Below, one piece after another: positions 1 to 44,424 of a stretch of DNA of 44,424 bases. The stretch lies in NCBI GenBank assembly GCA_012838125.1, contig DUPW01000021.1, positions 1-44,424 of the forward strand, given 5' to 3'. The position numbers and the translations under genes are program-made. Source of the DNA: Papillibacter sp. GTDB taxonomy: Bacteria; Bacillota; Clostridia; Oscillospirales; Oscillospiraceae. The notes below the pieces were generated by a model that searched no databases, was not told where the DNA came from, and saw nothing but the letters and a program-made list of their open reading frames with translations. The stretch's first letter is position 1; the number at the start of each line of letters is the position of its first letter.

Positions 1-1
1 G

Positions 2-511
2 CAAATCGTATTTGCCGGAAAATCAAACGTGGGCAAATCCTCTGTCATTAACCGCATCTTAAACCGCAAGAATTTCGCCCGTGTGGGGAACACCCCGGGA
101 AAAACCATCCACATCAACTATTTCAATGTGGATAAAAAAGTTTACTTCGTAGACCTGCCCGGTTACGGCTACGCCCGTGTTTCCGCCACCGAAAAAAAGC
201 GGTGGGCTTATCTCATGGAGACATTCTTCAGGGAAAACGCCAACATGGCCCTTGGCGTCCTCATAGTGGACGCCCGACATAAACCTACTGCAGATGACGT
301 GCAAATGGCCCGGTGGTTTATTGCCTCCGCCCGCCCCATGGTAGTTCTGGCAAACAAGGTGGACAAACTCAAGAAATCTCAAATAGACACGTGCATGGCT
401 GTCATTGCCGAGACACTCCGTCTGCCGGAAGAATACCCGATTTTGCTGTTTTCTGCGGAAAAGGGCACAAATCGCGATGCGCTGATATCCATGATTGAAA
501 ATATTCCCTGA
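2..511 (+). CDS. engB: Ribosome biogenesis GTPase EngB/YsxC (5' end outside window)
   Basis: This is a TrmE-Era-EngA-EngB-family GTPase that acts in assembly of the 50S ribosomal subunit. The frame is open from base 2, so the true start lies left of the window. A GTG at 29 is only the Val inside the P-loop (GKSNVGKS) and is not a start. The G motifs are visible in order: P-loop, switch Thr in NTPGKT, DLPGYG (G3), NKVDK (G4) and SAEKG (G5). This matches EngB, where the gene usually follows lon. About 25 N-terminal residues are missing. A second gene begins 33 bp downstream, so the two are probably co-transcribed. Confidence 0.95.
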   Translation, partial: QIVFAGKSNVGKSSVINRILNRKNFARVGNTPGKTIHINYFNVDKKVYFVDLPGYGYARVSATEKKRWAYLMETFFRENANMALGVLIVDARHKPTADDVQMARWFIASARPMVVLANKVDKLKKSQIDTCMAVIAETLRLPEEYPILLFSAEKGTNRDALISMIENIP

Positions 512-544
512 AAATGCTATGATGGGGCGTGATAGGAGGCTTAA

Positions 545-1225
545 ATGATGGGCGAAGTGCTGCGCAATTTAGACTGGTCAGTTCTGGAAAACATTGTGCT
601 GTCCATCATTCCGGCCCTTATCTGCATCATCCTGCACGAAATTTCCCACGGCGTGGTAGCCTACTGGCTGGGGGACCCAACGGCGAAAAATGCCGGCCGG
701 CTCTCCCTCAACCCCATCCGCCATCTGGACGTTATCGGCCTTCTCCTGATGGCAACGGTGGGTTACGGATGGGCCAAGCCCGTTCCCATTGACCCCCGCC
801 ATTTCAAAAATCCCAAGCGAGGCATGGCGCTCACCGCCCTTGCCGGACCTGTGACGAACATCCTCATCACCGTGGTGATGCTGTTTCTTTACGGACTGCT
901 CATCGGGTTTACCGGACTCGGTAGCGCCGTTTCCGCGTTTTTCGCAACGACGGTCGTGACAACGGCGTACTTAAGCCTCTCCCTGGCCGTCTTCAATATG
1001 CTGCCCATTCCGCCAATGGACGGCTCGAAGGTGCTGTTTTCGCTGGCGTCGGACGAGACGTACTTTAAGCTCATGCGCTACGAGCGGTTTGGGCTGATTC
1101 TCATTCTCATCCTCTCCGTATCGGGGAAGCTCTGGGGCCCCCTGGGTTCCGTCATTGAAACGCTGTTTGGGTTCTTCTTTGGCATAGCCCAAAAGGGTTA
1201 CGAGCTTGCAACGCTGATTGTATAG
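545..1225 (+). CDS. Site-2 protease (M50) family membrane metalloprotease
   Basis: The protein has 226 residues and is mostly hydrophobic. It carries the zinc motif HEISH (H31, E32, H35) and the third-ligand motif NMLPIPPMDG (N151, D159) typical of the short site-2 proteases of Firmicutes (YwhC/YdiL-like peptidase M50 group). It should cleave within or near the membrane; the substrate is unknown. The start at 545 follows a GGAGG-like site (ataggagg); the adjacent ATG at 548 is also possible. The gene lies 9 bp before scpA, a common arrangement in Clostridia, which suggests a shared transcript rather than a shared function. Confidence 0.85.
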   Translation: MMGEVLRNLDWSVLENIVLSIIPALICIILHEISHGVVAYWLGDPTAKNAGRLSLNPIRHLDVIGLLLMATVGYGWAKPVPIDPRHFKNPKRGMALTALAGPVTNILITVVMLFLYGLLIGFTGLGSAVSAFFATTVVTTAYLSLSLAVFNMLPIPPMDGSKVLFSLASDETYFKLMRYERFGLILILILSVSGKLWGPLGSVIETLFGFFFGIAQKGYELATLIV

Positions 1226-1234
1226 GAGCAAAAA

Positions 1235-2053
1235 ATGGACGACCCGATTTTTCATCTATCCGGAATAGTCCGCACGAAGGGCGAAATGGAGGACTTCGTC
1301 GGCCCCCTGTCTCTGATTCTCCAGCTCCTCAGTAAGAATAAGATTGAGATTCGGGACATCAGCATCTCCCTGATTCTCGAGCAGTATCTTGCGTATTTGG
1401 ACAACCTCGCGGCCATGGACCTTGAAATCGCCAGCGAGTTTGTTGCGATGGCGTCGTACCTCATGCTTATCAAGACGAAAATGCTTTTGAGTACTGGGGA
1501 GGACGTGTCGGAGCTTGACCAGCTTATCAGCTCCCTTGAAGAGCTCAAGCGCCGGGACAGTTACGCCAAGATTAAAACCGTCATTATTACGCTTCGGGAC
1601 ATGGCGGAGAAAGCAGGCGTGACATACACGAAGCCACCAGAGTCCATCCCGCCGGACAATACATACCGCTACACCCATAAAATCACCGACCTGCTCCGGG
1701 CTTATCGGCGCATCGCCCAGGCGGAGGAGAGCCCGCCCCCCGCAGGCCGACCCTTTACATACCCGAAACCCATCGTCTATTCCGTCAAAGATAAGGCGCG
1801 GGAGATACTTCATACGCTCTCCCTTGAAGGCTCGGCGCGCATGAGCATCCTCGTTAAGGAGGCCGGCAGCCGCACGGAGGTCGTGGCGATTTTCGTTGCG
1901 ATATTAGAGCTGTGCCGGGTGGGGGAGATTGAGTTTATCGAATCACAGGACGATGTGACAATCTACCGGGCCGCGGCGCCGCTGGATTTGCCCGTACCGC
2001 CGGATACGCCGGAGGAAGCAACAGGAGGCGATGTCCCCAATGGAAATGAATGA
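1235..2053 (+). CDS. scpA: Segregation and condensation protein A
   Basis: ScpA is the kleisin that bridges the SMC heads and, with ScpB, forms the condensin-like complex for chromosome compaction and segregation. The 272-residue length fits the family. The N-terminal region shows the kleisin start (FVGPLSLILQLL...KIEIRDI) and the conserved LEIASEFVAMASYLMLIKTKMLL stretch in segments. The C-terminal winged-helix region (around residues 195-245) contains VVAIFVAILELCRVGEIEF. A Pro-rich tail follows. The 3' end overlaps scpB, as expected for translational coupling of complex partners. Confidence 0.96.
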   Translation: MDDPIFHLSGIVRTKGEMEDFVGPLSLILQLLSKNKIEIRDISISLILEQYLAYLDNLAAMDLEIASEFVAMASYLMLIKTKMLLSTGEDVSELDQLISSLEELKRRDSYAKIKTVIITLRDMAEKAGVTYTKPPESIPPDNTYRYTHKITDLLRAYRRIAQAEESPPPAGRPFTYPKPIVYSVKDKAREILHTLSLEGSARMSILVKEAGSRTEVVAIFVAILELCRVGEIEFIESQDDVTIYRAAAPLDLPVPPDTPEEATGGDVPNGNE

Positions 2054-2612
2054 CATAGAATGCGTGCTGGAGGGTATACTATTTGCGTCCGGCGAGCCTG
2101 TTCCCGCCGATCGCATCGCCCTGACACTGGGCGTTCCGAAAACAGACGTCTATCAGGCGGCGCACGCCCTTGCGCACCGGCTGGAAATGGAAAAGAGGGG
2201 AATCCGGCTCGTCGTTTTAGGCGATACCCTGCAGCTTTGCTCGGCACCGGAGTATGCCGACTACATCCGCCAGGCGCTGGAGGTGCGCAAGCAGCCGCAG
2301 CTTTCCCAGCAGGCGCTGGAGGTACTGGCCATCGTGGCGTACCATCAGCCCGTCACAAAGCTCGTCGTGGACCAAATCCGCGGGGTGGACAGCTCCTACA
2401 CCGTGGGCCTTTTACAGGACCGCGGCCTGATTGAGGCGTGCGGACGCCTGAACGTCCCGGGCCGGCCGCTTCTCTACCGGACCACGCCCACATTCCTGCG
2501 GGCCTTCGGCATCGCTTCGCTGGAGGAGATGCCGCCCCTTCCGGAATCGGAAAACGGGGAGGGGGATTCGCCAGAGGACTGGGTTCAGGTTAAGATGGAG
2601 ACGCCCTTATGA
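2040..2612 (+). CDS. scpB: Segregation and condensation protein B
   Basis: ScpB is the dimeric winged-helix partner that regulates SMC-ScpA. The protein of about 190 residues has the family motif for the second winged helix (LSQQALEVLAIVAYHQPVTK) and the IRGVDSS segment, and an acidic C-terminal tail. The start is ambiguous: AGGAGG at 2023-2028 is only 2 nt from an ATG at 2031 but 11 nt from the in-frame ATG at 2040, so 2040 is preferred here. Either start overlaps the end of scpA. Confidence 0.95.
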   Translation: MEMNDIECVLEGILFASGEPVPADRIALTLGVPKTDVYQAAHALAHRLEMEKRGIRLVVLGDTLQLCSAPEYADYIRQALEVRKQPQLSQQALEVLAIVAYHQPVTKLVVDQIRGVDSSYTVGLLQDRGLIEACGRLNVPGRPLLYRTTPTFLRAFGIASLEEMPPLPESENGEGDSPEDWVQVKMETPL

Positions 2613-3232
2613 CCGCGGTATATATCCTTGTTGGAGTGGCCGCCCTCATCGCTCTTTTAATGATGATGCGCGTGTGCCTTATCGGGGAATACGATGAAAC
2701 CGGCTTTAGCGCCTACCTCCGCTTCGGCCCCGTTCGTATTAAATTTGCCGGCAAAAAGGATAAAAAGGCGGACAAAAAGAAGAAAAAGGACAGGAAGGCT
2801 AAAAAGAAAGACGCCGGAAAAAAGCAAGAGGCGGGGCAGAAGAAGGGGGGCACCTTTGAGGGCCTCAAAGCCATGCTGCCCGATATAACGGACGTTCTCC
2901 GCCGGCTCTTTCGGAGGCTCACCGTCGACGACCTCATCATTCACTATGTGGCCGCCGGGCGAGAAAACCCCGCCGCCGGTGCCCTGCAGTTCGGCGCGGC
3001 TTCGGCGGGAATTGGCGTCCTGCTCCCAATCCTTGAATCGGTTTTCACCATAAAGCGGCGCGATTTGCGCACGAACGTGGACTTTAACGCCACGGAGGCA
3101 TACGTTTATGCAAAAGCGAAGCTCTCTTTGGCGTTCTGGCAAGTCCTCGTCGGCTTTATTCGGCTGACAATCAAATCCATAAAGCTCCGATCCAGCGAAA
3201 CGAACAAGAAAGGCGGTACAAAACATGGATAA
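2609..3232 (+). CDS. DUF2953 membrane-anchored protein (YtfI-like)
   Basis: The protein has 207 residues. An N-terminal hydrophobic segment (about residues 2-20) is followed by FGPVRIKF and then a highly charged Lys-rich stretch (about residues 47-80). The C-terminal half contains YVAAGRENPAAGALQFGAASA, a DUF2953 signature also present in B. subtilis YtfI. It overlaps scpB by 4 bp and the downstream gerW/ytfJ gene by 8 bp. The ytfI-ytfJ pairing is conserved in spore formers and suggests a sporulation or spore-membrane role, but the molecular function is unknown. Confidence 0.8.
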   Translation: MTAVYILVGVAALIALLMMMRVCLIGEYDETGFSAYLRFGPVRIKFAGKKDKKADKKKKKDRKAKKKDAGKKQEAGQKKGGTFEGLKAMLPDITDVLRRLFRRLTVDDLIIHYVAAGRENPAAGALQFGAASAGIGVLLPILESVFTIKRRDLRTNVDFNATEAYVYAKAKLSLAFWQVLVGFIRLTIKSIKLRSSETNKKGGTKHG

Positions 3233-3620
3233 GCACCCAATCGGCGACCTGATGGAAACGACCATGCAGAAAATCCGCGAGATGGTGGACGTCAACACGA
3301 TTATCGGAACCCCCATCGTTACGGCCGACGGAATCTCGCTCATCCCCGTCTCGAAAGTCTCCTTCGGCTTTGCCAGCGGCGGAACGGACTTTAAGACGAA
3401 AAGCCAGAAGGAAAGCCCCAGCCAGGGCAACTCCTTCGGCGGCGGCAGCGGCGCAGGCGTGAACATCGTCCCCGTGGCGTTTCTCGTGGTGAAAGACGGC
3501 AACGTCCGGCTCATCAACATCACGCCGCCGGCAAATACCACAGTTGACCGCGTCATCGAGCTTGTTCCCGAAGTCATCGACAAAGTCAGAGACATCGTCA
3601 ACAAAGATGCGTCTGAATAA
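3225..3620 (+). CDS. gerW: GerW/YtfJ family sporulation protein
   Basis: This 131-residue protein has the GerW/YtfJ pattern: an N-terminal helix (DLMETTMQKIREMVDVNTIIG), then TPIVTADGISLIPVSKVSFGFASGG in segments, a Gly-rich GGGSGAG loop and VVPVAFLVV-like strands. In B. subtilis YtfJ is forespore expressed and contributes to germination, probably in lysozyme release or spore membrane function. Its start overlaps the DUF2953 gene, confirming the ytfI-ytfJ pair. A possible terminator hairpin follows. Confidence 0.92.
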   Translation: MDKHPIGDLMETTMQKIREMVDVNTIIGTPIVTADGISLIPVSKVSFGFASGGTDFKTKSQKESPSQGNSFGGGSGAGVNIVPVAFLVVKDGNVRLINITPPANTTVDRVIELVPEVIDKVRDIVNKDASE

Positions 3621-3634
3621 TGCGCAGCTGAACA

Positions 3635-3680
3635 GACCTTCGCCGCTTCTTGTGGCGAAGGTCACTTTCCGTCTGCTTTT
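3635..3680 (+). terminator. Possible intrinsic terminator after gerW
   Basis: A perfect 10-bp stem (GACCTTCGCC at 3635-3644 with GGCGAAGGTC at 3654-3663) encloses a 9-nt loop. The T-rich tract is interrupted (actttccgtctgctttt), so termination is probably incomplete and the downstream pseudouridine synthase may be partly read from the same transcript. Confidence 0.5.
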
Positions 3681-3693
3681 AAAGGAGTAAGCC

Positions 3694-4437
3694 ATGCAAC
3701 AGCGACTTCAGAAAATCCTCTCCGCCGCGGGAGTTGCCTCCCGCCGCCGTGCCGAAACCCTTATCACAGAAGGGCGCGTGACGGTAAACGGCCGCGTCGC
3801 CGCGATTGGTGAAAGCGCCGACCCGGAAACAGACCGCATCGAAGTGGACGGCGAGCGCGTCAGCCTGCGCACGGAGCGCCTTTACCTCATGATGAACAAG
3901 CCCCGGGGGTACGTCACCACAGTGCGGGACGAAAAGGGGCGCAAAACGGTGATGGACCTTCTGCCGCCCCTGCCGGATCGGGTCTATCCCATCGGACGGC
4001 TGGACCTCAACTCCGAAGGGCTGCTGCTTTTTACAAACGACGGCGCCTTTGCCGATTTTCTCATGCATCCCTCCAATGAAAAGACGAAGACGTACCATGT
4101 TCGCGTTGCCGGCGCCCTTCAGGGCGCGGCGGAGCGTCTGTCCCGCCCCATGGTCATAGACGGATACAAAATTGCACCGGCAAAAGTGCGCCTTCTCAAG
4201 CAGGAGAGTGACACAGCCCTTTTCTCCATCACCATTCACGAGGGGCGAAACAGGCAGGTGCGGCGCATGTGCGAAGCATGCAGCTTGCGTGTTCTCTCCC
4301 TCAAGCGGGTGGAAATCGGCGGCGTGCGGCTGGGAAACCTCTCAAAAGGGGCCGTGCGGCACCTTACGGCCGATGAGCTGCAGCTTTTACGGCAAGGAAT
4401 GCAAGTTCACCGGCCCAAAACTGCATCTGACGCTTGA
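3694..4437 (+). CDS. rluB: RsuA/RluB-family pseudouridine synthase
   Basis: This enzyme isomerises a uridine in rRNA to pseudouridine. The N-terminal S4 RNA-binding domain (about residues 3-60) shows LQKILSAAGVASRRRAE. The catalytic domain contains the conserved GRLDLNSEGLLLFTNDG motif with the catalytic Asp, plus KTYHVRV and the EGRNRQVRRM signature near the C-terminus. Its 247 residues fit RluB-type enzymes, which target 23S rRNA; assignment to RluB rather than RsuA rests on lineage habit. AAGGAG at 3681 supports the ATG at 3694. Confidence 0.92.
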   Translation: MQQRLQKILSAAGVASRRRAETLITEGRVTVNGRVAAIGESADPETDRIEVDGERVSLRTERLYLMMNKPRGYVTTVRDEKGRKTVMDLLPPLPDRVYPIGRLDLNSEGLLLFTNDGAFADFLMHPSNEKTKTYHVRVAGALQGAAERLSRPMVIDGYKIAPAKVRLLKQESDTALFSITIHEGRNRQVRRMCEACSLRVLSLKRVEIGGVRLGNLSKGAVRHLTADELQLLRQGMQVHRPKTASDA

Positions 4438-4462
4438 TAAATTTTCATTTCCAAAGTAAAAT
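4434..4462 (+). promoter_or_regulatory. Sigma-A-type promoter of the RpiR-regulator gene
   Basis: TTGATA (4434-4439), a 17-nt spacer and TAAAAT (4457-4462) closely match the vegetative consensus. The -35 hexamer overlaps the stop codon of the preceding pseudouridine synthase gene. It would give a leader of about 75 nt for the gene starting at 4545. Confidence 0.6.
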
Positions 4463-4483
4463 GAGATGCAAATAGTGTCATTT
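4459..4483. promoter_or_regulatory. Candidate operator overlapping the promoter -10
   Basis: The inverted repeat AAATGA (4459-4464) / TCATTT (4478-4483) with a 13-nt spacer covers the -10 element and transcription start of the RpiR-type gene. Its position would suit autoregulation by the encoded dimeric regulator; this is inference from placement only. Confidence 0.3.
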
Positions 4484-4486
4484 CAC

Positions 4487-4508
4487 AGCGTCCGTGGGCG
4501 CTTCTTTT
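4487..4508 (+). terminator. Short hairpin with T-rich tail in leader
   Basis: AGCGTCC (4487-4493) can pair with GGGCGCT (4496-4502), followed by tctttta. It could terminate readthrough from the upstream gene or act as an attenuator in the leader of the promoter at 4434. The stem is short and the loop tight. Confidence 0.35.
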
Positions 4509-4544
4509 ACACAACATCAATCTCAACACAAGGAGGCGGCGGCG

Positions 4545-5405
4545 ATGGACAAAGACATTCTCACCGTGATCGAAGAGGCATGGCCTAGCTTTTCGAAAGG
4601 GCAGAGAAGCATTGCGCGTTACATTCTTGAAAACTACGATAAAGCCGCTTTTATGACAGCCAGCAAACTGGGACAGGTGGTGGACGTGAGCGAATCCACG
4701 GTGGTCCGCTTCGCCGCTGAGCTGGGGTACAACGGCTACCCCGAGATGCGCCGGGCGCTGCAGAACCTCATCCGCAACCGGCTCACGTCTGTGCAGCGCA
4801 TCCAGGTCGCGAAAGACCTCTTAGACAGCAAGGATATTCTCACCCATGTCCTCTCCTCCGATATCGAGCAGATTCGGCTGACCCTCGACGAGATTAATCG
4901 GGAGGATTTCGACACGGCCGTCTCCAAAATCGTGGAGGCCAGGCACATTTACATCCTCGGCATCCACTCGGCGTCGGCCATTGTGAAGTTCATGGGCTTT
5001 TATTTCAACCTGATGTTCAGTGACGTACACGTTGTGACGGAAAGCACCTCCAGCGAAATTTTTGAACAGATTATGCGCATCGGGGAGGGGGACGTGCTCA
5101 TTGCCATGTCCTTCCCGCGCTATTCCCGCCGGACGATTAAGGCCATGCGCTACGCCCGGGACATGGGTGCCCATGTCATCGGCATCACCGACGCGTCTAC
5201 GTCACCCATTGCCAAAGTGGCCCACACGCCGCTCTTTGCACGCAGCGACATGGTCTCCTTTGTGGATACCCTCGTGGCGCCGCTGAGTCTCGTCAACGCC
5301 ATCATCGTCGCCGCCAGCGCCCGGGCGCAGGACGATCTGGTGAGCAATTTCGATAAGCTCGAGCGTATGTGGGACGAATACGAGGTCTACGAAAAATCCG
5401 AATGA
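4545..5405 (+). CDS. MurR/RpiR family transcriptional regulator
   Basis: The protein has 286 residues. An N-terminal HTH_6 domain (about residues 1-77; FSKGQRSIARYILENYDKAA..., ASKLGQVVDVSESTVVRFAAELGYNGYPEMR in segments) precedes a SIS sugar-phosphate binding domain (about 120-260; IYILGIHSASAIVKFMGFYF, VLIAMSFPRYSRRTIKAM). Members sense phosphosugars and control sugar or cell-wall recycling genes; no catabolic gene is adjacent, so the ligand is unknown. ATG 4545 is chosen because AGGAGG lies 8 nt upstream; a longer frame from 4494 lacks a ribosome site. The 3' end overlaps the next gene by 4 bp. Confidence 0.9.
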   Translation: MDKDILTVIEEAWPSFSKGQRSIARYILENYDKAAFMTASKLGQVVDVSESTVVRFAAELGYNGYPEMRRALQNLIRNRLTSVQRIQVAKDLLDSKDILTHVLSSDIEQIRLTLDEINREDFDTAVSKIVEARHIYILGIHSASAIVKFMGFYFNLMFSDVHVVTESTSSEIFEQIMRIGEGDVLIAMSFPRYSRRTIKAMRYARDMGAHVIGITDASTSPIAKVAHTPLFARSDMVSFVDTLVAPLSLVNAIIVAASARAQDDLVSNFDKLERMWDEYEVYEKSE

Positions 5406-6640
5406 ACGAGTACGATGTCATCGTCATCGGCGGCGGCGCCGCCGGAATGCTCGCCGCAGCGGAAGCGGCGAAACGGGGCCTGAAAGTCGCCCTTCTTGAA
5501 AGAAACGACCGGATGGGCATCAAGCTGCGCATCACGGGCAAGGGCCGGTGCAACCTGACGAACAACTGTCCGGTGCGGGAAGTCGTTGAAAACACCCCCA
5601 CGGGCGGCAAATTCCTGTTTAGCGCCCTGAACGCCTTCACCCCGCAGGACGTGATGCGGTATTTTACCGATCTCGGCGTACCCCTGAAAACGGAGCGCGG
5701 CAACCGCGTGTTCCCCGAATCTGACAGGGCGCGGGATGTGACGGAAGCACTCCTTCGGCAGCTTGAGAAAACGGGCGTTGAGGTTTTCTATAAGACAGCG
5801 GCAAGCGATGTTTTGGTTGACGAAATCGGCGCCGTGCGCGCCGTGCTGACGAGCAGGGGAGAGTTTCCCTGCCGCGCCGCCATCCTTTGCACCGGCGGCC
5901 TGTCCTATCCGCGCACAGGCTCCACGGGAGACGGCCTGAAAATCGCCCGGAGACTGGGGCATACAATCTTCCCGCCCCGCCCGTCTCTGGTGCCCCTTGA
6001 GGCGTCATCGGAGATATGCGGGAGGATGCAGGGGCTTGCCCTGAAAAACGTGGCCGTAACGGTGTACGACGGCGGCAAAAAGCCCCTATACGAGGATTTC
6101 GGGGAGCTTTTGTTTACCCATTTCGGCGTATCCGGCCCCCTCGTCCTCTCCGCCAGCGCCCATTTGCGGGAGTTTGACCGGAAGAAGTACAGGATTTCCA
6201 TCGATTTAAAGCCCGCCCTCGACGAAAAGGATTTAGACGCCCGCCTGCTGCGGGATTTTGAAAAATACTCAAACCGCGATTTCGCCAACGCGCTGGGGGA
6301 TTTGCTCCCGCGTCTGATGATTCCCGTTATCGTGGACCTTAGCGGTATTCCGCCGGAGCAGAAGGTCCATTCTATAACGAAACAGCAGCGTCAGGCGCTA
6401 TTAAATCTCATCAAAAACTTCACGATAGAAGTCATGGGCCCCCGCCCGATAGACGAGGCGATTATCACCTCCGGCGGCGTCTCCACAAAGGAAATTAGCC
6501 CTAAGACGATGGAGTCGAAGCGAGTGCCGGGCCTGTACTTTGCCGGCGAGATAATCGACGCAGACGCGTACACCGGCGGCTTTAACCTGCAAATCGCGTG
6601 GTCCACCGCCTACGCCGCCGCAACCCATACAGTGATGTAA
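5402..6640 (+). CDS. HI0933/BaiN-like NAD(P)/FAD-dependent oxidoreductase
   Basis: This 412-residue flavoprotein starts with a Rossmann dinucleotide fold (YDVIVIGGGAAGMLAA). It continues with the family motif KLRITGKGRCNLTNN, an ILCTGGLSYPRTGSTGDG segment, and the C-terminal EAIITSGGVSTKEI...SKRVPGLYFAGEIID FAD-contacting region ending GGFNLQIAWSTA. The family (YhiN/HI0933) is widespread and mostly uncharacterised, with BaiN a bile-acid reductase in some Clostridia; the substrate here cannot be told. ATG 5402 overlaps the upstream stop (ATGA), which supports it over an in-frame upstream start. Confidence 0.9.
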   Translation: MNEYDVIVIGGGAAGMLAAAEAAKRGLKVALLERNDRMGIKLRITGKGRCNLTNNCPVREVVENTPTGGKFLFSALNAFTPQDVMRYFTDLGVPLKTERGNRVFPESDRARDVTEALLRQLEKTGVEVFYKTAASDVLVDEIGAVRAVLTSRGEFPCRAAILCTGGLSYPRTGSTGDGLKIARRLGHTIFPPRPSLVPLEASSEICGRMQGLALKNVAVTVYDGGKKPLYEDFGELLFTHFGVSGPLVLSASAHLREFDRKKYRISIDLKPALDEKDLDARLLRDFEKYSNRDFANALGDLLPRLMIPVIVDLSGIPPEQKVHSITKQQRQALLNLIKNFTIEVMGPRPIDEAIITSGGVSTKEISPKTMESKRVPGLYFAGEIIDADAYTGGFNLQIAWSTAYAAATHTVM

Positions 6641-6677
6641 AGGGGCGCCATACAAAGGCGCCGCAGGAAAGGAACCC

Positions 6678-7355
6678 ATGGAAGAGAGAAGTATTGCAAT
6701 TGACGGCCCTGCCGGAGCAGGGAAGAGCACCCTCGCGCGCATGGTGGCCGGCCATTTCGGCCTCATTTACGTGGATACCGGCGCGCTGTACCGCACCGTC
6801 GGGCTTTATGTCTTGGAGAGCGGGCGCGATACGAAGGACGCCGCGGCCGTCACCGAAATGCTCCACACCATAAAAATTGATATGCACTTTGACGCCGACC
6901 GCCGCCAGAGAATGACGCTCAACGGCCGAGATGTGACGGACCTTATTCGCACGCCTCAGGCGTCCCTCGCTGCGGCGGACGTATCCGCCATGCCGCCGGT
7001 GAGGGCGTTTCTGCTCTCCATGCAGCGGGAAATGGCCATTCGGTACGACATTGTGATGGACGGGCGGGATATCGGCACCGTCGTGCTCCCCAAAGCGGGG
7101 CTGAAGGTGTTTATCACCGCTTCGCCCGAAGCGAGGGCCCAGCGCCGCTTCAAAGAGCTGGTCGCCAAAAACGTCCCCGCCACTTACGAGGAAGTCCTGC
7201 GCGACATTCTCCTGCGGGACAAGTCGGACACGGAGCGCGAAGTCTCGCCCCTGAAAGTCGCGGAGGGCGCCGTCGTATTGGATACGACGGAAAAAAGCCT
7301 CGAAGAGTGCTTTCTGTGGCTGTGTAAAATTATTGAGGAGCGGTTTGGACTATGA
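6678..7355 (+). CDS. cmk: Cytidylate kinase
   Basis: Cmk phosphorylates CMP/dCMP to the diphosphates. The 225 residues begin with the P-loop SIAIDGPAGAGKST, then ARMVAGHFGLIYVDTGALYR, and include the DGRDIGTVVLPKAGLKVFI segment and an Arg/Asp-rich lid (LRDKSDTEREVSPLK). It overlaps plsC by 4 bp and lies in a cmk-plsC-ispH-rpsA order that is standard in Clostridia. Confidence 0.97.
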   Translation: MEERSIAIDGPAGAGKSTLARMVAGHFGLIYVDTGALYRTVGLYVLESGRDTKDAAAVTEMLHTIKIDMHFDADRRQRMTLNGRDVTDLIRTPQASLAAADVSAMPPVRAFLLSMQREMAIRYDIVMDGRDIGTVVLPKAGLKVFITASPEARAQRRFKELVAKNVPATYEEVLRDILLRDKSDTEREVSPLKVAEGAVVLDTTEKSLEECFLWLCKIIEERFGL

Positions 7356-7960
7356 AGAAGGACTACCGGCGCTACCGCGCCCTGTATATATTCCTGCGCA
7401 TCGTGCTTTTTCCGTTTTATCGCCTTAAATTCATCGGGCGAGAAAATGTCCCCGAGGGAGGCGCCATGCTCTGCGCCAACCACACCAGCTTTCTCGACCC
7501 CATTTTTCTCGCCTTCGCCTTGGGGATAAAGCACCACCCGCGCTTTATGGGAAAGGCGAGCCTGTTTCGCGTACCCCTTGTGGGGCGCATTTACACCGCC
7601 GTTGGAAGTTTTGCCGTGGAGCGCGGCAAGAGCGACGTGACCGCCGTTAAAACGGCGATGAGCTACTTAAAGAGCGGTGAAAAAGTCGTCATTTACCCGG
7701 AAGGCACCCGCGTGCGGGGAGACAGTGCCGTGGCCGCAAAACAGGGCGCCGTCCGGATTGCCGATCAGATGAACGTCCCGGTGGTGCCGGTGCATATACC
7801 GGGGGATAAACACCTGTTCGGCCGCTATACCATCGTCATTGGAGAGCCTTATTTTGTTAATGCGGAAAAAACAAAGCTCTCCGGGGAAGAATACTTAAAG
7901 CGTGCGGAAGATCTTATGGATAAAATTCGGGCTCTGGGCCAAAAGGCGGCAAAGCGATGA
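7352..7960 (+). CDS. plsC: 1-acyl-sn-glycerol-3-phosphate acyltransferase
   Basis: PlsC transfers an acyl group to lysophosphatidic acid to form phosphatidic acid at the membrane. The acyltransferase block I (NHTSFLDP, catalytic His and Asp) lies near residue 48, block III (PEGTR) near 115, and PVVPVHI follows. The 202-residue length fits the short clostridial PlsC. It overlaps both cmk and ispH by 4 bp each, so the genes are translationally coupled. Confidence 0.94.
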   Translation: MKKDYRRYRALYIFLRIVLFPFYRLKFIGRENVPEGGAMLCANHTSFLDPIFLAFALGIKHHPRFMGKASLFRVPLVGRIYTAVGSFAVERGKSDVTAVKTAMSYLKSGEKVVIYPEGTRVRGDSAVAAKQGAVRIADQMNVPVVPVHIPGDKHLFGRYTIVIGEPYFVNAEKTKLSGEEYLKRAEDLMDKIRALGQKAAKR

Positions 7961-9981
7961 CGGTTATTCTGGCCAAGACAGCAGGTTTTTGCTTCGGTGT
8001 GCGGCGCGCCGTTCGACTCTGTGAGGAGGCGGCGGAAAAGTACGATTCCGTTAAAACCTTAGGGCCAATTATCCACAACGAGAGCGTGACAAAAGCCCTC
8101 GCTGAAAAGGGCGTGCAGGAAGTGGCGAGTGTCGATGAAATCCGCCCCGGAGATACTGTCATCATCCGCTCCCACGGCGTCCCGCGCGAGCAGTTGGAGA
8201 AGCTGGAGAGCCTCGGCGTGCGCATTATCGACGCTACGTGTCCCGACGTGGCGAAGATTCATTCCATTGTGCAGGAGCAGGCCGCCCAGGGCCGGTTTAT
8301 CGCCGTTATCGGCGAAAAAGAGCATCCTGAAGTGCGGGCAATATGCAGCCGTTGCGGCGAACACGCCGTCTTTCCAAACCTCGCCGCCTTTAAAAACTGG
8401 CTCGACACGGAACCGGAATACACAGGAAAACCCATTTCCGTTGTTTTTCAGACAACTTATGCCAAAAGCGGGGACACTTTTAGTCCCGAATCTCTAAAAA
8501 AAGAGTATACAAATCTTGAAATATTTGATACAATATGCAATGCTACGTCTAAGCGTCAGGAAGAAGCGGTTGCACTTTCGCGAACAGCCGACGTCATGGT
8601 TGTCATCGGTGGTCGATCCAGCTCAAACAGCCATAAACTCGCGGCCTTGTGCAGGCAGCACTGTCCGCGGGTTCAGTTCATCGAAACGGCTCACGATCTT
8701 GATTTGACCGAATTCTGCCAATCGGACACCGTTGGAATCACGGCGGGCGCTTCCACGCCGGCGTGGATTATTAAGGAGGTCTATCAGACGATGAGTGAAG
8801 AAATCTTGGAGATGTCCGGACAAGCCGAGCCGGAAACAACTGAATCCTTTGCGGAAATGCTCGAAAAATCATTTAAAACTTTAAATAATGGGGAAAAAGT
8901 GACCGGCGTTGTCGCCGCTATCACGCCGACGGAAATCTCCGTCGATCTCGGAACGAAGCATTCGGGTTACATACCCATTGCCGAACTGACCGATGATCCT
9001 ACCGCGAAGGTCGAAGATCTCGTCAAAGTGGGCGAGGAAATTGAAGCGTTCGTCCTCCGCGTCAACGATATGGAAGGCACCGTGATGCTCTCGAAGAAGC
9101 GTCTCGACGCCGTGAAGAACTGGGAAGAAATCGACAAAGCCCGCGAAGAGAAGACCATCGTTGAAGGCTTTGTCACGGAGGAGAACAAGGGCGGACTCGT
9201 GGCCATGGTCAAGGGCGTACGCGTCTTTATTCCCATGACGCAGACGGGGCTGGGGAGAGACGTTCCCCTGTCCACCCTCGTGAAAACGAAGGTACGCCTG
9301 CGCATTACGGAAGTCAATCACTCCCGCCGCCGCGTTGTCGGCTCCATCAAGTCCGTTCTCATGGAGGAGCGCCGCGCTCTGGCGGAAAAGACATGGGCGG
9401 AAATCGAAGAAGGCAAGAAATACCTCGGCACCGTCAAGTCCATGACAAGCTACGGCGCCTTCGTGGACATCGGCGGTGTGGACGGCATGGTGCACGTCTC
9501 CGAGCTGAGCTGGACGCGCATCAATCAGCCCTCCGATATCCTCAACGTGGGCGACCAGATTGAAGTCTACGTCATCTCCTTCGACACGGAGAAGAAGAAG
9601 ATTTCCCTCGGCTACAAGACGGAAGAGACGAACCCCTGGAACCTGTTCACGAAGGCCCATCAGGTGGGCGACGTGGTCAACGTTAAAGTGGTGAAGCTCA
9701 TGCCCTTCGGTGCCTTTGCCGAAATCATCCCGGGTGTGGACGGCCTTATCCACATCTCCCAGATTACGGACCATCGCATCGGACTGCCCTCCGAAATACT
9801 CAGCGAAGGCCAGACGGTGGACGTGAAGATTACCGATATCGACATGGAGCGCCACAAGGTTTCTCTGAGCATCCGCGCCCTCATGGAAGACGCGAGATAC
9901 GGCGTTGCCGCGCCGGTTGAAGCGGACGTCGAAGATGATGACGTCGCGGATGAGAGCGATTCCGGAACTGTATCTGAATAG
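7957..9981 (+). CDS. ispH: IspH - ribosomal protein S1 fusion
   Basis: The 674-residue protein joins two enzymes' worth of sequence. Residues 1-280 are IspH (HMBPP reductase), the last step of the MEP isoprenoid pathway, with the three 4Fe-4S cysteines C12 (AGFCFGVRRA), C95 (DATCPDV) and C194 (DTICNATSKRQ). Residues about 312-650 hold four S1 RNA-binding repeats (for example YGAFVDIGGVDGMVHVSELS and FGAFAEIIPGVDGLIHISQI in part). An acidic tail ends the protein. This fusion is known in many Clostridia and is probably the cell's S1-like protein. No internal stop or frameshift is seen. ispD and ispF follow soon downstream. Confidence 0.96.
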   Translation: MTVILAKTAGFCFGVRRAVRLCEEAAEKYDSVKTLGPIIHNESVTKALAEKGVQEVASVDEIRPGDTVIIRSHGVPREQLEKLESLGVRIIDATCPDVAKIHSIVQEQAAQGRFIAVIGEKEHPEVRAICSRCGEHAVFPNLAAFKNWLDTEPEYTGKPISVVFQTTYAKSGDTFSPESLKKEYTNLEIFDTICNATSKRQEEAVALSRTADVMVVIGGRSSSNSHKLAALCRQHCPRVQFIETAHDLDLTEFCQSDTVGITAGASTPAWIIKEVYQTMSEEILEMSGQAEPETTESFAEMLEKSFKTLNNGEKVTGVVAAITPTEISVDLGTKHSGYIPIAELTDDPTAKVEDLVKVGEEIEAFVLRVNDMEGTVMLSKKRLDAVKNWEEIDKAREEKTIVEGFVTEENKGGLVAMVKGVRVFIPMTQTGLGRDVPLSTLVKTKVRLRITEVNHSRRRVVGSIKSVLMEERRALAEKTWAEIEEGKKYLGTVKSMTSYGAFVDIGGVDGMVHVSELSWTRINQPSDILNVGDQIEVYVISFDTEKKKISLGYKTEETNPWNLFTKAHQVGDVVNVKVVKLMPFGAFAEIIPGVDGLIHISQITDHRIGLPSEILSEGQTVDVKITDIDMERHKVSLSIRALMEDARYGVAAPVEADVEDDDVADESDSGTVSE

Positions 9982-10037
9982 TGCTTTTAAGGGGAGCGGC
10001 AAGCCACCTTATAGCAAAATGTGCTAAAGTTCAAGCG

Positions 10038-10096
10038 AGACGGAAACCCATTCTTTCCCCCCAGCGGAAACGAATGGTTTCCGTCTGCGTTTTTTA
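10038..10096 (+). terminator. Strong intrinsic terminator after ispH-S1
   Basis: AGACGGAAACC-C-ATTC (10038-10053) pairs with GAATGGTTTCCGTCT (10072-10086) with a single bulged C, followed by a run of six T at 10090-10095. It closes the operon that begins at the RpiR-type gene. Together with the promoter and leader below it accounts for most of the 341-bp gap before carD. Confidence 0.85.
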
Positions 10097-10202
10097 ATCT
10101 GTTTTTTTCTTTACCACGTTAAGCGAAAAGTGGATTTTGTACTGTTATTCGCACATTATCCCGCATTTTTCTCACTTTATGCAAGGTGCAGTGGCAATTT
10201 AC

Positions 10203-10232
10203 TTGATATTTTAGGCGAGGTCGGTGTATAAT
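10203..10232 (+). promoter_or_regulatory. Sigma-A promoter of carD-ispD-ispF
   Basis: TTGATA (10203-10208), an 18-nt spacer and a perfect TATAAT (10227-10232) form a strong vegetative promoter match. Transcription would begin near 10239 and give a leader of about 84 nt before carD. Confidence 0.75.
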
Positions 10233-10273
10233 AGAAATAAGTGAAGTGATAGGATAAGCCACGCGCGAAGATA

Positions 10274-10292
10274 ACGGGGGCGGCGCCCCCGT
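10274..10292 (+). promoter_or_regulatory. Very stable GC hairpin in carD leader
   Basis: ACGGGGGC (10274-10281) pairs with GCCCCCGT (10285-10292) across a 3-nt GGC loop. It sits between the promoter and the AAGGAGAAGG ribosome site at about 10311 and has no T tract, so it is more likely an mRNA-stability or translation-control element than a terminator. Confidence 0.4.
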
Positions 10293-10322
10293 CGCAAGTC
10301 GGGCACGGATAAGGAGAAGGAT

Positions 10323-10799
10323 ATGTTTAAAATTGGCGATAAGGTTGCACATCCGATGCACGGAGCCGGAGTCATCGACGGAATTGAGGAGCGTACCATA
10401 AACGGCTGTACCCGGGAGTACTACATCCTCAAGATGCCCACCAGCGAGATGGTCGTGATGATTCCCGTTGATTCCTGCGATGCCATTGGAGTGCGTCCGA
10501 TTGTCGATCCGGAAGCCGCCGAGTCTTTGCTTGACATGATTGGCAGCATCGAAACTGATATGACCCAAAACTGGAATCGCCGTTATCGGGAAAATATGCA
10601 GCGCATCAAAAGCGGAAACTTACTGGAAGTTGCAAAAGTCGTGAAGGGACTTATGTCGCGGGACTCCGAAAAAGGCCTCTCCACAGGAGAGCGAAAAATG
10701 CTTCATTCCGCAAAGCAGATTTTGATTTCCGAGCTCGTGTTGTCACAGAAGAAAACCTACGAAGAAGTGGAAATGCGCATTAACGCTGTTTTCACCTGA
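10323..10799 (+). CDS. carD: CarD family transcriptional regulator
   Basis: CarD-type proteins bind the RNA polymerase beta subunit through an N-terminal Tudor-like domain and stabilise promoter open complexes. The 158-residue protein shows the domain start FKIGDKVAHPMHGAGVIDGIEE, then REYYILKMPTSEMVVMIPVD, and a helical C-terminal half with KGLSTGERKMLHSAKQILISE. The gene precedes ispD-ispF, an order also known from actinobacteria and other Firmicutes. It has its own promoter at 10203 and a terminator at 10819. Confidence 0.93.
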   Translation: MFKIGDKVAHPMHGAGVIDGIEERTINGCTREYYILKMPTSEMVVMIPVDSCDAIGVRPIVDPEAAESLLDMIGSIETDMTQNWNRRYRENMQRIKSGNLLEVAKVVKGLMSRDSEKGLSTGERKMLHSAKQILISELVLSQKKTYEEVEMRINAVFT

Positions 10800-10818
10800 T
10801 TTGATGATTTAAGACGCG

Positions 10819-10852
10819 TGCGGAGGCGCTCACCTCCGCATTTTGCTTTCTT
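10819..10852 (+). terminator. Intrinsic terminator between carD and ispD
   Basis: TGCGGAGG (10819-10826) pairs with CCTCCGCA (10833-10840) across a 6-nt loop and is followed by ttttgctttctt. The broken T tract suggests partial readthrough into ispD. Confidence 0.65.
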
Positions 10853-10871
10853 AGAAAGGGGATAGGGGGAT

Positions 10872-11645
10872 ATGTCCGGATTCCTTCGGCGCCTTTCCGC
10901 CCGCATGCGCCGAGGCGCGCCGCGCCCGAAATGCTCCGTCGTGGTGGCCGCGGGGGGGGCGTCAACCCGCATGGGGCGCAACAAACTGCTCATTGAACTG
11001 GGGGGCATGCCTGTTCTCCTCCATTCTCTCCGGGTGTTCGACGCGGTGGAGGCCGTGGAGGAGATTGTGGTGGTGACGCGGCAGGAGGACGTTCAGAACG
11101 TGGCGGAACTGTTGCAGAAATACGGGATAACGAAAGCGTCAAAAGTCGTCGCCGGCGGCGCGACGCGGCCGGAATCGGTACATAACGGGGTCATGGCGGC
11201 AGATAGTGACGCAACGTTTATCGCCGTGCACGACGGGGCGCGCCCCTTCGTCACGGAAAAGCTCCTGTTAGACGCCCTCGAGGCCGCGATGAAACACAAC
11301 GCGGCAACGGCGGCCCTTCCCGTCGTCGCCACCATCAAGCGGGCAGAAAACGGCCTTGTGCAGGAGACAATCAGCCGGGACGGGCTGTATGAAATCCAGA
11401 CACCGCAGGTATTTCAGGCAGATCTTCTCAAAGCCGCCCTGACGAAGGCGCTGGAGGAAAACCTCGCCGTAACGGACGACTGCATGGCCGTGGAAGCCCT
11501 CGGATGCCCCGTCTGCATCACGCCGGGCAGCCGGGAGAACATCAAGCTCACTACGCAGGACGACCTGCCGCTGGCTCAGGCCATTGCGGCGACGAGAGGA
11601 GACGCGCGATGCGAATCGGACACGGGTACGACGTACACCGCTTAG
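10872..11645 (+). CDS. ispD: 2-C-methyl-D-erythritol 4-phosphate cytidylyltransferase
   Basis: IspD joins CTP to MEP in the third step of the MEP isoprenoid pathway. The CTP-binding motif [13 protein letters not shown] begins near residue 26, later motifs include VHDGARPFV and [14 protein letters not shown], and a [11 protein letters not shown] segment. An Arg-rich N-terminal extension of about 20 residues precedes the domain. It overlaps ispF by 37 bp; the pair catalyses non-adjacent steps in the same pathway as the IspH domain upstream. Confidence 0.95.
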
Positions 11646-12085
11646 TCAAGGGCCGCCCCTGTATACTCGGCGGCGTCACCATCGAACACGAAACGGGGCC
11701 GGAGGGTCACTCCGACGGGGACGTTCCCGTCCACGCCCTGATGGACGCCCTATTAGGCGCCCTCGCTCTGGGTGATATCGGCACCCTATTTCCCGATACA
11801 GACCCCGCCTTCAAAGGGGCGGACAGCATCACTCTCCTGCGCCGCGTGGCGGAGGAAGTGGGTGAAAGAGGCTACAGGCTGGGCAACGCCGACATCACCA
11901 TCATCGCTCAGGAGCCGAAACTGCAAAGGTATGTCCCGAAAATGCGGGAAAACTTCGCTGCCGCCCTGGGCGCGGAGGTTTCACAGGTGAGCGTGAAGGC
12001 CACGACGGAGGAAAAACTCGGTTTTACCGGCGCGGGGCTGGGCATCGCCGCCCACGCCGTCGTACTGATAGAGGCAATTTCATAA
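11609..12085 (+). CDS. ispF: 2-C-methyl-D-erythritol 2,4-cyclodiphosphate synthase
   Basis: IspF cyclises CDP-ME-2-phosphate. The 159-residue protein begins [12 protein letters not shown] with metal ligands D8 and H10, has the third-ligand region [19 protein letters not shown], a [12 protein letters not shown] stretch, and the C-terminal [17 protein letters not shown] motif. ATG 11609 is chosen because it gives the canonical N-terminus and has GAGAGGAG upstream; the frame is also open further upstream but without family similarity. Confidence 0.96.
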
Positions 12086-12182
12086 GCTAGGCGGGCTTTG
12101 AAACAGGCAAAGACGCGTTAAAAAGCGTAAGTATTAAGCTGTAAATTATGTGATACACCACAACAAAATGAGACTCGACGCC

Positions 12183-12226
12183 AAGCGGCGTGTCGGTAAT
12201 TTACCGGCGCGCCGCTTTCTTTTTTA
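12183..12226 (+). terminator. Intrinsic terminator after ispF
   Basis: AAGCGGCG (12183-12190) pairs with CGCCGCTT (12210-12217). An inner CGGTAA/TTACCG stem stacks on it across a small internal loop. The tail is tcttttttag. The rest of the 12086-12306 gap shows no other gene. Confidence 0.8.
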
Positions 12227-12306
12227 GTCCGAACGCACGCCTGATGCATATTATGGTTTGAACGATCACGACGAAGTCATCTACAGTGAGAGAGGAGAGC
12301 CAAATT

Positions 12307-12561
12307 GTGGTCTATTATCTGCTGATCTGCCGCTCGTTGACTTATGCCCAGCGCTCGGCCAAGGCGCTCGAACACGCCGGCATAACGGCTATCGTCAGCC
12401 GCGTTCCGACCATCCTGTCTTCAAGCGGCTGCGGATACGGCGTCAAATTGTCCGCTAAACATATATCCAATGCGTTGATTGTTCTCAAAAATGCCGAATT
12501 ACATCCCCTTAAAATCTATGTCCAATACGCCGACGGAAACTTCAACGAGGTAAATCTATGA
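12307..12561 (+). CDS. DUF3343 protein (putative Se/S carrier-like)
   Basis: This small protein of about 84 residues has a YYLLICRSLTYAQRSAKAL start, a central SSSGCGYGVKLS motif with its conserved Cys, and an AEL..LKIYVQ end, the DUF3343 pattern seen beside selenium and sulfur transfer genes. It overlaps by 4 bp a cysteine desulfurase, suggesting it carries or accepts sulfur or selenium; this role is inferred. The start is taken at GTG 12307, 8 nt after AGAGGAGA. An in-frame GTG at 12286 lacks a ribosome site. Confidence 0.8.
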   Translation: MVYYLLICRSLTYAQRSAKALEHAGITAIVSRVPTILSSSGCGYGVKLSAKHISNALIVLKNAELHPLKIYVQYADGNFNEVNL

Positions 12562-13682
12562 TCTATCTTGACAGTGCCGCAACAACATTAAAAAAACCCG
12601 CCAGCGTGGCCCGTGCCGTGGCGTGGGCGGTTAATAATTTATCAAGCCCGGGCAGGGGAGGCCATGCCGCCGCCATGGCCGCGGCGGAAGAGGCGTACGC
12701 CTGCCGGTGCGCCGCGGCGCGCCTTTTTAAGATGCGCAACCCGGAAAACGTGGTCATCACCTGCAGCGCCACCCACGCGCTGAATATCGCCATCAAGACC
12801 CTCGCCCGCCGCGGCGACCGGGTTATCATATCCGGATACGAGCACAACTCCGTCACCCGGCCGCTGCACGGGATTGGCGCCCACGTCGTGGTGGCCGGCT
12901 CGGAACTTTTCGAGCCGGAAATGGCGCTGCACGCCTTCGAGCGCCGCCTGACGGACGACACGAAACTCGTAGTCTGCAACCACGTCTCCAACGTCTTCGG
13001 ATATATCCAGCCCATTGAACGCATCGCAGAGGCCTGCCGCGCCCGTGGTGTGCCTTTTATTGTGGACGCCTCCCAGTCCGCCGGCGTTTGTGAGATTGAC
13101 TTTGAGCGCATCGGCGCCGATTTTATCTGCATGCCGGGCCACAAGGGGCTTTACGGCCCCCAGGGGACGGGCCTGCTCCTTTGTGCCCGCGTTCCGAAAA
13201 CACTCCTGCAAGGTGGGACGGGGAGCCAGTCGGCCCTTGTGGAGATGCCGGAAATGCTGCCCGACCGAGCCGAAGCGGGCACGCACAATATGCCCGGCAT
13301 CGCGGGGCTGCGGGCTGGGATTGAGTTCGTGGAGAAGAAGCGTGTGCAGAAGATTATGGCCCACGAACACAGCCTCGTGGATTTTGCCGCCGGGGAGCTC
13401 GTGAAGCGTGACGGCGTGCGAGTTTTCGTCTCGGAATACGGCTACTGTCAGAGCGGCGTTCTGTCCTTCTGCGTAGACAAAATGGACTGCGAAATCGTGG
13501 GCGAGGAGCTGGCCCGGCGCAATATCGCCGTGCGGGCGGGACTTCACTGCGCGCCACTGGCCCATAAAACGGCCGGAACTTTCGAGACGGGAACGGTGCG
13601 CGTCAGCCTGTCCGTCTTCAATACGAAAGGCCATATACGCGCCTTTTTAGACGCTCTCGACGAAATCCTCAAAAAACGGTAA
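12558..13682 (+). CDS. Cysteine desulfurase / selenocysteine lyase family aminotransferase (class V)
   Basis: This PLP enzyme of 374 residues would take sulfur (or selenium) from cysteine (selenocysteine). It starts MIYLDSAATTLKKP, has the PLP-Lys motif MPGHKGLYGPQGTG and the active-site Cys in RAGLHCAPLAHKT, plus SNVFGYIQPIE. The family resembles the Csd/SufS-like proteins that pair with DUF3343 proteins in Clostridia rather than IscS. The stop lies 59 bp before the cdaA promoter. Confidence 0.92.
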   Translation: MIYLDSAATTLKKPASVARAVAWAVNNLSSPGRGGHAAAMAAAEEAYACRCAAARLFKMRNPENVVITCSATHALNIAIKTLARRGDRVIISGYEHNSVTRPLHGIGAHVVVAGSELFEPEMALHAFERRLTDDTKLVVCNHVSNVFGYIQPIERIAEACRARGVPFIVDASQSAGVCEIDFERIGADFICMPGHKGLYGPQGTGLLLCARVPKTLLQGGTGSQSALVEMPEMLPDRAEAGTHNMPGIAGLRAGIEFVEKKRVQKIMAHEHSLVDFAAGELVKRDGVRVFVSEYGYCQSGVLSFCVDKMDCEIVGEELARRNIAVRAGLHCAPLAHKTAGTFETGTVRVSLSVFNTKGHIRAFLDALDEILKKR

Positions 13683-13740
13683 CCAACTTCCAAAATCCGA
13701 TGGAATAAAGCGGGAATTGTACCAAATTGCTATAACAAAG

Positions 13741-13769
13741 TTGCCAATTTTTCTTTTCTGTATTATAAT
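13741..13769 (+). promoter_or_regulatory. Sigma-A promoter of cdaA
   Basis: TTGCCA (13741-13746), a 17-nt spacer and a perfect TATAAT (13764-13769) predict a start near 13776. The nearest supported start codon is at 13976, so the leader is about 200 nt long. Confidence 0.75.
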
Positions 13770-13775
13770 GACTAA

Positions 13776-13975
13776 ATAATACTTGGCCTGTGCGCACGGC
13801 CTGCGGCCACAGGGGGAGGCAGACCTTTTCGCTCCTCCCGTCGCCTGCGCGCCGAGCCTTTATCCCCGGTAAGGGCCCCATTGTGTTTGTTTTGTTCACC
13901 CACTGGTCTGCCCCTTTTTCGGACAGGCCATTTCTCAATTTACACGTCTCGGCGCACGATAATTGGAGGAACTTT
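13776..13975 (+). promoter_or_regulatory. Long structured leader of the cdaA operon
   Basis: The untranslated region of about 200 nt can form CCTGTG/CACAGG (13787-13792 with 13808-13813) and GGGAGG/CCTCCC (13814-13819 with 13834-13839) hairpins. U-rich segments follow (tgtttgttttgttc, ccctttttc). A frame open from 13790 in phase with cdaA has no ribosome site and no similarity to the family. I do not recognise a known riboswitch class. Confidence 0.4.
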
Positions 13976-14806
13976 ATGGACGCTACGCGGGAAGTCATCC
14001 GTTCGATGCTGAATGTTCTCAATATGATAAGTTTATGGGATGTGCTCGATATCCTCATTATCGCCTATCTCATTTACCGCGTCATATCTGTTCTGCGCAA
14101 AACGAACGCCGCGAGCGTTATAAAGGGCATCATGCTCGTGCTCGCCGTCATGTGGCTGTCAAGCCTGCTGCATCTCAACGTCATCAACTACCTCTTAGGG
14201 CAGACGATGAAGCTCGGCCTTCTCGTGTTTATCATACTCTTCCAGCCGGAAATCAGACGCCTGCTGGAGCAGGTGGGCAGCAGCAAGCTCGGCTTCCTCT
14301 TCGGGAGAAAGGTTCCGGACACGCGGATTAACCAGTGCATCAACGCCGTTGTGTCCGCATGCACCGAGATGGCGAAAAAGCGCATCGGCGTCCTCATCGT
14401 CTTTGAGCGTGACATCCGGCTCGATGACACCATCCAAACGGGGACCCGCGTGGACGCGGAAGTGTCCTACGAGCTTTTGACGAATATCTTCTATCCGAAC
14501 ACGCCGCTACATGACGGCGCCGTCATCATCCGAAACGGACGCATCGTAGCCGCATCCTGCATGCTGCCGCTGACGACCAAGACGAATCTCAGCCGCGACC
14601 TGGGCATGCGCCATCGCGCCAGCATCGGCGTGAGCGAAATAACGGACGCGGTGGCCGTCACCGTCTCGGAGGAGACAGGCTCTATTTCCGTCGCCATCGG
14701 CGGGATGCTCAAGCGGCACCTTTCGCAGGAGACCTTTGAAAAACTCCTGCGCCTTGAACTTGGCCCGGATGAAAAAAGTCGCCGGGCGGTTTTGCAACGT
14801 AAATAG
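13976..14806 (+). CDS. cdaA: Diadenylate cyclase CdaA
   Basis: CdaA makes cyclic di-AMP from two ATP at the membrane, a second messenger for potassium and cell-wall homeostasis. The 276-residue protein has three N-terminal membrane segments (about 22-40, 48-66, 76-90) and a DAC domain with DGA (180-182) and RHR (212-214) catalytic motifs. GGAGGA at 13965 fixes ATG 13976. The next gene encodes CdaR, its usual membrane regulator. No glmM is present in the window. Confidence 0.96.
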   Translation: MDATREVIRSMLNVLNMISLWDVLDILIIAYLIYRVISVLRKTNAASVIKGIMLVLAVMWLSSLLHLNVINYLLGQTMKLGLLVFIILFQPEIRRLLEQVGSSKLGFLFGRKVPDTRINQCINAVVSACTEMAKKRIGVLIVFERDIRLDDTIQTGTRVDAEVSYELLTNIFYPNTPLHDGAVIIRNGRIVAASCMLPLTTKTNLSRDLGMRHRASIGVSEITDAVAVTVSEETGSISVAIGGMLKRHLSQETFEKLLRLELGPDEKSRRAVLQRK

Positions 14807-14821
14807 GGCGGGGGTGCGTGT

Positions 14822-16084
14822 ATGATATTTTTTAAATCCGTTAAAGAAAAGCTCTCAAAGGCTTTTTCCAGCCGCATTTTTTATATCATTTTCTCCCTGC
14901 TCGCCTCCTTCGCTATTTGGCTCTACGTAGCTTATGCCGAAAACCCGGACGTGTCCACCGGTATCAGTGGCGTCCGTGTGGAGCTGCGGAACACCGATTA
15001 TCTCACGGATCGGGGGCTTGTCGTCACTTACGTCAGTGCCGACACGCTCTCTCTCCGTTTTCTTGGAAAGCGCAACGTGGTATCCATCCTCTCAAGTGAC
15101 AATATCACCGCCTCCGTGGACCTTGCGGAAATCAAGCGCGCCGGCACGTACACCCTGCCGTACAGAATGCAATACCCGATTAACGTGGCCGAATCCTCCG
15201 TCAGCGTCACGGCCCGCAGCGCCGATACCATCATCGTCGTGGTGGACAATCTGGTGAAAAAGGACATTCCCGTACGCGGCAAGTACGACGGCGGCGTGGC
15301 GGAAGGGTATCGCGCCGAACCCATTGAGATTTCGCCCTCTGTGATTACCGTTTCTGGCCCGCAGGAGATTATCTCCCGGATTGATCACGCATGGGTCAAC
15401 GTCCTTCGGGAAAATATCTCTAAAACTGTGGACGAAACCGTCAGCGTCGTCCTGATGGACGAAGACGGGGAAGAAGTGCGTTCGGAAAACGTCACCCTCA
15501 GCCAAAGCACGGTGGAAGTCATCATCCCCGTTGTCATGGTCAAGGACGTCCCCCTTACAGTGAACCTCACACCCGGCGCCGGGGCGGACGAACGAAACAC
15601 GGTGCTGTCGATATCGCCGTCATATATCACCCTCTCGGGCGACGCCGAGACGCTCAACGCGCTCAATCAAATCGTCCTCGGCACAATCGACCTTAAATCC
15701 TTTGCGTTATCCACGTCCCAAAATTTCTCCATTGCCATCCCGAACAATACCCAAAACCTCACGGGAACCGTGGAGGCCACCGTCACCATCTCTGTGGAAG
15801 GCCTTGAGACGCGCCGGGTTCAGACCACGAACATCCAGACGACGAACGAGACAGAAGGCTACAACTACGCCATCATCACCCAGAGCCTTGAGGTTCTGCT
15901 GCGGGGCGTGGCGAATGATCTGGAGGAAGTGGAGCCGGTGAACGTGCGCGTCGTGGCAGACCTGAGCGCACTAGGGGCCACCGTGGGCACCTATACAGTT
16001 CCGGCGAAAATCTACGTGGACGGGACAGAAAACGTGGGGGCAATCGGCAGTTATACCGTCACTGTCATTGCCACCAGTCCCTAA
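14822..16084 (+). CDS. cdaR: YbbR-domain protein CdaR
   Basis: CdaR is the extracytoplasmic regulator of CdaA. The 420-residue protein has a short cytoplasmic start, one membrane segment (about residues 18-38; FYIIFSLLASFAIWLYV) and then several YbbR repeats recognisable by ...VPVRGKYDGGVAEGYRAE and SPSVITVSGPQEII-type segments. Its position 15 bp after cdaA matches the conserved cdaA-cdaR operon. Confidence 0.9.
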   Translation: MIFFKSVKEKLSKAFSSRIFYIIFSLLASFAIWLYVAYAENPDVSTGISGVRVELRNTDYLTDRGLVVTYVSADTLSLRFLGKRNVVSILSSDNITASVDLAEIKRAGTYTLPYRMQYPINVAESSVSVTARSADTIIVVVDNLVKKDIPVRGKYDGGVAEGYRAEPIEISPSVITVSGPQEIISRIDHAWVNVLRENISKTVDETVSVVLMDEDGEEVRSENVTLSQSTVEVIIPVVMVKDVPLTVNLTPGAGADERNTVLSISPSYITLSGDAETLNALNQIVLGTIDLKSFALSTSQNFSIAIPNNTQNLTGTVEATVTISVEGLETRRVQTTNIQTTNETEGYNYAIITQSLEVLLRGVANDLEEVEPVNVRVVADLSALGATVGTYTVPAKIYVDGTENVGAIGSYTVTVIATSP

Positions 16085-16095
16085 GGTGTAGCGCG

Positions 16096-16989
16096 ATGTT
16101 CGGATATATCCGCCCGCTGCGGGATGAGCTGAAAGTCAGGGAATACGAGCACTATAAAGCATGCTATTGCGGTTTGTGCCGCGCTTTGAAAGAGCAGGGG
16201 ACGCCCTTCTCCAGCTTCATTTTAAGCTACGACTTTACATTTCTGGCCATGTTGTTGTATGATACGCAAGATGCGCCTTCCGTGCGGCCTGTGCGCTGCG
16301 GGGCAAACCCGCTTAAACGCCGGAGGGCGTGCCTGACGTTTCCCGCTCTGGCGCTGTGTGCAGACTATAGCATCATCCTTACATGGTGGAAACTGCGGGA
16401 CACGGTGACCGACGAGGGCTTCTTCCGCTCCCTGCGGGACCGGTTCCTCTCGATTCTACTGAAACGGGCGTATAATAAAGCCGCGGCGCGCCGCCCGGCT
16501 TACGTCGGGCACGTTAAGTCGGCTCTAAAGGCCCTCTCCCGCCTCGAGCAGGAGGAGAGCCCCTCCCTTGACGCATGCGCCGATCAGTTTGCGCGGCTGA
16601 CGGCGGCCCTGGCGGAGGACGCACCGGAGCATCGCCGCCGCCCCCTTGAGCAGCTTCTCTATCACGTAGGGCGCTTTATCTACATCATCGACGCGGCAGA
16701 CGACCTTGCGGAAGACCATAAAGCGAGGCGGCGCAACGTCGTCGCCGCCCGATACGGGCTGACAGGCGGGGCCTTGACGGACGCGGCGCGAGACGCCCTT
16801 GAAAGCACGCTGCTGCACTCATGCCGCCTTGCCGCCGCCGCATACGAACTGCTTGACCCCGGGCACTTTGCGCCCGTTTTGCAGAACATCTTATATCTCG
16901 GGATGCCCCACACCTGCCGCGCCGTGCTCAGCGGGACGTGGCGAAGCGGCAAAAACCGAAAGAACAAGGAGTTTGAACAAGACGAATGA
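16096..16989 (+). CDS. DUF5685 family protein
   Basis: The 297-residue protein begins [22 protein letters not shown] in segments, followed by [12 protein letters not shown], the hallmark Cys-rich start of DUF5685 proteins of Clostridia. More Cys occur near residues 74-98 and a [19 protein letters not shown] helix region follows; the composition is helical. The function is unknown. It overlaps the next J-domain gene by 4 bp, a pairing that recurs in this lineage as far as I know. Confidence 0.75.
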
Positions 16990-17585
16990 ACGATCCGTAC
17001 AGTGTACTCGGTGTTTCGCCGACGGCATCGGACGAGGAAATAAAGAAGGCATATCGTGAACTCGTTCGCAAATATCATCCCGACAACTATCTGGACAACC
17101 CCTTGTCCGACCTGGCGCAGGAGAAGATGAAGCAGATTAACGAAGCTTACGACATCATCATGCGCCAGCGCGGCGGTGGCGGTAACGGCAGCTCCCAGAG
17201 TTCCGGCGCGTACTCCGGTTCCGGCTCCTCCGGCGCATCCGAGTATGCGCGGGTGCGGGCGGCCATCAACGCCGGCAACATTCCCCTCGCGGAGGAGCTT
17301 TTGCGGATGATGACAAACCGCAACGCCGAGTGGCATTTCCTCATGGGTAGCGTCATGTATCGTAAAGGATGGCTGGATGAGGCCCTCACGTACTTCCAGA
17401 CCGCCGCCCGGATGGAGCCGGCAAATATGGAGTACCAGCAGGCCGTCAACCGGTTCCGCCAGCAGCACGCGTACAATCCATATAACCAAAGCGCCGCCAC
17501 AAGCGGCTGCTGCTGCGACAATCTCTCCACCTGCGATATCTGCTCCCTGCTTATATGCGCCGACTGCCTTTGTGACTGTATATAA
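16986..17585 (+). CDS. J-domain protein with TPR-like region and Cys-rich tail
   Basis: The 199-residue protein has an N-terminal J domain (about 2-62) with HPD at 31-33, so it should stimulate an Hsp70 partner. A Gly/Ser linker (about 63-85) leads to a TPR-like helical repeat ([11 protein letters not shown]..., [19 protein letters not shown]). The C-terminus is strikingly Cys-rich ([20 protein letters not shown] in part), nine Cys in about 30 residues, suggesting metal binding or membrane-edge lipidation. It is distinct from classical DnaJ because the central zinc domain is absent. Confidence 0.85.
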
Positions 17586-17588
17586 GCC

Positions 17589-18107
17589 ATGAGAAGAAGA
17601 ACGTTCGTTGTCACGATAACGGGTTTGCTCACGGCGCTGTCCGTGATTGCGCTGTACCTGTCATCGGCCTTTCCGAACGCGAAACTGTCGCTGGCGGCGG
17701 TAGCGTCCCTCTTTGCTGCGTCCGCTCTCATTGAAGCGGGCATCGGCGCCGCGGCGTTCGTGTTCGTGGGAAGCGCGATTTTGTCGTATCTGCTTCTGCC
17801 GGCGAAGGACGGGGTGCTTTTATACGTTCTGTTTTTTGGGTATTATCCGGTTGTTAAAAGCCTTGCCGAGCGCCTGAGAAACAGGGTGCTTGAATGGGCC
17901 ATTAAGCTCCTTGTGTTCAACGGGGCGCTCACCGTTTTATGGCTGTTTTTGCGCGGTCTTTTCGCACCGAATGTGGCCGTCCTGTCACCAATAATCGTCT
18001 ATCTCATCGCTAACGCGGCGTTTTGCGTTTTTGATTTGGGACTGACCCGGCTTCTTTTCATCTACGCGCGGCGCGTCTCCAAATTTCTTCGGAAAAACCA
18101 GAGGTGA
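17589..18107 (+). CDS. Small integral membrane protein of unknown function
   Basis: The protein has 172 residues with about five predicted membrane segments (about 7-25, 31-50, 55-75, 78-95 and 110-130) and a basic C-terminus (RRVSKFLRKNQR). The start TALSVIALYLSSAFPN resembles ECF-transporter S components and other clostridial membrane proteins, but there is no recognisable ligand motif. It lies 3 bp after the J-domain gene and 3 bp before yicC. Confidence 0.65.
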   Translation: MRRRTFVVTITGLLTALSVIALYLSSAFPNAKLSLAAVASLFAASALIEAGIGAAAFVFVGSAILSYLLLPAKDGVLLYVLFFGYYPVVKSLAERLRNRVLEWAIKLLVFNGALTVLWLFLRGLFAPNVAVLSPIIVYLIANAAFCVFDLGLTRLLFIYARRVSKFLRKNQR

Positions 18108-18110
18108 CTT

Positions 18111-19004
18111 ATGATAAAGAGCATGACCGGTTACGGTTACGCAAAACGCACCGTCGATGCCGGAACGTCCGGAACAATCGATATCACCATTGAACTGAAA
18201 AGTGTGAACAACCGGTACCTCGACTGCACCATCCGCCTGCCCCGGGGCTTCGGGGCGCTGGAGGACGGCATCAAGCAGCGGGTTGCCGGCGCCATATCCC
18301 GGGGAAAGGTGGACGTCTTCGTCACCATAGACACCTCCCGGGCCGGGGACGCTCTTGTGCGGGTTAACCGCCCCGTGGCGGACGCCTATATGGCGGCCCT
18401 GAAGGAGCTTTCCGAGCTGTACGGGCTGCCCGGCATCGTCAGCGCCACGGAGCTGACGCGCTATCCCGACGTCCTCTCCCTTGAAAAATCTGAAACCGAC
18501 CCGCAGACCCTCGAAAGTGACGTCCTCTCCGTTCTGGATGAGGCCCTGACCGGCTTTACGGCCATGCGGTGCGCGGAAGGACAGAATCTCGCCCGGGATA
18601 TCCTCGGACGACTTGACACCATCGAAAACCTTACGGCCCGGTGCGAAGTGCTGTCACCGAAAACCGTGGCTGATTACCGCGCCCGCCTTGAGGCACGTTT
18701 AAGCGAGGTTCTGGCGGGGCAGGATATTGACCCGCAGCGTATTCTGACGGAAGCGGCCATCTTTGCCGACCGGATTGACATCGGCGAAGAGACGGTGCGG
18801 CTGCGCAGCCACGTCGGCCAGCTTCGTGGCATGCTGCAATCGGACGTCCCCGTGGGGCGAAAGCTGGATTTTCTCGTTCAGGAACTCAACCGTGAGGCCA
18901 ACACCATCGGTTCAAAGGGGAACGACGCGGAAATGGCCCGTATCGTCGTCGATTTGAAAGCCGAGATTGAACGGATTCGTGAACAGATTCAGAACATCGA
19001 GTAG
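18111..19004 (+). CDS. yicC: YicC family endoribonuclease
   Basis: The 297-residue protein starts MIKSMTGYGYAK, the YicC/YloC signature, and ends with the DUF1732 domain (GRKLDFLVQELNREANTIGSK, then EIERIREQIQNIE). YicC-type proteins have been shown to be ribonucleases linked to small RNA and mRNA decay. In Firmicutes yicC precedes remA-gmk-rpoZ, as it does here. Confidence 0.93.
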   Translation: MIKSMTGYGYAKRTVDAGTSGTIDITIELKSVNNRYLDCTIRLPRGFGALEDGIKQRVAGAISRGKVDVFVTIDTSRAGDALVRVNRPVADAYMAALKELSELYGLPGIVSATELTRYPDVLSLEKSETDPQTLESDVLSVLDEALTGFTAMRCAEGQNLARDILGRLDTIENLTARCEVLSPKTVADYRARLEARLSEVLAGQDIDPQRILTEAAIFADRIDIGEETVRLRSHVGQLRGMLQSDVPVGRKLDFLVQELNREANTIGSKGNDAEMARIVVDLKAEIERIREQIQNIE

Positions 19005-19044
19005 CCATCTCGCCTTTCCGACTACTTAAAGAGGGGGAAAATCG

Positions 19045-19320
19045 GTGAAACTCATTAACATCGGCTTCGGAAACATGGTGTCGGCCAACCGTCTGATTGC
19101 TATCGTCAGTCCCGAATCGGCGCCGATTAAGCGCATCATCACCGATGCGCGGGAAAAAGGCCTGCTCATCGACGCAACGTATGGCCGGCGGACACGCGCC
19201 GTCCTCATCACAGATTGCGGCTACATCATTCTATCGGCCATTCAGCCTGAAACAGTCGCCGGAAGAATGACTAGCCGCATGGATACACCGGCAGTGGGGG
19301 AAGACAATGAAGAAGAATAA
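19045..19320 (+). CDS. remA: Extracellular matrix regulator RemA (DUF370)
   Basis: RemA is a DNA-binding activator of biofilm matrix and osmoprotection genes in Bacillus. The 91-residue protein has the near-invariant start [16 protein letters not shown], then [13 protein letters not shown] and [11 protein letters not shown]. The start codon is GTG at 19045 behind AGAGGGGG. The last ~15 residues are acidic and overlap gmk by 14 bp. Confidence 0.93.
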
Positions 19321-19873
19321 AGGGCGTCTCTTTATCATCTCGGCTCCGTCCGGGACGGGGAAGAGCACCGTTATCCAAGAGCTTATGCAAACGTGCAAGG
19401 ACCTACATTTTTCCGTATCGGCGACGACGCGCGAGGCGCGCCCCGGAGAAGTGCACGGTGTCTCGTACTATTTCATCACGCACGAGGAATTTGAAAAGCA
19501 CATCCGGCAAAACGATTTCCTCGAATACGCGGAATACGTTGGCAACTATTACGGCACGCTAAAGGCGCCCGTCCTCGCCCGTCTTGAGGAGGGGAAGGAC
19601 GTCATTCTCGATATCGACGTGCAGGGATGCAAACAGATTATCGCCGCCATGCCGGAGGCGATTACGATTTTCCTCGTTCCGCCCAGTATGGAGGAACTGG
19701 AAAACAGGCTTCGCTTCCGCGGCACAGACCCGGAGGACAGGGTGAGAAACCGCCTTATCCGCGCTAAAGCGGAAATGCTTGAAAAAGACAGTTACGACTA
19801 CGTCGTCGTCAACGATATCGTCGATAAAGCCGTTGCAGAGATACTCGATATTATGGGTTGTAAGCAAACCTGA
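19307..19873 (+). CDS. gmk: Guanylate kinase
   Basis: Gmk phosphorylates GMP to GDP. The 188 residues show the P-loop [10 protein letters not shown], the GMP-binding [20 protein letters not shown] in segments, [14 protein letters not shown], and the lid [11 protein letters not shown]. The gene sits between remA and rpoZ as in most Firmicutes. Confidence 0.97.
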
Positions 19874-19905
19874 CGCAAAGGCATCATTTGGAGGGTTAAA
19901 CAATT

Positions 19906-20100
19906 ATGTTATATCCGTCTCTTTCCGAACTTTTAACACACGTGAATAGCCGCTACATGCTCGTGAACGTCATCGCCCACCGGGCGCGGCAGATTGCCGA
20001 TGACCACGAGAAAAGCGGCGAGCCGCTGAAGAAAAAGCCCGTCTCCATGGCGATTGAGGAAATCGCCACTGACCGACTTGGGCAGGATTTATCTGACTAA
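19906..20100 (+). CDS. rpoZ: RNA polymerase omega subunit
   Basis: The short 64-residue protein has the omega motif RYMLVNVIAHRARQIAD followed by the KPVSMAIEEI segment. It aids assembly of RNA polymerase. TTGGAGGG lies upstream of ATG 19906. Its place between gmk and priA is conserved. Confidence 0.92.
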   Translation: MLYPSLSELLTHVNSRYMLVNVIAHRARQIADDHEKSGEPLKKKPVSMAIEEIATDRLGQDLSD

Positions 20101-20130
20101 AAGGGCAGTGATGCGAAAGGGGGTCGGTTT

Positions 20131-22383
20131 GTGAGCGCAGATAAAGTTGCACGGACAGCCGTCTCCGTGGCAACGTATCACATTGACCGGCCTTACGACT
20201 ACAAAATCCCGCCGGAGCTTGACGGGCGCGTCCAGCCCGGTATGCGGGTTGTCATCCCCTTCGGGCAGGGCAACCGGCGAACGGAGGGGCTTGTTTTATC
20301 CGTCATGGAGGACACCGGCCAGCGCGTTCTCAAAAACATCGACACTGTGGTGGACGATGCCCCCGTCCTCAGTCCGGAGATGATTAAGCTGGCCGTGTGG
20401 ATGAGCGAGCGTTTTTTCTGCACCGTCTATGATGCGGCCAAGGCCATGCTCCCCTCTGGACTGTGGCTTAAAGACGGCGCCCCCCGCGTTTCCGACAAAG
20501 TCGTGAAAATCGCCGCGCTCAATATCCCCGCCGAAGAGGCGCTCCTTCTCGCTGCGCAGAAGAGACGACGTGCGCGCCAGCAGGCGCGGGTTTTAGAGCT
20601 GCTTTCTCAAATCGGAGAGGCCTCCGTAAAGGAAATCAGTTATTTTACGGGGGCGGGCGCCGCTTCCGTCAAAGCGCTTGCGGACGCGGGCGCTGTTGCT
20701 TTATATGAACAGGAGATTTACCGCCGACCGGATATCACCACGCTGCCGCCGGCTGACCCGCTGATTTTAAGCCCGGAGCAGCAGCGGGTTTTCGACGCCC
20801 TCGCCCCGGTTCTTGAAGAGGGGCGGGCCGACGCGGCGCTCCTTTACGGCGTCACAGGCAGCGGCAAAACGGCGGTGTATATTCAGCTTATCCGCAAAGC
20901 AATCGCCTTAAAGCGCCGCGCCATCGTGCTCGTGCCGGAAATTGCCCTCACGCCGCAGCTTATCACTCTGTTTAGCGCCCATTTCGGAGAGCGCATCGCC
21001 GTCTTTCACTCCCAGCTGGGTATCGGGGAGCGGTACGACGAGTGGAAACGGATTCGCACCGGCGAAGTGGACGTGGTGGTGGGCACCCGTTCGGCGGTTT
21101 TCGCGCCGATTCCTGATTTAGGGCTTGTCATTATCGACGAAGAACAGGAACACTCCTATAAATCGCAAAATATCCCAAGATACCACACCCGTGATGTGGC
21201 AAAATATCGGTGTTGGCAAAATAAGGCGCTCCTGCTTCTCGGCTCCGCTACGCCGTCCCTTGAGAGTATGTACAGCGCCGAAACGGGAAAGTACAAGCTG
21301 CTGCGTCTCGATTCGCGGTATAATGCCCGCAACTTGCCAAACGTGATTATCGCCGACATGAAAAAGGAACTTAAAAGCGGAAACGGCGGTGTCATCGGCT
21401 CGGAGCTGCTTGAGGCCCTGCAGGAGAACGTAGCGCGTGGGGAGCAGAGCATTCTGTTTCTCAACCGGCGCGGCGGGAATACCCTCATTACCTGTCCGGA
21501 ATGCGCATACACCTTCTCCTGTCCGCGGTGCAGCGTGTCTCTGACGTACCATTTTGCCAACCGCCGTATAATGTGTCACTACTGCGGCTTTTCCCGCTGG
21601 GAACCGGAAGAGTGCCCCGACTGCGGCGGGCGCCTGAAATACGTCGGCGCCGGTACCCAGAAGGTGGAGGCAGAGCTGCGTGAGCTTCTGCCGGACGTCG
21701 GAATTTTGCGTATGGACGCGGATACAGTCTCCGCCCGGAACACCCACGAGGACATTCTCACGAAGTTTCGCGCGGAGAAGGTCCCCATACTGCTGGGTAC
21801 GCAAATGGTGGCCAAAGGGCTGGACTTTGAAAACGTCACCTTAGTGGGTGTCCTGTCCGCCGACCAGATGCTGTACATAAACGATTACAGGGCGCAGGAG
21901 CGGGCTTTTTCCCTGATAACGCAGGTGGTGGGCCGTTCCGGCCGCGGCAGTAAAACAGGGCGGGCCATTATCCAGACGATGACGCCGAAAAGCGAAGTCA
22001 TCCGCCTTGCGGCCCTTCAGGATTACGACGCCTTTTACCGGCGAGAGCTTGAGTTGCGGCGAGCCCTGGGAAACCCACCGCTAAGTGACCTCATCTCCGT
22101 GACGGCCTCCGGCGTATCCGAGACGGAGGTACTGCGCGGCTGCACAATACTGCGCCGCCTGCTGGAAGACTACCTCAGGGATGAGCCGGATGTGTGCCTT
22201 CTCGGTCCCGCGCCGGCGTCCGTTACCAAGATAAATAACCGCTACCGTTATCGGATAACCTTATCCTGTCAGGCAAATAAGCGCATCCGCATGACGGTGG
22301 CCCACGTGATACGCACTTTTGCCAAAGACAAAGCCTGTCGCAACATCGCTGTCTACGCCGACAGCGACCCGTATGAACTCTAA
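20131..22383 (+). CDS. priA: Primosomal protein N' (PriA helicase)
   Basis: PriA restarts stalled replication forks. The 750-residue protein has the N-terminal 3'-end binding domain, Walker A GVTGSGKT (near residue 241), Walker B IIDEEQEHSYK (near 335; the usual DEEH is DEEQ here), the zinc-binding Cys cluster with CPECAYTFSCPRCS and CHYCG...CPDCGG (about 455-500), and the helicase C domain with GTQMVAKGLDFENV and QVVGRSGR. The start is GTG at 20131 after AAAGGGGG. Confidence 0.95.
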   Translation: MSADKVARTAVSVATYHIDRPYDYKIPPELDGRVQPGMRVVIPFGQGNRRTEGLVLSVMEDTGQRVLKNIDTVVDDAPVLSPEMIKLAVWMSERFFCTVYDAAKAMLPSGLWLKDGAPRVSDKVVKIAALNIPAEEALLLAAQKRRRARQQARVLELLSQIGEASVKEISYFTGAGAASVKALADAGAVALYEQEIYRRPDITTLPPADPLILSPEQQRVFDALAPVLEEGRADAALLYGVTGSGKTAVYIQLIRKAIALKRRAIVLVPEIALTPQLITLFSAHFGERIAVFHSQLGIGERYDEWKRIRTGEVDVVVGTRSAVFAPIPDLGLVIIDEEQEHSYKSQNIPRYHTRDVAKYRCWQNKALLLLGSATPSLESMYSAETGKYKLLRLDSRYNARNLPNVIIADMKKELKSGNGGVIGSELLEALQENVARGEQSILFLNRRGGNTLITCPECAYTFSCPRCSVSLTYHFANRRIMCHYCGFSRWEPEECPDCGGRLKYVGAGTQKVEAELRELLPDVGILRMDADTVSARNTHEDILTKFRAEKVPILLGTQMVAKGLDFENVTLVGVLSADQMLYINDYRAQERAFSLITQVVGRSGRGSKTGRAIIQTMTPKSEVIRLAALQDYDAFYRRELELRRALGNPPLSDLISVTASGVSETEVLRGCTILRRLLEDYLRDEPDVCLLGPAPASVTKINNRYRYRITLSCQANKRIRMTVAHVIRTFAKDKACRNIAVYADSDPYEL

Positions 22384-22446
22384 AACTGTCAACCGACCGG
22401 CGCGGGGCAGTGACGGAGTATAAGCGCCGGAGAAAGAGAAGGAAGT

Positions 22447-22974
22447 ATGGCCATTCGAAATATACTGCATGATGACGATCCGCTTCTTAAGAAAAAAAGC
22501 CGTCCGGTGACGGATTATAACGATCGGCTCCACACGCTGCTGGACGATATGCGGGAAACGCTGCTCACCGCCAACGGCGTGGGCCTCGCCGCGCCGCAAG
22601 TGGGGGTTTTGCGCCGCGTTGTGCTCGTGGTGGACACAAACAAGGAGGACCTCTCTCCGGAAGAGCAGATTATTGAGCTCATTAACCCCGAAATCATCGC
22701 CGCGTCGGGTGAGCAGGTGGGCGCCGAGGGGTGCCTGAGCATCCCGGGGGTGTATGGTATCGTCAAGCGCCCCGACCTTGTGAAGGTGCGGGCCTTTGAC
22801 CGCCACGGTAAGCCCTTTGAGGCATGGGGAACGGGCCTGACCGCCCGGGCCTTCTGCCACGAAATAGACCATTTAAACGGCATCCTCTTTACCTCCCTCG
22901 CCGATGAAATCCTCACCCCCGAACAGCTTGAGGAGATGTACGGCGATGATGAGGAGGACGGTGCTGAGGAATGA
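22447..22974 (+). CDS. def: Peptide deformylase
   Basis: Def removes the N-formyl group from nascent proteins. All three motifs are present in the 175 residues: [21 protein letters not shown] with the metal Cys, and HEIDHLNG with the two metal His. An acidic tail overlaps fmt by 4 bp, matching the def-fmt pair that handles formyl-Met at both ends of translation. Confidence 0.96.
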
Positions 22975-23885
22975 AAATCGTCTTTATGGGCACGCCGGAT
23001 TTCGCTGCGGCGTCTCTGCGGCGGCTCTATGAGGACGGGCGGGAGATTGCCGCCGTTTTCACTCAGCCGGACAAGCCAAAATACCGCGGGATGAAGCTGA
23101 CTATGAGCCCCGTTAAGGAGCTGGCCCTCGAGCGCGGCACCCCCGTCTACCAGCCCCAAACGGTACGGGACGGGGAGGCAGAGTCCATTTTGCGCGCCAT
23201 CGCGCCGGATGTCATTGTGGTTGTGGCCTATGGGCGCATTTTGCCGCAGCCGATTTTGGACATCCCGCCCATGGGCTGTATTAACATCCACGGCTCGATT
23301 CTGCCCCGTCTGAGGGGCTCCGCCCCCGTTCAGTGGGCCGTCTTAAACGGCGACAGGGAAGCGGGCGTGACGAGTATGTACATGGCGGCAGAGATGGACG
23401 CCGGGGACATGATTTTTATAACGAAAACGCCCATCGGCGAAGATGAGACGGCCGGTGAGCTGTACGCACGCTTAGCTGGCCTCGGGGCGGAGCTGCTTTT
23501 AGAAACCCTCGATGCCATAGGGCAGGGGGTAGCACCCCGCATCCCGCAGGACCATTCTCAGGCGACCTACGCGCCGCCTTTGAAAAAGGATATGTCGCCC
23601 ATCGACTGGACGCGCTCTTGCCGAGAAATCTCCTGCCACGTCCGTGGCTTAAATCCCTGGCCCGTGGCCACGGCAGAGCTGTTTGACACGGTGCTGAAAG
23701 TCTACGCGGTGAAAACAGAGCAGAGCAAAACAGACGCCGCACCGGGCACGGTGCTCTCCGCCGGAGAAGGCGGGATTCAAGTGGCCTGCGCAGACGGCGT
23801 GGTCACGATTCTGGAGGTTCAGGCGCCGGGGAAGCGACGCATGGCCGCCGCAGACTACCTACGGGGGCGTCGCTTATGCCTGTAA
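22971..23885 (+). CDS. fmt: Methionyl-tRNA formyltransferase
   Basis: Fmt formylates initiator Met-tRNA. The 304 residues begin [16 protein letters not shown], carry the formyl-THF motif [19 protein letters not shown] with the catalytic Asn and His, and the later DAGDM with catalytic Asp. The C-terminal OB-like domain (about 210-304) ends [12 protein letters not shown]. The 3' end overlaps rsmB by 10 bp. Confidence 0.96.
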
Positions 23886-25207
23886 ACGCCCGGGACGCCG
23901 CCCTTGCGGCCCTCATGACATACCGGCGTACCGGCCGTCACGCCGACGCTGTGCTCAAAACTGCCGTTAAAGCCGGCCTGGACGTGCGGGACGCCGCCCT
24001 TGCCACCCACATCTTCTACGGCGTTCTGCAGAACATGGCCTACTGCGACTTTATCATCAACAGCTTTTCCACCATCAGGACGGGGCGGCTGGAGCCGCAG
24101 GTGCTGGACATTCTGCGTCTTTCCGTCTACCAGCTTGTGTTTCTCGATAAAATCCCGCCCAGCGCCGCCGTAAGCGAAGGGGTGCGCCTTGCGAAAAAGC
24201 ACGCCAACCCCCGGGCGGCGGGGCTGGTAAACGCCGTTTTGCGGAAAATCGCCTCAACGCGGGACAACCTCCCAAAAGTCCGGGCCGCCACGGAGGCGGA
24301 GCGGCTCTCCATTCAAAAAAGCCACCCCCTGTGGCTCGTGGAGACCTACCTTAAGCAGTTCGGCCTTGAGGAGACGAAGGCGCTTCTCGGTGCCAACAAT
24401 ACCACGCCACCGGTTTTCGCCACGGTAAACCGCCTTAAGGCCACGCGGGAGCAGGCGATTTACGTTCTGCAGAACGCCGGGATTACGGCTGAGCCGTACC
24501 CGTTTCTGGAGGACACCATCAAGATTTACGGGCAGGGGAAACTGGAGTCCCTGAAAGCCTTTCAGGACGGGCTTATATACGTGCAGGACCCGGCAGCGCG
24601 CCTGTGCGTCACAGCGGCGGGGCTGACGCCCGGCATGCGGGTGCTGGATGCCTGCGCCGCGCCGGGGGGCAAGACATTTGCCGCCGCCATTGACATGGGC
24701 GGAGAGGGGAAGATTACCTCCTGCGACGTCAGTGAAAAGAAAGTCGCCCGTATCCGGGAGGGGGCCCGCCGTCTCGGTTTCGGCGGGATGGTTACCGCCA
24801 CGGTGCAGGATGCCACACGCCGTCGGGAGGATTTCGTGCAGGCCTTTGACGCCGTTATCGCAGACGTGCCCTGCTCGGGGCTCGGCGTCATCCGCAAAAA
24901 GCCGGATATCCGCTACAAGGCGGAGGAGGAACTTCGCCTGTTGCCGGATTTGCAGCTGCGAATCTTGACGAATCTCTCGGAAGCGGTGCGCCCGGGGGGC
25001 GTTTTGCTGTATTCCACCTGCACGCTTCTTCGCCGGGAAAACGAGGAGGTTGTCGAGGCCTTCCTCGGGATACGAAGCAACTTCGCACCGGAACCCTTTA
25101 CCCTTCCGGAGCCGTTTGGCGCCGCCCCGGATGGCATGATGACGCTTATGGGGCATAAGCATGATACAGACGGCTTCTTTATCTGCCGGATGAGGAGGCG
25201 TCCTTAA
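23876..25207 (+). CDS. rsmB: 16S rRNA (cytosine-967-C5)-methyltransferase
   Basis: RsmB methylates C967 of 16S rRNA. The 443-residue protein has an N-terminal NusB-like RNA-binding domain (about 1-130) and a SAM methyltransferase domain with DACAAPGGKT, ADVPCSGLGVIRKKPDI and YSTCTLLRRENE, containing the two catalytic Cys of m5C enzymes. It starts inside the end of fmt, and rlmN starts directly after its stop. Confidence 0.95.
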   Translation: MPVNARDAALAALMTYRRTGRHADAVLKTAVKAGLDVRDAALATHIFYGVLQNMAYCDFIINSFSTIRTGRLEPQVLDILRLSVYQLVFLDKIPPSAAVSEGVRLAKKHANPRAAGLVNAVLRKIASTRDNLPKVRAATEAERLSIQKSHPLWLVETYLKQFGLEETKALLGANNTTPPVFATVNRLKATREQAIYVLQNAGITAEPYPFLEDTIKIYGQGKLESLKAFQDGLIYVQDPAARLCVTAAGLTPGMRVLDACAAPGGKTFAAAIDMGGEGKITSCDVSEKKVARIREGARRLGFGGMVTATVQDATRRREDFVQAFDAVIADVPCSGLGVIRKKPDIRYKAEEELRLLPDLQLRILTNLSEAVRPGGVLLYSTCTLLRRENEEVVEAFLGIRSNFAPEPFTLPEPFGAAPDGMMTLMGHKHDTDGFFICRMRRRP

Positions 25208-26230
25208 ATGGAGGACCTAAAATCCCTTTTGCCAGAAGAACTGGAGCCTGTTTTTGAGGAAATGGGCCAGCCGCGCTACCGGGCGGGCCAGGTCTTCAAA
25301 TGGCTGCACAGCGGCGTGAAGTCCTTTGAGGAGATGTCCGACCTGCCGAAGGCGATGCGGGAGGAGCTTTCACGCCGCTATCCGCTCTATGTGCCGCAGG
25401 TTCTCTCGAAGCAGGTCTCGAAAAAAGACGGCACCATTAAATACCTCTGGCGCCTTCACGACGGCAACAGCGTGGAGAGCGTCGTCATGCGGTACGAACA
25501 CGGCAACACAATCTGCATCTCATCGCAGGTGGGGTGCCGCATGGGGTGCCGCTTTTGCGCCTCCACCATCGGGGGGCTTGTGCGTAATCTGGCGCCGTCG
25601 GAGATGCTGGATCAGGTGATGTTCTCACAACTTGACGCGGGACTCACCATAAATAACATCGTCCTCATGGGCATCGGCGAGCCGCTGGACAATTACGACA
25701 ACGTCATGAAGTTTCTAAAACTGGTGTCCCATCCCAAGGGGCTGGGTATCGGCATGCGGCATATATCCCTGTCCACTTGCGGAATTGTTGAAAAAGTTGA
25801 CAAATTGGCGCAGGATAAATTACAATTAACCTTGTCTGTATCACTGCACGCTCCGGATGATGAAACACGTAGCGCCATTATGCCCGTCAACAAAGCTTAT
25901 GGCGTGAATAAGCTTCTGGACGCCTGCAGCGATTATTTTAAGAGGACAGGCCGCCGCATTTCGTTTGAATACGCTATGATTCACGGCGTGAACGACACAC
26001 GCGCCCACGCGAAGCTTCTGGCGGATAAACTTGCAGGTACGCGCAGTCACGTCAACCTAATTCTCCTCAACAACGTGGAAGAAAGCCCCTTTAAGCCGAG
26101 CACCGCGCAGGACCTTGAGACCTTCGTCTCCGTCCTCAGGCAGCGTGGTATTAACGTCACGGTGCGCAGACGGCTCGGCGGAGATATTGACGCCTCCTGC
26201 GGCCAGCTACGCAGAAAAGCGGCTCGGTGA
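25208..26230 (+). CDS. rlmN: Dual-specificity RNA methyltransferase RlmN
   Basis: RlmN is a radical-SAM enzyme that methylates A2503 of 23S rRNA and A37 of some tRNAs. The 340-residue protein has the 4Fe-4S motif CRMGCRFC (C110, C114, C117), the GIGEPLDNYDNV segment, and the C-terminal catalytic Cys in GGDIDASCGQLR (C331). It lies in the rsmB-rlmN-prpC-prkC-rsgA order typical of Firmicutes. Confidence 0.96.
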   Translation: MEDLKSLLPEELEPVFEEMGQPRYRAGQVFKWLHSGVKSFEEMSDLPKAMREELSRRYPLYVPQVLSKQVSKKDGTIKYLWRLHDGNSVESVVMRYEHGNTICISSQVGCRMGCRFCASTIGGLVRNLAPSEMLDQVMFSQLDAGLTINNIVLMGIGEPLDNYDNVMKFLKLVSHPKGLGIGMRHISLSTCGIVEKVDKLAQDKLQLTLSVSLHAPDDETRSAIMPVNKAYGVNKLLDACSDYFKRTGRRISFEYAMIHGVNDTRAHAKLLADKLAGTRSHVNLILLNNVEESPFKPSTAQDLETFVSVLRQRGINVTVRRRLGGDIDASCGQLRRKAAR

Positions 26231-26283
26231 GACCGCTCAATGCCTGCCGGCACAACCTTGCGCAGTAAGGGAGACAAGAGAAG

Positions 26284-27018
26284 ATGGACTTATGTGCAAT
26301 CAGTGACAGGGGACAGGTTCGGGCAATCAACCAGGACGTCTGTCGGACATGGCAGGATGAAAGCGGCGCAATGACCGTTATCGTTGTGTGCGACGGGATG
26401 GGCGGCGCCCGCGCCGGCAACGTCGCCAGCACCATGGCGGCGGACCTTTTTATGGCGCACGTGTGCCAGGAAGTCACCCCCGACATGAACGCGGCAGACG
26501 TCATGCGCAGCATACGGGAAGCCATCGCCTTTGCCAACACTGAAATCTACCGGCGCTCCGCCACGGACAGCGACTGCGCCGGAATGGGGACGACTCTCGT
26601 GGCGGCCGTTATCACGATAAGCGCCACGGTAATCGTCAACATCGGCGACAGCCGCGCCTACCACGCAACGGGCGCCCGCATGGTTCAAATCACGAAAGAT
26701 CACTCCGTTGTGGAGGATATGATAGACCGGGGCGATATTACCCGGGATGAAGCCTACTTACACCCCAATCGCAACCTCATCACGCGCGCCCTTGGAACGA
26801 GCGCCGCCGTGGAGCCGGATTTCTTCTTCATTTCCCTCATAAAAGGGGACACGCTCCTCCTCTGTACGGATGGCCTGTCCAGCGTTGTGGACGAGGAGCG
26901 GATTTTCAACGAGATAAGAAACGGAGGCGACATCACCGAAATCGCGCAAAAGCTCATCTTACTTTCTATAGCAGCCGGAGCGCCGGACAACGTGACGGTG
27001 GCTCTCTGCAGAAAGTAA
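26284..27018 (+). CDS. prpC: PP2C-type Ser/Thr protein phosphatase
   Basis: The phosphatase reverses phosphorylation by the neighbouring PASTA kinase. The 244-residue PPM domain has NQD (D18), VCDGMGG (D37, G38), GMGTTLVAAVI, NIGDSRAY and PDNVTVAL motifs that hold the metal centre. It is 25 bp before prkC, the conserved phosphatase-kinase pair that monitors cell-wall status and dormancy exit. Confidence 0.95.
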   Translation: MDLCAISDRGQVRAINQDVCRTWQDESGAMTVIVVCDGMGGARAGNVASTMAADLFMAHVCQEVTPDMNAADVMRSIREAIAFANTEIYRRSATDSDCAGMGTTLVAAVITISATVIVNIGDSRAYHATGARMVQITKDHSVVEDMIDRGDITRDEAYLHPNRNLITRALGTSAAVEPDFFFISLIKGDTLLLCTDGLSSVVDEERIFNEIRNGGDITEIAQKLILLSIAAGAPDNVTVALCRK

Positions 27019-27043
27019 ACCTCGGATTGGAGGACAGTCTGAA

Positions 27044-28927
27044 ATGGATATGACGGATAAATACGTTGGCCGAATGCTTGACAATCGCTATGAAATCATC
27101 GAAAAAATAGGGACCGGCGGCATGGCCGTCGTCTATAAGGCGCGTTGTCATCGGCTTAATCGGCTCGTAGCCGTAAAGATACTCAAGGAGGAGCTGGCCG
27201 GAGACGCAGAGTTCCGCCGCCGGTTCCGCTCGGAGTCGCAGGCCGTTGCCATGCTCTCACACCCGAATATTGTGGCGGTGTACGACGTCCCCCATTCGGG
27301 CGATGTGGAGTACATCGTGATGGAGCTCATCGAGGGCATCACCTTAAAGCAGTATATCAGCCGCAAGGGTGTGCTTAACTGGAAGGAAGCGCTCCACTTC
27401 ACCACGCAGGTGTGCAAAGCCCTCAGCCACGCCCACTCCCGGGGCATTATCCATCGGGATATCAAGCCCCACAACATCATGATTGTGAAAGACGGCAGTG
27501 TGAAAGTGGCCGATTTCGGCATCGCACGGCTCCAGTCCACCCAGAACACCCTTACGCAGGAAGCCCTCGGGTCTGTTCATTACATTTCCCCCGAGCAGGC
27601 CAAGGGTGGGCAGGTGGACGCCCGCAGCGACCTGTACTCCCTCGGCGTGGTGATGTACGAAATGCTCACGAGCCACCTTCCCTTTGAAGGGGACTCCGCC
27701 GTGAGCGTGGCCATCCAGCACATCAGCGCCATTCCGCTCATGCCGCGGGATATTAACCCCGACATTCCCCGGGGACTTGAGGCCATCACCATGCGTGCCA
27801 TGGAGCCGGACATCAACCTCCGTTACGCCTCGGCTGACGAAATACTCCATGACTTAGAGGAGTTTCGTAAAAATCCGTCTATCGAGTTTAACTATTCCGG
27901 CGTTCTCTCCACCCGAAACGGCGCTGAGCCCACCCGGGCCGTCCCGTCCACCACCATTGCGCGGGTGGAGCCCACTTTGCAGAAACCCGTCCGGACGCCG
28001 CGAAATGAGCTGACGAAGGAGGAGTATATCAAGTCTAACCGGCGCGCCTCCAGAACGGCGGGGCTCATCGGAATCTTTTCCATTGTCGCCTTTCTCGTCT
28101 TCGTCTTCATCTTCATGTGGAAGTATTTCCTCAGCGACATGCTCTTCCCGAAGGACGAGACGGTCACAATTCCGAAATTTATCGGCCAGATGTACGACAG
28201 CATAAGCCGTAATCCCGAATACGCAAAATACTATACCTTCATCACCACCGAGGAATACAGCGAAGATGAAGCGGGCACCGTCATCGCCCAGAATCCCCAG
28301 CCGGACAGAACCCGCGTCGTGCCGGCCACAGGGCTGATTGAGATCGAGCTGACCATCTCAAAAGGTGATGAGCCGAACCTCACCATGCCGAACCTCATTA
28401 ATATTGACTACCGCGAAGCGCAGGTGCAACTTGCAAATCTAAACTTAAACTTAAACGTCAAGACGGAGGCTGTTTTCAACAAAGACGTGACGAAGGACTT
28501 TGTCATCTCCACGATTCCCGCACCGGGCGAGCCCCTTATCAAAGGCGGCATCGTGTACGTCACCTACAGCCTCGGGCCGGAGATTAAGATGACGGAAGTC
28601 CCCGACTGCGAAGGGCTGACCCTCACCGCAGCCATCCTCCGTCTGGAAGGATATAAGCTCAAGTATGAAGTCGTCCGGGAACACAGCCCCACCGTGGCCA
28701 AGGACGTGGTCATCTCCCAGGACCTCGTTCCGGGAACGCAGGTAGAGGAAGATACCCTTGTGGTCCTCATGGTGTCGGACGGCCCGGTGGAACCCATCGA
28801 TCCGGACCCGGAGGAGCCCTACATCCCCGTGGGGCCTACGGTGCCGGAGACAGCGACGCCTGAACCGCCTGAATCATCGGGGTCGAGATGGCCCTTTGGA
28901 GCAGTGTTGCCACAGTATGCAAGATAA
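27044..28927 (+). CDS. prkC: PASTA-domain Ser/Thr protein kinase
   Basis: This 627-residue Hanks-type kinase has the Gly loop GTGGMAVV (23-30), catalytic Lys K45, HRDIKPHN (137-144), DFG (157-159) and GSVHYISPEQA. A basic juxtamembrane region leads to one membrane segment (about 338-360). Outside the cell there are three PASTA repeats (about 374-440, 445-510, 516-580), which bind muropeptides, then a Pro/Glu-rich tail. PrkC signals growth, division and spore germination in Bacillus. The 3' end overlaps the rsgA start. Confidence 0.95.
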   Translation: MDMTDKYVGRMLDNRYEIIEKIGTGGMAVVYKARCHRLNRLVAVKILKEELAGDAEFRRRFRSESQAVAMLSHPNIVAVYDVPHSGDVEYIVMELIEGITLKQYISRKGVLNWKEALHFTTQVCKALSHAHSRGIIHRDIKPHNIMIVKDGSVKVADFGIARLQSTQNTLTQEALGSVHYISPEQAKGGQVDARSDLYSLGVVMYEMLTSHLPFEGDSAVSVAIQHISAIPLMPRDINPDIPRGLEAITMRAMEPDINLRYASADEILHDLEEFRKNPSIEFNYSGVLSTRNGAEPTRAVPSTTIARVEPTLQKPVRTPRNELTKEEYIKSNRRASRTAGLIGIFSIVAFLVFVFIFMWKYFLSDMLFPKDETVTIPKFIGQMYDSISRNPEYAKYYTFITTEEYSEDEAGTVIAQNPQPDRTRVVPATGLIEIELTISKGDEPNLTMPNLINIDYREAQVQLANLNLNLNVKTEAVFNKDVTKDFVISTIPAPGEPLIKGGIVYVTYSLGPEIKMTEVPDCEGLTLTAAILRLEGYKLKYEVVREHSPTVAKDVVISQDLVPGTQVEEDTLVVLMVSDGPVEPIDPDPEEPYIPVGPTVPETATPEPPESSGSRWPFGAVLPQYAR

Positions 28928-29819
28928 CGGAACGATTATCAAAGCCGTCAGCGGCCAATACGTTGTGCAGTCCGGATTGGATACGGTCGTCTGCAAAGCA
29001 CGGGGCCGATTCCGCTTCGAGCAGATTACGCCCCTCGTGGGTGACCGCGTCGTGTTCTCAGTCGGCGAAGACGGAAGCGGCGTCATTGAGGAGATTCTGC
29101 CGCGGAAAAACGCCTTTGTCCGCCCGCCGGTGGCCAATCTGGATCAGCTTGTGATTATTGCATCCAACGTCATCCCCGTCACAAGCCCCTTTCTCATCGA
29201 CCGTATGACCGTCATCGCCGCCTTAAACAACGCAGACTGCGTCATAGTCCTCAATAAGTGCGACCTTGACCGGGCCGACGCCCTTTACGACATCTACACG
29301 ACGGCCGGTTTCCGCACCATTCGCACAAGCGCCCGCACAGGCGAGGGGATAGAGGCGCTACGGGCGGCCCTTGCGCCGCCCTCCGAGAGCGGTGAGATGC
29401 GCATCAGCGTGTTTACGGGCAACTCCGGCGTGGGAAAATCCAGCATCTTAAACTCCCTGTCACCAGAGTTTCAGATTGCAACGGGAGAAGTGAGCCAAAA
29501 GCTGGGGCGCGGGCGGCACACAACGCGCCACGTTGAGCTGTTTCACCTTGCCGACGGGGTGTTTATTGCCGACACACCCGGGTTTTCCTCCTTCGACACG
29601 GGCGCCAAGGACCTGTGCGATAAAACAGAGCTGCAGTACCTGTTTCGGGAGTTTAAGCCCTATCTGGGCCAGTGCCGTTTCCGGGACTGCGCGCACATTA
29701 AGGAAGTGGGCTGCGCCGTCCTCGAAGCCCTTAAAGAGGGTGCGATTCATCCGGCGCGCCACGAAAGCTATACGCGCCTGTACGAGCAGACAGCCCAGAT
29801 AAAGCCCTGGGAAAGGTAG
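28917..29819 (+). CDS. rsgA: Small ribosomal subunit biogenesis GTPase RsgA
   Basis: RsgA is a circularly permuted GTPase that matures the 30S subunit. The 300-residue protein has an N-terminal OB fold (about 1-65), then G4 LNKCDL, G5 TSARTGEGI, the P-loop GNSGVGKSSILN (near 168), G3 DTPGFS, and the C-terminal zinc site with CRFRDCAHIKEVGC. ATG 28917 gives the standard N-terminus; the frame is open further upstream inside prkC. No thiN or rpe follows, unlike in Bacillus. Confidence 0.94.
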   Translation: MQDNGTIIKAVSGQYVVQSGLDTVVCKARGRFRFEQITPLVGDRVVFSVGEDGSGVIEEILPRKNAFVRPPVANLDQLVIIASNVIPVTSPFLIDRMTVIAALNNADCVIVLNKCDLDRADALYDIYTTAGFRTIRTSARTGEGIEALRAALAPPSESGEMRISVFTGNSGVGKSSILNSLSPEFQIATGEVSQKLGRGRHTTRHVELFHLADGVFIADTPGFSSFDTGAKDLCDKTELQYLFREFKPYLGQCRFRDCAHIKEVGCAVLEALKEGAIHPARHESYTRLYEQTAQIKPWER

Positions 29820-29833
29820 CCAAGACACAAAGG

Positions 29834-29886
29834 ACCGCCTTTTTGCGTAAGATGTATCGGACATTTTACGGAAAGGCGGTTTTTTT
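29834..29886 (+). terminator. Intrinsic terminator after rsgA, abutting a miniprotein start
   Basis: ACCGCCTTT (29834-29842) pairs with AAAGGCGGT (29872-29880), with an inner CGTAA/TTACG stem, followed by seven T at 29880-29886. The right arm contains the GAAAGGCGG that would act as ribosome site for the ORF whose ATG is the next base after the T tract. Confidence 0.75.
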
Positions 29887-30033
29887 ATGCGTCGAATCTG
29901 CCGCTCAGGCGGGTTTTACATAACGCTGGCCGGCGTCATCATCCTCCTGCTGGGTATCATGCCCTGCAAGCTGTGGTGGCTTGTCATCGGCCTGGCGCTG
30001 GTCATAGTGGGCCTGCTCATAGGCCGCTGCTGA
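29887..30033 (+). CDS. 48-residue membrane miniprotein
   Basis: The ORF of 48 codons starts with ATG directly after a terminator T tract. It has a short basic start (MRRICRSGG) and two hydrophobic segments (about 10-26 and 30-46) separated by PCK, ending in GRC, so it looks like a membrane hairpin. GAAAGGCGG at 29871-29879 is suitably spaced but lies in the terminator stem. The function is unknown; its position just before a SpoVM homologue hints at a sporulation role. No homologue was checked. Confidence 0.55.
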   Translation: MRRICRSGGFYITLAGVIILLLGIMPCKLWWLVIGLALVIVGLLIGRC

Positions 30034-30056
30034 CGTCTTTGGAAAGGAGAGGGGCC

Positions 30057-30143
30057 ATGCGCGTGTATATTTTTCGGGCGCCGCGCTTTTTACGCGGCTT
30101 TCTGCGGGCTTTGTTTGTAAGGACGCCGCGTCACAAAAAGTAG
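30057..30143 (+). CDS. spoVM: SpoVM-like spore morphogenesis peptide
   Basis: This 28-codon ORF has a good ribosome site (AAGGAGAGG, 30043-30051). Aligned without gaps to the 26-residue B. subtilis SpoVM recalled from memory, eight positions are identical (M1, Y4, P9, F11, L12, G14, R17, A18) and several more are conservative (R2, R7, R10 for Lys; L16, L19). SpoVM is the amphipathic helix that senses the convex forespore membrane and anchors SpoIVA to start coat assembly; P9 is functionally important. Location just after prpC-prkC-rsgA matches the Bacillus neighbourhood. The tail is more basic (RTPRHKK). Confidence 0.85.
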   Translation: MRVYIFRAPRFLRGFLRALFVRTPRHKK

Positions 30144-30164
30144 GGAAATTCGATAAACAAGCTG

Positions 30165-30193
30165 TCATAAACAAATCGGCCTCCCAATATACT
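30165..30193 (+). promoter_or_regulatory. Candidate sigma-E promoter of the SPOCS-LysM gene
   Basis: TCATAAA (30165-30171) matches the KMATAWW -35 pattern. After exactly 14 nt, AATATACT (30186-30193) matches six of eight positions of CATACAMT. The predicted start leaves a leader of about 25 nt. This fits mother-cell expression of a spore-envelope protein. Confidence 0.45.
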
Positions 30194-30225
30194 TTATCAG
30201 ACTTCATAGAAGGAGAGGACGATTT

Positions 30226-31758
30226 ATGGACATTTATCTCAACAAGGAGAAGTTGGATTTTGTAAAAAACGTGCTCAGCACGAGCCTTACCCATGAGGAA
30301 ACAATGGAGATGATCGTCCCCGACGCGCTTCCGGACATCCTGCGTATCGTGGACGCGGACGCCACCGCCTTTTTGAGAAGCAAATCCTCGGATAACGGGC
30401 GCGTCACCGTAACCGGCAATGTGGATGCCACCGTTCTCTACTGCCCGGACGGGGAAGAGGGAATCCGCAAAATGACGCTCGATATCCCGTTCTCCCTGAG
30501 CGTGACGGACAGCGAAATCAATCCCGCCACCCGCGTGACGGCCGTTGTGAATGTCGTTTCGGCGGACGCCTCCATGATTAACCCGCGGAAAATCATCGTC
30601 CGCGTTGATTTGCTCGGCGAGCTCGCCTGTTACAACGACGCAGAAATGGTTCTCTCCGGAAGCATAGAGGATGACAACGACGCCGGCATCGAGATTATGA
30701 CGAACACGTCCGACGTCGTCACCACCACGCTGGTGAAGGAAAAGACATTCGTCGTGGCGGATGAAATTCAGGTGCCGCACTCAAATCCCCCCGTGGGTAC
30801 GATTTTGAAATACAAAGTCGACTTGTCCCCGGAGGAGACAAAGGCCGTCGGCAGCAAGCTCATTGTGCGGGGAACAGCGGACGTGGTGCTCCTGTACCTG
30901 CCGCCGGAGGACAATGAAATCACGCGGCTTGACTTCGACACGGAGTTTTCCCAGATTCTCGAGCTCGACAACCCCGAAAGTGAAGGCTCCTACGACATTG
31001 ACCTCATGCTCACAAACGCCTACTTCGATGCCGATAACACCCCCAATAATCCGGACGGGCGCACCGTCGTCATGGAACTGCACGCCGTGGCCCAGTGTGT
31101 GGCGTCGGAGAAGAAGACCGTCTCCTACATAGCGGATATGTACAGCACGAAGTATCCTCTGTATCCGGAAGTGGAGCAGTACGCCTTCGATACCCGCACC
31201 CACTCGAAGGCCACCGCCGTTTATCACAATATCCTGAAAACCCAAAAGCCCGCATCCCGGGTTCTGGCTATGAACGTTCACACCGGGCCGGTGGAAAAGA
31301 AGCCGGATGACAACGCTGTGAAGTGCCCGCTGAACATCAACGCCGTCTACCTCACGGAGGACGGGGAGATTATGTCCAGCAACCAGCACGCCGAGGTGGA
31401 GGCAAACACGGAGCTCCACGACAACGCCAAGTTCACGGCTCTGGCCAAATGCGGCAAAGATGTCTTCTCCGCCGTAGTCTCCGACGGAATTGACGTGCGC
31501 ATCCCCGTTGAAATCAACGTGACGGAGGTCACCGAAAACAACGTCAACATGCTCAGCGGCCTGTCTTACGACGAAAACGCCCCCCTGGATAACTCCAAAT
31601 TCCCGTCTCTTGTGGTGGCGCGGCCGAACAACCAGGACTCCCTGTGGCACATGGCGAAGAAATACCGCTCCACGCCGAACCTCATTCTCGCCGCAAATGA
31701 ACTGGAGGGAGAGGAGGATATCGCACCGGGCCAGCTGCTCATCATCCCGAAAAAGTAA
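30226..31758 (+). CDS. SPOCS (DUF3794) and LysM domain spore-envelope protein
   Basis: The 510-residue protein contains repeated DUF3794/SPOCS modules (roughly 30-140, 160-300 and 320-445) rich in short beta strands, and a C-terminal LysM domain (about 460-508; DSLWHMAKKYRSTPNLILAAN, ...PGQLLIIPKK). LysM binds peptidoglycan, here probably spore cortex, and SPOCS proteins are associated with the spore envelope in Clostridia. It resembles the clostridial SafA-like attachment proteins only in logic, not in clear homology. AGGAGAGG supports ATG 30226; a strong terminator follows. Confidence 0.88.
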   Translation: MDIYLNKEKLDFVKNVLSTSLTHEETMEMIVPDALPDILRIVDADATAFLRSKSSDNGRVTVTGNVDATVLYCPDGEEGIRKMTLDIPFSLSVTDSEINPATRVTAVVNVVSADASMINPRKIIVRVDLLGELACYNDAEMVLSGSIEDDNDAGIEIMTNTSDVVTTTLVKEKTFVVADEIQVPHSNPPVGTILKYKVDLSPEETKAVGSKLIVRGTADVVLLYLPPEDNEITRLDFDTEFSQILELDNPESEGSYDIDLMLTNAYFDADNTPNNPDGRTVVMELHAVAQCVASEKKTVSYIADMYSTKYPLYPEVEQYAFDTRTHSKATAVYHNILKTQKPASRVLAMNVHTGPVEKKPDDNAVKCPLNINAVYLTEDGEIMSSNQHAEVEANTELHDNAKFTALAKCGKDVFSAVVSDGIDVRIPVEINVTEVTENNVNMLSGLSYDENAPLDNSKFPSLVVARPNNQDSLWHMAKKYRSTPNLILAANELEGEEDIAPGQLLIIPKK

Positions 31759-31761
31759 AAG

Positions 31762-31792
31762 AAAAAGTCCCGATGAATATCGGGACTTTTTA
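31762..31792 (+). terminator. Strong intrinsic terminator after SPOCS-LysM gene
   Basis: A perfect 13-bp stem, AAAAAGTCCCGAT (31762-31774) with ATCGGGACTTTTT (31779-31791), encloses a GAAT loop. The T tract is within the right arm. The A-rich left arm makes it usable in both directions. Confidence 0.9.
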
Positions 31793-31932
31793 ATGTGCGC
31801 CGATACGCCCGGCGGCCCCCTTCCCGTCGTAATACCGGTTTTGTGCGCTCCGGTACGCTCACGGGTCTAAAACACGGCATAAAACGGAGGTTTTCTGCGC
31901 AAATAGGGACACAAAATGACACATTTTAAGGC

Positions 31933-31959
31933 AAAAGCCCCGTTTTCATCGGGGCTTTT
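31933..31959. terminator. Bidirectional terminator between convergent genes
   Basis: AAAAGCCCCG (31933-31942) pairs with CGGGGCTTTT (31950-31959) across a 7-nt loop, with T tracts on both strands. It mainly serves the leftward xer gene, whose stop codon abuts it. The 31793-31932 stretch shows no gene. Confidence 0.85.
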
Positions 31960-32945
31960 TATTCTTCGGGGTCAAAGTCAGAGAGGGGATTGAGGCGCGC
32001 CGCACGGCGGAGACTCTCGCTTTCCACGTGGGTGTATATCTGGGTGGTGTTGAGGTGCTCGTGTCCCAGAAGTTCCTGCAGTGTGCGTACATCCACGCCG
32101 CCCCGGAGCATAAGCGTCGCCGCTGTATGGCGCAGTTTGTGGGCGGAATAGCGGTCCGCGTCCAGTCCCGCATTTGCGATGTGCTTTTTCACAAGGTTGT
32201 GGACTGTGGCACGGGTGATGCGGGTGCGGCGGGCAGAAAGAAAGAGAGCGCTTTTATCCGCAGCCTGAATGGCCTCGCGCACTTCCATGTACGCCTTTAT
32301 AGCATTTAAGCAGGCGTCGTTTAAGAAGACTTCCCGTTCTTTGCCGCCTTTGCCGCGGATGCGCAGGGTATCGCCGCGAACGTCCGAGATGTTAAGGTCA
32401 ACCAGCTCCGAGATACGCAGACCGCAGTTTAAAAACAGGGTGAGGATGCACAGATCCCGCGCTTTGTGCTTTCCCTCCACAGAGGCGAGGAGGGAACGGC
32501 TTTCGTCCAGAGAGAGATAGCGGGGGAGCGTCTTTTTCACCTTCGGGGAGTCTAAATCCGCCACGGGGTTTTTTTCGAGCTTTTTCGCCTTGACCGTCAG
32601 GTACTTGTAAAAGGAGCGGAGCGTGGCAATTTTTCGGGCGCGGGAGGTGGGGGACAGGCCCACCTGACCGGACCCCGCCGGCCGCTGGCGGGAAAGGTAG
32701 CTTAAAAAGTCGTACACATCCGTGAGGGTAATGCTGCCGACAAAGGGGAGGTCGACATCTTGTATGTGTATGTCCTCAAAATCCGTTCCTTTAGGGACGA
32801 GGCCCCGGGCCATTTTTATGTAGCGGAAGAAGGTGCGCAGGTCGAGATAGTATTCGTCCACGGTTTTCTTTGAGTGGCCCTTGATTGTCTCGTGATAAAC
32901 CAGAAATTCACGCAGTATCTCCGGCGCGTTATCTCTCGTGTCCAT
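31959..32945 (-). CDS. Tyrosine recombinase XerC/XerD family
   Basis: The 328-residue protein has an N-terminal SAM-like core-binding domain (about 8-120) and a catalytic domain with the full set R177 (GLRISEL), Lys in RGKGGKER (near 199-202), H269-x-x-R272 (HKLRHTAATLM), H295 (LGHEHLNT) and nucleophile Y304. It is the size of host Xer proteins for chromosome dimer resolution, but it could also be an element integrase because a non-coding island with large inverted repeats lies just upstream. I cannot tell XerC from XerD by eye. Confidence 0.9.
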   Translation of the reverse strand: MDTRDNAPEILREFLVYHETIKGHSKKTVDEYYLDLRTFFRYIKMARGLVPKGTDFEDIHIQDVDLPFVGSITLTDVYDFLSYLSRQRPAGSGQVGLSPTSRARKIATLRSFYKYLTVKAKKLEKNPVADLDSPKVKKTLPRYLSLDESRSLLASVEGKHKARDLCILTLFLNCGLRISELVDLNISDVRGDTLRIRGKGGKEREVFLNDACLNAIKAYMEVREAIQAADKSALFLSARRTRITRATVHNLVKKHIANAGLDADRYSAHKLRHTAATLMLRGGVDVRTLQELLGHEHLNTTQIYTHVESESLRRAARLNPLSDFDPEE

Positions 32946-33052
32946 GTTTTACCTCAATCATTCCAGTTTTCCGTCATAACGGGGGCGTAAGCAAAACCAC
33001 CCGTTTGATAAGCTTCCTTACAAGCGCGGGACATCATCTGGGGTACAGGCTC

Positions 33053-33082
33053 ATTATAGAGGAATACCCGAGCTGCCGTCTA
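33053..33082 (-). promoter_or_regulatory. Candidate sigma-A promoter of the xer gene
   Basis: On the minus strand TAGACG (33082-33077), an 18-nt spacer and TATAAT (33058-33053) give a moderate vegetative promoter match and a leader of about 100 nt before ATG 32945. Confidence 0.5.
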
Positions 33083-33098
33083 TTGGCAAATATACCAA

Positions 33099-33130
33099 AA
33101 ACTCAACAAAATAAAAATTTTGTTGAGTTT
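33099..33130. repeat. Perfect 14-bp AT-rich inverted repeat
   Basis: AAACTCAACAAAAT (33099-33112) and ATTTTGTTGAGTTT (33117-33130) are perfect complements around a 4-nt AAAA loop. It lies 17 bp upstream of the xer promoter -35. It is too AT-rich for a typical terminator and may be a protein-binding site. Confidence 0.7.
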
Positions 33131-33788
33131 AGGGGAGGCGCTAAGGGGATTTTGAATGGCTTGGGCTGGCCTTAGACAGGCTTTCAGGCTTTGGACTGGG
33201 TCTAAGGCGTTTATCAGGTTAAGGGCCGGCCTTGGGCGATATTCTAACTTTAGGCTCGTATTGAACAGTCTTTGTTTGAGCTTAACTTTAGGACGTTATT
33301 TGGCTTGGCCGCAGGCGTTTATGTTGAAGGCTCCGATGTGCTGTTCTCTGACTCAAGCGTTTTGAGTCTTTACATACACTTTGTCCCCTGGCATCTCAGC
33401 ACCGTTGCGGACGGACTCTTATGCGTCATCTCACGTCTCTGCGCGTGGCGTGTTTGTATCGGCGCCTTCTATCCGCCATATTGCGTTGTTATGCGCCCGA
33501 CAAATCGCGTTTTTCTATCGTACGCAAATCTCCGTTCATCTTACGGCCAAATTATTGGCTGCATAAGCCCTAAAGCCGAAATCTCAATTATTCGCTTGCG
33601 CACAGCCTTTTTGACAGATTTCCACTGCTCGGGCTGATTCTCACAATCCAAAGAGTCGAGTCTCGATACTTACCCGTTTTTAGCCCTTGTTCCTAAGACA
33701 GTCCCGCCGCTTATTGACCGCCCGTCCCGACCTGAAAACCCATGAAAATGCGGCGCTTCAAAATCGCCCCTCTCCCCGCCCCTCCTCA
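33131..33788. other. Non-coding island, no supported gene
   Basis: No ORF here resembles a protein, and on the minus strand none of useful length exists. Base composition is less GC-rich than the neighbours. Structure is visible at the left: CCTTAGAC (33170-33177) can pair with GTCTAAGG (33200-33207), and the decamer TAACTTTAGG occurs twice (33245-33254 and 33283-33292). The rightward frame 33272-33637 starts with TTG, lacks a ribosome site and matches no family I know. It could encode an RNA or be decayed sequence. Confidence 0.5.
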
Positions 33789-33836
33789 CCTATTCGTCAT
33801 AATGACCAACGGACATTGTGCATTATGACGAATAGG
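33789..33836. repeat. Perfect 16-bp inverted repeat with 16-nt centre
   Basis: CCTATTCGTCATAATG (33789-33804) and CATTATGACGAATAGG (33821-33836) are perfect complements. The arms contain CATAATG/CATTATG, and another GCATTATGC occurs at about 33881. No T tract follows. It may be a recombinase or regulator site; the adjacent xer gene makes the first worth testing. Confidence 0.75.
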
Positions 33837-33847
33837 CGCAATAAAAC

Positions 33848-33880
33848 CCCAAGCAGGCGGCATCTGCTCGGGATTTTTAT
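33848..33880. terminator. Terminator, usable in both directions
   Basis: CCCAAGCAG (33848-33856) pairs with CTGCTCGGG (33864-33872) with one mismatch. Rightward it is followed by attttta; leftward by gttttatt. It probably ends the leftward phosphodiester-glycosidase transcript. Confidence 0.65.
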
Positions 33881-33921
33881 GCATTATGCTAATAAATCTT
33901 TTGCCATTTTGTCAGAAACAC

Positions 33922-35442
33922 CTAATTTGGAGACGTCACCACGATGGCGTTAGGTACGATGCGCCCGTAGTGAGTGCCGGCGGCGGGACGTGAAATCTCC
34001 TGGCCCCTGTACACCATGACGGTGCTGCTGCCGCCGTCCAGATTGGCCGCCTGCACGGCGCCGTACCGCTCCATCACAGCGGCCAGGTCCGTCATGGTGC
34101 AGCCTAAGCTATAACCGGGCTTACGGCCATCCACGGCGAGGAGAAAGACGGTGCCATCCTCAGCTTGTCCGATGGCGGTGCGGGGCTGGATGCCAAAGCC
34201 CACGGAGCCTTCCGGCGCATCGCTGTCTTTGACGGTGTTTCGGCCGTTTACAATGAGGGCGGGGAAAAACTCCACCGCATCCCGGTATGTCATCTCGTCA
34301 AGGGATTTGCCGATATACAGGCGGTTGTCCTCCGAAAAGCCGATGACCTTATAGTCGCCGCCCACGCGGGGGCTGAGCATTTCGCCACGGGAGATGAGAA
34401 GCCCCACCACCACGCCGCCGTTACCCATGCCCTGATAATCGGCAAAACCGCTGGCGTTCACAGCCAAAACCGCCTTTGACCGCTCGGCAATCTGCGCCAC
34501 GGACTGACCGGCTTTCCCGAGGGTCGCTGCCGTGCCCACTTTGACGAGGGACGGGTCTTTTACGATGGCAAGGCGCCCTACGTATCCGTCGCCCTCCACG
34601 CGCACAATCATCAGGCGGCTGGCGGTGTCTATAGTGAGCACTGTGTCACCGTGGATGGTTTTTATGGACGTGCCGTCCTCGTCGAGGCCGGAGCGGTCGA
34701 TGAGCAGCCCTTCGTAGCCGGCCATTTCAACGAGGGGATTTTTCTTTATGAACGCCTTGAAAGACTCCTCGTCCACCTCGTGGTAGAGCTTAAAGAATTC
34801 ACTTTGGCTTGTCGGGGTGAAATCCATGATAAACGCGTCATCCGACCAGTCGCTTTCAAGGCCCGACTGGGTGAGCAGAAACGCGTCCCGGCTTTTCATC
34901 ACGTCGTCAATGACGCTTTTGGGGATAATCGCCGTGGCCAGCCACTTATGGTTCATCGTCTGCATGGCCGTTTCGATATAAATCGTGCGCCATTTCTTAA
35001 TAAAGGGGATGGATGAGTAGACGCCCACAAGATAGAGCGCCGCGAAAACGCATAGGAGCGTGAAAAACCGGCGGATACGGCGGCGCCTGCGCCGCTTTTT
35101 TACGCTGCGCCGCCGCTGATAGGGCGACGCAGGACGCTGATTTGAAGCTCCGCGCCGCGCCCTGCTGGAGTATGGCTGAGCCGGTATATCCCGGCGCTGG
35201 CGCTGATAGGGCGACGCGGCGCCGGAGGGGCGGGTCTGCCTGCGCGGGGGCGAAAAAGGCTCGTAATCGGACGCACGGGGCTTATAGGAGGCCTTTCGGG
35301 TATGCGCGGAGCCGCCGCTGCGCCCTCGGGCGCGGGCTTCTTCCGCGTCAAAGTCAAACATCTCCCGTTTCGGGTATGCGTCGCGCTCCCGCTGCTTTCG
35401 GCTCGAGCCGTAAAGCACCACTTTTTCTCTCTTTCCTGCCAT
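33922..35442 (-). CDS. Phosphodiester glycosidase (NAGPA-domain) membrane protein, copy 1
   Basis: The 506-residue protein has a long basic, Arg/Pro/Tyr-rich cytoplasmic region (1-125), one membrane segment (about 126-143) and an extracytoplasmic part ending in a phosphodiester glycosidase domain (about 300-505) with NASGFADYQGMGNGG, GFGIQPRTAIGQ and the hallmark AANLDGGSSTVM. Related domains hydrolyse GlcNAc-phosphodiester bonds, so a cell-wall or exopolysaccharide substrate is likely but unknown. Copy 2 lies 66 bp upstream in the same operon. Confidence 0.85.
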   Translation of the reverse strand: MAGKREKVVLYGSSRKQRERDAYPKREMFDFDAEEARARGRSGGSAHTRKASYKPRASDYEPFSPPRRQTRPSGAASPYQRQRRDIPAQPYSSRARRGASNQRPASPYQRRRSVKKRRRRRRIRRFFTLLCVFAALYLVGVYSSIPFIKKWRTIYIETAMQTMNHKWLATAIIPKSVIDDVMKSRDAFLLTQSGLESDWSDDAFIMDFTPTSQSEFFKLYHEVDEESFKAFIKKNPLVEMAGYEGLLIDRSGLDEDGTSIKTIHGDTVLTIDTASRLMIVRVEGDGYVGRLAIVKDPSLVKVGTAATLGKAGQSVAQIAERSKAVLAVNASGFADYQGMGNGGVVVGLLISRGEMLSPRVGGDYKVIGFSEDNRLYIGKSLDEMTYRDAVEFFPALIVNGRNTVKDSDAPEGSVGFGIQPRTAIGQAEDGTVFLLAVDGRKPGYSLGCTMTDLAAVMERYGAVQAANLDGGSSTVMVYRGQEISRPAAGTHYGRIVPNAIVVTSPN

Positions 35443-35508
35443 GACGCTTCCTTTTTCTGTCTTGATTATCTCCCGGACAAATCCGTCCGCTCATTGCGCA
35501 GTAAACTC

Positions 35509-36768
35509 TTACGCGGCATCCTCGTCTGAAAGCGTGCCCACGATAATGGCGTTCGGCACGTTGCGGCCGTATTTGATGCCGTTTGCCGGCTTCGTAATCT
35601 CCTCGCCGCGGTAGACCATGACGGTGCTGCTGCCGCCGTCGAGGTTAGCCGCCTGCACGGCGCCGTACCGCTCCATGATGGTGGCGCACTCCACAACGGT
35701 GGTGCCGATGCTGTAGCCAATCTGCCGCCCGTCTATCGTGAGTAGAAGGACAGTTCCGTCCTCCGTCTGGCCGATGACGGTGCGGGGCTGAAGGCCGAAG
35801 CCCATAGAGCCGTTGACGAGATTCCTCTTCGCGATGACGTTTTCCCCGTTTACAATCAGCGCCGGCACAAACTGAACGGCGTCTCGGTACGCCACGTCCT
35901 TTTCGCTGGCGCCGATGTACAGGCGGTTGTTTGTGTCAAACCCGATGTTGAGGTAGGTGCCGCCGGTGCGCTCGCTGTGCTTGACCCCTTCGGAAATCAA
36001 AAGGCCCACCACCGTGCCGCCGTGGCCCACGCCGTTTTCATCGGCAAAACCGCTGGCGTTGATGGCTAAAACGGCGTTGTATCGGTCTGCGATTTGCTTC
36101 ACACTCTGTCCACGGGTGCCGAGGGTGGCCGAGATGCCCACCCGCACGTCGGCCGGGTCTTTCACGATGGCCAGCTTCCCCACGTACCCTTCCCCCGTCA
36201 CTTTGACGATCAGGATTCCGTGGTGCGCGTCGATGGCGAGGACCTCGTCACCCTGAATTGTTTTCATGGACGTGCCGGTATCGCTCAGGCGCGCGCAGTT
36301 TATGTACACGTTTTCGTAGCCGTTTTCCAGCACCTCCGGATGCTCCTCGACGTAGTCGAGGAAGCTGCGCATATCCAGCTCGCTAAATAGGCGGAAAAAC
36401 TCCCTTTCACCGGAGGCCGGTTTATTGTCCGGCTCCACCGGCTCCACCGGTTCGTCCGGTGTATCCTCAGTATCAACGTTCTCCCACTTGCTCTGCAGGC
36501 CCTGCTGCTCTTTGAGGATGGCTTCTTTTTCTGCCATCACATCATCAATGACGCCCTTTGGAATAAAAAACGTCGCCAGCCATTTGTGACTGAGGGTATC
36601 CATTGCAGTTTCTATGTAGATATTGCGCCACTTTCGTATAAACGGGATATTTGAAAAAACGGCAAAGCAGTAAAGCTCCACAAATAAAATGGCGATAAGA
36701 AGGCCGATTATCAGTCCTCTTGTCCGCTTTTTGAGCTTTGACTTACGCTTTACCTTTTGCTTAATCAT
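35509..36768 (-). CDS. Phosphodiester glycosidase (NAGPA-domain) membrane protein, copy 2
   Basis: The 419-residue paralogue shares the order membrane segment (about 18-38), IPFIRKWRNIYIETAMDTLSHKWLAT-like region and C-terminal domain with NASGFADENGVGHGG, GFGLQPRTVIGQ and AANLDGGSSTVM. It differs by a short basic N-terminus and an acidic Glu/Pro insertion (EPVEPVEPDN). ATG 36768 is chosen because GGAGAG lies 6 nt upstream; an open frame from 36864 lacks one. Copy 1 follows downstream, so this is a tandem duplication with divergence of the cytoplasmic tails. Confidence 0.85.
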   Translation of the reverse strand: MIKQKVKRKSKLKKRTRGLIIGLLIAILFVELYCFAVFSNIPFIRKWRNIYIETAMDTLSHKWLATFFIPKGVIDDVMAEKEAILKEQQGLQSKWENVDTEDTPDEPVEPVEPDNKPASGEREFFRLFSELDMRSFLDYVEEHPEVLENGYENVYINCARLSDTGTSMKTIQGDEVLAIDAHHGILIVKVTGEGYVGKLAIVKDPADVRVGISATLGTRGQSVKQIADRYNAVLAINASGFADENGVGHGGTVVGLLISEGVKHSERTGGTYLNIGFDTNNRLYIGASEKDVAYRDAVQFVPALIVNGENVIAKRNLVNGSMGFGLQPRTVIGQTEDGTVLLLTIDGRQIGYSIGTTVVECATIMERYGAVQAANLDGGSSTVMVYRGEEITKPANGIKYGRNVPNAIIVGTLSDEDAA

Positions 36769-36878
36769 TTTGTTCTCTCCGGTCACATTTACGTAGGGTA
36801 TTTTTACATTCGCCGCGGGGCGTGCGTGCCTGATATTTTCCCGCCCCCGTGCACACACTACCATTGGAGGCGATGAAA

Positions 36879-37073
36879 ATGAGTCTTATTCCCTGCACCG
36901 ACGACTGCCTGTTTCAAAAAGACGGCTGCTGCCATCTGCAGCACGCCACCTCAAGCGGAACGCTCGGCACGCCGGCATTCGAGAATTTTTCCCCCCTCTC
37001 GTCAGGCTCTCGCGCCCGTCCAAAGGAAAATGGCCGCCCAGGGTGCGTGCATTACACGCAGCGGCCCCGATAA
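36879..37073 (+). CDS. Small Cys-rich protein
   Basis: A 64-residue ORF on the strand opposite its neighbours. The pattern MSLIPCTDDCLFQKDGCCHLQHA followed by a C-terminal GCVHY matches a group of short clostridial proteins (C-x3-C-x2-Q-x-DG-x-C-x-L ... C-x-HY) of unknown function, probably metal binding. TGGAGG at 36865-36870 lies 8 nt from ATG 36879; the ATG at 36873 is too close. It converges with radA with only 3 bp between stops. Confidence 0.65.
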   Translation: MSLIPCTDDCLFQKDGCCHLQHATSSGTLGTPAFENFSPLSSGSRARPKENGRPGCVHYTQRPR

Positions 37074-37076
37074 AAC

Positions 37077-38453
37077 TCAAAACACCAGTCCAATCGCTTC
37101 TGAAACCGTTCTGGCCGTGATGATTTTCAGTCCGGCCGGAGCGGTTATTGTCGTTTTGGCGTTGTGCGGCATGAGGCACGCGGTAAACCCGAGGCGCTTT
37201 ATTTCCGCAAGGCGCGCGGAAATGTGGCTCACAGGCCGCAGCTCACCCGTAAGCCCCACCTCGCCGATGGCCACAAGGTCGTCCGGCAGGGGCTTGTCCT
37301 TATAGCTGGAGGCAAGGGCCAAAACCGTGGCCAAATCCGCCGCCGGTTCCGTCAGGGTAAGGCCGCCGATGACGTTTATAAACGCATCGCAGCCGCCGAT
37401 GCGCAGTCCGCCCCGCTTTTCTAAAACGGCAAGGAGCATCATGGCGCGGCCATAGTCGATGCCGTTTGCGTTCCGGCGGGGCACGTTTAAGCTGCTCATG
37501 GCCACAAGGGCCTGAATTTCCGCAAGGACGGGGCGCGTGCCCTCCATGGAGCACACCACGCAGGTCCCCGGCGTCTGAAGCGGCCGGCCGGACAGGAGCA
37601 GCTCCGAGGGGTTGTGGACTTCCGACAGCCCCCTGTCTACCATCTCAAAGACGCCGATTTCATTCGTGGAGCCGAAACGGTTTTTCACCGCACGTAAAAT
37701 GCGGTATTGCATGGATGGCTCTCCCTCAAAATATAGCACACAATCCACAGTATGCTCAAGAACCTTTGGCCCGGCGATGGCGCCTTCTTTGTTGATATGG
37801 CCCACGACGAACACCGTTGCTCCGCTGTTTTTGCTGAGATTGAGCAGCGCCATAGCGCACTCCTTCACCTGCGCCACGCTGCCGGGGGACGCGGTGAGTT
37901 CCTCGCTGTAGATGGTTTGGATGGAGTCGATAATCATCACATCCGGCTGAACCTCTTGAGCCGCCTGGAGAATCTCAATAAGGCTCGTCTCTGCCAGCAC
38001 GAAAAAGTCCCCCGCCGCGCCAAGGCGCTCGGCGCGCATTTTCAGTTGCTGCTCCGATTCCTCGCCCGTTACATACAGCACCCGAAGGGAGCGGGCGATG
38101 TGACTGCAGATTTGAAGCAGGAGCGTCGATTTACCAACGCCGGGGGCGCCGCCGATTAAAACGAGGGAGCCGGCCACGGCGCCGCCGCCTAAAACCCGGT
38201 CCAGCTCAGTAAGCCCCGTGGAAAAGCGCAGCTCCCTTGATCCCTCCAGCTCGGAAAGGCGTTTTGCCCGCCCCGGGCTGTTAAGACGCGCCCGGGAGGG
38301 CGCGGACGCCCCGCCTGAGCGTGATTTTGCCGCTTTAGGCGCCGCCGGCTGCTCCACAATCGTGTTCCAGCTGCCGCAGGCATGGCACTGCCCCTGCCAT
38401 TTCGGCGTCTCGTTGCCGCAATCAGTGCAGAAATAGAGTGTCTTGGCTTTCAT
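37077..38453 (-). CDS. radA: DNA repair protein RadA
   Basis: RadA promotes branch migration in recombination. The 458-residue protein has an N-terminal zinc finger (FCTDCGNETPKWQGQCHACG), Walker A GGAPGVGKST, the RadA motif KNRFGSTNEIG and a C-terminal Lon-protease-like domain (about 290-458; GLTGELRPVSHISARL). ATG 38453 is set by GGAGG just upstream; the frame is open further. It overlaps the end of cwlD by 32 bp, so the two are co-transcribed. Confidence 0.95.
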   Translation of the reverse strand: MKAKTLYFCTDCGNETPKWQGQCHACGSWNTIVEQPAAPKAAKSRSGGASAPSRARLNSPGRAKRLSELEGSRELRFSTGLTELDRVLGGGAVAGSLVLIGGAPGVGKSTLLLQICSHIARSLRVLYVTGEESEQQLKMRAERLGAAGDFFVLAETSLIEILQAAQEVQPDVMIIDSIQTIYSEELTASPGSVAQVKECAMALLNLSKNSGATVFVVGHINKEGAIAGPKVLEHTVDCVLYFEGEPSMQYRILRAVKNRFGSTNEIGVFEMVDRGLSEVHNPSELLLSGRPLQTPGTCVVCSMEGTRPVLAEIQALVAMSSLNVPRRNANGIDYGRAMMLLAVLEKRGGLRIGGCDAFINVIGGLTLTEPAADLATVLALASSYKDKPLPDDLVAIGEVGLTGELRPVSHISARLAEIKRLGFTACLMPHNAKTTITAPAGLKIITARTVSEAIGLVF

Positions 38454-39186
38454 GTATGCCTCCGGTTTTATCGTTTGTGATCCATGTCGCATTTAAATAG
38501 CCGGCCGCCAGCGCCGCGGCCAGCTTTAAGCGGTAGGCGTCCGTCTTTAAGAGGGCTTCGTCGGCGGGATTGGAGAGAAACCCGGTCTCCGCCAACACCG
38601 CCGGACATTTGGCGTGGCCTAAGAGATAGACGCGATCCGGCACCTTCGCCGGCTGGCGCACGTTTTTCTTGCCCAGCGCCTGTACCAGCGCCTGATGAAT
38701 GGATTCCGCAAGTTCCTTACTCCCCTCCGTTTTGGCAAAGAGGGCCTGGGCGCCGTGGGGCGATGAGCCGGGGTATGTGTTCTGGTGGATGCTCAGGAGC
38801 ACGGCGTTTTCCGTGGAGTTTATCAGTCCGATGCGCCGGCGCTGGTCTTCGACCTTCTTTTTGCGGATGGTGGTGGCGTCCGGCGAGTAATCAAGCTGCT
38901 CCGACGTGCGCGTCATAATCGTCGGGACACCGAAAAAGGCCATGATTTGCTCGAGCTTTAAGGCGATATCCAGATTGATGGCGCTCTCGTGTACGCCGGT
39001 GATGGATACGGCACCGCCGTCTGCCCCGCCGTGACCGGGGTCGATGATAAGAATCTGTTTTGCGGCGCTGCCGGCGCTGGACGGACGCATATTGGCCGCC
39101 GGCCCCGGGACAAAAACGCTCATCGCAAAAAGGATTACAAGTACGGCAGCCATGAGGGCGGCCGGCCGAAGGTACGTTTTTTTCAT
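38422..39186 (-). CDS. cwlD: N-acetylmuramoyl-L-alanine amidase, CwlD-like
   Basis: CwlD removes stem peptides to start muramic lactam formation in the spore cortex, needed for germination. The 254-residue protein has a signal-anchor (about 9-27) and an Amidase_3 domain with IDPGHGGADGGA (H52), HES (E67), LLSIHQNTYPGSSPHGAQ (H134) and AETGFLSNPADE. The size and single domain fit CwlD rather than a vegetative autolysin. It is transcribed away from the cotJ locus across a 172-bp gap. Confidence 0.87.
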   Translation of the reverse strand: MKKTYLRPAALMAAVLVILFAMSVFVPGPAANMRPSSAGSAAKQILIIDPGHGGADGGAVSITGVHESAINLDIALKLEQIMAFFGVPTIMTRTSEQLDYSPDATTIRKKKVEDQRRRIGLINSTENAVLLSIHQNTYPGSSPHGAQALFAKTEGSKELAESIHQALVQALGKKNVRQPAKVPDRVYLLGHAKCPAVLAETGFLSNPADEALLKTDAYRLKLAAALAAGYLNATWITNDKTGGIHESQDTLFLH

Positions 39187-39285
39187 ACAAGTCGCCTCCC
39201 CTTCTACAGCATGGTATGAAGGCGATAAGGCGCATTATGAATGGATTATAGGCTTATCTCAAGGTCACCGCAAAAAGTTACAAGA

Positions 39286-39314
39286 CATATACTGGCGTGG
39301 GAAGATGTCTTCCC
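39286..39314 (+). promoter_or_regulatory. Possible mother-cell promoter -10 and palindrome upstream of cotJ
   Basis: CATATACT (39286-39293) matches seven of eight positions of the sigma-E -10 consensus, but no good -35 is seen 13-15 nt upstream. The palindrome GGGAAGA-TG-TCTTCCC (39299-39314) sits at the predicted start of the RNA and could be an operator or a 5' stabilising hairpin. Confidence 0.35.
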
Positions 39315-39358
39315 CCCGACTTTTCGGGCAACGAAAAGAGATATAGGAGGAAGTATTC

Positions 39359-40309
39359 TTGGAAGATAGGTATTTACCCCAGAGAGTGGCCAATCAAAAC
39401 GAAGCAAACGCTTCCAACAGACTTGGCTTTACGGGCTTTACTCCTCATGCAGCTTACGGAAATATGAGCGGCCCCAGCCGTGACAATACCGCAAACCGCC
39501 TGAGTGCGAACACGGCCGAACGCCCTAACGCTCCCGTGCGGCCGAATGCAAACGCCCCGCATTTACCGATTGTAAACGCACCGTCCAACGCAAACGTGTA
39601 CTATGCGCCCAACGTCAATGCACCGAAGCCGAACGCTAACATGGCGCAAATGCCCAACATCAACGCTCCGAAGCCGAAGCCGGACATGGAGCAGATGCCC
39701 AATATCAACGCGCCGAAACCGAAGGTAAATGCACCGCATACTCCGAATGCCAATGCAGTACAGCCCAACGTCAATGTTCCGAACGTAGCAAACGTAAGCG
39801 AAAACGTGCGCCCTAATGTGGGCGGCGAAAACATGATGAACATGCCGGAGCCAAAGAAAAAGCACTCCGCCCATCCCTGCTCCGACAAAGAGGGCACACT
39901 CCCCTCCTGCGCACCCCTGGCAGTCGGGTTTATCCCCTTCCAGCAGGAAAACCCGCCTCAGTACAAGGTAAGCGAGGCCCTCACAAAGGGAACGCTGTTC
40001 CCCGGCCTCGACCTGCCCTGGTTTAACGTATCCAACACATCGAACCCCTACGAAGGCACGCCCTTAGGGGAACTAATGGCCCTGAGCTTTGCCATCAAAG
40101 AGCTCAACCTGTACCTCGACACGCACAAAAACGATGCCGAGGCGCTTGATATGCTCAAGAAACTTAACAAGCTCTACGTGGAAGCCACGGAGAAATTCAA
40201 CAAAATGTACGGCCCGATGATGGTCACCGACATCACCTTCGGTGATGAGTATACATGGCTCCAAGACCCGTGGCCTTGGGAATTCGGGCAGAGAGGGGGC
40301 AGCCGTTAA
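39359..40309 (+). CDS. CotJA-CotJB fusion with Asn/Pro repeat domain
   Basis: The 316-residue protein combines three parts. Residues about 1-175 are low-complexity, rich in Asn, Pro and Ala, with a 15-residue tandem repeat (NAPKPxxxMxQMPNI). Residues about 186-222 match CotJA (FIPFQ...SEALTKGTLFPGLDLPW). Residues about 236-308 match CotJB (LSFAIKELNLYLDTHKNDAEAL ... MYGPMM ... WLQDPWPWEF, in segments). CotJA and CotJB are normally separate small coat proteins that act with CotJC. The start is TTG at 39359, 8 nt after AGGAGG. The stop directly abuts cotJC. Confidence 0.88.
   Translation: MEDRYLPQRVANQNEANASNRLGFTGFTPHAAYGNMSGPSRDNTANRLSANTAERPNAPVRPNANAPHLPIVNAPSNANVYYAPNVNAPKPNANMAQMPNINAPKPKPDMEQMPNINAPKPKVNAPHTPNANAVQPNVNVPNVANVSENVRPNVGGENMMNMPEPKKKHSAHPCSDKEGTLPSCAPLAVGFIPFQQENPPQYKVSEALTKGTLFPGLDLPWFNVSNTSNPYEGTPLGELMALSFAIKELNLYLDTHKNDAEALDMLKKLNKLYVEATEKFNKMYGPMMVTDITFGDEYTWLQDPWPWEFGQRGGSR
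39617..39721 (+). repeat. 45-nt tandem repeat in cotJAB
   Basis: Two full copies and one partial copy of a 45-nt unit encode residues 87-101, 102-116 and 117-121 of the fusion protein (NAPKPNANMAQMPNI, NAPKPKPDMEQMPNI, NAPKP). Copies differ by several bases, so the repeat is not very recent but could still vary in number between strains. Confidence 0.8.
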
Positions 40310-40570
40310 ATGTTTGAATATGTAAAGAGGCTCCAGTACCCGGTGAATATTAAAACACCGAACCCGGCACTGGCGAAATTCATTATATCGCAATACGGCG
40401 GCCCGGACGGTGAGCTTGCCGCCTCCCTGCGGTACCTCAGCCAGCGCTTTTCAATGCCGTACCCCGAACTGAAAGGGCTGCTGACCGACATAGGTACGGG
40501 GTTTCCACTTTTTACCACCTGCGCCGCACGCCAAGCGCGCCGCCGCATCCGAAGAATAAGCCGCAATTAA
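40310..40570 (+). CDS. cotJC: cotJC 5' part (interrupted spore-coat Mn catalase)
   Basis: Codons 1-63 are a clear CotJC N-terminus (LQYPVNIKTPNPALAKFI, GGPDGELAASLRYLSQRF, KGLLTDIGT) with the first predicted Mn ligand E35. After 40498 similarity stops and 23 unrelated Arg-rich residues read into the insertion before TAA at 40568. The remaining 135 codons resume at 43832 in a frame that is restored by crossover in AGGTAC. GAGAGGGGG lies 10 nt upstream of ATG 40310, directly after the cotJAB stop. As it stands the product would be an inactive fragment. Confidence 0.92.
   Translation: MFEYVKRLQYPVNIKTPNPALAKFIISQYGGPDGELAASLRYLSQRFSMPYPELKGLLTDIGTGFPLFTTCAARQARRRIRRISRN
40480..40497 (+). repeat. 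Left attachment-site core of the cotJC element
   Basis: This 18-mer (GCTGACCGACATAGGTAC) is 14/18 identical to 43813-43830, with the last six bases (AGGTAC, 40492-40497) identical. The cotJC reading frame breaks exactly at its right end. Confidence 0.8.
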
Positions 40571-40685
40571 CGCTTAACGCCGGTGCTATTGGGGAATGCA
40601 GCAAATCAAAAAACGGGATAATGCGGAAATGTACGGGGCAAAACCTGCCCGCGGCGCATTGCCGCCTCATACGCCGCAGTCTCCT

Positions 40686-41987
40686 TTACCCCACCACGCC
40701 ATAAATGAGGGGCTGCTCATGGGGCTTTTCCGGAGAAATGCTGATGGCGCGGCGCAAAAACGCCACGGCGTCGGGAATTTTCTCTTTATTTGACGTGTGG
40801 AGCACAGCAAGTGTTCCCCCTTTACGGCAGGCGTCCCCCGTCTTACTGCGCAGGACGAGGCCGGCGACGGGGTCAATGGCATCCCCCGCCTTTTCGCGCC
40901 CCGCGCCGAGGACAGCCGCAGCTTTTCCGATAAGCTCCGCGTCCATAAAGCGGATATAGCCCTCCTCCTCCGCCTTAAACTCCACCTGAACGGGCGCGAC
41001 GCCGAGTTTTTCAGGGCTTTCGATAAAGAACGTATCGCCCCCCTGCCGCGCAATCCACTCACGGAATTTGTAAAGCGCCGCCCCGTCGCGCAGGGCCGTA
41101 TTCACCTTTTCAAGGCTCTCCTCATACGCCCACCCGCGGGAAAGGCAGAGCATCCGGGCGGAAAGCTCCGAGCAGACCTGCACGAGGTCTGCCGGACCGC
41201 GGCCGGAAAGCACCTCCACCGCCTCCAAAACCTCCAGGGCGTTGCCCACGGCTTTTCCGAGGGGGATATCCATATTGGTGAGAACTGCCGTAACCCGCCG
41301 GCCGCTCAACGTGCCGATATCCACCATGGCGCGGGCAAGGCGCTCGGCGTCCTCCTTCGTCTTCATAAAGGCGCCGCTGCCCACTTTGACGTCCAGAACG
41401 ATGCTTTTCGCGCCGGAGCCCAGCTTCTTGCTCATGATGCTCGACGCAATAAGCGGGACGCTTTCCACCGTGGCCGTCACGTCCCGCAGGGCGTAGATTT
41501 TCTTATCGGCGGGGGCTAAGCGCCCCGACTGCCCCACAACAGCGATGCCAATCTCCCGCACCTGTTCCATAAACGCCTCACGGCTCATCTCCGTCTCATA
41601 GCCCGGGATGGCCTCCAGCTTGTCCACCGTGCCGCCGGTGTGGCCCAGGCCGCGGCCGGACATTTTCGCCACGGTGCCGCCGAGAGCGGCCACGATGGGC
41701 GCCACGATGAGGGTCGTCTTATCTCCGACGCCGCCTGTAGAGTGTTTGTCCACCGTGGCGTCCCCAAAGTTGGAAAGGTCCACCGTATCCCCCGAGCGCA
41801 TCATGGCAAGGGTGAGGGTTTTCAGCTCCTGCGGCGTCATCCCCTGAAAGTAGACGGCCATGAGCAGAGCCGCCACCTGATAGTCGGGAACATCGCCCTT
41901 TACATAGCCTTCCACCACAAACTCAATTTCCTGATCGGACAGCTCCAGACCGTCCCGCTTTTTTTGAATGACGTCGTACATCCGCAT
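40686..41987 (-). CDS. pdp: Pyrimidine-nucleoside phosphorylase
   Basis: The 433-residue enzyme phosphorolyses uridine and thymidine to free base and (deoxy)ribose-1-phosphate. It shows the family signature SGRGLGHTGGTVDKLEAIPG in segments, VDKHSTGGVGDKTTLI (phosphate site), and KKLGSGAKSIVLDVKVGSGAFMK. It appears complete. ATG 41987 follows GAGGTG at 7 nt and a vegetative-type promoter. It is cargo of the cotJC element: present in vegetative cells and the forespore, but lost from the mother cell if excision occurs. No other nucleoside-salvage gene is nearby. Confidence 0.94.
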   Translation of the reverse strand: MRMYDVIQKKRDGLELSDQEIEFVVEGYVKGDVPDYQVAALLMAVYFQGMTPQELKTLTLAMMRSGDTVDLSNFGDATVDKHSTGGVGDKTTLIVAPIVAALGGTVAKMSGRGLGHTGGTVDKLEAIPGYETEMSREAFMEQVREIGIAVVGQSGRLAPADKKIYALRDVTATVESVPLIASSIMSKKLGSGAKSIVLDVKVGSGAFMKTKEDAERLARAMVDIGTLSGRRVTAVLTNMDIPLGKAVGNALEVLEAVEVLSGRGPADLVQVCSELSARMLCLSRGWAYEESLEKVNTALRDGAALYKFREWIARQGGDTFFIESPEKLGVAPVQVEFKAEEEGYIRFMDAELIGKAAAVLGAGREKAGDAIDPVAGLVLRSKTGDACRKGGTLAVLHTSNKEKIPDAVAFLRRAISISPEKPHEQPLIYGVVG

Positions 41988-42018
41988 GCCGCCGCACCTC
42001 GCAAACCAGTTTGCTTTT

Positions 42019-42047
42019 ATCATACCACAATTACCCTGTTTTGAAAA
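42019..42047 (-). promoter_or_regulatory. Candidate vegetative promoter of pdp
   Basis: On the minus strand TATGAT (42024-42019) is preceded by TTTCAA (spacer 16) or TTTTCA (spacer 17). A small inverted repeat CAAAC-CA-GTTTG (42002-42013) lies near the start of the RNA. It suggests pdp is expressed independently of sporulation. Confidence 0.45.
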
Positions 42048-42054
42048 CGAAATC

Positions 42055-42243
42055 CTACAGAGCATCGCCGTGAAGCGCCCCCTCAAACAGGGACACATTC
42101 TCCGCAAGGTAGACGGTGACGGCCCCCTCCTCCGCCACCGTCACCCTGTCAATAAGTCCGAGATAAAATGCGTCATTTTCGTCTGCTCCGGTAAGCAGAT
42201 TAGTAAGAATCCGGGCAATATCGGTATTTGAATATTCGTTCAA
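42055..42243 (-). CDS. 62-residue protein with TTG start inside the element
   Basis: The ORF has a good ribosome site (AGGAGA, 7 nt from TTG 42243). The sequence is acidic, with NTDIARILTNLLTGADENDA, LIDRVTVAEEGAVTVYLAEN and no Cys. The second half resembles the closing strand region of large serine recombinases (L-x-x-V-x-x-I-x-V-x-x-x-G), so it may be a detached recombinase tail or an accessory factor. This resemblance is weak. It lies between pdp and the recombinase on the same strand, with a sigma-E-like -10 62 bp upstream. Confidence 0.5.
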   Translation of the reverse strand: MNEYSNTDIARILTNLLTGADENDAFYLGLIDRVTVAEEGAVTVYLAENVSLFEGALHGDAL

Positions 42244-42304
42244 CTTGTTGTCTCCTATTCTGAACCAAGATTCAATTATGCAATATTCTGATGTACTTTT
42301 CGAT

Positions 42305-42332
42305 TTTGTATGCGTTCCGTCACTGATTTCGC
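42305..42332 (-). promoter_or_regulatory. Possible sigma-E-like promoter for the 62-residue ORF
   Basis: On the minus strand CATACAAA (42312-42305) matches seven of eight positions of the sigma-E -10. GCGAAAT (42332-42326) at 13 nt matches five of seven -35 positions. Weak, but consistent with mother-cell expression of element genes. Confidence 0.3.
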
Positions 42333-42419
42333 CGCAAAATCGTGCAAGTTTGAGCAAAGAGACATTTCACAATTGTGGTTTTTGCCGCTGTGAACGGACA
42401 GGCCGTATTGTGGGCGCAA

Positions 42420-42455
42420 CCAAAGCCCCAACGCCGTCTGACGCCGCCTTTGGGG
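42420..42455 (-). terminator. Weak terminator-like hairpin after the recombinase
   Basis: GCCCCAA and TTGGGGC arms flank an inner region that can also pair (CGTC/GACG). Reading leftward the tail is tttggttg, a poor T tract. It separates the recombinase from the 62-residue ORF. The 42244-42419 stretch otherwise holds only the leader of that ORF. Confidence 0.4.
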
Positions 42456-42459
42456 CGTA

Positions 42460-43599
42460 TTAAGTCAGCTCCTCCCCTTTCTTTCTGGCGGTGCGCTCCC
42501 CTATCCCCTGCAAAAGGGATGGAGGCGTGGTCTTAAATGCGTCATTCAGGGCCTTTCGCACCGCCTCAGAGAGCTCCTTTTCACTCAGACTGCGCCGTTG
42601 AGAGCAAGCGCAAGGGGCGTACCACCGCCGGTACGGCTGGCCTGCGGCGTTTTTCCGTGTCCGGGCGAAGAAGGCGGCGCCGCAGGTTTCGCACGTGATT
42701 TTGCCGGACAGTGCGTAACGGCTGCCGTGCCCACCCTCCCCGTTTCGATTCGTACTGCGCCGGGCCAGTTCCGCCTGAACCGCCTCCCAGACGGCCCGCG
42801 GGATAATGGCCTCGTGGTGGTCCCGCAGGATAACGAAGGGGACTTCGCCTTTGTTGCGCCGCTTTTTATGGGTGAGGAAATCGGGTGTGTATGTTTTACG
42901 CTGGATGAGGTCGCCGCAGTATTTTTCGTTTTTGAGGATTTTTAAGACCGTCGCCCCGGACCACGACGCCCCGCCGGTGTATGTGGGCACCCCCTGCTCC
43001 GTGAGGACCCGGGCAATGGCCCGCACCCCCATGCGCTCGTTTAAGAACATCTCGTAAATTCGGCGCACAAGGGCCGCGCCCTCTTGGTTTACTGTCATGG
43101 CACCATCCTCGACGTCGTAACCTAACAGGCTCCTGCCGAACACGACGCCTTTTTCCATCTGCCGCAGCTGGCCCCACCGCACGCGCTCGCTGGTCCTGCG
43201 ACTCTCCTCCTGCGCCACCGCCGCCATGATGCCAAGGCGCAGTTCTGCGTCACCGTCTACGGTGGAGATGCCGTCGCTTAAGAAAATGACCCCCACGCCC
43301 CAGCGCCGCAGAAGCCGGGTGTAATGCACCGCGTCCAGCAGGTTGCGGGAAAAGCGGCTCACCTCTTTCGTAATGACAAGGTCAAACAGGCCCCGCCGCG
43401 CGTCCTCCATCATGCGCAGAAACCCGTCCCGCTTTTCCGTCTGGGTGCCGGTGATGCCCTCGTCGGCGTAGATGGCGTAAAGCGTCCACCCTTCCCGCAT
43501 GCGGATGTACTGGTCAAAATAGGCTTTCTGATTTTCAAAGGAGCCGGCTTGATCAGGTGTATCCGTGGACACGCGGCAGTAGGCAGCAACCCGCGTCAT
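42460..43599 (-). CDS. Large serine recombinase of the cotJC element
   Basis: The 379-residue protein has a resolvase catalytic domain (about 2-145) with nucleophile S11 in YCRVSTD, the TKEVSRFSRN and AVAQEESRRTSERVRWG motifs, a recombinase domain (about 155-270; GVRAIARVLTEQGVPTYTG, ILKNEKYCGDLIQRKTYTPD in segments) and a zinc-ribbon with C303-x2-C306 and C330-x-C332. It is shorter than most large serine recombinases (usually over 450 residues) and lacks an obvious long coiled coil. It starts inside the end of the 49-residue ORF (ATGA) and lies 226 bp from the right junction, as integrases usually do. Confidence 0.93.
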   Translation of the reverse strand: MTRVAAYCRVSTDTPDQAGSFENQKAYFDQYIRMREGWTLYAIYADEGITGTQTEKRDGFLRMMEDARRGLFDLVITKEVSRFSRNLLDAVHYTRLLRRWGVGVIFLSDGISTVDGDAELRLGIMAAVAQEESRRTSERVRWGQLRQMEKGVVFGRSLLGYDVEDGAMTVNQEGAALVRRIYEMFLNERMGVRAIARVLTEQGVPTYTGGASWSGATVLKILKNEKYCGDLIQRKTYTPDFLTHKKRRNKGEVPFVILRDHHEAIIPRAVWEAVQAELARRSTNRNGEGGHGSRYALSGKITCETCGAAFFARTRKNAAGQPYRRWYAPCACSQRRSLSEKELSEAVRKALNDAFKTTPPSLLQGIGERTARKKGEELT

Positions 43600-43745
43600 C
43601 GTTTCCCGAGCACGCGCCGCAGCGCAGTAAGATACCGGTCGTACCGCAGTGCGCCGCGGCGGTACAGCTCGTAAAGGGCCGCCGCCATGGCGTAGCGGCG
43701 GACGTTTTCCATCCTCTTTTCGTCTTTAACCACCGAAATAACCAT
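43596..43745 (-). CDS. 49-residue ORF coupled to the recombinase
   Basis: The ORF starts at ATG 43745 behind GGGAGGTG and ends in TGA that overlaps the recombinase ATG. The product is basic and helical (VRRYAMAAALYELYRRGALR, then YLTALRRVL), resembling the short SHOCT-like ORFs found before clostridial serine recombinases. Tight coupling and size make it a candidate recombination directionality factor, as with SprB for SprA in Bacillus, but this is inference. Confidence 0.75.
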   Translation of the reverse strand: MVISVVKDEKRMENVRRYAMAAALYELYRRGALRYDRYLTALRRVLGKR

Positions 43746-43765
43746 CGGAGCACCTCCCTACTGGA

Positions 43766-43794
43766 TGTGTATGAGGCACCCAGGGCCTTTTTGC
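43766..43794 (-). promoter_or_regulatory. Sigma-E-like promoter of the recombinase operon
   Basis: On the minus strand GCAAAAA (43794-43788) matches six of seven positions of the sigma-E -35 (KMATAWW). After exactly 14 nt, CATACACA (43773-43766) matches seven of eight positions of the -10 (CATACAMT). Transcription would begin just before the GGGAGGTG ribosome site of the 49-residue ORF. This would confine the recombinase to the mother cell. Confidence 0.6.
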
Positions 43795-43804
43795 CTGTCC
43801 ACTG

Positions 43805-44239
43805 GTGAAAATGCTTAACGATACAGGTACCGAGGAACTCAGCCACCTTGAAATCGTGGGTTCCATTGTCCACCAGCTTACCAGAAAGATGACGATAGAA
43901 GAGGTCAAAGCCGCCGGTTTGGAACCTTATTTCGTGGACCATACGGCGGGTGTGTATCCGCAGTTTGCGTCAGGCACCCCCTGGACCGCCGCCACGATTC
44001 AGTCCTCCGGCGACCTCATCGCCGACCTGACGGAAAACCTCGCCGCCGAACAGAAGGCGCGCAAGACCTACGATAACATTCTCCGCATGTCCGACGACCC
44101 GGACGTCAACAACGTCATCCGCTTCCTGCGGGAGAGGGAAATCGTGCACTATCAGCGTTTCGGCGAAGGCCTGAGGCTGGCTCAGGAGCGCCTGAACCAG
44201 AAGAACATATACGCCATCAACCCCAGCTTTGATCGCTAA
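43805..44239 (+). CDS. cotJC: cotJC 3' part (interrupted spore-coat Mn catalase)
   Basis: From 43832 the 135 codons complete CotJC: EELSHLEIVGSIVHQL, HTAGVYPQFASGTPWTAA, AAEQKARKTYDNIL and EREIVHYQRFGEGL. Numbered in the rebuilt 198-residue protein, the predicted Mn ligands are E65, H68, E136 and H169, with the spacings seen in manganese catalases (3 and 33). The open frame extends left to GTG 43805 inside the element, but there is no ribosome site, so this part is unlikely to be made before excision. A strong terminator follows. Confidence 0.92.
   Translation: MKMLNDTGTEELSHLEIVGSIVHQLTRKMTIEEVKAAGLEPYFVDHTAGVYPQFASGTPWTAATIQSSGDLIADLTENLAAEQKARKTYDNILRMSDDPDVNNVIRFLREREIVHYQRFGEGLRLAQERLNQKNIYAINPSFDR
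43813..43830 (+). repeat. Right attachment-site core of the cotJC element
   Basis: GCTTAACGATACAGGTAC is the 14/18 partner of the left site. AGGTAC is at 43825-43830, and CotJC similarity begins with the next codon (Glu-Glu-Leu-Ser-His). Confidence 0.8.
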
Positions 44240-44273
44240 CAGAAGTACATCCGTACATCCGTTACAGAAAAAC

Positions 44274-44304
44274 GGCGGCCCGTCCATCGGGCCGCCTGCC
44301 TTTT
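44274..44304 (+). terminator. Terminator of the cotJ operon
   Basis: GGCGGCCCG (44274-44282) pairs perfectly with CGGGCCGCC (44288-44296) across a 5-nt loop, followed by tgcctttt. Confidence 0.8.
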
Positions 44305-44326
44305 CCCCAATTCTGAGTAAATAACC

Positions 44327-44355
44327 TGTACGAAATGAGCAAGCTGTATTATAAT
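44327..44355 (+). promoter_or_regulatory. Promoter for a gene beyond the right edge
   Basis: A perfect TATAAT (44350-44355) is preceded at 17 nt by TGTACG, a weak -35. The strand is inferred because ATTATAAT also reads as -10 on the minus strand. Confidence 0.4.
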
Positions 44356-44382
44356 CCCTTTTTCGACAGTTGGAAATAAACA

Positions 44383-44423
44383 AAGAGGTGCAAAGCCTGA
44401 TAAACCAATGGTTTTCACCTCTT
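44383..44423 (+). promoter_or_regulatory. Leader hairpin cut by the right edge
   Basis: AAGAGGTG (44383-44390) can pair with CACCTCTT (44416-44423), with an inner AAACC/GGTTT stem (44402-44406 with 44410-44414). It begins about 20 nt after the predicted start of transcription, so it may be the start of a structured leader. Confidence 0.35.
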
Positions 44424-44424
44424 A

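Follow-up and report, generated by a model that had tools for sequence, protein, structure and literature searches.

A 3.3-kb element carrying a large serine recombinase splits the spore-coat gene cotJC in Papillibacter sp. and its genus

Results

Structure of the split cotJC locus

The window analysed here is a 44,424-nt stretch of contig DUPW01000021.1 of a Papillibacter sp., and it carries an interrupted cotJC gene close to its end (Table 1). The gene starts at position 40310, is broken at codon 62-63 by an element of 3,333 bp and resumes to a stop at position 44239, as a previous sequence-only reading had described. The element interrupts the reading frame of a sporulation gene that follows cotJA-cotJB, in a genome that also encodes SpoIIID. 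Crossover in the short direct repeat AGGTAC restores the frame exactly and gives a CotJC of 198 aa, both by direct joining of the sequence and by a core-finding script, which places the core at codon 61-63, and all the ligands proposed earlier (E35, E65, H68, E136 and H169) were found when the letters of the joined protein were checked. The joined protein matched the Pfam Mn_catalase family (2.8e-56), and the solved Mn-catalase 1jku matched its residues 1-187 (1.5e-19). By its fold and five metal ligands, the joined CotJC is a member of the Mn-catalase family, with predicted activity. A second, intact cotJC had been named as an observation that would speak against a functional split; the genome search found no other copy in the MAG of the window.

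Table 1. Features of the interrupted cotJC locus (positions in the window).
Feature	Positions	Strand	Basis
Fused cotJA-cotJB frame, 316 aa, directly upstream of cotJC	39359..40309	+	Pfam CotJB 1.7e-23, CotJA 2.7e-11
cotJC 5' part, codons 1-62/63	40310..40497	+	Mn_catalase model positions 1-64 (Pfam, residues 1-63)
Left crossover core AGGTAC, attL-like	40492..40497	+	Sequence
Intervening element, 3,333 bp	40492..43824	.	Sequence; gene order PyNP + LSR as in G001-G005
Pyrimidine-nucleoside phosphorylase (PyNP), only copy found	40686..41987	-	Pfam Glycos_transf_3, Glycos_trans_3N, PYNP_C
Detached C-terminal LSR remnant	42067..42222	-	Aligns with tail of G004 recombinase
Stretch with in-frame stops cutting the LSR (limits approximate)	42255..42465	-	No G004 counterpart; two stops in LSR frame
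Large serine recombinase (LSR), 379 aa, truncated	42460..43599	-	Pfam Resolvase 5.4e-30, Recombinase 1.9e-25, zinc ribbon 8e-06
49-aa ORF overlapping LSR start, candidate directionality factor	43596..43745	-	Small ORF at same place in 6/6 genus members
Promoter-like motif RGACAKGCAAR-N16-MATA before small ORF	43770..43800	-	6/6 genus members, fixed spacing
Right crossover core AGGTAC, attR-like	43825..43830	+	Sequence
cotJC 3' part, ligands E65, H68, E136, H169	43825..44239	+	Mn_catalase model positions 61-198 (Pfam)

The 6-bp AGGTAC is by itself within chance. The two 200-bp neighbourhoods of its copies share 23 6-mers, and the core script, which listed in-phase cores only, tied it with another in-phase 6-mer; the core was likewise tied or not the longest listed in G001, G003 and SRR12081302. 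The location of the core and its recurrence are, however, beyond chance: in 22 of the 23 loci that retain both cotJC halves, the two sides have a core of 5-14 bp in common at codon 58-64. An open joined protein of 198-210 aa was obtained for 17 of these 23 loci, that of Anaerocolumna AGMB13025 having a divergent end. Among the loci without an open join, a second element displaces the first exon in G001, G029 and G034, L140 reaches a contig end, L147 has a broken 3' end, and Anaerocolumna MB42-C2 shows no exact core among those listed.

Genes carried by the element

Pfam searches of the element recognized PyNP and the LSR, with no match for the two small frames tested, and no phage gene was recognized. 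The PyNP of the element was the single match in the window's own genome at E ≤ 10. In all six genus members there was one match per genome at E ≤ 1e-40, inside the element. The 49-aa ORF had no Pfam match; it lies before the LSR and is a candidate directionality factor. Of 82 upstream regions, 41 contain some small ORF at this place, about 27 of them alike by eye (a weak count); a regular-expression test matched one of the 82 and was too strict.

Before the small ORF, GGACAGGCAAA-N15-NMATA occurs in all six genus members, with an identity of 0.91 in the motif versus 0.34 in the diverged spacer, although the script that described the motif was run on the very sequences in which it had first been picked out by reading. 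It is the sole match in the window at two or fewer mismatches. Its fit to the sigma-E, sigma-K and SpoIIID consensus sequences is loose (7-10 of 10 positions for SpoIIID), and in G001, G002 and G005 another part of the segment matches SpoIIID better, with an equal match in G003. SpoIIID of the genome scored above the cut-off and a SigK-like gene just below its own, which the B. subtilis control also fails to reach. A recombinase fragment near a sigK-like gene on C38 was considered as a skin candidate and rejected because sigK is whole there.

The recombinase of the window is truncated

By its resolvase, recombinase and zinc-ribbon domains, the product of the window's recombinase gene is a large serine recombinase. 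Its length is, however, 379 aa, against 432-500 aa in the genus relatives (489-500 aa in G001, G002, G003 and G005). The coiled coil and the last part of the zinc domain are absent, and the protein is therefore a truncated derivative of the complete enzyme, a feature that the sequence-only reading did not mention. Elsewhere in the genome, the stretch that cuts the LSR had only matches of 16-32 bases. The detached tail is less constrained than the remaining body (pN/pS 0.251/0.543 versus 0.095/0.499). The recombinase of the sister genome G004 also lacks most of the coiled-coil region, as placed by alignment, and three Flavonifractor LSRs are likewise short (284-292 aa). The structure model of the G004 recombinase matched solved serine integrases with a best E of 5.5e-23 and low TM-scores of 0.3-0.5; the structure models are of middling confidence (pLDDT 73.8 and 77.8, pTM 0.44 and 0.49) and have no bearing on activity. 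Because its LSR is cut short, the window copy of the element may be stuck. For phiC31, PMC5025042 describes mutations at or close to the coiled coil that let the enzyme recombine attL and attR without the factor, so that loss of the coiled coil need not end excision.

Conservation within the genus

PyNP and the LSR occur in the same order at the same cotJC codon in all five other same-genus genomes searched (G001-G005), in elements of 3.0-3.8 kb. One of these genomes, G003, is a single contig with the same split. The six LSRs of the genus form one clade with support of 1.0, in line with a single ancient insertion that has been inherited since. For all pairs with unsaturated synonymous sites, the dN/dS of both cotJC halves was 0.021-0.096 and that of the LSR 0.144-0.342, values that are rough because many synonymous distances exceed 1. 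Between the window and G004, the two halves gave 0.025 and 0.021 and showed no decay. As judged from these ratios, both cotJC halves are under strong purifying selection.

A comparison with related genomes had been proposed for this locus; in all five same-genus genomes cotJC is split. An intact CotJC in public sequence agrees with the predicted join of Flavonifractor locus L154 at 199 of 200 residues; this match (P0121) may come from a site that was always free of the element. No intact CotJC in the list of 120 hits was more than about 88% identical to the joined protein of G000 or G003 (87-88% for that of the window), and the matches listed included no joined form near the window's species. 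The exact joined 27-mer was absent from IMG/VR.

Breaks of cotJC across the family

In a search of 100 genomes, from which 10 rows were left out as distant paralogues (33-39% identity), cotJC was broken in 33 of the 91 cotJC-bearing family genomes, at four positions near metal-ligand codons (sites 30, 63, 134 and 172). Eleven family genomes have two or more breaks, and the LSR clades sort by insertion position. Confidence is lower for sites 134 and 172 than for 30 and 63, because the cores at several of their loci are short or unresolved (no convincing core in G182 and G067, none in G010). A separate search of 400 family genomes gave a match in 317, with full-length rows only among the matches listed, and stands outside this tally. 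Of 80 LSR relatives retained on GTDB contigs, 72 have a cotJC piece beside them, and the three closest IMG/VR contigs (3 of 80 kept) also carry cotJC pieces. Larger elements at cotJC reach 28.8 kb, and split genes are also present on complete Anaerocolumna chromosomes.

Discussion

Comparison with known elements

We found no split cotJC in the literature searched. A close parallel is gin in gerE of Bacillus cereus (PMC5595907), likewise a non-prophage element in a mother-cell sporulation gene, with a serine recombinase, a short direct repeat and in-frame restoration. However, gin is larger (28.6 kb), sits in another gene and encodes three recombinases as well as GirX, a proven directionality factor, whereas the elements of the window's genus are 3.0-3.8 kb long and hold one recombinase and a metabolic gene, with excision predicted. 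The skin element splits sigK in Bacillus subtilis and Clostridioides difficile and uses a small factor (PMC5025042), for which there is only a candidate here; as in C. difficile, the recombinase lies beside the 3' half. Skin, a prophage-like element, interrupts a sigma-factor gene, whereas the window's element lies in a gene for a coat enzyme and had no recognized phage gene. SP-beta in spsM, vfbin in spoVFB and yin in yabG are also sporulation genes interrupted by elements with a site-specific recombinase, and are described in PMC10747680 as prophage-like with one element per gene, whereas cotJC has four break positions and can be broken twice at once. Skin, SP-beta and yin form a prophage-like subgroup; the window's element falls outside it, as does gin. 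In C. difficile R20291, attR of prophage phi027 adjoins a cotJC-like gene, which the sections on this prophage do not describe as split or rejoined (PMC11222575).

Alternative explanations

An assembly artefact has next to no probability. The MAG is in 138 contigs, and the one that forms the window ends 185 bp past cotJC, but the same split is present in the one-contig G003 and on the complete Anaerocolumna chromosomes, so that for this kind of element an artefact is already excluded. It is also very improbable that each half is translated on its own and that the two chains then assemble, with no need of DNA joining. The 3' half does have an in-frame GTG at 43805. However, the 5' product extends 23 foreign residues beyond the junction, ligand E35 lies across the break from the remaining ligands, and separate chains would not need the in-phase core found at matching codons in 22 of the 23 loci.

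A weightier alternative is that plain mobile elements landed in a conserved gene, that cotJC is dispensable and was inactivated, and that excision, if it occurs at all, is infrequent and not programmed. Recombinases of this type commonly target conserved coding DNA, with no host programme involved. The number of broken genes (33 of 91, at four positions) suggests that loss of cotJC is tolerated, and the elements of up to 28.8 kb, the cotJC pieces on the closest IMG/VR contigs and the short LSRs of the window and Flavonifractor are in line with it. Nevertheless, in the genus all six members are split and yet keep both halves open and under selection, in the window's genome as the sole cotJC found, and the LSR, the small ORF and the promoter-like motif are all kept. 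We regard this explanation as unlikely. For the window copy alone, it is a real possibility, somewhat below an even chance, that the element is a fossil with a dead LSR and a cotJC permanently off in this lineage, while elements of its type are, or once were, active elsewhere; this is compatible with our preferred explanation. The shortened LSR with its insert, in-frame stops and less constrained tail, the similar loss in G004 and the failure to find a joined form near this species among the matches listed all point to a fossil. On the other hand, the cotJC halves show no decay against G004, the LSR body remains constrained, the MAG consensus may hold a minority or misassembled stretch, and the phiC31 mutants recombine without a factor.

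Proposed mechanism and implications

The earlier proposal of a compact skin-like element holds for the kind, given the LSR inside, the precise in-frame sites, the sole cotJC found, the genus-wide presence, the selected halves and the promoter-like motif, but it is doubtful for this copy, whose LSR is cut to 379 aa; timed excision and a consequence for coat assembly or oxidative protection, as first proposed, are predictions. By analogy, the view that the element works like skin and gin-type elements is partly supported. Our preferred explanation, which we consider probable, is that a genus-conserved 3.3-kb derivative of a mobile element splits the sole cotJC found and that, in relatives with a full-length LSR, precise excision in the mother cell rejoins the gene. 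The LSR operon would be expressed in the mother cell under sigma-E/SpoIIID-type control, the small ORF may act as the directionality factor, and crossover would take place at the GG of Gly-62. Precise excision of the cassette in the sporulating mother cell would then rejoin cotJC, and the catalase would be switched on only in spore-forming cells. The lone PyNP gene may guard the element, because its permanent loss would also be the loss of a salvage enzyme. In the window, excision would require that the shortened enzyme suffices, that help comes from elsewhere, or that there is a difference at strain level.

A wider proposal, more tentative and with somewhat less than an even chance of being right, is that DNA rearrangement builds the cotJC gene. 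Independent excisable cassettes, each of a separate LSR clade and each inserted beside a metal-ligand codon, would divide it into two or three pieces in a third of the family, and one or two timed excisions would have to precede synthesis of the coat catalase. The cassette of the window's genus would have captured the only PyNP gene of the cell, which would make its loss costly. If so, programmed DNA joining in sporulation would be common in a large family of anaerobes, beyond a few Bacillus and Clostridium strains. It would act on an enzyme gene and not on a regulator, through several recombinases that each settled on one spot in this short gene. Natural recombinases with ordered target sites would become available from the family, along with sequenced isolates that include the complete Anaerocolumna chromosomes. 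A needed metabolic gene riding inside would be a plausible answer to how such elements persist.

Interrupted cotJC gene and its predicted product

The sequence-only reading had cotJC split by 3,333 bp, with an in-frame junction within AGGTAC and a protein of 198 residues, and both the sequence and Pfam searches bore this out. The gene is interrupted at Gly62-Thr63, crossover between the two AGGTAC copies would restore the frame, and each half matches Mn_catalase, the predicted joined protein doing so with E = 2.8e-56. The five manganese ligands proposed for the rebuilt protein (E35, E65, H68, E136 and H169) are all in place, and its residues 1-187 align with the solved Mn-catalase 1jku. Another intact cotJC in the genome had been named as a point against the proposal; none was found at E <= 10 in the window's own genome, a metagenome-assembled genome of 138 contigs (95.85% complete).

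Among the 120 matches listed for each, the intact proteins nearest to the predicted joins of the window and of the same-genus genome G003 were about 87-88% identical. For Flavonifractor (locus L154), the predicted join has an intact counterpart of 200 aa, identical to it except for a single residue, and the cluster of this protein represents seven contigs. This shows that a whole form of CotJC exists in the species group of L154, from which an origin by excision does not follow.

Coordinates of features in the window and in related loci
Feature	Locus	Position	Remark
cotJA-cotJB frame	window	39359-40309	fused into one reading frame; N-terminal part long and rich in Asn/Pro; likewise in genus relatives
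cotJC 5' start	window	40310	downstream of the fused cotJA-cotJB frame
AGGTAC cores	window	40492 and 43825	spacing 3,333 bp
Detached C-terminal remnant of the large serine recombinase (LSR)	window	42067-42222	recognisable against the sister genome G004
GC-rich hairpin-like sequence	window	42420-42465	seen by eye, within the stretch cutting the LSR
Extra ORF, 214 aa	L066 (G005 element)	4939-5583	between the nucleoside phosphorylase gene and the cotJC 5' half
Spo0A-family regulator	L129 (Lachnospiraceae)	8363-9169	Response_reg + Spo0A_C, in a cotJC element
Spo0A-family regulator	L140 (Lachnospiraceae)	2323-3108	Response_reg + Spo0A_C, in a cotJC element
Recombinase fragment	L200 (G000:C38:1-5000)	7-921	in the window's own genome, ~0.6 kb ahead of a complete sigK-like gene whose score falls just under the SigK cut-off
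Three cotJC exons and two different recombinases	L201 (G177:C4:35000-47000)		single contig, all within ~10 kb
Additional copies of the final ~26-38 cotJC codons	L069 (G010:C37:43100-46241)		downstream

Conservation and gene content of the element

A comparison with related genomes had been proposed to look for an uninterrupted cotJC at this site. In all five other genomes of the genus that were searched, the gene is instead split at the identical codon, including in G003, whose assembly is a single contig. Their elements measure 3,047-3,758 bp and keep the order of the genes for pyrimidine-nucleoside phosphorylase (PyNP) and the LSR. In the window these two genes, and a 49-aa ORF overlapping the LSR start, all lie on the strand opposite to cotJC. 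PyNP is single copy and inside the element in six of six genus members (E <= 1e-40), with no further copy found elsewhere in the window's own genome. In a phylogeny of 118 LSRs, built from their first 360-380 residues, the six from the genus are monophyletic (support 1.0). Judged from these sequences, the element is old within the genus.

The dN/dS values, which are rough because many synonymous distances exceed 1, were 0.025-0.096 for cotJC codons 1-62 (10 pairs; G001 was omitted because a second element displaces its first exon). Codons 64-197 gave 0.021-0.095 in 15 pairs, of which one is saturated. By this measure, both parts of cotJC are under selection. PyNP gave 0.099-0.296, and the LSR 0.144-0.342 (15 pairs, two saturated), higher than the cotJC parts.

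Among the fetched loci scanned, PyNP is inside the element only in this genus; the sole other match (L123) lies outside its element. Other compact elements carry different cargo: L147, from Flavonifractor, has a YaaA of the peroxide-stress type together with dehydrogenase and rRNA methylase genes, and L089 has a peroxiredoxin and a helicase. Two Spo0A_C genes were found in each of the genomes of L129, L140 and L146. In the Flavonifractor elements L147, L150 and L154 the recombinase is short (284-292 aa), and its end coincides with the cotJC junction.

State of the recombinase in the window

The LSR is 489-500 aa long in G001, G002, G003 and G005. In G004 it has 432 aa and is without most of the coiled-coil region, as placed by alignment. 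The window LSR ends at 379 aa and is divided from its C-terminal remnant by about 200 bp with two in-frame stops and no counterpart in G004. Between the window and G004, codons 1-340 are constrained (pN 0.095, pS 0.499), and the detached tail is more weakly so (pN 0.251, pS 0.543). Because the LSR is not whole, having an insert with stops and a less constrained tail, the window copy may be stuck, or it may work with a shortened LSR, and the data fit either. For the proposal of a compact skin-like element, anatomy and conservation through the genus speak in favour, whereas the broken recombinase speaks partly against it for the window copy.

Promoter-like control region

In the segment that separates the right core from the small ORF, every one of the six genus members carries GGACAGGCAAA, exact in four, with one difference in another and two in the last. 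An 8-mer with ATA at a constant place follows at a fixed 15 nt in all six. Averaged over pairs, identity reaches 0.91 in the motif, as against 0.62 in the 8-mer and 0.34 in the spacer; these figures are descriptive and carry no test, because the motif was found by reading the same six sequences. In the window it is the sole match at <=2 mismatches and has none itself. At least one such match occurred in 41 of 100 shuffles, so that the weight of the motif rests on its conservation. The 8-mer, as the -10 part, resembles the sigma-E type CATACA in two members and more loosely in the other four. The upstream part of the motif agrees at 7-10 of 10 positions with the SpoIIID consensus, which is matched better elsewhere in the segment in G001, G002 and G005 and equally well in G003. 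A SpoIIID gene is present in the window's own genome.

Recurrent interruption of cotJC

The family was surveyed in 100 genomes of >=95% completeness, the window's included. A cotJC orthologue occurred in 91, being full-length in 56, full-length with an extra fragment in two and not full-length in 33, a count partly inferred because some fragments sit on separate contigs; one further genome had a distant paralogue only and eight had no match. Two or more fragments were found in 31 of the 33, and a single one each in G135 and G149. The breaks lie close to codons 30, 63, 134 and 172, within about 2-6 codons of ligands E35, E65/H68, E136 and H169, and 11 of the 33 genes have two or more break positions. 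G058 has cotJC in three exons on a single contig. The L069 copies look as though elements near codon 172 supply their own gene end.

The LSR clades sort by insertion site. The ten LSRs of site 30 form one clade (0.995), as do the six of site 134 (1.0) and the three that represent a second kind of site-63 LSR (1.0). Ninety site-63 LSRs, genus members included, belong to a 97-member clade (0.927); for its seven remaining members the fetched flank shows no cotJC piece. GTDB contigs gave 235 confirmed LSR relatives, of which 80 were kept; 72 of these adjoin a cotJC piece, unlike the other eight. Complete Anaerocolumna chromosomes are among the hosts. The three IMG/VR contigs closest to the recombinase (L226, L227 and L228) all hold cotJC pieces, and therefore elements of such kind were filed as viral.

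In titles and abstracts, no report of an interrupted and rejoined cotJC was found among the matches listed, which for several result sets were only a part (for example 15 of 5,302 and 15 of 64) and largely excluded subscription papers. cotJC was not found reported before as a target gene, and the cargo is unusual. The split of cotJC is real, recurrent and old. The anatomy of the element is that of an element excised at sporulation, and such excision would be its predicted behaviour.
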